Below are positions 1 to 39,078 of a stretch of DNA of 39,078 bases, in pieces. The stretch is from Pilibacter termitis (GTDB lineage: Bacteria; Bacillota; Bacilli; Lactobacillales; Streptococcaceae): NCBI RefSeq assembly GCF_900167335.1, contig NZ_FUXI01000025.1, forward strand, positions 1-39,078. The letters run 5' to 3'. Made by a program: the position numbers and the translations under genes. The notes under the pieces are model-generated. The model was given only the letters and a program-made list of their open reading frames with translations. It was not told the DNA's origin and did not search any database. Position 1 is the first letter of the stretch; every line of letters starts with the position of its first letter.

Positions 1-15
1 CTGGTAGACGCAAAA

Positions 16-43
16 GAGGAGCTGGACAAGATGTCCAACTCTC
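16..43 (-). terminator. Possible terminator or hairpin downstream of mutS
   Basis: The arms GAGGAGCTGGAC and GTCCAACTCTC enclose a 5-base loop. Read on the minus strand, the hairpin is followed by a short T-rich stretch (CTCTTTTG). It lies about 70 bases past the mutS stop, so it may end the leftward srtA-ricA-mutS transcript. The T-run is short, so termination is not certain. I see no gene in bases 1-115. Confidence 0.4.
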
Positions 44-115
44 TTAGGTACGCTTTGTAAAATAGATGCTTTCCACACGATTTGACAAAGAGCCAGAAGT
101 ATAAGGGATTTTTTG

Positions 116-2671
116 TCATATCATTTTCTGCAACTCATACAAAGTATTCAAAGCATCAAGCGGGGTCATCTCAAGTAAGTTTAATTTCTTAATTGTATCG
201 ACAACGCCAATTTCTTCCGTTGAAATTTCTTGGAAAAGGCTTAGTTGAGCGATTTCTTCGGTTGGTTTATTTGGCAATTCTTTTTGCTCATTATTTTCCA
301 AATGAGAAAGAATGCTCGCCGCACGTTCTAAAAGGTCTACTGGTAAACCTGCGATTTTTGCAACGTGAATACCATAGCTCTTATCAGCGGCTCCGTCCAT
401 CATTTTATGCAGAAAATGCACGACACCGTCCTTTTCCACTGCTCCCACGTGAACATTTTTCAGCTCCCCTAAACTGTCGCTTAGTGCTGTTAATTCATGA
501 TAATGTGTAGAAAAAAGTGTTTTCGCATGAATGTTGTCATGAATGTACTCGATAATTGCCTGTGCAAGTGCCATGCCGTCATAAGTTGCGGTACCACGCC
601 CCAATTCGTCAAAGAGAATCAAACTTTGAGCGGTTGCGTGACGAAGTGCTTGATTTGCCTCCATCATCTCTACCATAAAAGTAGACTGCCCACTAATCAA
701 GTCATCACTTGCTCCGATACGTGTGAAAATCTTATCAAAAAGTGGAATCACCGCACGCTCCGCAGGCACGAATGAACCTATTTGTGCCATAATCACCGTC
801 AAAGCGAGTTGTCGCATATAAGTAGATTTCCCGCTCATATTTGGCCCTGTGATCAAAAGGAGATTGGTTGCCTCATTCATTTTAATTGAATTTGGAATAT
901 ATTCATTGTTTCCTAGCACTCTTTCTACCACAGGGTGCCGACCGTCAATGATTTCAAGCGTTCGACCGTTTGGTACAAGTGTCGGACGTTTATAAGAATA
1001 GTTTTCCGCCACTGTCGCAAGAGATGCCAGAGAATCAAGTGTTGCCACAGCAGCAGCCGTGCGTTTCAAACGAGTGATATGCGTCTCAACGATTTTGCGT
1101 ATGTCAAGGAAAAGCTGATATTCCAAGTCCACGCTCTTATCTGTCGCCTCCAAAATCACACGCTCCAACTTCGCAAGCTCCTCCGTTCCGTATCGCTCAG
1201 AGTTTTTCAGCGTTGCTTTTCGGTAAAAATAATCAAATTCCTTCATCATGGATAAATTAGAGTTGGTAACATGGAAAAAATAACCATCTTTTCGGTTGTA
1301 ATCAATCCGCAAGGTCTTAATACCTGTCGCATTTCGCTCTTTTTCCTCAAGCTCTAATATCCACCTCGAACCATTTTGCATTGCCTCACGATATTCATCA
1401 AGTGTTGCATTGTAGCCAGTTTTGATAATATTTCCTTCGGTAATCGAAGCAGGAGCATTTTCATCAATTGCTTGCTGGATAAGGTCAACTAAATCAGGAC
1501 AGGCATCCATTTCTGCAAGTAAATCATTCCATTCTCCCGTATTAATGCTCTCCAAAATCGCCTGTAAACGAGGAATTTGTTCGAGAGAATTTTTCAGTTG
1601 TAATAAATCTTTTGCGTTTACGTGACCAAAAGCGACACGACCACTTAGTCGCTCTAAATCATACACTCCTTTGAGCGAGTCTTGAATTTCACTACGCTCA
1701 AAAAAGCTATTTAGCAGGCTTTCTACACCATTTTGTCGATTGAAAATTTTTTCCATAGAAAGCAACGGGCGAGTAATCCATTGTTTCAGCAAACGGCTAC
1801 CCATAGCTGTTTTGGTTTCGTCCAAAAGCCAGAAAAGCGTTCCATGCTTTTTCCCAGTACGAATAGAGCTTGTCAGCTCCAAATTATATTTGGAAAAATG
1901 ATCCATTGAAAGAAAATGCCTTGTCTGATACACTTGTGCGATTTCTAAATGAGAAAGTTTTCGCATTTGCGTAGCGTGAAGATAACTCAGCAGTGCATTT
2001 GTTGCTTGCAACATCAACGGTTCTTTGAGATTTTCAGTCAAATGAGTTATTTCGTCTAGCTCAAGAATTTTTTCTTGCTCGGAGAAAACCAACTGCAGGC
2101 GAGTGGTCAAATTGTCTTTCAACTCGTCAGAAATGGCACAAGATAGTATCATTTCCTTTGTCTGCAAAGCACTTGCCTCGTTTAGTACCGCCTCCTCATT
2201 CTCTAGGTGTGTTGCTTTTAATTCTCCAGTTGCCAAATCGGCATAGGCAAAACCAAATTTTCCACTTGTATCGGAAAAAAGAGCGGTAATATAGTTGTTT
2301 TCTGCTTTTCCATTTTCCGTTTGAGCGACTTGCGTTCCGGGTGTGATGACTTGAACAACTTCACGTCTCACCACACCAACTGCTTGCTTAGGGTCTTCCA
2401 TTTGCTCAGCAATTGCCACTTTGTAGCCATTTTCCACCAAAGTATCAATATAACCTTTTGCACTATGATAAGGCACTCCTGCCATAGGAATTGGTTTTTC
2501 TGCATTTTTGTTGCGACTTGTAACGGTCAGCTCCAAAATCTGCCCCGCTTTAAGGGCATCGTCGTAAAACAGCTCATAAAAATCTCCCATGCGAAAGAGT
2601 AAAAAAGCATCTGGATAATTCGCCTTAATATCCAAATATTGTTGCATTCCCGGGCTAATTTTCTCTTTCAT
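116..2671 (-). CDS. mutS: DNA mismatch repair protein MutS
   Basis: MutS recognises mismatches and small loops and recruits MutL. The protein has the N-terminal mismatch-binding domain with the Phe-x-Glu signature (GDFYELF near residue 35), the connector, lever and clamp regions, and a C-terminal ABC-type ATPase with Walker A GPNMSGKS near residue 608, followed by FDELGRGT (Walker B) and STHYHEL. At about 851 aa it has the usual MutS1 length. An in-frame GTG lies 12 bases upstream at 2683, but the GAGGAG ribosome site almost touches it, so I prefer the ATG at 2671. That start overlaps the end of ricA by 17 bases, indicating translational coupling. mutL is not inside the window; the usual mutS-mutL neighbour would lie off the left edge or elsewhere. 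Confidence 0.97.
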   Translation of the reverse strand: MKEKISPGMQQYLDIKANYPDAFLLFRMGDFYELFYDDALKAGQILELTVTSRNKNAEKPIPMAGVPYHSAKGYIDTLVENGYKVAIAEQMEDPKQAVGVVRREVVQVITPGTQVAQTENGKAENNYITALFSDTSGKFGFAYADLATGELKATHLENEEAVLNEASALQTKEMILSCAISDELKDNLTTRLQLVFSEQEKILELDEITHLTENLKEPLMLQATNALLSYLHATQMRKLSHLEIAQVYQTRHFLSMDHFSKYNLELTSSIRTGKKHGTLFWLLDETKTAMGSRLLKQWITRPLLSMEKIFNRQNGVESLLNSFFERSEIQDSLKGVYDLERLSGRVAFGHVNAKDLLQLKNSLEQIPRLQAILESINTGEWNDLLAEMDACPDLVDLIQQAIDENAPASITEGNIIKTGYNATLDEYREAMQNGSRWILELEEKERNATGIKTLRIDYNRKDGYFFHVTNSNLSMMKEFDYFYRKATLKNSERYGTEELAKLERVILEATDKSVDLEYQLFLDIRKIVETHITRLKRTAAAVATLDSLASLATVAENYSYKRPTLVPNGRTLEIIDGRHPVVERVLGNNEYIPNSIKMNEATNLLLITGPNMSGKSTYMRQLALTVIMAQIGSFVPAERAVIPLFDKIFTRIGASDDLISGQSTFMVEMMEANQALRHATAQSLILFDELGRGTATYDGMALAQAIIEYIHDNIHAKTLFSTHYHELTALSDSLGELKNVHVGAVEKDGVVHFLHKMMDGAADKSYGIHVAKIAGLPVDLLERAASILSHLENNEQKELPNKPTEEIAQLSLFQEISTEEIGVVDTIKKLNLLEMTPLDALNTLYELQKMI

Positions 2672-3005
2672 CTTGATTGACACTCTCCTCTATTTTTGAA
2701 AAAATTTCTTGTAGCAATTCATCGGCGTCTCTCAATCGCTCACGGTATAAAGCGACAAGTGGTGCTTGTTCAAAAGTAACACTTAATGCCTCTGCCTCTT
2801 GTTTTTTCTGTTCTTCTGCATTTTTCAAGCCATAGTGTGAAAATTGTACGACACTTTGATTGGCATTTTTTAGCTGTTGCTCTAATTTTGATAATTGAGG
2901 GTGCAAGTTGATTAATTGCTCTGCCTCTTTGTATTCTAAAATATTCTCGTTTTTTTCAAGTAGTGCAAGCACACGAACAAGTGCTTGTTCAACCGTTTGC
3001 TCCAT
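2655..3005 (-). CDS. ricA: RicA (YmcA), YlbF/YmcA-family protein
   Basis: A 116-aa, mostly helical, charged protein of the YlbF/YmcA family. In Bacillus, YmcA works with YlbF and YaaT in the RicAFT complex, which affects RNase Y-dependent mRNA maturation, competence and biofilm formation. Family-like positions include the central SVVQFSHYGLKNAEEQKKQ segment and the C-terminal YRERLRDADELLQEI helix. Its place directly upstream of, and overlapping, mutS matches the ymcA-(cotE)-mutS order of Bacillus and relatives, which supports YmcA rather than YlbF. It starts 13 bases after the sortase stop, so the three genes are probably co-transcribed. Confidence 0.85.
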   Translation of the reverse strand: MEQTVEQALVRVLALLEKNENILEYKEAEQLINLHPQLSKLEQQLKNANQSVVQFSHYGLKNAEEQKKQEAEALSVTFEQAPLVALYRERLRDADELLQEIFSKIEESVNQDEREN

Positions 3006-3018
3006 TTTTCACCTCATT

Positions 3019-3765
3019 CTACCAATATCCTTGATTGATATGTTCTTTCATTGCCTCTCTCATTGCATGAGTAGCGTTTGCGACATCTTTTTCATCCGTC
3101 AATTCTCCTTGCACAATTACACGCATGACAGCTCCGGGGTCGTTACAAGTGACAAGTGTCACTAATTTTTTTCCGGGAACATCATCTAAAACTTCCGAAT
3201 GATCAGGTGTTACACGCTCAACGGAGAAAATTTTGTATTCATAAATTTTTTGCAAATCAGTAAGGTAGACAAGTTGCCCATTTTCCGCACGTTGTAGCGG
3301 TGAGAAAAGGAGCGTTGGATCATCCACACGGTGACTTGCCAGAGCGTAGTTGCCCTTGCCCATTTCTTGATCTTCTTTCAATGTGCCAGCACCGTAGAGA
3401 AGTGCGGTATTGCTCACGCCTTTGAAAATCGGCAGACGAATATCCAGTTCAGGAATCACGATTTCGCCAATGGTTGGCAAATCAGCAGTGTTAAACTGAG
3501 CGAAAAGCACCGCCTCCGTTGATACAGGTTCTACTTTTTTATAGTCAAAGGTCGCCTTTTTCTTTTTATTTTTCTGAATTTGTTCGACAGTGAAATGTTT
3601 CGTGTCATATTTTCCGCCATTTAAGCTCATCAAAAAATAACGGATTTGAACGTTAAAGATAAGTGCCAACCCAATGAGTAACAATAACAGAAGGAAAAAA
3701 TTAATGATACGATTTTTCCACTTCGATTTTTTTTTATTTTTTCGTTCGTTTTTTCTACTTGCCAT
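3019..3765 (-). CDS. srtA: Class A sortase
   Basis: A membrane-anchored transpeptidase that cleaves LPXTG-type sorting signals and attaches surface proteins to lipid II. The 248-aa protein has a very basic N-terminus, one membrane segment (about residues 22-45) and a sortase barrel. The catalytic set is visible: His145 in ALASHR, Cys207 in TLVTC and Arg215 in VMRVIV. The start is the ATG at 3765, preceded by GAGGG about nine bases away. The frame is open further upstream, but that part contains no ribosome site and covers the promoter region. It is the first gene of the leftward srtA-ricA-mutS set. No LPXTG substrate gene is present in this window. Confidence 0.92.
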   Translation of the reverse strand: MASRKNERKNKKKSKWKNRIINFFLLLLLLIGLALIFNVQIRYFLMSLNGGKYDTKHFTVEQIQKNKKKKATFDYKKVEPVSTEAVLFAQFNTADLPTIGEIVIPELDIRLPIFKGVSNTALLYGAGTLKEDQEMGKGNYALASHRVDDPTLLFSPLQRAENGQLVYLTDLQKIYEYKIFSVERVTPDHSEVLDDVPGKKLVTLVTCNDPGAVMRVIVQGELTDEKDVANATHAMREAMKEHINQGYW

Positions 3766-3919
3766 AATGATTACCCTCTGCTCAATGATTTTGATTTTAT
3801 TATAACGTAAAAAATGAAAATGTGAAAATTGTAATACTTTTGTAACCTCGTTATTACCGAAAAGTAGACAATTGTCTGGTAAAATAGAACTATCAGGGAG
3901 AATACGAGGTGGGGAAGGT

Positions 3920-4678
3920 ATGAATTTATATGTACAATTAGATACGACCAATCATTTGGTGACAACGAGCGGTATTTCATTGCAGGATTTTTCACGTGGT
4001 TTGACACAATTACCGCAAAATATCTTGCTCCTAGCAGGAGAAGACGTGCCGTTTACAGAGTACGATCGCCATACAGGATTTTATTTTGTCAAGGGTGTGG
4101 AAAATGTGGCGAATTATTTTTCACAATATGAAAAATCAAAAGAAGAAAAAGAATTGCGTTGGATAGATGTGGCAAATGTGGAAATGCTCAAAGAGATTAG
4201 TGAAATCGAGCTAAGTGAACTTCTCTATTTGGGGCATACAAAACATTCGCTCCATTCACCGTTTTTCTACAAATTAAAAAATCAATATGTCTATTTTGAG
4301 AACGCACGAGAGATTGGGCAAATTTATTATCGGCATTTAGACGAATTTTACCGTATATTTGCTCGAAAAATCACTCAAATGGTTTTTCAACAGCTAAATA
4401 GCAAGCGAAATTTTTTCCATAAAAAACAGCTGGTTCAAACGATTCCGCATGATTTGGTGGAGGAGTTGAGCAATCTTTTCACCGAGGGTGTACTGTTTTC
4501 TTTACATCAAGAAGGCGAAAGTGAAGAAGAATACAAAATCCCAATTTTTCTACTGGAAGACAAGATAAAATATATAGAGAATTTTGAGCAAAATAAACAA
4601 GACTTTCTTGCCATGCTCGTGTATAATATAGCTACACAAACATGGCGAATCGAAAATGATTGGTCGAAAATTAAATAA
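3920..4678 (+). CDS. Conserved-looking protein of unknown function (252 aa)
   Basis: I do not recognise a family. The start is the ATG at 3920 behind GGGGAAGG. The protein has no signal peptide or membrane segment and looks cytosolic and rich in aromatic and charged residues. Its N-terminus (MNLYVQLDTTNHLV) and length suggest a single globular unit followed by a helical segment (about residues 120-190) with repeated Tyr, Phe, Arg and Lys. It is divergent from srtA (155 bases between starts). It ends four bases before the TPP riboswitch, so it may share a transcript with thiT. Coding is supported by length, ribosome site and normal codon use. Confidence 0.7.
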   Translation: MNLYVQLDTTNHLVTTSGISLQDFSRGLTQLPQNILLLAGEDVPFTEYDRHTGFYFVKGVENVANYFSQYEKSKEEKELRWIDVANVEMLKEISEIELSELLYLGHTKHSLHSPFFYKLKNQYVYFENAREIGQIYYRHLDEFYRIFARKITQMVFQQLNSKRNFFHKKQLVQTIPHDLVEELSNLFTEGVLFSLHQEGESEEEYKIPIFLLEDKIKYIENFEQNKQDFLAMLVYNIATQTWRIENDWSKIK

Positions 4679-4681
4679 TAT

Positions 4682-4768
4682 TCACAAGGGGAGTTCATTC
4701 GGACTGAGATTAGCGTATGCTTAGACCCTCAACACCAGAACAAGATAATGCTTGCGTTGGGATGTGGT
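4682..4768 (+). promoter_or_regulatory. TPP riboswitch (THI element)
   Basis: The aptamer core of the THI box is present in order: GGGG, CTGAGA, ACCCTC, then the 3' module GATAATGC-TTGCGTTGGGA. CACA near 4683 can pair with TGTG near 4763 to close P1. It directly precedes thiT. There is no typical intrinsic terminator behind it. Instead a hairpin covers the thiT ribosome site, which suggests control of translation initiation: bound TPP would leave the sequestering hairpin folded and shut off thiamine uptake. Confidence 0.93.
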
Positions 4769-4816
4769 CAATTCGTTTTTTTACGGATTATGAGTATTAC
4801 TCATACTATGACTTCT

Positions 4817-4837
4817 CTTGTGGAAAACTACCACAGG
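4817..4837 (+). promoter_or_regulatory. Hairpin sequestering the thiT ribosome site
   Basis: CTTGTGG (4817-4823) pairs with CCACAGG (4831-4837), whose last bases are the beginning of the AGGAGG Shine-Dalgarno (4835-4840). A second small palindrome, TATGAGTA/TACTCATA, lies just upstream (about 4789-4806). This is the expected output stage of a translational TPP switch. Confidence 0.65.
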
Positions 4838-4848
4838 AGGATTTTTTT

Positions 4849-5421
4849 ATGCAAACAAGGAAAATGAACGTTGGGGAATTAGCTGAAATTGCAATGCTTA
4901 CAGCTTTTTCATTTGCACTAAGTTATATACCCCTTCAAATTGGCAGTGCGTTGATTGACATTTCGCTTGGTTTAGTACCACTTGCGGTGTTAGGGATTCG
5001 CCGAGGGGTGTGGGCAAGTTTGACGTCAGGCTTTATTTGGTCGCTGTTGCTCATTATTTTTGGCAAAGCATTTATACTCAATCTCACCCAAGGAATACTT
5101 GAATATCCAATCGCTTTTACTATGGCAGGATTATTTGGCTTATTTTCAAAAAGTATTTTTGAGAAAAAAGGGAAAAATGTATTTTGCACGATTCTCTGCA
5201 TGGCAATTCTTGGTGTGGGGGCAAGGTGGTTTTGTCATTTTTTAGCAGGAATGATTTTCTGGGCAACCTTTGTTCCAGAACAAAATCCCTTCATCTACTC
5301 ATTTACATGGAATGGCATTAGCTTTTTGCTCAATGTACTCCTTGTTACCACCGTGATTTTCTTACTATGGAATACCTCACCGAATTTGTTTAAAGCAAAG
5401 AGACCAGCCTCTCGTAGTTAG
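4849..5421 (+). CDS. thiT: Thiamine ECF transporter S component ThiT
   Basis: ThiT is the substrate-binding membrane subunit for thiamine and works with the shared EcfA/EcfA'/EcfT module, which is not in this window. The 190-aa protein has about six hydrophobic segments. It also carries the YuaJ/ThiT-like N-terminal ELAEIAMLTAFSFAL and the aromatic thiamine-pocket stretch around GARWFCHFLAGMIFW. The start is the ATG at 4849, eight bases after AGGAGG; the longer upstream reading frame runs through the riboswitch and is not real. The last residues (ASRS) and the TAG stop lie in sequence that matches the right end of a type B repeat, so the native C-terminus was probably replaced by the repeat. 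Confidence 0.93.
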   Translation: MQTRKMNVGELAEIAMLTAFSFALSYIPLQIGSALIDISLGLVPLAVLGIRRGVWASLTSGFIWSLLLIIFGKAFILNLTQGILEYPIAFTMAGLFGLFSKSIFEKKGKNVFCTILCMAILGVGARWFCHFLAGMIFWATFVPEQNPFIYSFTWNGISFLLNVLLVTTVIFLLWNTSPNLFKAKRPASRS

Positions 5422-5618
5422 ACAAAGAAAAGCGTAGAAGTGCGTTTTGAAGTCTGTGGCAGTGAGCCATGCCGTTTACTTGCTACTACACTTTGTTTCG
5501 CATACAGTCTTTCTAAGAATCAAAGATTCTTGAAAGACTAGCATCGAAACTTTCGTTTCGAGCGGCATTGCGAACAGCCACCAGACTTCAGCACTTCGCA
5601 GCTAGACAAAGAAAAGCG
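5411..5618 (+). repeat. Type B structured repeat, long copy with tandem-type ends
   Basis: This fills most of the 327-base gap between thiT and hpt. The outer and middle stems pair as GAAGTGC/GCACTTC and TGAAGTCTG-TGGC/GCCACCAGACTTCA; the inner stem is ATGCCG/CGGCAT. The constant motifs GTGAGCC and GCGAACAG are present. Two extra hairpins (AGTCTTTC...GAAAGACT and CGAAAC...GTTTCG) extend the apex. Right-end-type sequence (TAGACAAAG) is followed by left-end-type sequence (AAAAGCG) on both sides of the unit, as if units had once been joined head to tail. Confidence 0.8.
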
Positions 5619-5748
5619 AGGAAGAAATAGTTTTAGGCTACCTTAAAATTTGTGCGTACGTCTAGTTTTTTTCACTATTTTTTGCTATGATATGGCTTGT
5701 AAAAGTTTTGCAAGACTCAATAGTGATAATTGTGAAAAGAGGAGAACA

Positions 5749-6282
5749 ATGCACCCACATTTAAAGGAAATTTTATTTACACGTGAAGAAATTGAGGCAA
5801 AGGTGCGTGAATTGGCACAGGAAATTTCAGCAGATTATAAGGAAAGCTATCCTTTAGTTGTTGGGATTTTAAAGGGTTCGGTTATGTTCACGACAGATTT
5901 GCTAAAAGAACTTTTGATTGATGTAGAGCTTGACTTTATGGATGTGTCAAGCTATGGAAATGCTACGCAGAGCAGTGGTGAAGTTCGTATTCTCAAGGAT
6001 TTGTCCACACGTGCTGACGGTCGAGATATTTTGATTGTTGAAGATATTGTCGATAGTGGCAACACGCTTCATTATCTAAAAGGATTACTTTTAGAAAGAG
6101 GAGCGAAAAGCGTAAAAATCGTCAGTCTCCTAGACAAGCCAGAAGGTAGAAAAATAGCAATCGAGGCAGATTATGTCGGTTTCACTGTGCCAGACGAATT
6201 TGTCGTAGGTTATGGTATCGACTACGCTGAACGTTATCGTTCGCTTGCCTATATCGGTGTATTTAACCAAGAATTTTTATAA
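5749..6282 (+). CDS. hpt: Hypoxanthine (guanine) phosphoribosyltransferase
   Basis: A purine-salvage enzyme joining hypoxanthine or guanine to PRPP to give IMP or GMP. The 177-aa length is typical. The PRPP-binding motif EDIVDSGNT lies near residues 98-106, and the KGS loop (GILKGSV) and C-terminal [12 protein letters not shown] are those of bacterial Hpt. The start is the ATG at 5749 after GAGGAGAAC; the longer upstream frame lacks a ribosome site. An extended -10 (TGCTATGAT, ending at 5691) probably drives it. In many relatives hpt sits between tilS and ftsH; here it stands alone, with its own terminator. Confidence 0.95.
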
Positions 6283-6283
6283 A

Positions 6284-6338
6284 GTGATAATCGTTTTATT
6301 GACAATTTTTGTGAATAAAACGATTATCACTTTTGTTT
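6284..6338 (+). terminator. Strong intrinsic terminator of hpt
   Basis: GTGATAATCGTTTTATT pairs perfectly with the downstream arm ending at 6330, followed by TTTTGTTTT. It begins immediately after the hpt stop codon. Confidence 0.95.
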
Positions 6339-6465
6339 TATTGCGTTCTGAAATCTTTTTATAAATCTACGATTCTTGTATAAAAAGAGAGTAGAAAATG
6401 TTATACTAAAAAAGAAGATTGCCTAATTTAGCACTTTACAGACAACAAAAGAATGGAGAAAAAAC

Positions 6466-7578
6466 ATGAAAAAATTAGTTTTAGGGTCAATTACTTTGCT
6501 TGGGACACTACTTCTTGCAGGGTGCGGAGCAGGAAATAAAGAGGCGTTTCAAAAAGAGTACGATGATCAAACGAAAGCTGCGAGTGCGACTTTTGAAATG
6601 AAATTGACCGATTTATCGCTAGAAAGTGATGATACAAATGCAAGTATCGTCAGCATGGTTGCCGCTCAGCTGAAAGATATTACGATAAGTGGCGATGTAG
6701 CAAAAGATGAGAAAACGAATGCCTCGGAAACAAAAATGAAAATTAAGGCATTAGGCAAAGAAATTCCGATTACGGCAATTGGAAAAGGGGAAGACACTTA
6801 TATCTCAACAGACTATATCGAATCTGTCTTTGAAATTATGTCTAGCTTTACAGGTGAAACGTCAAAACTTGACAAAGACGCTTTAAATGCAATCAAAGGA
6901 AAATTCATCAGCACAAAAGATGCAATGGAAAACTTGCAACCAGATAAGAAAACGACGCAAGACGTATTTAATGCAGAAGAACAGAAAAAAATTCAAGAAT
7001 TTATGAATAAAGAGTTCAAAGCGTTAGACGAAAAAGCATATACTAAAAAAGATGATACGATTACACTTACTTTTGGGAAAAAAGAAATGGTCAAAGTAAT
7101 GGAAGATTATGCGAAAGAATTTCCAAAAAATGCCAAAGATGTTGACACAAAAGCAATAGAAAAATCGTTTCAATCGTTTGAAGTGAAAATGTCTTATGAT
7201 ACAAAATCTCACAAAGGAACAACAAAGATAAAAATAGCGACGAAAAAAGAAGACGATATTCCTTCAATGAAAATCGCTCTGACAATTGATACAACGGCAT
7301 CAGATAAGAAAAAAACAATCAAACTTCCAGCAAAAAGTGAGATTATCAGCCAAGAGGATCTTGAGAAAGCTACGGCGAAAGTAAGCACTCCTGCTCAAAC
7401 AACAAAAGAGACAACTGAAATTTCAGAAGAAGACTTTAACGAAGTGCTTGGAATTTTAAAAGAACAGTCGAAATCATTTACAAAAGAGGAAATCGAAGAG
7501 GCACTGAAAATCTATAAAGATATGGACGTGTTCACAGATGAGCAAATAAAGAAACTTGAAGAAGCGTTAGGATTGTAA
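6466..7578 (+). CDS. Large lipoprotein of unknown function (370 aa)
   Basis: The protein begins with a lipoprotein signal peptide (LLAGC, lipidated Cys20), so the mature protein should be anchored outside the membrane. The body is Lys/Asp/Glu/Thr-rich. It contains long alternating polar stretches suggestive of a beta-rich N-terminal fold (about 30-290), a Thr/Ala-rich linker (about 300-320), and a C-terminal helical region with repeated acidic/Lys helices. It resembles the large, poorly characterised lipoproteins of enterococci and listeriae, but I cannot assign a named family. It has its own extended -10 (TGTTATACT, ending at 6407), a GGAGAAAAA ribosome site and a terminator, so it is probably monocistronic. 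Confidence 0.85.
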   Translation: MKKLVLGSITLLGTLLLAGCGAGNKEAFQKEYDDQTKAASATFEMKLTDLSLESDDTNASIVSMVAAQLKDITISGDVAKDEKTNASETKMKIKALGKEIPITAIGKGEDTYISTDYIESVFEIMSSFTGETSKLDKDALNAIKGKFISTKDAMENLQPDKKTTQDVFNAEEQKKIQEFMNKEFKALDEKAYTKKDDTITLTFGKKEMVKVMEDYAKEFPKNAKDVDTKAIEKSFQSFEVKMSYDTKSHKGTTKIKIATKKEDDIPSMKIALTIDTTASDKKKTIKLPAKSEIISQEDLEKATAKVSTPAQTTKETTEISEEDFNEVLGILKEQSKSFTKEEIEEALKIYKDMDVFTDEQIKKLEEALGL

Positions 7579-7589
7579 AAAATGAACGA

Positions 7590-7625
7590 AAAAACCTCGC
7601 AAGATTAATTTCTTGTGAGGTTTTT
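7590..7625. terminator. Bidirectional terminator between the lipoprotein and yidC
   Basis: AAAACCTCGCAAGA and TCTTGTGAGGTTTTT form a stem that has A-tracts on the left and T-tracts on the right, so it can serve both convergent genes. Confidence 0.9.
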
Positions 7626-7631
7626 AGAGAT

Positions 7632-8456
7632 TTATTTTTTCTTCAATGCTTTTTTCAAAGCCTTGCGTTTTGCTTTTTCTTTTTCTCTTTCGGCACGTTC
7701 TTTTTCTTCACGTTCCTTTTGGATTTTAAAAGGATTGTTGAGCATTAACGTTTGGATTACTTGGAATGCGTTGCTGACTGTCCAGTAAAGAGAAATGCCA
7801 CTTGCTACACTTAGAGCAAAGAAGAAAATCATTGCAGGCATAAGGTAGGTCATGGTTTTTGTCATACCGTTTTGGTCGGCAGAAGCTTTCATAGAGAGCC
7901 AACTAGATGCCAGCGTGAAGAGTGCGGCAAGGATTGGCAAAATAAGAAACGGATCTTTTTCAGCAAGGTTTAACCAGAGAAAATGTCCTTGATGTAGCTC
8001 CTCAATCCGTGAAATCGCTTGGTACAAAGCCATAAGTACAGGCATTTGCACGAGAAGTGGCAGACAGCCAATATACGGATTTACGTTGTTTTCTGCGTAC
8101 AATCGTTGCGTTGCCTCGTTTAGCTGACGGCGACTTTCAGGGTCTTTTCCGGGAAATTGAGCTTGAAGTTTTTTTACTTCAGGCTGAAGTTCTTGCGTTT
8201 TTCGCATAGACTTTGTTTGAAAATGCATAAGTGGTAACAAGATAATCCGAATGACAATTGTAAACAGGATAATCCCCACGCCTACATTTTCACCGAGAGA
8301 AAGTGCTTTGATAATGCTACCAAATATCCAAACAAATTTGTCCCAGCCCCCACTGCTGTTTTCGGTAATAGTGCTAGTGCCACAGCCAGAAAGCGTGAGT
8401 AGTAGGAAAATTGCTCCTAAAGAAACAGATAATTGCTTGAGTCGTTTTTTAAACAT
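7632..8456 (-). CDS. yidC: Membrane protein insertase YidC (SpoIIIJ/YidC1 type)
   Basis: This 274-aa Oxa1/YidC/Alb3-family insertase places proteins into the membrane, alone or with SecYEG. It is a lipoprotein-type YidC: the signal ends in LSGC (Cys25). About five membrane segments follow, with the conserved IVIRIILLPL stretch, the cytosolic loop with many charged residues and NPYIGCLPLLVQMPVLMALYQAI. The C-terminus is a strongly basic tail (residues 240-274), typical of YidC2-like ribosome-binding tails. It overlaps rnpA by eight bases and is co-transcribed with it. The usual companion gene jag is not downstream; a convergent lipoprotein gene is there instead. Confidence 0.96.
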   Translation of the reverse strand: MFKKRLKQLSVSLGAIFLLLTLSGCGTSTITENSSGGWDKFVWIFGSIIKALSLGENVGVGIILFTIVIRIILLPLMHFQTKSMRKTQELQPEVKKLQAQFPGKDPESRRQLNEATQRLYAENNVNPYIGCLPLLVQMPVLMALYQAISRIEELHQGHFLWLNLAEKDPFLILPILAALFTLASSWLSMKASADQNGMTKTMTYLMPAMIFFFALSVASGISLYWTVSNAFQVIQTLMLNNPFKIQKEREEKERAEREKEKAKRKALKKALKKK

Positions 8457-8817
8457 GTTCTTCCCTTTCTGTTTTTTCGTTGATTAAATTTGCTAATTTT
8501 AACACATGGATGATGTTTTGTTTGATTTCATGCTTGTTTAAATTAATCGTGCTAGGTCGTGCGATGAGAATGAAATCCATAGTTGGTGAGATTTCATCTT
8601 TCAATTCAAAAACAGACTGACGAATTTTTCGCTTGATTGCATTTCGTACCACAGCCTTTTTGCTCACTCTTTTCCCAACAGAAATCCCCACCCGAAAGTG
8701 TTTTTGCTCTCCTTTTTCCAAAGAGTAGCAGACGAAATTTCGATTGGCACAAGAGTTTTTCGCATGAAATATTTTCTGAAAATCTCGCTCACTTTTCACT
8801 CGAAATGCTTTCTTCAA
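8449..8817 (-). CDS. rnpA: Ribonuclease P protein component
   Basis: The protein subunit of RNase P, which helps the catalytic RNA cleave tRNA 5' leaders. The 122-aa basic protein has the RNR motif RNAIKRKIRQ and the central RVGISVGKRV strand. I choose the TTG at 8817 because GGGGG lies exactly eight bases upstream, giving the family-typical start MKKAFRVK. The GTG at 8826 would abut the ribosome site. rpmH, normally immediately upstream in the same operon, is missing here and is found 21 kb away at 29760. Confidence 0.95.
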   Translation of the reverse strand: MKKAFRVKSERDFQKIFHAKNSCANRNFVCYSLEKGEQKHFRVGISVGKRVSKKAVVRNAIKRKIRQSVFELKDEISPTMDFILIARPSTINLNKHEIKQNIIHVLKLANLINEKTEREEHV

Positions 8818-8840
8818 TACATACACCCCCGTAACTTTAT

Positions 8841-8857
8841 TAGTTTATCATAAACTA
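8841..8857. promoter_or_regulatory. Perfect palindrome in the rnpA upstream region
   Basis: TAGTTTAT and ATAAACTA flank a single C. On the minus strand the centre contains TATGAT, a possible -10 for rnpA. The site could be an operator or part of the core promoter; no regulator is known to me for it. Confidence 0.35.
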
Positions 8858-9002
8858 TCTGGAAATTAAAGATTTATTGAATTGCGAAGGATAAAAATTG
8901 AAAATGACAGATAAAATTTTGTGTCTTTTTTGTGAAAACACGGTGGAAAACGAGCGTTTTTGGGCATATAATAGCATTAGTATGAATTAGGAGGGCGACA
9001 AG

Positions 9003-9230
9003 ATGAAAGAGGCATTGCCAGTTTATACTCACCAAGAAAAAGATGAGGTGGATTACACGCTAGACAATCAACTTTCCACTGTTCGCATTTCAACATTGAT
9101 CGTCTTTGGCTTTAAATGCTGGATTGCTTGGGTAGTGATTTCCCTATTTTTTTCCGTGATTTTTCTTTGTCTTTTACTTATTTTTGGGACGCAGTTTTGG
9201 AATTTGATACAACCTTATTTGGAACAATAA
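9003..9230 (+). CDS. Small single-span membrane protein (75 aa)
   Basis: The start is well supported: GGAGG lies eight bases before the ATG, and a TATAAT (8967-8972) lies 30 bases upstream of it. The protein has a polar N-terminal half (residues 1-30) and one long hydrophobic segment (about residues 31-65) ending in a short tail. I recognise no family. It is divergent from rnpA and ends in a terminator hairpin shared with the WYL regulator gene. Confidence 0.65.
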   Translation: MKEALPVYTHQEKDEVDYTLDNQLSTVRISTLIVFGFKCWIAWVVISLFFSVIFLCLLLIFGTQFWNLIQPYLEQ

Positions 9231-9233
9231 CAC

Positions 9234-9268
9234 AAAAAGCGGTTGGCAATTTTGACTCAACCGCTTTT
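9234..9268. terminator. Bidirectional terminator
   Basis: AAAAGCGGTTG pairs with CAACCGCTTTT around a 12-base loop, with A/T tracts on both sides. It sits between the convergent small membrane protein and the WYL regulator. Confidence 0.85.
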
Positions 9269-9270
9269 GG

Positions 9271-10200
9271 CTACTTGCAATTTTTTTCGTACATTTTTTT
9301 GATTTCTTCTTTGTATTCATTGACAAAGTTTGGTGTGCCAGATAGCACTTTTACTCTTGCTCCTTGGCTGAATAGCCAGCTTTTTATGGAAAAAGGAGAG
9401 CCTTTTGTTTCAAAAGTATTATTGTTTGTTTTTTTTACATTAGGCAAATGGTCAAAAACATATTCTTCCCAATTATCGTATTCAAATGTGACTCGGATAG
9501 TATCTTCTCGCATAACTTGTTTTCCTGCAATGCGAATTTTTCCTTCTTCAAAGCGGTCAGCGTAAGAAATTGTAATTTTTTCTGAGGACGGCTTACAAGA
9601 AACGATTCTATCTAGCCTATAAGTGTAGTCATATCCACGGTTTTTGCTATGAATAAAGAGATAACAATAATCCTCTGTAAAATAAATAGCTTGCGGCAAC
9701 CCTGTGTGTTGCTTGATTTCTCTGTTAAGCGTTTGGTACTCGAAAGTCACTGCTTGTTTGTTGTCGATATATTCGCTCCACTCCCAGATTTTCTCCATTA
9801 TTTCCTCTTTATTGCTATAATTAGGCGAATAATGATGAAGTTCATTTTTAAGAATGTTGTCAATCAAATTTTGCTCATCTTCATGTAAAAGGTCAATAAA
9901 CGATTGAGTAATGAATTTCATCTCGTTTTTTTGAAGAATTTTTGTTGAAAGCAAAAGTTTGCAGACAGTTAGCACTTGTTTAGCGGAAAAACCACCTTTG
10001 CCAATTATTTGATATTTTCCTCGTGTTTTCTCCAACTTCAAAGAAGAATGTTCATCTTCCAACATTTCTGTTATCATCTTGAAAATCCGCTGAATCGTGC
10101 GAGTTTCTACACCATATTCTTCTGCTAATTCAGAAGTGTTCAGTTTTTCGCCGTTCATTAGACGATAAAAAATAGCAACTGCTCTTTCCTGTCCAATCAT
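9271..10200 (-). CDS. HTH-WYL domain transcriptional regulator (YafY-like)
   Basis: The 309-aa protein has an N-terminal winged-helix HTH of the HTH_11/DeoR kind (residues 1-65, with SELAEEYGVETRTIQRIFKMI as the helix-turn-helix). The WYL-type ligand-sensing domain follows (about 145-225), and the WCX-like C-terminal region runs from about 230 to 309. The WYL core here is degenerate (PQAIYFTEDYCYLFIHSKNRGYDYTYRLDRI) but keeps the Arg-Leu-Asp-Arg-Ile end. The start is the ATG at 10200 with AGGAGGG upstream. An extended -10 (TGCTATAAT) and an overlapping palindrome (10251-10269) suggest autoregulation. WYL proteins often sense oligonucleotides or other ligands and commonly sit near defence or accessory genes. 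Here the next rightward genes are a duplicated 40-aa protein and a PD-(D/E)XK protein. Confidence 0.88.
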   Translation of the reverse strand: MIGQERAVAIFYRLMNGEKLNTSELAEEYGVETRTIQRIFKMITEMLEDEHSSLKLEKTRGKYQIIGKGGFSAKQVLTVCKLLLSTKILQKNEMKFITQSFIDLLHEDEQNLIDNILKNELHHYSPNYSNKEEIMEKIWEWSEYIDNKQAVTFEYQTLNREIKQHTGLPQAIYFTEDYCYLFIHSKNRGYDYTYRLDRIVSCKPSSEKITISYADRFEEGKIRIAGKQVMREDTIRVTFEYDNWEEYVFDHLPNVKKTNNNTFETKGSPFSIKSWLFSQGARVKVLSGTPNFVNEYKEEIKKMYEKNCK

Positions 10201-10234
10201 TTTTTTCCCTCCTGAAAAAATATTTTATAGATTT

Positions 10235-10269
10235 ATTATAGCAAATAATTTGCGACACATACTGTCGCA
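10235..10269 (-). promoter_or_regulatory. Promoter and candidate operator of the WYL regulator
   Basis: On the minus strand an extended -10 TGCTATAAT (core at 10235-10240) follows a perfect inverted repeat, TGCGACA-5-TGTCGCA (10251-10269), which occupies the -35 region. A closely related site occurs at 12380-12394. Confidence 0.65.
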
Positions 10270-10334
10270 TGAGTGGTGTAAACTAAGATTGCCTCAAAAG
10301 TAAAAATTGAAAACGAGAAACCCAAAACATTTAT

Positions 10335-10489
10335 GGGCACCTCTAAAAACTCCGGTTAAGCCAAAATTAGATAGTTTTTCGATTTTCGAGGAAATCGACG
10401 AAAGCTATGTGGTTCATAGGTTGAGGAGACTGACGAAGAAAGTCGGGAAACTAGCAATTTTGGATAAGCGTGAGTTTTTAGAGGTGCCC
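10335..10489 (+). repeat. Type A palindromic element, complete copy without B
   Basis: Its 155 bases run from GGGCACCTCTAAAAACTC to the inverted GAGTTTTTAGAGGTGCCC. The whole element can fold into one long imperfect hairpin, with a sub-hairpin TCGATTTTC-GAG-GAAATCGA in the left half. The centre reads TTCATAGGTTGAGG without the B insert found in other copies. Flanking bases TTTAT/ATAAA extend the inverted repeat. It lies in the 495-base gap between the WYL regulator and the 40-aa protein gene. Confidence 0.9.
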
Positions 10490-10510
10490 ATAAATTTTGA
10501 CAAAATCCAA

Positions 10511-10526
10511 GTTTAGTACACTAAAC
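10511..10526. promoter_or_regulatory. Palindrome GTTTAGT-AC-ACTAAAC
   Basis: A perfect inverted repeat with 7-base arms and a 2-base centre, upstream of the first 40-aa protein gene. Size and symmetry fit a dimeric repressor site, but I cannot name the regulator. Confidence 0.4.
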
Positions 10527-10538
10527 TTACAAGCTATT

Positions 10539-10558
10539 GTTTACAATACCTTGTAAAC
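10539..10558. promoter_or_regulatory. Palindrome GTTTACAA-TACC-TTGTAAAC
   Basis: A perfect inverted repeat with 8-base arms and a 4-base centre, 12 bases after the previous palindrome. The pair lies about 140-185 bases upstream of the first 40-aa gene. It may be an operator for that gene or for an unseen leader transcript. Confidence 0.4.
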
Positions 10559-10695
10559 ATTAAAGGCTAGTCTATTCAAAACAAAAACATTTTGGAGAGC
10601 TAAAAATTTATGATGTTTTGAGAAAGAAAAAAGGGGTGAAATTATAGTAAAGGCTTTCTAAATTGCTATATCAAGAAAGAGAGGAGGACTTTTTC

Positions 10696-10818
10696 ATGGG
10701 AAATTGGTATGTAGTAGACAATTTTGGCAACACAATCGCAGGACCATTCTTTGATAAACAATCAGCAGAAATGTTTGTCAATGGGAATGATATGTATCAT
10801 GTGGTTTATAAAGATTAG
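10696..10818 (+). CDS. 40-aa protein, copy 1 of 2
   Basis: A small gene starting at ATG 10696, preceded by GAGGAGG. The protein begins MGNWYVVDNFGNTIAGPFFD and ends in VVYKD, with Tyr/Phe/Asn-rich composition. It has no signal peptide or membrane segment. A second gene at 12140 encodes exactly the same 40 residues. The two differ at the start codon and three synonymous third positions, which argues that the protein sequence is under selection. Its stop codon TAG directly abuts a type A element. I do not recognise a family; the YVVDxxGNxIAGPF pattern looks like a short beta-hairpin motif. The neighbouring PD-(D/E)XK gene may be functionally linked. Confidence 0.75.
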   Translation: MGNWYVVDNFGNTIAGPFFDKQSAEMFVNGNDMYHVVYKD

Positions 10819-10973
10819 GGGCGCCTCTAAAAACTCCGCTTAAGACTAAATTAGCTAGTTTTTCGATTTTCGAGGAAATCGACGAAAGCTATGTGGTTCA
10901 TAGGTTGAGGAGATTGACGAAGAAAAACGGAAAACTAGCAATTTAGGATAAGTGCGAGTTTTTAGAGGTGCCC
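10819..10973 (+). repeat. Type A palindromic element, complete copy without B
   Basis: 155 bases, same orientation as the copy at 10335 and about 90% similar to it by eye. The left end is GGGCGCC rather than GGGCACC. Flanks are TTAG on the left and TTAA on the right, a possible imperfect 4-base target duplication. The left flank contains the stop codon of the 40-aa gene. Confidence 0.88.
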
Positions 10974-11001
10974 TTAAGACGGTGTTGTTTGAACGATTGA
11001 T

Positions 11002-11041
11002 GAAAACCCTGTTTTTTGGTGGGATAGGGTTTTCATTTTTT
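11002..11041 (+). terminator. Intrinsic terminator upstream of the PD-(D/E)XK gene
   Basis: GAAAACCCT pairs with AGGGTTTTC and is followed by ATTTTTT. It ends transcription from the first 40-aa gene just before the next gene's ribosome site, so read-through into the nuclease gene would be limited or regulated. Confidence 0.8.
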
Positions 11042-11057
11042 GGAAATGGAGGGTAAA

Positions 11058-12119
11058 ATGATAAAAATGAGCGAATTAGAAAGAGCTGAGGAAACGTTGT
11101 CGATGATTCCTCAAAGTGTTGTTAAAACGAAAACGGAAACAATAGCACGTGTGTTTGGAAAACCAAAGGCTGAAAATTTTATTTCAGATTGGTTTGCTTT
11201 CCTATTAAGGAACAATTCTAAAGTTGTAGAGGCATTGCTTTGCTCAGCTGGTTATGAATTTGATGGACAGGAGTTTGAAGTGAATCGGGAATATATTTTT
11301 AGTGATGGTCGAAGGATTGATTTTTTGCTTAAATCAGAAACAACAATTATCGGAATTGAAAATAAGATTGATTCTGGCAAACAGGACAACCAGCTAGAAG
11401 ATTATTCAAATGAATTAGAAGAAATGGAAAAAGGTAAAAATATTGTGAAGATATTTTTGAAACCTTCCTATAATGTGTCCAAAGCTACAAGTGAATTTAT
11501 AGAAGTGAATTATGAAGATTTGATTGAGGAAATGAAAAAAATACCATTAGATTTTATTTCTGATTTGCGTGGTTCGTTCTTTTTATTAGATTTCATAAAA
11601 CATATAGAGGAGAATATTATCATTATGGAACAATTTGAATTTAGTGAATGGACAAGTTTTCTGGCAAAACACCAAAAAGATATTGCGACAATCAATCATC
11701 AATCATACGAGAATGCGAAGAATATCCGTTCTTTGGTTAAGGAAAAAATGTTTTCAATAGTTGATGAACAAGAAGAATGGAATGTTGCAGAACACCCTAC
11801 TTATATTCAATTTTTCAAAGAAGAATGGAGTAAAGAAGGATTGCCATTTATCCATTTTGAACTATTAAATACTGGCAATGTACTCCCAACATCTTATCTG
11901 ATTCGACTAGACATCGAGGGAAAAAGAAATAAGAAAGAAATAGTCAATTTGTTAGGACTTAATAGCAATCTCCATGTACTACATGAAGGGATTCCAATAG
12001 ATTATACGAACAGCGAAACGTTTTATCAAAGTATTGATGAAACCATGGAGGTGTTGAAAGGATGTATAGAGGAGTGGGTTCCGAAAATTGAGTCAGCGAT
12101 TGCAGAGATAGCAAAATAA
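11058..12119 (+). CDS. PD-(D/E)XK nuclease-superfamily protein (PDDEXK_4-like)
   Basis: The 353-aa protein has the signature of the PD-(D/E)XK family. Asp88 lies in GRRIDFLL and Glu101-Asn-Lys103 in IGIENKI, followed by DNQLEDYSNEL, the conserved helix after the core. This arrangement matches the PDDEXK_4 group, found in many accessory and defence loci. The C-terminal half (about 180-353) is a separate region of unknown role. I chose the ATG at 11058, five bases after GGAGG. A TTG at 11040 is also in frame but lies in the terminator T-run. The gene sits between two copies of an identical 40-aa protein gene and ends 20 bases before the second. It could be a stand-alone nuclease or the effector of a small cassette; DNA or RNA as target cannot be told. 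Confidence 0.8.
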   Translation: MIKMSELERAEETLSMIPQSVVKTKTETIARVFGKPKAENFISDWFAFLLRNNSKVVEALLCSAGYEFDGQEFEVNREYIFSDGRRIDFLLKSETTIIGIENKIDSGKQDNQLEDYSNELEEMEKGKNIVKIFLKPSYNVSKATSEFIEVNYEDLIEEMKKIPLDFISDLRGSFFLLDFIKHIEENIIIMEQFEFSEWTSFLAKHQKDIATINHQSYENAKNIRSLVKEKMFSIVDEQEEWNVAEHPTYIQFFKEEWSKEGLPFIHFELLNTGNVLPTSYLIRLDIEGKRNKKEIVNLLGLNSNLHVLHEGIPIDYTNSETFYQSIDETMEVLKGCIEEWVPKIESAIAEIAK

Positions 12120-12139
12120 TAAAAGTAGGAGGAATTCCC

Positions 12140-12262
12140 GTGGGAAATTGGTATGTAGTAGACAATTTCGGCAACACAATCGCAGGACCGTTCTTTGATA
12201 AACAATCAGCAGAAATGTTTGTCAATGGGAATGATATGTATCATGTTGTTTATAAAGATTAG
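12140..12262 (+). CDS. 40-aa protein, copy 2 of 2
   Basis: It starts with GTG at 12140, seven bases after AGGAGG, and encodes the same 40 residues as the gene at 10696. The ribosome-site sequences of the two copies differ, so the similarity is confined to the coding part. It follows the PD-(D/E)XK gene by 20 bases and is probably co-transcribed with it, ending at a good terminator. Function unknown; an antitoxin-like or immunity role next to a nuclease is only a guess. Confidence 0.78.
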   Translation: MGNWYVVDNFGNTIAGPFFDKQSAEMFVNGNDMYHVVYKD

Positions 12263-12283
12263 TTTTTTGTAGTTTTGAGTATT

Positions 12284-12330
12284 GATAAAAGCCTTATTTC
12301 TTTGTAGGATATAGGGCTTTTATCTTTTCC
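12284..12330 (+). terminator. Terminator after the second 40-aa gene
   Basis: GATAAAAGCC pairs perfectly with GGCTTTTATC (12315-12324), followed by TTTTCC. It ends the PD-(D/E)XK/40-aa transcript. Confidence 0.8.
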
Positions 12331-12379
12331 TATATTTGGGAATAGAAGAAGTGCTTGAGATGAATAGTTTTTTACACAA

Positions 12380-12394
12380 CGACAAATACTGTCG
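12380..12394 (+). promoter_or_regulatory. Second WYL-type palindrome, upstream of apbE
   Basis: CGACA-AATAC-TGTCG shares arms and spacing with the 10251-10269 site (GACA-5-TGTC, same TAC centre). Nine bases past TGTCGCA lies TATAGC, compared with ten bases to TATAAT at the WYL promoter. The similar geometry suggests one regulator acts at both places. The apbE start is 133 bases downstream, with a separate TATAAT at 12494-12499. Confidence 0.5.
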
Positions 12395-12526
12395 CACAGA
12401 TAACATATAGCAAAAGAAAGACTCTACGAAAAAACTCGTTTCTCCTAATCTACTTCAAACACAAAGAACTAGCCTTTTCTTCGTAAACTTTGATATAATA
12501 ACAATCAGTATCAGAATCGAGGGAAA

Positions 12527-13585
12527 ATGATGAAAAATAGAATAATGATTTTATTGCTTTCTTTGTTTGTATTGACTTCTTGTGCGAGTCAGTCGAGTGA
12601 TAGTCGGAATTTGGTTGAGCAACCTTATAAAAAACGAGAGTTTTTACTTGGGACGTATGTTCAAGTGCGGATTTTTGACAAAGGAAAAGAAGATTTGCTT
12701 ACTCCAGCGTTTGAGTTGATGAAACGTTTGGGGAACGAAATTGATAGTAATGATGACCAAAATGAAAGTGAAATCGACAAAATCAACGAGGCAAGTGGAA
12801 AAAAAGCGGTTGTTGTAAATGAGGAAATTTTTTATTTGGTGAAAAAAGCAAAGGAATATTCTGAGGAAAGCAATGGGAAATTCGATTTGACGATTGGTGT
12901 GATTACACAGCTTTGGCATATCGGTTTTGAGGACGCCCAAAAGCCTACACAATCAGAAATTGACCAAGCACTGCAACTCGTCAATTATCAAGACGTGGAG
13001 TTGGACGAGCAAAAACACTCTGTTTTTCTAAAAAAAGAGGGCATGAAACTTGATTTAGGTGCGATAGCAAAAGGGTTTATCACCGATAAAGTAGTGGAAT
13101 TTCTGCAAAAAAATGGGGTTACCACAGCGATTGTAGACTTGGGAGGCAATGTATTTGTTCTCGGACATTCCTATCGCGGTGCGGACATACCGTGGACGGT
13201 CGGCATTCAAGACCCGAACAAAGCGAGAAACACTGAGGTAGGCACGCTTTTGGGGGTGAACGCTTCATTTGTGACGAGCGGTATTTACGAGCGGTATTTA
13301 AAAGTGAATGGAGAAGTTTATCATCACATCATGAATCCAAAAACAGGGTATCCGTTTGATAATGAATTAGCAGGTGTGACAATCGTTTCTGAAAAATCAA
13401 TTGACGGCGACGGGCTTTCTACGACCGTTTTCGCTCTAGGGTTGAGTGAAGGCATGAAATATATCGAATCTCACAAAGGGGTAGAGGCTGTTTTCGTGAC
13501 GAAAGATGATAAAATATACAAAACGAGCGGGGTGGAGAAAACATTTGAGTTGGATAAGGGGAGCGGGTATTTTTTGGGGGAGTAG
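12527..13585 (+). CDS. apbE: FAD:protein FMN transferase ApbE (lipoprotein)
   Basis: ApbE covalently attaches FMN from FAD to Thr/Ser of target proteins outside the membrane, for example flavoproteins of respiratory or extracellular electron transfer systems. The 352-aa protein has a lipobox LTSC (Cys19) and LGTYVQVRIF. It also shows the family core KLDLGAIAKGFITDKV, the Gly-rich DLGGNVFVLG, HHIMNPKTGYP and DGDGLSTTVFALG with the metal-binding Asp/Thr region. The start is ATG 12527 (or the adjacent 12530). A TATAAT at 12494-12499 is its likely -10. No obvious ApbE substrate (flavin-attachment protein) is encoded in the window. Confidence 0.95.
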   Translation: MMKNRIMILLLSLFVLTSCASQSSDSRNLVEQPYKKREFLLGTYVQVRIFDKGKEDLLTPAFELMKRLGNEIDSNDDQNESEIDKINEASGKKAVVVNEEIFYLVKKAKEYSEESNGKFDLTIGVITQLWHIGFEDAQKPTQSEIDQALQLVNYQDVELDEQKHSVFLKKEGMKLDLGAIAKGFITDKVVEFLQKNGVTTAIVDLGGNVFVLGHSYRGADIPWTVGIQDPNKARNTEVGTLLGVNASFVTSGIYERYLKVNGEVYHHIMNPKTGYPFDNELAGVTIVSEKSIDGDGLSTTVFALGLSEGMKYIESHKGVEAVFVTKDDKIYKTSGVEKTFELDKGSGYFLGE

Positions 13586-13591
13586 AGAGAG

Positions 13592-13624
13592 AAAAACCAC
13601 TTAGTTTTCTAGGTGGTTTTCTTA
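13592..13624 (+). terminator. Terminator of apbE
   Basis: AAAACCAC and GGTGGTTTT flank an 11-base loop, with T-rich sequence following. Confidence 0.88.
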
Positions 13625-13635
13625 TTTTGAAATAT

Positions 13636-13756
13636 GGGCATCTCTAAAAACTCCGATTAAGACCAAATTAGATAGTTTTTTGTTTTTCGAGGAAATTGAC
13701 AAAGAAAATCGGAAAACTATCAATTTTGGCTAAGCGTGAGTTTTTTAGAGGTTGCC
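13636..13756 (+). repeat. Type A palindromic element, shortened copy
   Basis: Left end GGGCATCTCTAAAAACTCC, right end GAGTTTTTTAGAGGTTGCC. The central part between GAGGAAATTGAC and GACAAAGAAAATCGG is deleted compared with the 155-base copies. The 45 bases immediately right of it are also found right of the copy at 22688. Confidence 0.85.
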
Positions 13757-13803
13757 TTTAACCATACTTTTTCTTACTATTTTTCAATGAATCGGCTGCA
13801 ATC
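13757..13803 (+). repeat. Unique-looking flank shared with 22966-23013
   Basis: The sequence ACCATACTTTTTCTTACTAT and what follows (TTTTCAAYGAATC...GCAATCT) is nearly the same after two different type A copies, each time just downstream of a leftward gene (lacI family here, AAA ATPase there). The duplication therefore extends beyond the element. Confidence 0.75.
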
Positions 13804-13828
13804 TATCTTCTTTTATCGTTTTTTATAA

Positions 13829-14875
13829 TTAATTTTTTTGAATATCCACTTCCTCGATAGCTTGTAAACTTTCTCGTAAAATTAATTTCCCAGATAATAC
13901 GATTCGTGTAGGCATAAAATTCTTTTCACTGATGACTTCCTTGCAAAGCTCTATTACCCAATGGACCATTTGGTCAATGTCAATGCGTAAAGTAGTAAGT
14001 GACGGTGTAAGATAACTAGTAACTTCTAAATCGTCAAAGCTACAAATTGAAAGTTCATCAGGAAGTGAAATATTTTCTTCTGTAAGTTTTCGGACGATAC
14101 CTAGTGCCAATACATCAGAGGCTGAGATAATGAGGGTAGGACGAGGATTTGCAGTTGCTAATAACTTACTTGCCTCCTCGTATCCCGATTGAGCATACCA
14201 CCCTTCACCGATAAAAAGTTGTTTATATTTTTCCAAATGATGTGCCGTCATCCATTCATCATACGCTCGTTCTCGCTCACCTAAAATGTCCATTACTCGT
14301 TCGTTTTTGATTCCCAAGCGTGCATTTATACCTGAAATAAAAGCGATATTGCGATGCCCAAGTTGAGCAGCGTAATCAAGCATAGAAATGGTTTCCTGAT
14401 ATAAATTCATTGAAACCGAAGAAAATTTGTCTGAGCAATTATAATCATCGACAATAATCAAATTGGGATTTAGCTGGTGAATTTTCTCGTGGATACTGTG
14501 TTTGATAAAGCCAATAACCACTACACAATCCACTTGTTTCACTCTCTCCCAATTATCTTCTAAGTAGGGGAGAAAAATCATAAAGTCTACACAATACTCC
14601 TGTGCTTTTAATGCTTGAGCTATTTTCTCTCTAATTTGACGATAATAGCTATCATCTGATTCAATTTTGCGTGAAATAGCTGAAATAATGCCAACGCAAT
14701 TTCCTTTATTACGTCCACGGTATTTTCTAGGAACGTAATTTAGCTCTCGACAAGTTTGGTGAATGCGTTCACGGGTTTTTTCATTGATAGATAGTGTTGG
14801 GTCATTGTTTAAAACACGGGAAACAGTTCCCGGAGAAACGTTAGATTTTGCTGCAATGTCACGAATGTTTACCAT
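13829..14875 (-). CDS. LacI-family repressor, probable regulator of the msm/aga operon
   Basis: The 348-aa protein has an N-terminal LacI HTH (IRDIAAKSNVSPGTVSRVLN, residues 4-23), a hinge helix region and a periplasmic-binding-like sugar domain. Typical patterns include CVGIIS, HRNIAFISG, PTLIISASDVLALGIVRKL and LSICSFDDLEVTSYLTPSLTTL. It is divergent from msmE with 208 bases between starts, so it very likely controls alpha-galactoside uptake, with a raffinose/melibiose-type inducer. An operator-like palindrome overlaps its own promoter, suggesting autoregulation. It resembles GalR/MsmR-type regulators of lactic acid bacteria. Confidence 0.93.
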   Translation of the reverse strand: MVNIRDIAAKSNVSPGTVSRVLNNDPTLSINEKTRERIHQTCRELNYVPRKYRGRNKGNCVGIISAISRKIESDDSYYRQIREKIAQALKAQEYCVDFMIFLPYLEDNWERVKQVDCVVVIGFIKHSIHEKIHQLNPNLIIVDDYNCSDKFSSVSMNLYQETISMLDYAAQLGHRNIAFISGINARLGIKNERVMDILGERERAYDEWMTAHHLEKYKQLFIGEGWYAQSGYEEASKLLATANPRPTLIISASDVLALGIVRKLTEENISLPDELSICSFDDLEVTSYLTPSLTTLRIDIDQMVHWVIELCKEVISEKNFMPTRIVLSGKLILRESLQAIEEVDIQKN

Positions 14876-14930
14876 AGTTTTCTACCTCGATTTCTCGAAA
14901 AATGTACTCTTTTTCAAATGATTTCTTTTT

Positions 14931-14956
14931 ATTATAGCATTGAAATCGTTTTAATG
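14931..14956. promoter_or_regulatory. LacI-gene promoter with overlapping operator or cre
   Basis: On the minus strand an extended -10, TGCTATAAT (core 14931-14936), adjoins the near-palindrome CATTGAAA-TCG-TTTTAATG (14938-14956). The site fits a LacI-family operator. It also differs from the CcpA cre consensus TGNAANCGNWNNCA at one position, so CcpA is an alternative ligand. Confidence 0.6.
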
Positions 14957-14996
14957 AAAGGGTTTTTACTTGTTGAAAAAAATTTTAAAAAAGTGC

Positions 14997-15056
14997 TTGA
15001 CAAAAAAATAAGTAAACATTAGTGTCTGTTTTGTAAGTAAGGAAAAGGTTTCCTTA
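14997..15056 (+). promoter_or_regulatory. msmE promoter region with operator palindrome
   Basis: TTGACA at 14997-15002 is a good -35, with a weak TAGTGT 17 bases on. Downstream, TAAGGAAA-AGG-TTTCCTTA (15038-15056) is a perfect inverted repeat between the promoter and the ribosome site (GGAGG near 15072). It is a likely roadblock operator for the divergent LacI protein. Confidence 0.6.
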
Positions 15057-15083
15057 ACAAAAAAATATATCGGAGGTAGTAAA

Positions 15084-16358
15084 ATGAAATTCAAAAAATG
15101 GTTAACAGTAGGTGCAGTTGCCGCGTCGCTTTTGGCACTAGGAGGGTGTGGGTCTAAAAGTGAAAGTAAAAATGGAAGCGACTCCAAGGACGTTACATTG
15201 AAGATGACGGTTTGGGATAACTTTGAGGCACCGGGAATGAAAAAAATAGCAGAAGCCTTTGAAAAGGAAAATCCAAATGTTCATGTAAAGGTTGAAATTA
15301 CGCCTTGGGATCAATATTGGACGAAGTTAGAAGCCGCTGCAACGGGTGGAACAGCAGCAGACATTATTACAATGCACTCAAATGAGTCTTATAAATATAT
15401 GTCAAATGGTGTACTTCTTAATTTGGATGACTTAATCAAAAACGGTGATGTTAAACTTGATGATTACTATGAAGGAACGCCCGGGCTTTTCACTTACAAA
15501 GATAGTCAATATGGGATTCCAAAAGATGTAAGTACAGTTGCACTTTGGTATAACAAGGAAATTTTTGATGCAGCAGGTGTTGCTTATCCTGATGATACAT
15601 GGACATGGGAAACATTTGTTGATGTAGCGAAGAAATTGACGAATAAAGACAAAGGAATTTATGGTTTTGCCGCACCAAATAATTTGCAAGACGGCTATAA
15701 CAATTTCATTTTCCAAAATGAAGGAACAGTTTTAAATGAAGCTCAAGACAAGTCAACTTTCGATAATCCGAATACAATTGAAGCGTTGCAATTTTATAGT
15801 GATTTGATTAACAAAGAAAAAGTATCGCCAACTTTGGCACAGTTAGCCGAAAATGACCCTCAAACGATGTTTCAATCAGGAAAAGTTGCAATGATTACCC
15901 ATGGTTCATGGATGCCGGGAGTTTTCAAGGACAATGAATATACATTAGCAAATGCAGATTGTGCAGTTTTACCAAAAGGGAAAATTAGAGCGGCTGAATT
16001 AAACGGTTTGGGCTATTCTGTATTCTCAAAAACGAAATATCCAGAAGAAGCGAAAAAATTTGTTGCGTTCTTAGCCTCTAAAAAAGGAAATGAAATTCAA
16101 GCTGAAACAGGAACAGCAATCCCAGCATATAAAGGATTAGCAGAAGGTTGGGTGAAATCTTATCCAGAATTTAAAGTACAAGTGTTTGTTGATGAACTTG
16201 AATATGGTGTGATGAGACCATTCAATGCTACAACACTCAAATGGGAAAATCTTCAAAGTGAAGTGTTGAACGAAGCGTTTACAGGAAAAATGTCAATTGC
16301 TGAAGCAGCGAAGAAAATTCAAGAAGGCACAGATAAGATTATAAAAGAAAATAAATAA
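15084..16358 (+). CDS. msmE: Sugar ABC transporter substrate-binding lipoprotein (MsmE-like)
   Basis: The extracytoplasmic receptor of a carbohydrate uptake transporter of the CUT1 class. The 424-aa protein has a lipobox LGGC (Cys22), a Ser/Lys-rich tether, and the extracellular solute-binding family 1 fold (LKMTVWDNFEAPGMKKIAEAFEKENP, then TAADIITM). The WYNKEIFDAAG and GSWMPG regions are typical of oligosaccharide receptors. The gene order with two alpha-galactosidases points to raffinose, melibiose, stachyose or similar. A hairpin derived from a type A element follows the stop and separates it from msmF, a common way to keep receptor levels above permease levels. Confidence 0.93.
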   Translation: MKFKKWLTVGAVAASLLALGGCGSKSESKNGSDSKDVTLKMTVWDNFEAPGMKKIAEAFEKENPNVHVKVEITPWDQYWTKLEAAATGGTAADIITMHSNESYKYMSNGVLLNLDDLIKNGDVKLDDYYEGTPGLFTYKDSQYGIPKDVSTVALWYNKEIFDAAGVAYPDDTWTWETFVDVAKKLTNKDKGIYGFAAPNNLQDGYNNFIFQNEGTVLNEAQDKSTFDNPNTIEALQFYSDLINKEKVSPTLAQLAENDPQTMFQSGKVAMITHGSWMPGVFKDNEYTLANADCAVLPKGKIRAAELNGLGYSVFSKTKYPEEAKKFVAFLASKKGNEIQAETGTAIPAYKGLAEGWVKSYPEFKVQVFVDELEYGVMRPFNATTLKWENLQSEVLNEAFTGKMSIAEAAKKIQEGTDKIIKENK

Positions 16359-16363
16359 GTTTA

Positions 16364-16443
16364 AGGTGAGTTTATTCCTAATTCGCTAGTTTTGCGATGA
16401 AAAACTAGCGAATTGGGATAAGCGTAAGTTTGAAAACTCTCCT
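16364..16443 (+). repeat. Reduced type A element forming an intercistronic hairpin
   Basis: About 21 paired bases (TTATTCCTAATTCGCTAGTTTT with its complement) around a GCGATG loop. The right half (ACTAGCGAATTGGGATAAGCG) matches the right arm of type A elements, and the ends are AGGTGAGTTT/AAACTCTCCT. Located inside the operon, it could stabilise the upstream msmE mRNA or reduce read-through. Confidence 0.75.
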
Positions 16444-16543
16444 TGTGAAGAAGATAAGATATAAAACTAAGAACAATGAAACATTTGAAGTTAGTCGTTT
16501 GGCAGAGAATGGATTGTTTTTGGTTATACAAATGGAGGCAAGT

Positions 16544-17434
16544 ATGTTTAAAAAGAAAAAATACGATAAGCAACATTTGATTTACGGTTATTTATTCATT
16601 GCACCAACAGCAATTGGCTTGTTTTTACTGAACATTTGGCCGGCAATTCAAACGGTTATGCTTAGCTTTCAACGCTCAACTGGTTTTGGCAACACTACAT
16701 TTGTTGGGTTGGAGAATTATAAAAAATTATTTTCAGACAAAGAGGTTTGGCAATCTCTTATCAACACCACCGTCTATGTGGTTCTCTCAGTTCCAGCAAT
16801 TATTGTGTTATCTCTTTTAGTGGCAGTTTTGATGAATCAAAAAATCAAAGGGTTATCCCTTTATCGAACGATTTATTTCTTGCCAGTAGTTGCAGCACCG
16901 TCAGCAGTGGCTATGTTGTGGCGATGGCTATTTAACTCAGAATACGGGCTGATCAATATTATTTTGCGAAAACTCGGAATGGGTGGCGTAGCATGGATGA
17001 CCAATCCCAATATTGTGATTACGACAATTGTCATAGTGGGAATTTGGAGTGCGATTGGCTACAACATGATTTTGCTATTAGCTGGTTTGCAAGAAATTCC
17101 GAAAGACTATTACGAAGCAGCAACGATTGATGGTGCGACACCGGTGAAACAATTTTTTAATATCACATTACCACTTGTAACCCCAACGTTGTTTTTCGTA
17201 GTCGTGACAACTGTGATTGGAGCTTTTCAAGTTTTTGACGTCATTTTTATGATGATAGAGCCGGGTAGTGAAGCTATGCTCCATACGGAATCTCTCGCCT
17301 ATCTCTTTTATAAACATTCCTTTATTTTAAACGATAAAGGCTATGGTTCTGCAATTGTTGTTTTGCTCTTGCTCATTATTTTAGCATTGACAGGTGTGCA
17401 AATGAAGTTGCAGAAAAAATGGGTCAACTACTAA
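16544..17434 (+). CDS. msmF: Sugar ABC transporter permease (MsmF-like)
   Basis: One of the two membrane subunits of the CUT1 importer. The 296-aa protein has six membrane segments and the permease EAA loop near residue 190 (EIPKDYYEAATIDGATPVKQFFNITLP). The start is ATG 16544, preceded by GGAGGCAAGT; the longer frame from 16430 passes through the hairpin element and lacks a ribosome site. It is 16 bases from msmG. An MsmK-type ATPase is absent from the operon, as is common where one ATPase serves several importers. Confidence 0.93.
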   Translation: MFKKKKYDKQHLIYGYLFIAPTAIGLFLLNIWPAIQTVMLSFQRSTGFGNTTFVGLENYKKLFSDKEVWQSLINTTVYVVLSVPAIIVLSLLVAVLMNQKIKGLSLYRTIYFLPVVAAPSAVAMLWRWLFNSEYGLINIILRKLGMGGVAWMTNPNIVITTIVIVGIWSAIGYNMILLLAGLQEIPKDYYEAATIDGATPVKQFFNITLPLVTPTLFFVVVTTVIGAFQVFDVIFMMIEPGSEAMLHTESLAYLFYKHSFILNDKGYGSAIVVLLLLIILALTGVQMKLQKKWVNY

Positions 17435-17450
17435 GAGGAGGAGTGAGAAT

Positions 17451-18269
17451 ATGTTTAAAAATAAAAATTGGATTGTGCATCTAGTCTTAATTATAGGTGG
17501 CTTGACAATGATTGTGCCGTTTATTTGGATGTTTTTAACGGCGTTAAAGACACCGACGGAGTCAACTGCTATTCCGCCGATTATTTTTCCTAAAAAATGG
17601 CAATGGAATACGTTTGGCGATGTGGCGGAAGTTTTGCCGTTTATGAAGTTTTACATTAATACCGCTTTAATGGTTATCGGTCGTGTGATTGGTTCAGTCT
17701 TGTTCAGTGCTATGGCAGCTTATGCCTGTGCAAGATTGAAATTCCCGGGTAGAAATTTATTTTTCACTATGGTATTGGTGCAAATGATGATTCCGTCACA
17801 AATTTTCATTGTTCCTCAATATCTTCTAGTGCAGAAATTAGGGCTTTTGGATACTGTGCCAGCCTTGATTATTCCGGGAATTATTAGTGCTTTCGGGACT
17901 TTCTTGCTTCGTCAATTTTTCCTCAGTTTGCCAGATGATTTAGAGGAGGCAGCTGTTTTAGATGGTGCGAGTGTTTGGACGATTTTCTTTAAAATCATGT
18001 TACCTTTAGCACGTTCTGGATTGATTTCACTTGCGATTTTCACCTCGCTTTTTGCTTTCAAAGATTTGATGTGGCCGTTGATTGTTAATAATTCAATTGA
18101 CAAGATGACCTTAGCTTCTGGGCTTGCCAATCTTCAAGGGCAATATTCGACCAATTATCCACAATTGATGGCAGGTTCGCTTTTAGCTATTTGGCCAATG
18201 ATACTCATTTTCATCATATTCCAGAAGAAATTTATTCAAGGAATTGCAACGTCGGGTGGAAAATTATAG
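17451..18269 (+). CDS. msmG: Sugar ABC transporter permease (MsmG-like)
   Basis: The second membrane subunit of the CUT1 importer, 272 aa with six membrane segments. The EAA motif is LPDDLEEAAVLDGASVWTIFFKIMLP, and the C-terminal IFQKKFIQGIATSGGKL is characteristic of the MsmG/MalG family. AGAGGAGG precedes the ATG. It pairs with the product of the preceding gene and is followed after 15 bases by the first alpha-galactosidase gene. Confidence 0.94.
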   Translation: MFKNKNWIVHLVLIIGGLTMIVPFIWMFLTALKTPTESTAIPPIIFPKKWQWNTFGDVAEVLPFMKFYINTALMVIGRVIGSVLFSAMAAYACARLKFPGRNLFFTMVLVQMMIPSQIFIVPQYLLVQKLGLLDTVPALIIPGIISAFGTFLLRQFFLSLPDDLEEAAVLDGASVWTIFFKIMLPLARSGLISLAIFTSLFAFKDLMWPLIVNNSIDKMTLASGLANLQGQYSTNYPQLMAGSLLAIWPMILIFIIFQKKFIQGIATSGGKL

Positions 18270-18284
18270 TAAGGAATGGTGTGA

Positions 18285-20387
18285 ATGGAGAAATTAATGT
18301 TTCAAGAAAATGGACTTTATATTATTTTAGAAGTCACAAAAGAGCGTGATATTCGCCTACTTCATTTTTCTGATATGCCAGAGGGGGAAAATGTAGTAGA
18401 CGATAAGGAAATCGCAACACATCAGAGATTGGTGGAACTTCGATTTGCAGGTGAGAATGTTGCGAAACATCACGGGCCAAGACAAATAGGAGGTCTCCCG
18501 GGACATCGCTTGAAATTTCAAAAATTTGTTGAGAAAAGAAATGACTTTGGTAAGGTTATTTCATTTTCCCTCGTAGATGAGCAAACGAAAGTTGAAGTAA
18601 TCGTTCATTGGCAATTTTACGACGGAATCAAGACGATAAGAGCGTGGACAGAAGTTATCAATCACGGGGTAGAAGAAGTAGTGATAGAACAAGTTTCTTC
18701 GTTTTATTTGTCGCATATTGATACCGAGGGGAATTTGCCGAGAAATGAGAAAATGATGATTCATTTGCCGCACACTTCATGGTCAAATGAAGGAATGTGG
18801 AAAAAATATACGTTGCAAGAGTTAGGATTTTATGCAGACGAAATTGCAAGTTCCAAGCGGATTTTTGGTAGCAATACGGGGAGTTGGTCGTCGCAAGAAT
18901 TAGCACCTATGGCAATTTTGGAAAATCAAGAAACAAAAGGTTTTCTTGCATGGCAAATTGAAAACAACGGCTCGTGGTATTGGGAAATTTCAGGGCTGAA
19001 AAATCTCTTGTACTTACAACTCTCGGGACCGAACGATGAAGAAAACCAATGGTATAAGTCGTTGAAACAACAGGAGCGTTTTCTAAGTGTTCCTGTTGCG
19101 ATTAGTTTTTCACATGGCAAAGTGGATAACGTATTAGGTGAATTAACTCAATATCGTCGTAAGATTCGTAGGGAAAATCAAGACAATCGCAAGCTAGGTG
19201 TCATTTTCAATGACTATATGAATTGCCTTTTTGGTGACCCTACAACTGAAAAAGAGTTGCCGTTGATTGATGTAGCAGCGGAAATGGGATGTGAGTATTA
19301 TTGCATTGACGCAGGGTGGTACTCTGCAGGTGATTGGTGGGACGGCGTTGGAGAATGGCAACCGTCATTTGAACGCTTTCCAAATGGTATTCAAGAAGTT
19401 ACGGATTATATTCGCTCGAAGAAGATGATTCCGGGTTTGTGGCTGGAAATTGAAGTAATGGGGATTAGGTCGCCTTTAGTTGAAAAAACGCCAAAAGACT
19501 GGTTTTTCCACAGGCATGGTAAGCCAGTAATTGACCGAGGACGTTATCAGCTGGATTTTAGAAACCCTGAAGTACAAGCATTTGCTGATGAAATTATTCA
19601 AAGGCTAGTGGAAGAGTATGGTGTCGGGTATATTAAAATGGATTACAACATTGATATTGGTGCAGGAACGGATTTGAAAGCAGATAGTTTAGGAGATGGT
19701 TTGCTAGAGCATAATCGTGCTTATCTTGCTTGGTTAGACCGCCAATTTATCAAATATCCTCATTTGATTATTGAAAGTTGTAGCAGCGGAGGAATGCGTG
19801 AAGATTATGCGTTATTATCTCGTCATAGCTTGCAGTCTACAAGCGATCAGGAAAATTATCTTAAAACAGCTGCAATAGCTGCGAATGCTAGTAGCTTGAT
19901 GACACCTGAACAAGCAGCAGTCTGGTCTTATCCTTTGGAAAAAGGGGATATGAACGAAGTCGTATTCAATATGACGAATGCTCTGTTACTTAGGATTCAT
20001 CAAAGTGGTCATCTTGCGAATTTGACTGCAGAGAGAAAAAAACTTGTGAAAGAAGCGATAGAAACCTACAAAACGGAGATACGCTCAATGATTCCAGAGA
20101 GTCTTCCTATTTTTCCGCTGAATCAATTTGCAAACTTTGAGCAGAACTGGCATAGTTTCGGGCTTGCAAATTCGGAGGAAATTTATGTTGCACTTTGGAA
20201 AAAGACGCCGGAATCCAACGAAATAGAGCTGGATTTTCATGAATTACATGGCAAGGAAATTGATTTGAGTTTAGTCTATCCAAAAGGCTGGCAATATGAT
20301 TATTCGTGGCAAGCTAAAACAGGAAAATTGGTCATTTCCATTGACGGAGAAAACACTGCAAGGGTGTTTAAAATAGTTGTAAAATAA
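18285..20387 (+). CDS. GH36-type alpha-galactosidase, about 700-aa group
   Basis: A glycoside hydrolase of clan GH-D, expected to release alpha-linked galactose (or a related sugar) from imported oligosaccharides in the cytoplasm. The N-terminal beta-sandwich occupies about 1-300 and the (beta/alpha)8 barrel about 300-610. Catalytic residues inferred from motifs are nucleophile Asp453 in YIKMDYN and acid/base Asp521 in STSDQEN, with SCSSGGMREDYALL between them. It differs strongly from the next gene product: the barrel begins VIFNDYMNCLFGDPT instead of WEATYFDFDE, so the two enzymes probably differ in specificity. Other GH36 members act on alpha-N-acetylgalactosamine or unusual alpha-galactosides. 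There is no signal peptide. Confidence 0.85.
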   Translation: MEKLMFQENGLYIILEVTKERDIRLLHFSDMPEGENVVDDKEIATHQRLVELRFAGENVAKHHGPRQIGGLPGHRLKFQKFVEKRNDFGKVISFSLVDEQTKVEVIVHWQFYDGIKTIRAWTEVINHGVEEVVIEQVSSFYLSHIDTEGNLPRNEKMMIHLPHTSWSNEGMWKKYTLQELGFYADEIASSKRIFGSNTGSWSSQELAPMAILENQETKGFLAWQIENNGSWYWEISGLKNLLYLQLSGPNDEENQWYKSLKQQERFLSVPVAISFSHGKVDNVLGELTQYRRKIRRENQDNRKLGVIFNDYMNCLFGDPTTEKELPLIDVAAEMGCEYYCIDAGWYSAGDWWDGVGEWQPSFERFPNGIQEVTDYIRSKKMIPGLWLEIEVMGIRSPLVEKTPKDWFFHRHGKPVIDRGRYQLDFRNPEVQAFADEIIQRLVEEYGVGYIKMDYNIDIGAGTDLKADSLGDGLLEHNRAYLAWLDRQFIKYPHLIIESCSSGGMREDYALLSRHSLQSTSDQENYLKTAAIAANASSLMTPEQAAVWSYPLEKGDMNEVVFNMTNALLLRIHQSGHLANLTAERKKLVKEAIETYKTEIRSMIPESLPIFPLNQFANFEQNWHSFGLANSEEIYVALWKKTPESNEIELDFHELHGKEIDLSLVYPKGWQYDYSWQAKTGKLVISIDGENTARVFKIVVK

Positions 20388-20408
20388 AAAGAGAGATGAG
20401 GGTATCAC

Positions 20409-22637
20409 TTGATTAATATTAATGAAAAAAACTTAGAATTTCACCTGAAAAATGAACAAATTAGCTATATCTTTCGTGTAATGGAAGAGACGGAAATAAT
20501 GGAACAGCTCTATTTTGGAGCAAGTATTGATGAATATGATCAGTATGATTTTTTGATTGAACGTGAGTCAAAACCGGGAAATAATCAAATTGAAGGAAGC
20601 CAAATTACCAATTTAGATGACATCAAGCAAGAGTTGCCTGTGTATGGCACGACTGATTTTCGTCAACCAGCACTTGAAATTGTCTATCCAAATGGGGATA
20701 GAATTAGCCATTTTGCCTATGACCGCTATGAAATTCGTCAGGGGAAAATGCGTTTGAAAGGTTTGCCGAGTACGTTTGGGTCGTCAGAGGATGTTGAAAT
20801 TTTAGTGATTTTTCTCAAAGATAGATACTCTGATATGGAAGTCGAGCTACACTATGCAATTTACAAAGATTTCCCAGTAATTACAAGACAAAACATTATC
20901 CGAAATCATGGCACAACAACTTATCAGTTAGAGAGTTTTTTGAGTTTAAATTTGGATATGCCAAATGAAAATTATGAGTGGTTGCATTTGCATGGTGCGT
21001 GGGCGAGGGAGGCACAATTGTCTCGTGACAAACTAATCATTGGAACGCAACAAATTACAAGTACACGTGGAGCGAGTTCTCATATGCACAATCCATTTTT
21101 TGCTCTCGCCACTCCTGAAACAACGGAAAATCAAGGACGTGCTTATGGGTTTAGTTTGATTTACAGCGGGAATTTCTTAGCACAGATTCAATTGGATACT
21201 TACGATATTGCACGTATCCAGCTAGGAATTAATCCTTTCCAATTTTCATGGGAATTAGCAGGAAATGCTAGTTTTACAACGCCGGAAGCGGTGATGGTGT
21301 ATAGCGAGAACGGTCTAAATGGCATGAGTCAAACATTCCACAATTTTTATAAAGAACATTTAATCAATCAAAAATGGGTGCATAAAACTCGACCTGTTTT
21401 GATTAATAATTGGGAAGCAACGTATTTTGATTTTGACGAAGAAAAAATTCTGACTATCGCAAGTAAGGCGAAAGATTTGGGGATTGATTTATTTGTTCTT
21501 GATGATGGTTGGTTTGGTACACGTGATACAGATGATGGTTCTCTTGGAAATTGGACGCCTGATTTGAGGAAATTACCCAATGGCATTACAGGTTTAGCGG
21601 AGAAAATTGTAGATTTAGGTTTGCAATTTGGTCTCTGGTTTGAGCCAGAAATGGTCTCAGTTGACACACCGTTATTTTCCGAACATCCCGATTGGCGAAT
21701 TGGAAATCCAAAGAAACATATTTCGCATGGACGTAACCAATTTGTCCTTGATTTTAGCCGTCCAGAAGTGGTGGAAAATATTTTTGAGCAGATGGATAAA
21801 ATACTTTCAACGGCTCCGATTAGTTACATTAAATGGGATATGAATCGCTACATTTCTGAAAGTTTTTCAGCTACATTAGGAAGGAAAAATCAAGGAGAGC
21901 TTTTCCACCGTTATATTTTGGGGGTGTATGCTTTGTATGAGAAAATTTTGGATAAGTATCCCGGTTTATTAATCGAGTCATGTGCTGGCGGAGGTGGGAG
22001 ATTTGACTCTGCGTTACTCTACTACGCTCCTCAAGCATGGGCAAGTGATGACACAGATGCTGTTGAGCGTTTGCGAATTCAATATGGCACGTCTATGGTT
22101 TATCCGCTGTCCTCAATTGGTAGTCACGTTTCGGAAGTGCCGAATCACCAAGTCGGTCGTTTGACCTCGCTTGAAATGCGAGCAAACGTTGCGATGTTTG
22201 GTACGTTTGGTTATGAATTAGACATTACGCATTTTGATGAAGCAGAAAGTGCAGAGATTCGCAAACAAATTAAGACATTCAAAAACTATCAAACTTTGAT
22301 TCACGAGGGAGATTTTTATCGGTTGAAAAGCCCGTTTGGCAACAATGAAACTGCATGGCTGGTTGTTTCTAAGGATAAAAAAGAAGCCTTAGTTGGCTGG
22401 TATCAAGTTCTAGCGAAACCCAATCCCGCTTATCAACGGTTGCGTTTAACTGGTTTAGCTGCTGAGAAAACCTACATTGTGAACGAAGACGGTCAAGAAA
22501 CATTACGAAAAGGAAAAGATTTAATGTCAGCAGGTGTGTTATTAGGCGAAAACTTAATCAATCGCTCAGAAGGCGAACAATCTCACAAGCGTTACGGAGA
22601 TTTTCAATCAAGATTATTCTATCTTTCTGAAAAATAA
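20409..22637 (+). CDS. Alpha-galactosidase, GH36 (AgaN/RafA type)
   Basis: A classical tetrameric-type bacterial GH36 alpha-galactosidase of 742 aa that cleaves melibiose, raffinose and stachyose. Landmarks are the N-terminal domain with IEGSQITNLDDIKQELP, WEATYFDFDE and VLDDGWFGTRDTDDGSLGNW. Nucleophile Asp477 lies in YIKWDMNRY, and acid/base Asp547 in WASDDTD, 70 residues later as in Geobacillus AgaA (478/548). SCAGGGGRFD is also conserved. The start is a TTG at 20409, six bases after GAGGG; no in-frame ATG gives a full N-terminus. It is last in the operon, followed by a terminator. Confidence 0.95.
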   Translation: MININEKNLEFHLKNEQISYIFRVMEETEIMEQLYFGASIDEYDQYDFLIERESKPGNNQIEGSQITNLDDIKQELPVYGTTDFRQPALEIVYPNGDRISHFAYDRYEIRQGKMRLKGLPSTFGSSEDVEILVIFLKDRYSDMEVELHYAIYKDFPVITRQNIIRNHGTTTYQLESFLSLNLDMPNENYEWLHLHGAWAREAQLSRDKLIIGTQQITSTRGASSHMHNPFFALATPETTENQGRAYGFSLIYSGNFLAQIQLDTYDIARIQLGINPFQFSWELAGNASFTTPEAVMVYSENGLNGMSQTFHNFYKEHLINQKWVHKTRPVLINNWEATYFDFDEEKILTIASKAKDLGIDLFVLDDGWFGTRDTDDGSLGNWTPDLRKLPNGITGLAEKIVDLGLQFGLWFEPEMVSVDTPLFSEHPDWRIGNPKKHISHGRNQFVLDFSRPEVVENIFEQMDKILSTAPISYIKWDMNRYISESFSATLGRKNQGELFHRYILGVYALYEKILDKYPGLLIESCAGGGGRFDSALLYYAPQAWASDDTDAVERLRIQYGTSMVYPLSSIGSHVSEVPNHQVGRLTSLEMRANVAMFGTFGYELDITHFDEAESAEIRKQIKTFKNYQTLIHEGDFYRLKSPFGNNETAWLVVSKDKKEALVGWYQVLAKPNPAYQRLRLTGLAAEKTYIVNEDGQETLRKGKDLMSAGVLLGENLINRSEGEQSHKRYGDFQSRLFYLSEK

Positions 22638-22642
22638 TAAAC

Positions 22643-22682
22643 AAAAGCATTTCAAACGGACAATGGTTTGAAATGCTTTTTT
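22643..22682 (+). terminator. Terminator of the msm/aga operon
   Basis: AAAAGCATTTCAAA pairs perfectly with TTTGAAATGCTTTT around a 10-base loop, ending in a T-run. Confidence 0.93.
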
Positions 22683-22687
22683 CATTT

Positions 22688-22965
22688 GGCTACTTCTAAA
22701 AATTACGTTTAATGCAAAAAATAAATAGGTTGTTGATTATTGAGGAAATCAACGAAAGCCATGCGGGGACAAGAAAAGCGAGCGGGGCGTTAAGGAGTTT
22801 GTCGCAGTGAGCCATGCCATTTACTTGCCTGAAGCAGAGCTTCAGGTGGCATTGCGAACAGCGACCAAGTTTCAGCCCCTCGCAGCTGGACAAATTTGAG
22901 GAGGCTGACAAAGAAAACCGGAAAACTAGCAATTTTGGCTAAGCGTGAGTTTTTTAGAGGTTGCT
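22688..22965 (+). repeat. Composite type A element carrying a type B element
   Basis: A degenerate A left end (GGCTACTTCTAAAAATTACG) and a good right end (GAGTTTTTTAGAGGTTGC). At the centre, 22769-22894, is a B element whose inner stem ATGCCA/TGGCAT and apical stem CCTGAAGC/GCTTCAGG are intact, with GTGAGCC and GCGAACAG conserved. The middle stem (AAGGAGTTTG/CAAGTTTCAG) is partly decayed. The left B junction reads GACAAG-AAAAGCG, a right-end/left-end fusion as in the 5411 copy. Together with the terminator it fills the 377-base gap before the ATPase gene. Confidence 0.85.
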
Positions 22966-23014
22966 TTAAACCATACTTTTTCTTACTATTTTTCAACGAA
23001 TCACCTACAATCTG

Positions 23015-24106
23015 TTACATCAATCTCTTCCTCAACTCAAAATACTCTTTCATAAAAGGGATTGAAAAATCCAAGTAAGCATATCTCGGTGAGATGATAA
23101 TGCCACAGTCAAGCAATCTTGCACGATAATTTGCTAGATAATTGTTTGGTTTTCCTAGTTCTTCACTGATTGTTTGGAGTTTCACAGGTAAGTCGTTTTT
23201 TGACATCGCCTCTAAAAATTGGATATCCATATCGGATAACTCGCTTATTACTTTAGAGATGACGTTGCGAAACAATTCTTCTTGAACGGCGGGGAGAATG
23301 GTGAGTATATCTTCTTTTGTTATTTTTTCGTGCAGTTCTTTTTCCCACAAATAATAGCCAAGCAATTGGAAAACGTACGCATAGCCTTTTGTTGATTTTG
23401 TCGCAAAATCAATCGCCTCCGTTTCAAATGTAATGCCTTTTGAGGCGAAACTACGCTGATAGGTGGCGTGTATATCCATTAGGTGAATCGGCTCGAGAAA
23501 CACTCTTTTACTTCTTAGTAAAAATGTCAGCACTTCCTCGTTTTGTAGCTCGGAAATTTGGTGTGGCAATCCTGTCATGATAATGGCGATGTCATATTCT
23601 TCACGTATCCACACTTGATACATTGAGGCAAACTCTCGAAGTTGAACGGAGTTTTGAATTTCATCTATGGTAATCAATAGAGAAATTCCATTTTCTTTTA
23701 AAATTTCAAGCATTTCGGTGAAAATGACTTGATAGCTGAACTCTTGGCTTTTTTCATTTATCTGAAAAGAAAATCCTAAGGCAGAAAAACTGACACCGTT
23801 TAAACGGTCAAATATTTTTTTCATTTTAGGCGTGGCTTTTTTGTAAAGCATACCAAGGATATTGACGAGCAGATTTTCATTCATTGGCACGTTGACCACA
23901 AGCCACTCCTCTGAGTTGTTCATTTCTTTTGCTATATCGGTAATCAACGAAGTTTTTCCGCTACCACGCATACCAGAAACGAGTGTGGTACGATAAGGAC
24001 TATTTGTATCGTTCAGTCCGTCAGAAATTTTTGCGACAATCTCTTGTCTGCCAATAAAAAACGGAGGAATTTTTCCGAATTGTGGATTGAATGGATTTCT
24101 TATCAT
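23015..24106 (-). CDS. AAA+/STAND-like ATP-binding protein (363 aa)
   Basis: A P-loop ATPase of the AAA_16 / archaeal-ATPase-like kind. The N-terminus (NPFNPQFGKIPPFFIGRQ) is a typical lead-in, followed by Walker A GMRGSGKT (Gly45-Thr52), Walker B LLITIDEIQN (about 143-152) and a sensor-like IIMTGLP. The C-terminal third looks like a winged-helix module (LQTISEELGKPNNYLANYRARLLDCGII). Proteins of this kind are often annotated only as ATP-binding protein; some are effectors or regulators in defence and mobile elements. The gene is monocistronic. Its upstream region contains long A/T-rich direct repeats suited to autoregulation through the C-terminal winged helix, and its downstream end abuts a repeat-associated duplication. 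Confidence 0.82.
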   Translation of the reverse strand: MIRNPFNPQFGKIPPFFIGRQEIVAKISDGLNDTNSPYRTTLVSGMRGSGKTSLITDIAKEMNNSEEWLVVNVPMNENLLVNILGMLYKKATPKMKKIFDRLNGVSFSALGFSFQINEKSQEFSYQVIFTEMLEILKENGISLLITIDEIQNSVQLREFASMYQVWIREEYDIAIIMTGLPHQISELQNEEVLTFLLRSKRVFLEPIHLMDIHATYQRSFASKGITFETEAIDFATKSTKGYAYVFQLLGYYLWEKELHEKITKEDILTILPAVQEELFRNVISKVISELSDMDIQFLEAMSKNDLPVKLQTISEELGKPNNYLANYRARLLDCGIIISPRYAYLDFSIPFMKEYFELRKRLM

Positions 24107-24120
24107 AGCTGCACCTTCTT

Positions 24121-24210
24121 TTTTATAACTTTTTATTACTTTGATTTCAATTTTATCACTTTTTATAACTTTTTACAACTTTGGTTTTTGTTTTATCACT
24201 TTTTATAACT
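24121..24210. repeat. A/T-rich direct repeats upstream of the ATPase gene
   Basis: The 20-mer TTTTATCACTTTTTATAACT occurs exactly at 24151-24170 and 24191-24210, a 40-base period. A third, partial unit (TTTTATAACTTTTTATTACT) lies at 24121-24140, and TTTTTACAACT lies between. They occupy the promoter region of the leftward ATPase gene, whose -10 is probably within them, and look like iterated binding sites. Confidence 0.7.
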
Positions 24211-24285
24211 AAGATTTTTGAATCTCCACGTCCTCATTCTTTCCGAGGCTCCACACGCTCATTATCAAACAAAGAAGAACAATGA

Positions 24286-24537
24286 ATGTCGCCATTTTTT
24301 CTGCTTATTCAAATGGACGACAAGGAATTGTCTGAGAAAATATTAGAGGAATTAGAATTGGTCAGTCAAGAATTTCTGCAAATGTGGCTATGTGTTTTGT
24401 ATAAGGCATATCAACATTTTTTCAATCTAAAATTTGGAGAAAATGAGTTTTCAAGAAAAGAATTGCAGAGAATTGCTGAAGGAATTTGATTATGAGCATA
24501 TTGCGTTTCAAGTGGAGAATGCGATAAGGCAGTTATA
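24286..24537 (+). pseudogene. Possible remnant of a small gene
   Basis: A protein-like stretch (MDDKELSEKILEELELVSQE onwards, from about 24313) runs to TGA at 24489. The next frame continues with FDYEHIAFQVENAIRQL and stops at 24537, which suggests one frameshift. The upstream ATGs have no ribosome site, and another frame from 24282 gives a short MNVAIFSAYSNGRQGIV. I read this as decayed coding sequence of unknown origin. It lies in the 500-base gap between the ATPase and nucleosidase genes. Confidence 0.35.
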
Positions 24538-24540
24538 AGG

Positions 24541-24605
24541 GGGGTAAAAACTCACGTTTCTCCAAAATCGCTAGTTTTGGCGGAAACGGAGTTTTTAGAG
24601 GTAAC
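24541..24605 (+). repeat. Reduced type A hairpin
   Basis: GTAAAAACTCACGTTTCTCC and its partner CGGAAACGGAGTTTTTAGAGG form a hairpin with the CCAAAATCGCTAGTTTTGG apex. The right end GAGTTTTTAGAGGT matches type A. It sits four bases from the 3' end of the nucleosidase gene and may act as its terminator. Confidence 0.75.
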
Positions 24606-24608
24606 CAT

Positions 24609-25244
24609 TTAATAATACCGACTTTTCAACCCCTCAATCAAAATATCCACCGATTTTTCGGCTGCTAAATTTTCATAGTTTTGGAAAGTTTTCACCGCTG
24701 TATCGTTTGCAAAATCTGTAATAATGCGAACGCTGATGAAAGGAATTTGATAGTTGCAAGCAATTTCAGCAAGAAATGCACTTTCCATATCCACAGCAAT
24801 CGCCCCGAGTTCCCAGATTTTTCGTTTTTCTTCAATATCTGTCAAAAATTGCTCTTTCGTATAAATACAGCCTATTTCACTTGACGGATAGACCTTTTTG
24901 AAAATTTGCACGAGTTTTTCATCTGCTGAAAAAGTTGCCTCGCTGTTTTCTATTTTGTATTTCTCGCCAATCACAACGGCGAGCGGGGAAAGGGAATAGG
25001 CGATAGCACCAGAAAAACCAACGCCAATCAAATGTTGCACTTGAAACTCTTGAATTAACATTTCTGCAAGCACTTGTATATTTTTCTTTTCTCGATTGTA
25101 AAGGTAGGCAAGCACGATTTTCTTGCCCTTAATTTCCCCTTTATAGAAAAGAAAATCAGCGATTTTTTCTTCGGTTAAATGCTCCATTTCGTCCAATAGA
25201 AATTCAATTTCATTATTGACAGAGCAGACGACTCCAATACGCAT
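24609..25244 (-). CDS. MTA/SAH nucleosidase-like protein (Pfs family), divergent
   Basis: 5'-methylthioadenosine/S-adenosylhomocysteine nucleosidases cleave adenine from MTA and SAH, feeding methionine salvage and LuxS-dependent recycling. The 211-aa protein keeps Glu12 (MRIGVVCSVNNE), the GVGFSGAI turn, and AVDMES-A with the catalytic-site Met-Glu. The usual ISD(N/L)AD is replaced by ITDFAND, and the usual MEEE by VNNE. It is therefore a divergent member and might prefer another nucleoside. The start is ATG 25244 with GGAGGGG; a longer frame to 25304 has no ribosome site. An extended -10 (TGCTATAAT, core 25273-25278) lies upstream. Type A hairpins bracket the gene. Confidence 0.75.
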   Translation of the reverse strand: MRIGVVCSVNNEIEFLLDEMEHLTEEKIADFLFYKGEIKGKKIVLAYLYNREKKNIQVLAEMLIQEFQVQHLIGVGFSGAIAYSLSPLAVVIGEKYKIENSEATFSADEKLVQIFKKVYPSSEIGCIYTKEQFLTDIEEKRKIWELGAIAVDMESAFLAEIACNYQIPFISVRIITDFANDTAVKTFQNYENLAAEKSVDILIEGLKSRYY

Positions 25245-25285
25245 AGCGACCCCTCCAGTTCTTCTTTCCTTGATTATAGCACATG

Positions 25286-25354
25286 AGCACCTATAAAAAC
25301 TCACATTTACCCAAAATTGCTAGTTTTGTATTAAACGGAGTTTTTATAGGTGCT
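25286..25354 (+). repeat. Reduced type A hairpin
   Basis: AGCACCTATAAAAACTC and GAGTTTTTATAGGTGCT are perfect complements enclosing CACATTTACCCAAAATTGCTAG and the opposing arm. Compared with type A ends, CTCTAAAA has become CTATAAAA on both arms, a paired change. It lies between the nucleosidase promoter and the type B copy at 25441. Confidence 0.85.
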
Positions 25355-25440
25355 ATATGTTTATCAAAGATTATTTATATAAAAGGCTTTTATTTTCCAC
25401 CATTAGCAGTTATACTTTTGACAAGGACTTTTTTTATAGA

Positions 25441-25515
25441 GAAAAGCGTAGCGGGCGTTCAGGAGTTGGGATGTTGTGAGCAGTCGCCCAACTCCTGCCC
25501 CTCGCAGCTAGACAA
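25441..25515 (+). repeat. Minimal stand-alone type B element
   Basis: 75 bases: AAAAGCGTAGCGGGC, the stem CAGGAGTTGGG/CCCAACTCCTG, then CCCCTCGCAGCTAGACAAA. It lacks the inner and apical stems, and only TGTGAGCAG remains of the loop motifs. It is 31 bases upstream of the next gene's start, so the element may influence that gene's translation or mRNA. Confidence 0.8.
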
Positions 25516-25545
25516 AAAGAGAAACTTTTAGAAAGCAGTGAACAA

Positions 25546-26028
25546 ATGAAAAGAAAAAAGAAAATTGTACGCTTTGGACTTCTTCCGCTTTTTATTTTAA
25601 TTTCAATGATGGTGGGATTTCTTTTCTACTATTTCAAACAGAAAACACATCAGTTAGAGCAAAACGGTGTGGCACTAGATTTTGCGTTAGATGTGAAAAA
25701 AGTGGAAAAAGGGAGCTTGCAGCTTTATTTTGTAGATGAAAACAAAAATCGGATAGATATTTATAGAGAACCTTCTTTGAAAGGTTTTCAAACGAAAGGT
25801 GTTTATTTTTTCACAGGAGATGTGGATTTGAAAGTTTCGACAACGCATGGAGAGTTAACGTTAATCAAAGGAATTTCTTCTAGCAAGCGAAACGAGCTGA
25901 AAGTGAAAAGTTCAGCGTTTTATGAAAATGAACTGTTTTCGATTTCCACTAAGTATTCTTATTATAGAAAAATTGATTTTCAAAAATATGATACGAGCGA
26001 TAAGGAAACCGTGAAAAAAGGAGAATAA
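25546..26028 (+). CDS. Membrane-anchored protein of unknown function (160 aa)
   Basis: A basic N-terminus (MKRKKKIVRFG) and one membrane segment (about 10-30) are followed by an extracytoplasmic, beta-rich domain with many Lys/Tyr/Phe. There is no lipobox and no C-terminal anchor. No recognised family. The gene ends one base before yaaA, so it is co-transcribed with yaaA-recF. In the usual order dnaN would be here, so this is an unusual neighbour. The ribosome site is weak (no clear GGAGG before the ATG at 25546), which makes the start less certain. Confidence 0.65.
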   Translation: MKRKKKIVRFGLLPLFILISMMVGFLFYYFKQKTHQLEQNGVALDFALDVKKVEKGSLQLYFVDENKNRIDIYREPSLKGFQTKGVYFFTGDVDLKVSTTHGELTLIKGISSSKRNELKVKSSAFYENELFSISTKYSYYRKIDFQKYDTSDKETVKKGE

Positions 26029-26029
26029 A

Positions 26030-26383
26030 ATGGAGTATATTTTATACAAGGAATTTTTGACGTTAGGTCAATTTTTAAAAGAAATCGGTGAAATTCAAAC
26101 AGGTGGCGGGGCGAAAATTTACCTTGCTACACAAAAAGTTTGGCTCAATCAAGAGTTAGAAAATAGACGTGGGAAAAAATTGTACCCAACAGATGTCGTA
26201 CGTCTTGAAAATGGGGACGTGTATGAAATGCGAAAACCAACAAGTGAAGAATTGCGTGAACGTGAGGCGGATTTGGCGGAGAAAAAAGCACTTGAGGAGC
26301 GAGTTCGCAAGTTAAATCAAGCACAAAAGGCGAAAAAGAAACCAAACAAACGCAAAAAAGCTCCACGCTTTCCGGGGAGATGA
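26030..26383 (+). CDS. yaaA: YaaA, S4-domain protein upstream of recF
   Basis: A small S4-like RNA-binding protein (117 aa) conserved before recF in Firmicutes. Residues 10-65 form the S4 domain (LGQFLKEIGEIQTGGGAKIYLATQKVWLNQELENRRGKKLYPTDVV). The C-terminal extension is unusually long and very basic (residues 75-117, many Lys/Arg). It starts one base after the preceding gene and ends one base before recF, so the three are translationally close. Its exact role is unknown. Confidence 0.92.
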   Translation: MEYILYKEFLTLGQFLKEIGEIQTGGGAKIYLATQKVWLNQELENRRGKKLYPTDVVRLENGDVYEMRKPTSEELREREADLAEKKALEERVRKLNQAQKAKKKPNKRKKAPRFPGR

Positions 26384-26384
26384 T

Positions 26385-27494
26385 ATGCTGATTTCTCATT
26401 TACATTTACAAAACTACCGCAATTATCAAGAGGTAGAGCTTGATTTTTCTCCGTCTATCAATATTTTTCTAGGCGAAAATGCACAAGGAAAGACGAATTT
26501 GCTTGAAAGTCTATATGTGCTGGCTCTCACAAAGTCGCACCGCACCAATAATGAAAAGGAATTGATTTATTTCAAGGAAAAAGAAGCTCGTTTGACTTGT
26601 GAAGTGGTGAAACAAACAGGAAAAGTACCGCTGGAAATTCGTTTCACACCGAAAGGAAGACGAGGCAAGGTCAATCACATCGAGCAGAAAAAATTGTCCC
26701 AATATATCGGCAAACTCAACGTGATTTTGTTTGCTCCAGAAGATTTGGAGCTTGTCAAAGGAACGCCGAGCGTTCGCAGGAAATTTTTAGACATGGAAAT
26801 TTCACAAGTCAGCCCGATTTATTTGTATGATTTGGTGCAATATCAGCGACTTTTGAAACAAAGAAATCAATACCTCAAGCAAACTGCTTTTGAAAAACGA
26901 ACGCTAGATGAGCTATACTTAGATATTTTGGACGAGCAACTCGCCGAATATGGCGAAAAAATTCTCCAAGTCAGACGTGAATTTGTGCAAAAGCTAGAAA
27001 AATTTGCAAGTGTTCTTCACGCCAACATTAGCAATCAAAAAGAGAAATTGCACCTTGAATATCATTCGACAATTAAAGAAGATAGCGACTATCTTTCACA
27101 ATTGAAAAACGCTCGAAAAAAAGACGTCAAACATTTTTCCACATCTGTCGGGATTCATCGTGACGATTTGTTATTTTTTGTCAATGAACTAGACGTGGCA
27201 AGTTTCGGCTCGCAAGGTCAACAGAGAACAACCGCACTTAGCGTAAAACTTGCGGAAATTGATTTGATGTATGATGAAACAGGCGAGTATCCGCTCCTTC
27301 TTTTAGATGATGTCATGAGCGAATTAGACAACGAGCGACAACTTCATTTGCTAGAGGCGATTCAAGGAAAAGCACAGACTTTTATTACGACTACGACATT
27401 AAAGCATTTGGAAAATTTAGATGTTGTGGCACAAATTTTTGAAATTGAACAAGGGGCAGTGAAAGACAAACAGGAGGAAGAGCATGAAGAATAA
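26385..27494 (+). CDS. recF: DNA replication and repair protein RecF
   Basis: RecF is an SMC/Rad50-like ATPase that loads RecA at single-strand gaps with RecO and RecR. The 369-aa protein has Walker A GENAQGKTN (about 30-38), the ABC signature region near DVASFGSQGQQRTTALSVKLAE, and Walker B LLLLDDVMSELD. Its last 11 bases overlap the start of a peptidase gene rather than leading into gyrB, which lies 2.7 kb further on behind rpmH. Confidence 0.97.
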   Translation: MLISHLHLQNYRNYQEVELDFSPSINIFLGENAQGKTNLLESLYVLALTKSHRTNNEKELIYFKEKEARLTCEVVKQTGKVPLEIRFTPKGRRGKVNHIEQKKLSQYIGKLNVILFAPEDLELVKGTPSVRRKFLDMEISQVSPIYLYDLVQYQRLLKQRNQYLKQTAFEKRTLDELYLDILDEQLAEYGEKILQVRREFVQKLEKFASVLHANISNQKEKLHLEYHSTIKEDSDYLSQLKNARKKDVKHFSTSVGIHRDDLLFFVNELDVASFGSQGQQRTTALSVKLAEIDLMYDETGEYPLLLLDDVMSELDNERQLHLLEAIQGKAQTFITTTTLKHLENLDVVAQIFEIEQGAVKDKQEEEHEE

Positions 27495-28407
27495 CATTTT
27501 AGACATTAAAGGCATCAAAGTCGGTCATTGCGAGAACAAACAAGCAAGAACAGGTGTCAGTGTGATTTTAGTTGAAAATGGAGCGGTTTGTGGTGTAGAC
27601 GTACGTGGTTCAGCACCGGGTACTCGTGAAACGGATTTGCTCAATCCAATCAATACGATAGAAAAAGTTCATGCCCTCGTGCTTTCTGGCGGTTCGGCAT
27701 TTGGTCTTGCCTCAGCAACAGGGGTGATGAACTATCTGGAAGAAAGAGAAATCGGCTTTGATGTTGGTGTAACCAAGGTGCCGATTGTGCCAGCGGCAGT
27801 TTTATTTGATTTGGCAAATGGAGAGGCACATATTCGTCCAGATGAGAAAATGGGTTATCAAGCGTGTGAAAATGCAAGCGACACACACTTGCCAGAAGGA
27901 GATGTCGGTGCAGGTTGCGGAGCGAGAGTAGGGAAAATATTAGGAATGCAAAATTCCTGCAATAGTGGAATTGCCTCTTTTGCAAAAACGACTGAAAGTG
28001 GCATAACAGTAGCAGCGATTGTTGCAGTCAATGCGTTTGGCGATGTTTTAAAAGACGGAGAAATTATTGCAGGTGCCAAAGACGAGCAGGGAAATTTTGC
28101 AAATTCCGCCAAAGTTTTGCAAGGAATGTTCTCTCAACCGAAATTTTCAGGTCAAAATACGACAATCGGCTTGATTGCAACTAATGTTGCACTTACCAAA
28201 TCTCAAGCTACAAAAGTAGCAAGCATGGCACATGACGGCTTGGCGAGAAGTATTTCACCCGTTCACACGACATTAGACGGCGACACCCTCTTTTGCCTGT
28301 CAACTTGCGAAAAAGAGCTAGAAAACGCACCCGTTGACCTAATCGGCATTATGGCTTGTGAAGTGCTAGAAAAAGCAGTTGTGCGAGCGGTTGAGGTTTG
28401 TGAGTAG
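27484..28407 (+). CDS. P1-family (DmpA/S58) N-terminal-nucleophile peptidase
   Basis: A self-processing aminopeptidase/amidase of the DmpA-NylC-BapA superfamily. Visible marks are VDVRGSAPGTRETDLL, LSGGSAFGLASATGVM, GDVGAGCGARVGK and the likely autocleavage site Asn225/Thr226 in GQNTTIGLIATN, which would free Thr226 as the nucleophile (as in NylC). The 307-aa length fits. Bacterial members hydrolyse N-terminal amino acids or beta- and D-amino-acid peptides; the substrate here is unknown. The start overlaps recF by 11 bases with AGGAGG in the recF end, so translation is coupled. This is a strange position, between recF and gyrB. Confidence 0.9.
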   Translation: MKNNILDIKGIKVGHCENKQARTGVSVILVENGAVCGVDVRGSAPGTRETDLLNPINTIEKVHALVLSGGSAFGLASATGVMNYLEEREIGFDVGVTKVPIVPAAVLFDLANGEAHIRPDEKMGYQACENASDTHLPEGDVGAGCGARVGKILGMQNSCNSGIASFAKTTESGITVAAIVAVNAFGDVLKDGEIIAGAKDEQGNFANSAKVLQGMFSQPKFSGQNTTIGLIATNVALTKSQATKVASMAHDGLARSISPVHTTLDGDTLFCLSTCEKELENAPVDLIGIMACEVLEKAVVRAVEVCE

Positions 28408-28412
28408 AAAAA

Positions 28413-28457
28413 GAAACATCCGCTAGGAACGATAGACATAGCGGATGTTTCTTTTTT
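28413..28457. terminator. Terminator after the DmpA-like gene
   Basis: GAAACATCCGCTA pairs perfectly with TAGCGGATGTTTC, followed by TTTTTT. The A-rich left side may serve the convergent lipoprotein gene. Confidence 0.93.
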
Positions 28458-28497
28458 AAGTGCTTACAAAAAGTGTTTTTTTGTAGTCGATTTCTAA

Positions 28498-29010
28498 TCA
28501 AAGATGTTTTGCTGTTTCTGCATCTAGCTTTTCCTTATTATCAAGGAGGTAAACAGGCTTGTCATTTTCCACTTCTAATGTCCAATTTGTAAAATCAGTC
28601 TTGCTGTTTACAGCAATTTCTCCTTTGATTTGGTCAACCCCTGCAATCTTATGAAAATCCAAAGATTTCTTTTTTTTCGCTACACTTGCAACTTCTTTAT
28701 TTTCTAATGTTAAGTCAAATTTATTCAATACGAAAGTAATTTCTTCGTTACTCTCTTTTTGTTCATACCCTGTAATTTTATATTGTTTGTTGTCGAAAGA
28801 GATAGCGATGACTTCTCCAGAATTGAAATAGTTTGTTTTCAGTTCCGTGAGTTGTGCATGGGTTAAAACACCAAAAACTTCCTGTTCCTTTTTTGTGCTT
28901 GTAGAGATAGAAGTGGAATTTGTTTTTTTCTCACTTGTTTTTGAGTTATTTTCGCATGCACTCAAAAGGAAAAGTGATGCAAGTACTAATAATAATTGTT
29001 TTCTTTTCAT
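28498..29010 (-). CDS. Small lipoprotein of unknown function (170 aa)
   Basis: A lipoprotein signal with lipobox LSAC (Cys19), a Ser/Thr/Lys-rich tether (about 20-45) and a compact beta-rich domain (about 45-170) of unrecognised family. The ribosome site is AAAGG ahead of the ATG at 29010. It is convergent with the DmpA-like gene and stands alone. An imperfect palindrome TTTATG-TTAT-CATAAA (29042-29057) lies upstream. Confidence 0.78.
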   Translation of the reverse strand: MKRKQLLLVLASLFLLSACENNSKTSEKKTNSTSISTSTKKEQEVFGVLTHAQLTELKTNYFNSGEVIAISFDNKQYKITGYEQKESNEEITFVLNKFDLTLENKEVASVAKKKKSLDFHKIAGVDQIKGEIAVNSKTDFTNWTLEVENDKPVYLLDNKEKLDAETAKHL

Positions 29011-29140
29011 AAAAAATCACTACCTTTCTTTTTATTGTATGTTTATGTTATCATAAAAAAAAGGAAAAGAAAACGCTTAGAAGAAAAACGCAAACTTTTC
29101 TTACATTTATGACAATTTCAAATAAAGAAAGGGGAAACTT

Positions 29141-29706
29141 ATGGATTGGAACTATGGAAAAATATGGGCACATCTAAAAACTCCGGTTAAACCAAAATTA
29201 GCTAGTTTTTCGATTTTCAAGGAAATCGACGAAAGTTATGTGGTTCATCAAAAAGCTAAGAGGGGTGTTCAGGAGTTTGTCGTAGTGAGCCATGCTATTT
29301 ACTTGCTTGAAACGAAGTTTCAAGTAGCATTGCGAACAGCGACCAAACTCCTGCCCCTCGTAGCTAGACAAGGTTGAGGAGATTGACGAAGAAAATCGGA
29401 AAACTAGCAATTTTGGGGAAGCGTGAGTTTTTAGAGGTGCCCATATACAAACAAATCCGTAAAGAGAAAGGTTTGACACAAAAGGAAATTTGTAGAGACT
29501 TTACGACTCGTGTGACGTTGTCGAATATTGAAAACGGGAAACACGTTCCTAATTTATTTTTGATAGAATACCTACGTTTTGGAATTTGTACGGAAGATAA
29601 AGAAATGGTCAATCGTGGGATTGAAATTTTAAAACTATCCGAAGAAAAAGAGCAGTTAGCTAAATTAGAATTAGAGTGTAAACGCTATTTTGAAGGTGGA
29701 AAATAA
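29141..29706 (+). pseudogene. Rgg-family regulator remnant, interrupted by a repeat element
   Basis: The gene start (GGGG ribosome site, ATG 29141, MDWNYGKI) is cut after codon 8 by the composite element at 29166-29442. It resumes as YKQIRKEKGLTQKEIC and a Rgg-type HTH (VTLSNIENGKHVP). Removing the element and one ATAT copy restores one continuous frame. Behind the HTH only about 50 residues remain (ending KRYFEGGK), whereas Rgg proteins have about 280-300, so a large internal deletion has also occurred. Two apparent open frames across the element are by-products. Rgg proteins sense short peptides; this one is dead. Confidence 0.8.
29166..29442 (+). repeat. Composite type A element with type B inside, in the rgg remnant
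   Basis: Ends GGGCACATCTAAAAACTCC and GAGTTTTTAGAGGTGCCC, flanked by direct ATAT repeats (29162-29165, 29443-29446). B occupies about 29250-29372. Its outer stem is AGCTAAGAGGGG/CCCCTCGTAGCT and its middle stem CAGGAGTTTG-TCG/CGACCAAACTCCTG. The inner stem is ATGCTA/TAGCAT and the apical stem CTTGAAAC/GTTTCAAG. GTGAGCC and GCGAACAG are present. This copy has one of the most intact folds. Confidence 0.92.
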
Positions 29707-29742
29707 AAACCAATTCCCCTCGAGTAAGGAATTGGTTTTTTG
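29706..29742. terminator. Bidirectional terminator beside rpmH
   Basis: AACCAATTCC pairs with GGAATTGGTT, with A-tract left and T-tract right. It ends rpmH on the minus strand and the rgg remnant on the plus strand. Confidence 0.9.
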
Positions 29743-29759
29743 TTTAAGTTCTTTGCCTA

Positions 29760-29894
29760 TTAAGCAGCCAAGACCTTGCGTCCTTTGCGACGACGTGCAG
29801 CAAGTACGCGACGACCGTTTTTCGTTGACATACGTTTACGGAAACCATGCACTTTTTGACGCTTACGTTTGTTTGGTTGATAAGTACGTTTCAA
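29760..29894 (-). CDS. rpmH: 50S ribosomal protein L34
   Basis: A 44-residue, very basic protein starting (M)[20 protein letters not shown] and ending [10 protein letters not shown], the classical L34 sequence. The start codon is TTG (29892-29894), eight bases after GGAGG. It is monocistronic with a consensus promoter. In most Firmicutes rpmH heads the rpmH-rnpA-yidC operon and is divergent from dnaA; here it is divergent from gyrB, with rnpA-yidC 21 kb away. Confidence 0.97.
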
Positions 29895-29972
29895 AATTTA
29901 CACCTCCAAATAAAAAATTATGTGTACTGTCTACATCTGCGCTTTTTTCTAAGTACTTAGACATACCTTGTA

Positions 29973-30001
29973 ATAATAAAGCTGTGTGCGTGATTTGTCA
30001 A
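29973..30001 (-). promoter_or_regulatory. rpmH promoter
   Basis: On the minus strand TTGACA (29996-30001), a 17-base spacer and TATTAT (29973-29978), about 80 bases upstream of the TTG start: near-consensus, as expected for a ribosomal protein gene. Confidence 0.85.
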
Positions 30002-30026
30002 GTAAATTTCCTTTTTTGTCGAAAAA

Positions 30027-30036
30027 ATGGTATAAT
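30027..30036 (+). promoter_or_regulatory. gyrB promoter (-10 region)
   Basis: An extended -10, TGGTATAAT, without a good -35. It leaves a leader of about 145 bases before gyrB in which I see no ORF. No DnaA boxes (TTATNCACA) are evident between rpmH and gyrB. Confidence 0.6.
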
Positions 30037-30186
30037 CGTAATGATATGTCATTTTGAAAATGAAATGATTTGTAGGAGTTTTGGGCAATTTCATTCAACC
30101 GTAAAATAGCTGAAATTATTGGGTTTAAGGGATGTTCTAACTCTGTTTTTAGAGGAATAATATAGCAATGAAGGAGATTAGAATAA

Positions 30187-32139
<1,953 letters not shown>

Positions 32140-32145
32140 ATCAAC

Positions 32146-32170
32146 AGGACTGTTCACGCAGTCCTTTTTT
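32146..32170 (+). terminator. Terminator of gyrB
   Basis: AGGACTG-TTCACG-CAGTCCT followed by TTTTTT, seven bases after the stop codon. It confirms that gyrB is transcribed without gyrA. Confidence 0.92.
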
Positions 32171-32232
32171 GATGAAAATTAGAGAAGAAACTATTCAAAA
32201 TCTTTTCATTCTTACTTTCAGATAGCTTAGCG

Positions 32233-32261
32233 TTGAAATTTCAAAGGATTAGCGATAAGAT
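32233..32261 (+). promoter_or_regulatory. Promoter of the PTS IIB gene
   Basis: TTGAAA (32233-32238), a 17-base spacer and TAAGAT (32256-32261), about 75 bases upstream of the start codon. TTGAAATTTCAA at the -35 is itself palindromic. Confidence 0.65.
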
Positions 32262-32336
32262 AGACTTATGATAAAGTTCTAATTTAAAATAAGAGGGATT
32301 TGAAAAAAATCAAAAACCTTTATTGGAGGAATCGAC

Positions 32337-32642
32337 ATGAAAAAAACACAAATTCGCTTGTTCTGCTCTGCGGGTATGAGTACCACTTTGCTAGTAAAAA
32401 AAATGCAAAAAGAGGCAGATTCTAAAGATGCAAATGTTGAAATCGAGGCGTTTCCAGTAAGTGAAATCTCCTCTCATGCAAAAGATGCAGATGTGATTCT
32501 ACTAGGTCCTCAAATTCGCTATTTGGAAGGAAAGGTAAAAGAAGAATTTCCAGAGAAAAAAATCGAAGTCATTGCCATGCGTGATTACGGCATGATGGAC
32601 GGAAAAAAAGTGTTTGAAAATGCAATGGAGCTATTGAAATAA
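32337..32642 (+). CDS. PTS system IIB component, lactose/cellobiose family
   Basis: A 101-aa phosphocarrier whose active-site Cys10 lies in the family loop IRLFCSAGMSTTLLV. It would pass phosphate from IIA to a IIC-bound sugar. The rest (VILLGPQIRYLEGKVKEEFP, VIAMRDYGMMDGKKV) fits the chitobiose/cellobiose IIB fold. It stands alone with its own promoter and terminator; no IIA, IIC or glycosidase lies beside it. It must cooperate with components elsewhere or have a regulatory role. GGAGG precedes the ATG. Confidence 0.93.
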   Translation: MKKTQIRLFCSAGMSTTLLVKKMQKEADSKDANVEIEAFPVSEISSHAKDADVILLGPQIRYLEGKVKEEFPEKKIEVIAMRDYGMMDGKKVFENAMELLK

Positions 32643-32646
32643 AAAA

Positions 32647-32678
32647 GCGAGCCTGAATTATTCTCAGGCTCGTATTAT
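32647..32678. terminator. Terminator after the PTS IIB gene
   Basis: GCGAGCCTGA pairs with TCAGGCTCG around ATTATTC, with A-tract before and T-rich sequence after. It probably once also served the convergent walJ gene, from which it is now separated by a repeat element. Confidence 0.88.
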
Positions 32679-32682
32679 TATA

Positions 32683-32960
32683 GGGCACCTCTAAAAACTC
32701 ACGCTTATCCAAAATTGCTAGTTTCCCGATTTTCTTCGTCAGTCTCCTCAACCTTGTCTAGCTACGAGGGGCAGGAGTTGGGTCGCAGTTCGCAACAGCA
32801 CTGGAAACTTCGTTTCCAGTAAATAAATGCTGTGGCTCACTACGACAAACTCCTGACCGCCCCTCTCCGCTTTTCTATGAACCACATAGCTTTCGTCGAT
32901 TTCCTCGAAAACAAGAAAAACTATCTAATTTTGGCTTAACCGGAGTTTTTAGAGGTGCCC
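32683..32960 (-). repeat. Composite type A element with type B inside, inverted copy
   Basis: Flanked by perfect direct TATA repeats (32679-32682 and 32961-32964). It is in the opposite orientation to the other large copies. B occupies about 32753-32875. Read on the minus strand its middle stem is CAGGAGTTTGTCG/CGACCCAACTCCTG, the inner stem ACAGCA/TGCTGT and the apical stem ACTGGAAAC/GTTTCCAGT, with GTGAGCC and GCGAACTG in the loops. It fills the 317-base gap between the PTS IIB gene and walJ and contributes the G of the walJ stop codon TAG. Confidence 0.93.
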
Positions 32961-33760
32961 TATACTGTAAACAATTCTGTCGGCTCATCATAGCTTGTGT
33001 CTAGCACTTTAAATTGTTCGTTTACCCCAAAATCATGTTGCATTAATACAGTTTCCATTGTCATATGTGCGAGTTCTTTGATATTATTTTCTCGGCTCAA
33101 ATGTCCAAGGAAAATTCGTTTTGTCTTGTCGCCTAAAATATCCGTCATGGCAATTGCTCCGTCCTCGTTTGACAAATGCCCCTCATCGCCTAAAATGCGT
33201 TGTTTCAAATGCCAAGGGTAAGCACCAGCACGCAACATATCTATATCATGATTGCTCTCCATTAAATACGCATCAGCATTACGAATAATTCCACGCATTT
33301 TCTCGCTCACATAACCCGTATCAGTGAGCATGACAAACGACTTATTATCTTTTTGGAAAGTGTAAAACTGTGGTGCAGCAGCATCATGGCTTACGCCAAA
33401 ACTCTCAATATCAATATCGCCAAATGTTTTTGTAATCCCCACCTCAAAAAGATGTTTTTGAGCAGTCGGAATTTCTCCAATGGATTTCGGCATAGCATTC
33501 CATGTTTTTTCATTTGCGTATAAATCAATCTCATATTTTCTTGCAAGCACCCCGATTCCTTTGACGTGATCGGAATGTTCGTGTGTAACGAGTAAAGCAT
33601 CTAAATCACTTGCTTTACGACCGATTTTCCCAAGCAATTCTTCGATTTTTTTTCCAGAAAATCCTGCGTCTACCAAAATTTTCTTCTGTGCTGTTTCAAT
33701 ATAACAAGCGTTTCCTGTTGACCCACTTGCTAAAATACTTACCTTAAATCCATTTTCCAT
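32960..33760 (-). CDS. walJ: Metallo-beta-lactamase-fold hydrolase WalJ (YycJ/VicX)
   Basis: A 266-aa metallo-beta-lactamase-fold protein with the metal motif THEHSDH (about residues 59-65), SHDA and LTDTGYV, and the C-terminal LGHLS. The family (YycJ/WalJ/VicX) is thought to be a 5'-to-3' exonuclease-like protein linked to cell-wall control and DNA repair. In relatives it is the last gene of the walRKHI-J operon; here it is separate, with no walR or walK in view. The stop codon is formed by the inserted element's end; before insertion it would have been TAA at the same place, so the protein is unchanged. Confidence 0.93.
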   Translation of the reverse strand: MENGFKVSILASGSTGNACYIETAQKKILVDAGFSGKKIEELLGKIGRKASDLDALLVTHEHSDHVKGIGVLARKYEIDLYANEKTWNAMPKSIGEIPTAQKHLFEVGITKTFGDIDIESFGVSHDAAAPQFYTFQKDNKSFVMLTDTGYVSEKMRGIIRNADAYLMESNHDIDMLRAGAYPWHLKQRILGDEGHLSNEDGAIAMTDILGDKTKRIFLGHLSRENNIKELAHMTMETVLMQHDFGVNEQFKVLDTSYDEPTELFTV

Positions 33761-33868
33761 GACGAACCTGCTTTCTATGTACCCTTTACTAAAAACTCGC
33801 GGAAGTCTTTAGCGATATTTTTATTATACTTCCACAAGAGCAAAAAAACAATGAGAGAACTCATTGTT

Positions 33869-34198
33869 TCAGCTTTTGTTTCGTTGATTAATCTCAGTAG
33901 GAAGTAAAATTGTTTCATTCCTGCCGTCATCATAGGCATAGACTTCTTTTGGAAAATCATATGAATACTCAAATGGCAAGTCTACCGCCACTTCCATTCG
34001 TTTGTCTTTTTGTGAAAAATGGAGGGTAAGTCTACCGTCATGATTTAATAATTGGAAAGTAATTAGCTCGTCTAGCTCAACTACTCCTTGTAAATTCATG
34101 TCAATAACGACCCAAATGCTATCAATGATTTCTCCGGGTAAACTAGAAACCACCCCAAATGATGCAAAACGATTGCGATTGATAGAAAAATTTTTCAT
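33869..34198 (-). CDS. DUF960-family protein
   Basis: A 109-aa cytosolic protein resembling the DUF960 (staphylococcal protein of unknown function) family: RFASFGVVSSLPGEIIDSIWVVID near the N-terminus, then LDELITFQL and ILLPTEIN at the end. GAGGG lies seven bases before the ATG at 34198. It is in line with walJ, 108 bases upstream of it, and could be co-transcribed. The function of the family is not known. Confidence 0.82.
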   Translation of the reverse strand: MKNFSINRNRFASFGVVSSLPGEIIDSIWVVIDMNLQGVVELDELITFQLLNHDGRLTLHFSQKDKRMEVAVDLPFEYSYDFPKEVYAYDDGRNETILLPTEINQRNKS

Positions 34199-34332
34199 AG
34201 TAATTCCCTCGATTCTGTTCTCATAGAAAAAAGATACCTTGTTTTTTAAAGAAGGTCAAGTAATCGAATTGTTAGATGACAAATTTTTTGATATAGAGTA
34301 TCTTTAGGATAATAACAAATTGGAGGTATTTT

Positions 34333-35031
34333 ATGCAAATCTTGCTTTTTGATGTAGACAATACGTTGTTGGACTTTGATTTAGCAGAGAAAAACGCACT
34401 TTGTGCAATTTATGAAAAATATGGTATTGATGTGAACGACGAGGCTCTTTTTGTCTTTAGTGAAGTAAACAAACATCTATGGTTGCAAAATGAACGAGGA
34501 GAAATTGAACGCAGTGAGCTATTTGCTAAACGTTTCCCACAAGTGTTTGAGAAATTGGGGATTTCGTATGATTTTGATAAAAATCACGACATTGATACGG
34601 AATATCGTACGTTTCTTTCGCAAAATCATGCGTTAGTTGACGGTGCGTTAGAGATGTTGAACCATTTGCAACAACAATCTGCACAGATGTACATTGTGAC
34701 TAACGGGACACCTTCTGTTAGCCGACCGAGAATTGAGGGGGCTGGCTTGTCTAATTTTTTCCAAGATATTTTCATCAGCGAAGAAATTGGTGCCAATAAA
34801 CCAGACAAGCGATTTTTCGATTTTGTCTTTTCCAAAATTCCTCCTGTCGAGAAAAAGGAAGTGTTTATCATTGGAGACTCACTTTCTAGCGATATACTTG
34901 GCGGAAAAAATGCAGGAATCACAACAATTTGGTATAATCCTAAGAGACAAAAAAATGAACAATCCTTCTCAGCTGATTATGAAATTCAGCATTTAATGGA
35001 GTTGGTGGAAATATTGAATAAAAAATCGTAA
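34333..35031 (+). CDS. HAD-family hydrolase, YjjG/YfnB type (nucleotidase)
   Basis: A 232-aa HAD phosphatase with motif I FDVDNTLLDFD (Asp7 and Asp9 expected catalytic), the helical cap at about 15-100, motif II VTNGTP, a Lys in ANKPDKRFFD (motif III) and motif IV IIGDSLSSDILGG. This pattern matches YjjG/YfnB, a pyrimidine 5'-nucleotidase thought to remove non-canonical nucleotides. GGAGG precedes the ATG. It is 11 bases upstream of udk, which fits a pyrimidine-nucleotide theme. Confidence 0.88.
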   Translation: MQILLFDVDNTLLDFDLAEKNALCAIYEKYGIDVNDEALFVFSEVNKHLWLQNERGEIERSELFAKRFPQVFEKLGISYDFDKNHDIDTEYRTFLSQNHALVDGALEMLNHLQQQSAQMYIVTNGTPSVSRPRIEGAGLSNFFQDIFISEEIGANKPDKRFFDFVFSKIPPVEKKEVFIIGDSLSSDILGGKNAGITTIWYNPKRQKNEQSFSADYEIQHLMELVEILNKKS

Positions 35032-35042
35032 GGAGCTAAACA

Positions 35043-35672
35043 ATGTCAAATCGGAAAAAACCAATTATTATAGGTGTTACAGGCGGTAGTGGAAGTGGGA
35101 AAACGAGCGTAAGTCGTGCAATTTGTACTAATTTTCCCAATCACTCGATTGCCATGATTGAGCATGATAGCTATTATAAAGACCAAAGCGACATTAGCCT
35201 TGAGGAAAGGCTAAAAACCAATTATGACCACCCTTTTGCTTTTGATACGGATTTGCTTGTTGAGCATTTGAAGAAAATGCTCCGCTACGAGCCGATTGAG
35301 ATACCGATTTATGACTATGTCAATCATACAAGAAGTGAGAAAGTCATTCATCAATTGCCTCAAGAAGTCATTATTTTGGAGGGGATTCTGATTTTAGAGG
35401 ACAAGAGACTGCGAGAGTTAATGGATATAAAAATTTTCGTAGACACCGATGATGATGTTCGTATTATCCGCCGTATCAAGCGTGATATGCAGGAAAGAGG
35501 GAGAAGTCTGGACTCTGTTATTGAGCAATATCTTGGTAGTGTAAAACCTGCCTATCATCAATTTATCGAGCCAACCAAACGATATGCTGATGTGATTATT
35601 CCAGAGGGGGTAAGTAATAGAGTGGCGATTGATTTGATTAATACAAAAGTAGGAAGTATTCTCAAGGATTAG
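35043..35672 (+). CDS. udk: Uridine kinase
   Basis: Phosphorylates uridine and cytidine to UMP and CMP in pyrimidine salvage. The 209-aa protein has the P-loop GGSGSGKTS (residues 14-22), [10 protein letters not shown] and NYDHPFAFD. It also has the lid region [15 protein letters not shown] and the conserved [28 protein letters not shown] precedes the ATG. Cotranscribed with the HAD nucleotidase gene. The protein has the usual length. Confidence 0.96.
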
Positions 35673-35796
35673 AGTTGCATTTAAGTTTGAGGTAAGTCAG
35701 TATAAATTTTTTTTAAAGTCTGAGTGATATAGGTTAAATTAATCGGGAAAATTTAGTATAGTAGAAGTGAAGTAAGTATATAAGGGGGAAGCAAAT

Positions 35797-37023
35797 TTGA
35801 AGAGAAAGGAAATCATCTGGGCGTTTTTATTTATTGGACTTTTTCTGTTCCAAAGCACTGCCTTTGCAGAAGAGCCTAAAGAAGTACCGATTGAGAAAAA
35901 CCAAGTAGATTTTATTGATATTTCAAGTCATAACGGCTCCATGAGTGAAAAGGAGTTTAAAATATTAAAGAAAAATGGTGTCAAAGGGGTAGTTGTTAAA
36001 GTTTCCGAGGGGACTTTGATGGAGAACGGCAAGTTTTACGTCAATCCGCTCGCCAGAAAACAAATAACCGAGGCAAAAAAAGCAGGTTTGGCAGTCTCAG
36101 TGTACCATTACGCCAAATTTTCCAATGCAAAAAGTGCCAAAGAGGAAGCGGAATTATTTATTCAAGAAGTGCGAAAACTAGGGCTTTCCGAAGATACACT
36201 CCTTGTAAACGACATGGAAGACAGCTATACGCTAACTAATGAGGACAACAAAAAGAGAAATACACGTCAAGAAATCACCAACAATATGCTCTTGTTCCAA
36301 AATACGTTGAACAGTGCAGGTTTTTCTTATGTGGTGCATTACACGTATGAGAATTTTCTCCGCAATAATCTGGACGGCACACGTTTAGGCAAGGCGAGTC
36401 TATGGATGGCGAATTATTTGCATACGACAGAAAGTGATAAGTACAAGGAAAATCTTGCGTGGCAATGGACGAGTAGCGGTCATGTAGAAGAGGATATTGT
36501 GCCAGAAGATGCCACTACCTCACGATTTGACTTTAACGTTGATTATTCTGGGATTTTCACCAATAATTTGCCAAAAGTAAAGGCGAGTTATATTAGTAAA
36601 AATCCAAGTGAAGTCGTCGCACAAAAAGAGATTTCGAGTTATTGGGATATTCATTTGACAGGAAAAAAATCCAAAACATATAAGCAAGGCGAAAAAATAG
36701 AAGTTGCAGCGATTCAAATGCAAGTTGACGGCACGCCAACTCTGCTGTTAAAAGACGGTAGCTATCTAAGTGCCAACCTACAAGACGTTTTGCCACCTGT
36801 TGCACATATTCAAAAAATGGCAAAAGAAAAACGGAAAAACATTCTTTTAGAAGAAGTGAAACGTGAAATGGCTGAAGAAACAGGCGAACAAGGTGTTTTA
36901 AAAATGCTAAAAAGCCCAATTGTCACAATAGAAAATGAAATCCCCACTCGTGAAGTGAAAATTTTACCCGGAGGGATTTCAGAGGTGATTGGGGAAGTGA
37001 AAGAAGAAAAGATTGTGAAATAG
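35797..37023 (+). CDS. Secreted GH25-type muramidase with C-terminal SH3-like region
   Basis: The 408-aa protein begins with a signal peptide ending about AFA-EE (cleavage after Ala24) from a TTG start at 35797 behind AAGGGGGA. Residues 38-250 match the GH25 (Cellosyl-type) fold: DFIDISSHNG, GVVVKVSEGT, VYHYAKF, then NDMED with the catalytic Asp139/Glu141 pair, and the terminal DFNVDYS. Residues 260-335 (YWDIHLTGKKSKTYKQGEKI to DGSYLSANLQDV) resemble bacterial SH3-like wall-binding modules. The tail of about 70 residues is Lys/Glu-rich without a sorting signal. It probably cleaves peptidoglycan for growth, division or lysis. An approximate promoter TTAAAT-17-TATAGT precedes it. Confidence 0.88.
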   Translation: MKRKEIIWAFLFIGLFLFQSTAFAEEPKEVPIEKNQVDFIDISSHNGSMSEKEFKILKKNGVKGVVVKVSEGTLMENGKFYVNPLARKQITEAKKAGLAVSVYHYAKFSNAKSAKEEAELFIQEVRKLGLSEDTLLVNDMEDSYTLTNEDNKKRNTRQEITNNMLLFQNTLNSAGFSYVVHYTYENFLRNNLDGTRLGKASLWMANYLHTTESDKYKENLAWQWTSSGHVEEDIVPEDATTSRFDFNVDYSGIFTNNLPKVKASYISKNPSEVVAQKEISSYWDIHLTGKKSKTYKQGEKIEVAAIQMQVDGTPTLLLKDGSYLSANLQDVLPPVAHIQKMAKEKRKNILLEEVKREMAEETGEQGVLKMLKSPIVTIENEIPTREVKILPGGISEVIGEVKEEKIVK

Positions 37024-37055
37024 CGATTTTCCAGAGGTGCTTGTGGGTGCCTATG

Positions 37056-37091
37056 AAAACGAGGTTGGAAATACTCCAAACCTCGTTTTTT
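37056..37091. terminator. Bidirectional terminator
   Basis: AAAACGAGGTT and AACCTCGTTTTTT, with an inner GGA/TCC, stand between the convergent GH25 gene and the old yellow enzyme gene. Confidence 0.92.
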
Positions 37092-38120
37092 CTATTTCAT
37101 TATTTTTCCACGAATAACAGCTCGCTCATAAGGTTTTGGTAAATCTATTTCGCCTGTTAATTCAGCTTTTGCGTGCAAACACCAATAAGGTGAAGTTAAA
37201 AGCGGACGTCCAAGAGCGATAAAATCACTCGCTGCACTTTCTATGACGGCATTAGCGATTTCAGGATTTCCTAAAATACCTACCGCAATCGTAGGTAAGT
37301 TGATTGCATTTTTGATTGTTTCTGCAAATTTCACTTGATAACCTGCATAAATCGCAGGAGGTGCAATTTCGCTTTCTCCGCCAGAACTAACGTGGAGAAC
37401 ATCAACACCTGCCGTTTTACATTTTTTCAAAATAGGTAGCAAATCGTCCAATGTATAGCCACTTTCCGCATATTCCACCGCCGAAACACGAAGAAACAAC
37501 GGTATTTCATCTGGCATTATTTTTTTCACCCGCTCAATAATTTCTAGCAAAAAACGCTCGCCCTTTCCGTATTCGTCCGTTCGAGTATTGCTCAACGGCG
37601 AGAGAAATTGATGAATCAAATAACCATGAGCGGCGTGAAGTTCGATAAAATCCACCCCAGCAGTCACAGCACGATGAACGGCAAGTGTAAATTGTTCGAT
37701 AATTTCTTTGACCTCAAGTGTAGTGAGAGCGTTCGGCGTTTGATAATTTTCAGAAAAAGCAATAGCACTTGGTGCAACAGCTACACCACCTCCTTTTGCT
37801 TTTCGTCCTGCGTGTGCAATTTGTATGCCGACTTTTGTGTCGTGACGGTGAATTTTTTCGACAAGATTTGCTAGTGGTGCGATTTGTTCATCTTGCCACA
37901 ATCCCAAATCGTTTTTGGAAATTCGCCCGACAGGCGAAATGGCACAAGCCTCTAAAATAATTGCCCCTACTCCGCCAACCGCACGAGAAACATAATGCGT
38001 TTCATGCCAATCATTTACACAACCGTCTTCGTTTCCTACCATATACTGACACATTGGAGCCATAAACACTCGATTTTTCATTTTCATTTGTTTAATTTTT
38101 ACTTCTTCAAAAAGTTCCAT
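37092..38120 (-). CDS. NADH:flavin oxidoreductase, old yellow enzyme family (NamA/YqjM-like)
   Basis: An FMN-dependent ene-reductase that reduces activated C=C bonds and nitro compounds with NAD(P)H. The 342-aa barrel shows the YqjM-class APMCQY (Cys24, tuning the flavin), QIAHAGRKA and the His pair in ELHAAHGYLIHQFLSPLSN. It also has LRVSAVEY and IALGRPLLTSPYW for FMN phosphate binding. The start is ATG 38120 with GAAGG upstream; the six-codon longer version has no suitable site. It is 30 bases downstream of the GNAT gene and probably co-transcribed with it. Confidence 0.93.
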   Translation of the reverse strand: MELFEEVKIKQMKMKNRVFMAPMCQYMVGNEDGCVNDWHETHYVSRAVGGVGAIILEACAISPVGRISKNDLGLWQDEQIAPLANLVEKIHRHDTKVGIQIAHAGRKAKGGGVAVAPSAIAFSENYQTPNALTTLEVKEIIEQFTLAVHRAVTAGVDFIELHAAHGYLIHQFLSPLSNTRTDEYGKGERFLLEIIERVKKIMPDEIPLFLRVSAVEYAESGYTLDDLLPILKKCKTAGVDVLHVSSGGESEIAPPAIYAGYQVKFAETIKNAINLPTIAVGILGNPEIANAVIESAASDFIALGRPLLTSPYWCLHAKAELTGEIDLPKPYERAVIRGKIMK

Positions 38121-38149
38121 TGTCAACCTTCTTTCCATTCCGTGAGTTG

Positions 38150-38659
38150 TCAGTCAAAAAATTTTTGATAGGCAATTCTAGGACTTCCGTCTTCAACTGT
38201 TACAATACCACGCTTTTCAAATGCCAAAGCGGCGATTACCTTTTGCATAATCTTATTTTTTTCATGCGTATCAACACGCACTTCTTTAAAACCTAATCGT
38301 TTTGCTTCATATAATAGGAGGGAAAAGAACAACTTGCCCACACCTTTTTGTCGAACCGAACTTAAAGTAGACAGGCGGTGAATGGTTGCGTAGTTGTCAT
38401 TATTATTTTTCCACGACCCTTGTGAAATGGTGCGATAATTTGCATCAGGCGTTTGTTGCAACGCTGCATAACCAATCACTTGTTCATCATCAGTCAGTAC
38501 ATAAGCGAAATTTTGCTCTATATCTTTTAATACGTCCAATTTATTTGGATACTCTCCTTGCCATTGAGGAATTTCCTGCTCATGCAAAAACGTTCGTGCG
38601 TCTGAAAAAATTTGTAAAATTGTTTTCATATCTTTTTGTGTTGCTTTTCTTATTTTCAT
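38150..38659 (-). CDS. GNAT-family N-acetyltransferase
   Basis: A 169-aa acetyltransferase of the GNAT superfamily: MKIRKATQKDMKTILQIFSDA at the start, VIGYAALQQ, then the acetyl-CoA loop LSSVRQKGVGKLFFSLLLYEAKRLG and DTHEKNKIMQKVIAALAFEKRGIV. The substrate cannot be inferred (amino acid, polyamine, antibiotic or protein N-terminus). AGGTGG lies before the ATG, and a TATAAT (plus-strand 38688-38693) is the probable -10. First gene of a two-gene leftward operon with the old yellow enzyme. Confidence 0.9.
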   Translation of the reverse strand: MKIRKATQKDMKTILQIFSDARTFLHEQEIPQWQGEYPNKLDVLKDIEQNFAYVLTDDEQVIGYAALQQTPDANYRTISQGSWKNNNDNYATIHRLSTLSSVRQKGVGKLFFSLLLYEAKRLGFKEVRVDTHEKNKIMQKVIAALAFEKRGIVTVEDGSPRIAYQKFFD

Positions 38660-38919
38660 TTGACCACCTTTTTTTATAGATATTAGTATTATATCATGGA
38701 AATCCGTTTATTTTCAGTTGAAAAAGCGGGCTTTTCTCCCGTTGAAAATAAAAAGCGAAAAATTTTTTTGCTTATTTTATGGAGTGAAAGCTCATTATTA
38801 TTCAAAGTTTACAACGAATTATCGAACATTCATTATATTTATATCTCTAAAACAACGGGAAAGACAAACATTGAAGCATAAACGAAGAAATAAGCCTTAA
38901 AATTTTTACATTAAATTCC

Positions 38920-39056
38920 TTGCACTCTCCCCAAAAACATGGTAAATTATTCCTTGTCGTCAAGCGAGTAACAAACGCTTGTGAAAAAGACCTCAAAAAA
39001 CTTTTTTAAATTTTTTACAGAAAATCGTTGACAAACGAAAAGAAGTAGAGTAAGAT
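38920..39056 (+). promoter_or_regulatory. Tandem strong promoters, possibly of an rRNA operon
   Basis: P1: TTGCAC (38920-38925), 17 bases, TAAATT (38943-38948). P2: TTGACA (39028-39033), 17 bases, TAAGAT (39051-39056), preceded by A/T-tracts like an UP element. Two promoters of this type in a gene-free stretch of about 400 bases fit the start of an rrn operon in Lactobacillales, but no 16S sequence is inside the window. Apart from these, bases 38700-38910 hold nothing I can recognise except an A/T-rich hairpin near 38752-38775. Confidence 0.45.
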
Positions 39057-39078
39057 ATAAAAGTTGACTCGTGAAGTT

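Follow-up and report, generated by a model that had tools for sequence, protein, structure and literature searches.

Head-to-tail arrays of a high-copy intergenic hairpin family in the genome of Pilibacter termitis

Results and Discussion

The B repeat behind a ThiT-family gene

The window, that is, the whole stretch of DNA that was analyzed, comprises 39,078 nucleotides of the Pilibacter termitis genome. In it a gene of the ThiT family of thiamine transporters (Pfam Thia_YuaJ, E 4.4e-43, residues 11-181 of 190) lies upstream of a long copy of a repeat that is called B here. The region 5405-5624 consists of one complete 184-bp B unit between the 23-bp tail and the about 10-bp head of two other units, all on the + strand. 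The tail (5405..5427), which would be the right end of a lost unit, equals the B right-end consensus at 21 of 23 positions, and the chance expectation of such a match in the window is about 3e-6 when calculated by hand with equal base frequencies. The complete long unit (5428..5611), recognized from its sequence, runs from AAAAGC to GCTAG and is followed by the linker ACAAAG, and it carries at its hairpin tip a 60-bp module (5485..5544) that belongs to long units only and was delimited by removal in silico. The downstream head (5612..5624), the left end of what would be another lost unit, lies by sequence directly behind the linker and is short, about 8-13 bp.

The initial annotation had described head-to-tail joints on both sides of the long copy and at a second copy, and these are indeed present. 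On the left GTTAGACAAAG (to 5427) is followed directly by AAAAGCG (5428-5434), on the right GCTAGACAAAG (to 5611) is followed directly by AAAAGCG (5612-5618), and at the second copy GACAAG (22768-22773) abuts the AAAAGCG that starts at 22774. The tail fragment on the left is longer than first noted as it extends over 5405-5427. Because partial B ends flank the long unit on both sides, we read 5405-5624 as a remnant, probably of a former array of at least three B units that has shrunk to one unit plus its neighbours' tail and head. When 5405-5640 was folded as DNA, the energy was -47.7 kcal/mol (z -5.9 versus shuffles). A scan of 5300-5800 gave two promoter-like sequences (1.1 in shuffles) and one terminator-like sequence (0.3 in shuffles), and these were left unused. 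The ThiT-family gene, whose translation ends RPASRS*, takes its final codons and its stop, a TAG at 5419-5421, from the B tail at 5405..5427. Since the last codons and the stop consist of B right-end sequence, a B repeat seems to have rewritten the 3' end of this gene (5400-5421).

Other B copies and element A in the window

A second palindromic repeat, A, with the ends GGGCACCTCTAAAAACTC, was seen at 10331-10493, 10815-10977, 29162-29444 and 32683-32964, and several A copies are by eye bounded by TA on both sides in a MITE-like manner. Some A copies bear B at one fixed internal site, and for this reason the A+B composites have probably spread together. The A elements at 10331..10493 (+) and 10815..10977 (+) are without B and have the identical empty site CATAG/GTTGAGG, whereas a filled A reads CATAG/AAAAGC...GACAAG/GTTGAGG, and this pair leaves room for a target site duplication of a few bases at most. 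A 122-bp repeat at 10697-10818 and 12141-12262 (98% identical) directly precedes an A element in one copy and not in the other, which provides an empty-site comparison for A.

Two short B units nested in A, at 29251..29367 (+) and, between CATAG and GTTGAGG, at 32758..32874 (-), are without a head-to-tail junction; to their left stands CATCA or CATAG, and the sequence at their right is GACAAG/GTTGAGG. Copies lacking the junction had been regarded in the initial annotation as speaking against a tandem or circular stage. The copies at 29251 (+) and 32874 (-) are of this kind, both lie in element A, and genome-wide the junction is the normal linker. Another short unit nested in A, at 22774..22889 (+), is a probable hybrid by eye comparison of its arms. 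In one of its stem blocks the arms pair only via three G-T wobbles and one mismatch, and its right arm (CAAGTTTC) would pair perfectly with another left-arm variant that is common. It would be a milder candidate intermediate and is not among the strongly unpaired units described below. The GACAAG at 22768..22773 (+) may be a relic of another B right end, and 25442..25519 (+) is by its sequence a B relic from which the hairpin tip is deleted.

Abundance of B units in the genome

A linker pattern, GCTAGACAN{1,5}GAAAAGC, had 314 exact matches in the genome of P. termitis (159 and 155 on the two strands), and the reversed-pattern control had 0. A search of the same genome with the 208 bp of the initial finding gave at least 176 matches. 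With a covariance model built from 46 of the 72 listed non-redundant short units, all 150 candidates scored (of 1969) matched, which gives at least 150 units. Thus, B is a high-copy intergenic hairpin family in head-to-tail arrays, and the joint noted in the initial annotation is simply their usual linker. It had been proposed that B passes through a tandem or circular stage and that other loci be surveyed for complete tandem units. Such units are abundant genome-wide and the tandem part of the proposal stands, whereas none of the analyses here gave evidence of a circular stage.

Complete units were collected in two sets, an array being one or more complete units. Set 1, drawn by similarity to one long unit, came from 35 stretches around the listed 208-bp matches plus the window and contained 118 complete units in 43 arrays. 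Set 2 came from 24 stretches, 23 from the first 100 of the 314 linkers and one from a search with the 60-bp module, and contained 67 units in 25 arrays, so that the total was 185 complete units in 68 arrays. The sets are without partial units, units with N, units of other lengths and the L163 units that overlap L022. The assembly is a draft, and because N runs and contig ends interrupt its arrays, identical neighbouring units may have been collapsed in it.

Structure of the B unit

A B unit runs from AAAAGC to GCTAG and is followed by a linker, mostly ACAAAG, and then by the next unit. Up to GCTAG the complete units, arranged head to tail, are either short (115-118 bp) or long (176-178 bp), and the long unit is a short unit plus the 60-bp tip module, as removal of the module in silico gave the short length in 43 of 43 long units of set 1. 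Each unit forms a hairpin with about 39 pairs. The arms form an imperfect inverted repeat, yet the ends differ (AAAAGC versus GCTAGACAAAG), and from them inwards the pairing covers only columns 4-6 with 114-116 until it is interrupted.

In 46 units with 1794 cells, 97.4% of the cells were paired compared to 82.9% when shuffled and 31-44% when slid. Changes were found on both sides in 27 of the 39 pairs, and counted as sequences and not as events, 319 cells were changed on two sides and 26 (summed by hand) on one side. The coupling of an arm block to its partner from tip to base was 0.91, 0.85, 0.74, 0.55 and 0.48 (Cramer's V), and that between neighbouring left-arm blocks was weaker at 0.57, 0.43, 0.41 and 0.26; the stem blocks behave like nested rings. 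Among the mismatches G-T exceeded A-C only about 2:1 (145 versus 78). Several unpaired internal columns are near-fixed in the 185 units, with A34, A38, T48, T49, G85 and A86 in all 185, A51 and A89 in 184 and G37 in 183. In set 1, 11 of the 118 units had at least 4 of 36 pairs unpaired and are candidate hybrids. In an array on the minus strand (L023, units 1502, 1625 and 1811), which by eye is phase-shifted, the right arm of the first unit fits the left arm of the next unit better than its own left arm.

Placement relative to genes

When the arrays nested in A (9 in set 1 and 1 in set 2) were left out, 27 of 58 arrays started directly behind a co-directional stop codon, compared to 1 of 58 in the mirror control, in which the right end of the array was set against an opposite-strand stop. 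By set, the counts were 17/34 and 10/24 against 0/34 and 1/24 in the control. The array had to start -3 to 12 bp from the stop (0-10 was observed) of a reading frame of at least 80 codons, and the stops ahead of the arrays were TAA, TAG and TGA. Such a one-sided orientation points either to an effect exerted by the transcript or to insertion in a preferred direction. In 8 of 44 regions of set 1 a Shine-Dalgarno-like sequence begins 3-6 bp past the right end.

Edges, cores and the order of units within arrays

Edges were taken as alignment columns 7-16 and 104-114 of 119, and the test of adjacent units used columns 7-13 and 111-114. The edge identity of adjacent units was 0.769 in set 1 compared to 0.705 when shuffled (z 5.7), and 0.791 compared to 0.726 in set 2 (z 3.9). 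Between arrays, with 11 flagged arrays left out, the edge identity by rising bin of core identity was 0.778, 0.775, 0.773, 0.781, 0.767 and 0.799; even where the cores were at least 95% identical it was 0.799 (122 pairs) compared to 0.775-0.778 for unrelated cores. Thus, edges are local to an array and cores are common to the whole genome. Three expectations had been fixed before set 2 was analyzed; the edge rule and the stop-codon rule both held, and the third, avoidance of the same stem class by neighbours (see below), did not clearly hold.

Circles, or whole B units inserting side by side, predict edges that travel with their core, and between arrays they hardly do. This near-independence of edges from cores makes the arrays unlike rows of whole units that jumped in and unlike integrated circles. 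It bears on the explanation that B is a non-autonomous mobile element whose right end recreates the target, whole units inserting side by side, perhaps via circular or tandem intermediates. Such an element would account for arrays that are head to tail, for insertion with a matching empty site as in empty and filled A, and for linkers that can resemble the left flank of the array, as in L042 where GAAACAG occurs in both. We consider it unlikely, however, as the edges hardly travel with the cores and the flanks show by eye no consistent target duplication. Furthermore, a search that covered the Y1 family (IS200/RAYT-type transposases, PF01797) gave no match in the genome of P. termitis (0/1; 98.67% complete), whereas 5 of 14 control genomes had a match, and IS200/RAYT mobilization was rejected.

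In chains of at least three units the order was not random. In set 1 (21 chains) the identity at lag 1 was 0.655 compared to 0.692 when the order was shuffled, and at lag 2 it was 0.735 compared to 0.689 (P 0.000 and 0.002, respectively). In set 2 (10 chains) the corresponding values were 0.677 compared to 0.721 and 0.786 compared to 0.718 (P 0.014 and 0.013, respectively). Within longer arrays the nearest units are therefore less alike and the next-nearest units more alike, although collapse of identical neighbours by the assembler could add to this alternation. Core identity of 0.90 or higher was found in 14 of 59 pairs at lag 2 and in only 5 of 112 at lag 1, and with nearest neighbours so rarely having cores at least 90% identical, plain single-unit duplication was rejected. 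An early claim that neighbours avoid the same stem class when compared to unrelated units was weakened by set 2. In set 1 the core identity of nearest neighbours was 0.663 versus 0.708 for unrelated units (z -4.0), with the M3 class shared by 8/72 versus 27% and the M2 class by 15/72 versus 43%, whereas in set 2 it was 0.682 versus 0.696 (z -1.0), with M3 in common in 7/40 versus 28% (21% when only pairs with core identity below 0.80 are counted) and M2 in 17/40 versus 44%; for the first pairs of chains the count was 6/20. In the two-unit arrays of set 1 the core identity was no different from that of unrelated pairs (0.702 versus 0.708, 12 pairs). The contrast between neighbours and unrelated units is therefore not robust, and it is the alternation in longer arrays that stands.

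How the arrays may arise

The explanation that we favor by a small degree is local duplication, often in two-unit steps, together with ectopic core exchange in which the second arm is re-templated. Both exchange and re-templating are deduced from sequence patterns in a single strain. Slippage or unequal exchange would lengthen and shorten the arrays locally, often by two units at a time, and identical nearest neighbours would be lost fastest. Stem blocks would be replaced by those of hairpins elsewhere in the genome through ectopic exchange, after which template switching within the hairpin would copy the first arm onto the second. In this model the edges would be similar and the two-unit periodicity would appear because of duplication and loss at the linkers, the cores would be common genome-wide because stem blocks exchange with other loci, and the changes would be two-sided because one arm is copied from the other. 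Template switching that creates and maintains hairpins has been published, as far as the excerpt of the source goes (PMC8794818). Pure arm-to-arm copying would erase the near-fixed unpaired columns, and therefore selection on structure must act too. From the fixed internal loops and from how the arrays are oriented with respect to genes, it seems that selection also acts on the transcribed hairpin, perhaps because it forms a structure at the 3' end of the mRNA.

That long stems stay paired while their sequence changes is an old puzzle, and it is usually ascribed to slow compensatory evolution. The B units could likewise be structured RNAs, either stabilizers of the 3' UTR or terminators, that evolve by ordinary compensation with no need of exchange. 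The strong covariation, the near-fixed internal loops, the excess of G-T over A-C and the arrays behind stop codons in one orientation all agree with this. We nevertheless find it rather unlikely, since 319 two-sided versus 26 one-sided cells leave little room for G-U steps, and cores that are nearly identical turn up in different arrays whose edges are unrelated; both observations suggest that blocks are shared. With duplication, exchange and re-templating as the preferred reading, one genome offers hundreds of stem variants in natural series, with hybrids that resemble intermediates, and the exchange and re-templating model is thereby open to direct testing.

It is also conceivable, although quite improbable, that recombination or integration takes place at the linker and that, much as in the arrays of CRISPR or integrons, each core enters a slot while the linker is duplicated. 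Linkers and edges that are similar within an array and cores that are common across the genome would be expected from such slots, but the breakpoints do not look fixed, and in pairs with identical inner blocks M3-M5 the identity of M2 was only slightly raised (0.764 versus 0.687). A related reading, which we regard as speculative and improbable, is that the arrays are hairpin cassettes with linker-bounded slots, whose cores are moved by a putative structure-specific recombination together with arm-to-arm copying. If true, the genes would have behind them different stems drawn from a set that is exchangeable across the genome.

Comparison with known repeats

Known repeats of this kind include palindromic intergenic repeats, mosaic BIMEs, BOX and EFAR, and we place the B arrays with them as a variant. 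The integron attC sites, or Vibrio cholerae repeats, are imperfect palindromes of about 120 bp that keep one orientation along their arrays; B differs in that there are no cassettes between the hairpins and the edges stay with the locus. The EFAR repeats of Enterococcus are palindromic small repeats, mostly of about 170 bp, with length variants of interchangeable sequence types. EFAR, from a related group, and B are both palindromic small repeats, and EFAR is not known to form head-to-tail arrays with local edges. In the excerpt of one source EFAR is named as a MITE (PMC3733652).

According to excerpts of two sources (PMC3733652, PMC2817692), REPs are high-copy intergenic palindromes of 20-40 bp that are clustered in mosaic BIMEs with alternating orientation, changes in their arms are kept complementary, and their ends supply TAG stop codons to genes. 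B is alike in being a high-copy intergenic palindrome with kept complementarity and an end that gives a stop codon, and differs in its length of about 117/177 bp, in its head-to-tail order and in that no Y1 transposase, the cognate RAYT enzyme of REPs, was found. The BOX elements of Streptococcus are, in the excerpt of a third source (PMC3049150), modular with tandem inner modules, vary in size between strains and provide the stop codon in 36 genes. In BOX, boxA and boxC enclose boxB modules in variable number, whereas the repeated units of B are complete hairpins, and the order boxA-boxB(n)-boxC was not seen in B, where every member of an array is a full hairpin of a single type and has the same ends. 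In a literature search, the titles and beginnings of abstracts held no description of such hairpin arrays, which is no proof of absence.

B-like arrays in other genomes

By GyrB the window lies nearest to MAGs of Streptococcaceae and Lactobacillales (86% at best), which are presumably of termite-gut origin, and Enterococcus is next. In DNA searches, in which few candidates were scored per genome and diverged relatives would escape, 2 of 147 genomes of the family matched B, namely P. termitis itself and one genome with a 24-bp match in the 60-bp module only. Among 395 genomes of the order only P. termitis matched and the 394 others had none (two candidates were scored among the matches listed), and there was none in the other genome of the genus, which is 59% complete. 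Of 395 genomes of the order, only that of P. termitis had the exact pattern of the 60-bp module, with 66 copies. No match was found that would indicate spread of B by plasmids or phages; 32 stretches of IMG/VR had one 17-mer match each, which is taken as chance by assumption. In Rfam, 4 stretches with B or its relative matched no family at E up to 0.1.

By its coordinates the 24-bp match falls in G149 (Hs463_bin101), which was evidently outside the sample of the order. This genome has its own hairpins of 117-120 nt, some of them head to tail, with 6 exact joints (control 0) compared to 0 in 7 other genomes, and two of its stretches (L205 and L208) have by eye two stem types side by side. Its 60-bp module is similar, yet it lies within one arm and not at the tip. 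The module (CTACACTTYGTTTCGCATACAGTC...stem...GACTAGCAT), seen at L124 1501-1560 and at 5485-5544 of the window, is thus carried by hairpin repeats of two lineages, in which its flanking sequence is conserved and its own stem differs. The covariance model, with 150 of 541 candidates scored, missed the units of G149, so that the case for their kinship with B is made by eye from the common module and the architecture.

In 8 related genomes the covariance model gave one match, in G151 (UW_MP_STREP2_1; E 3.4e-7). Comparable arrays thus exist in two other lineages, so that more than one assembly shows the arrangement, while the kinship of the three hairpin families is only partly shown. It is highly improbable that the arrays are false ones, produced when a short-read assembler joined similar repeats. 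The N runs and contig ends in the arrays could be seen as signs of such an artefact, but the arrays lie between different reading frames, their edges are locus-specific and head-to-tail units occur in the two other assemblies as well. The match in G151 is the middle of three consecutive palindromic stretches with two head-to-tail joints, GCTGGATTATGT followed by AAAAAGCTGAGA. The outer two have 91% of their first 47 bases in common; the first, of about 280 bp, is much longer, and the third is without the usual right end and has a weaker fold (z -8.3 and -3.9). This diverged relative (L209, 1219-1745) has its three palindromic units in the order a-b-a.
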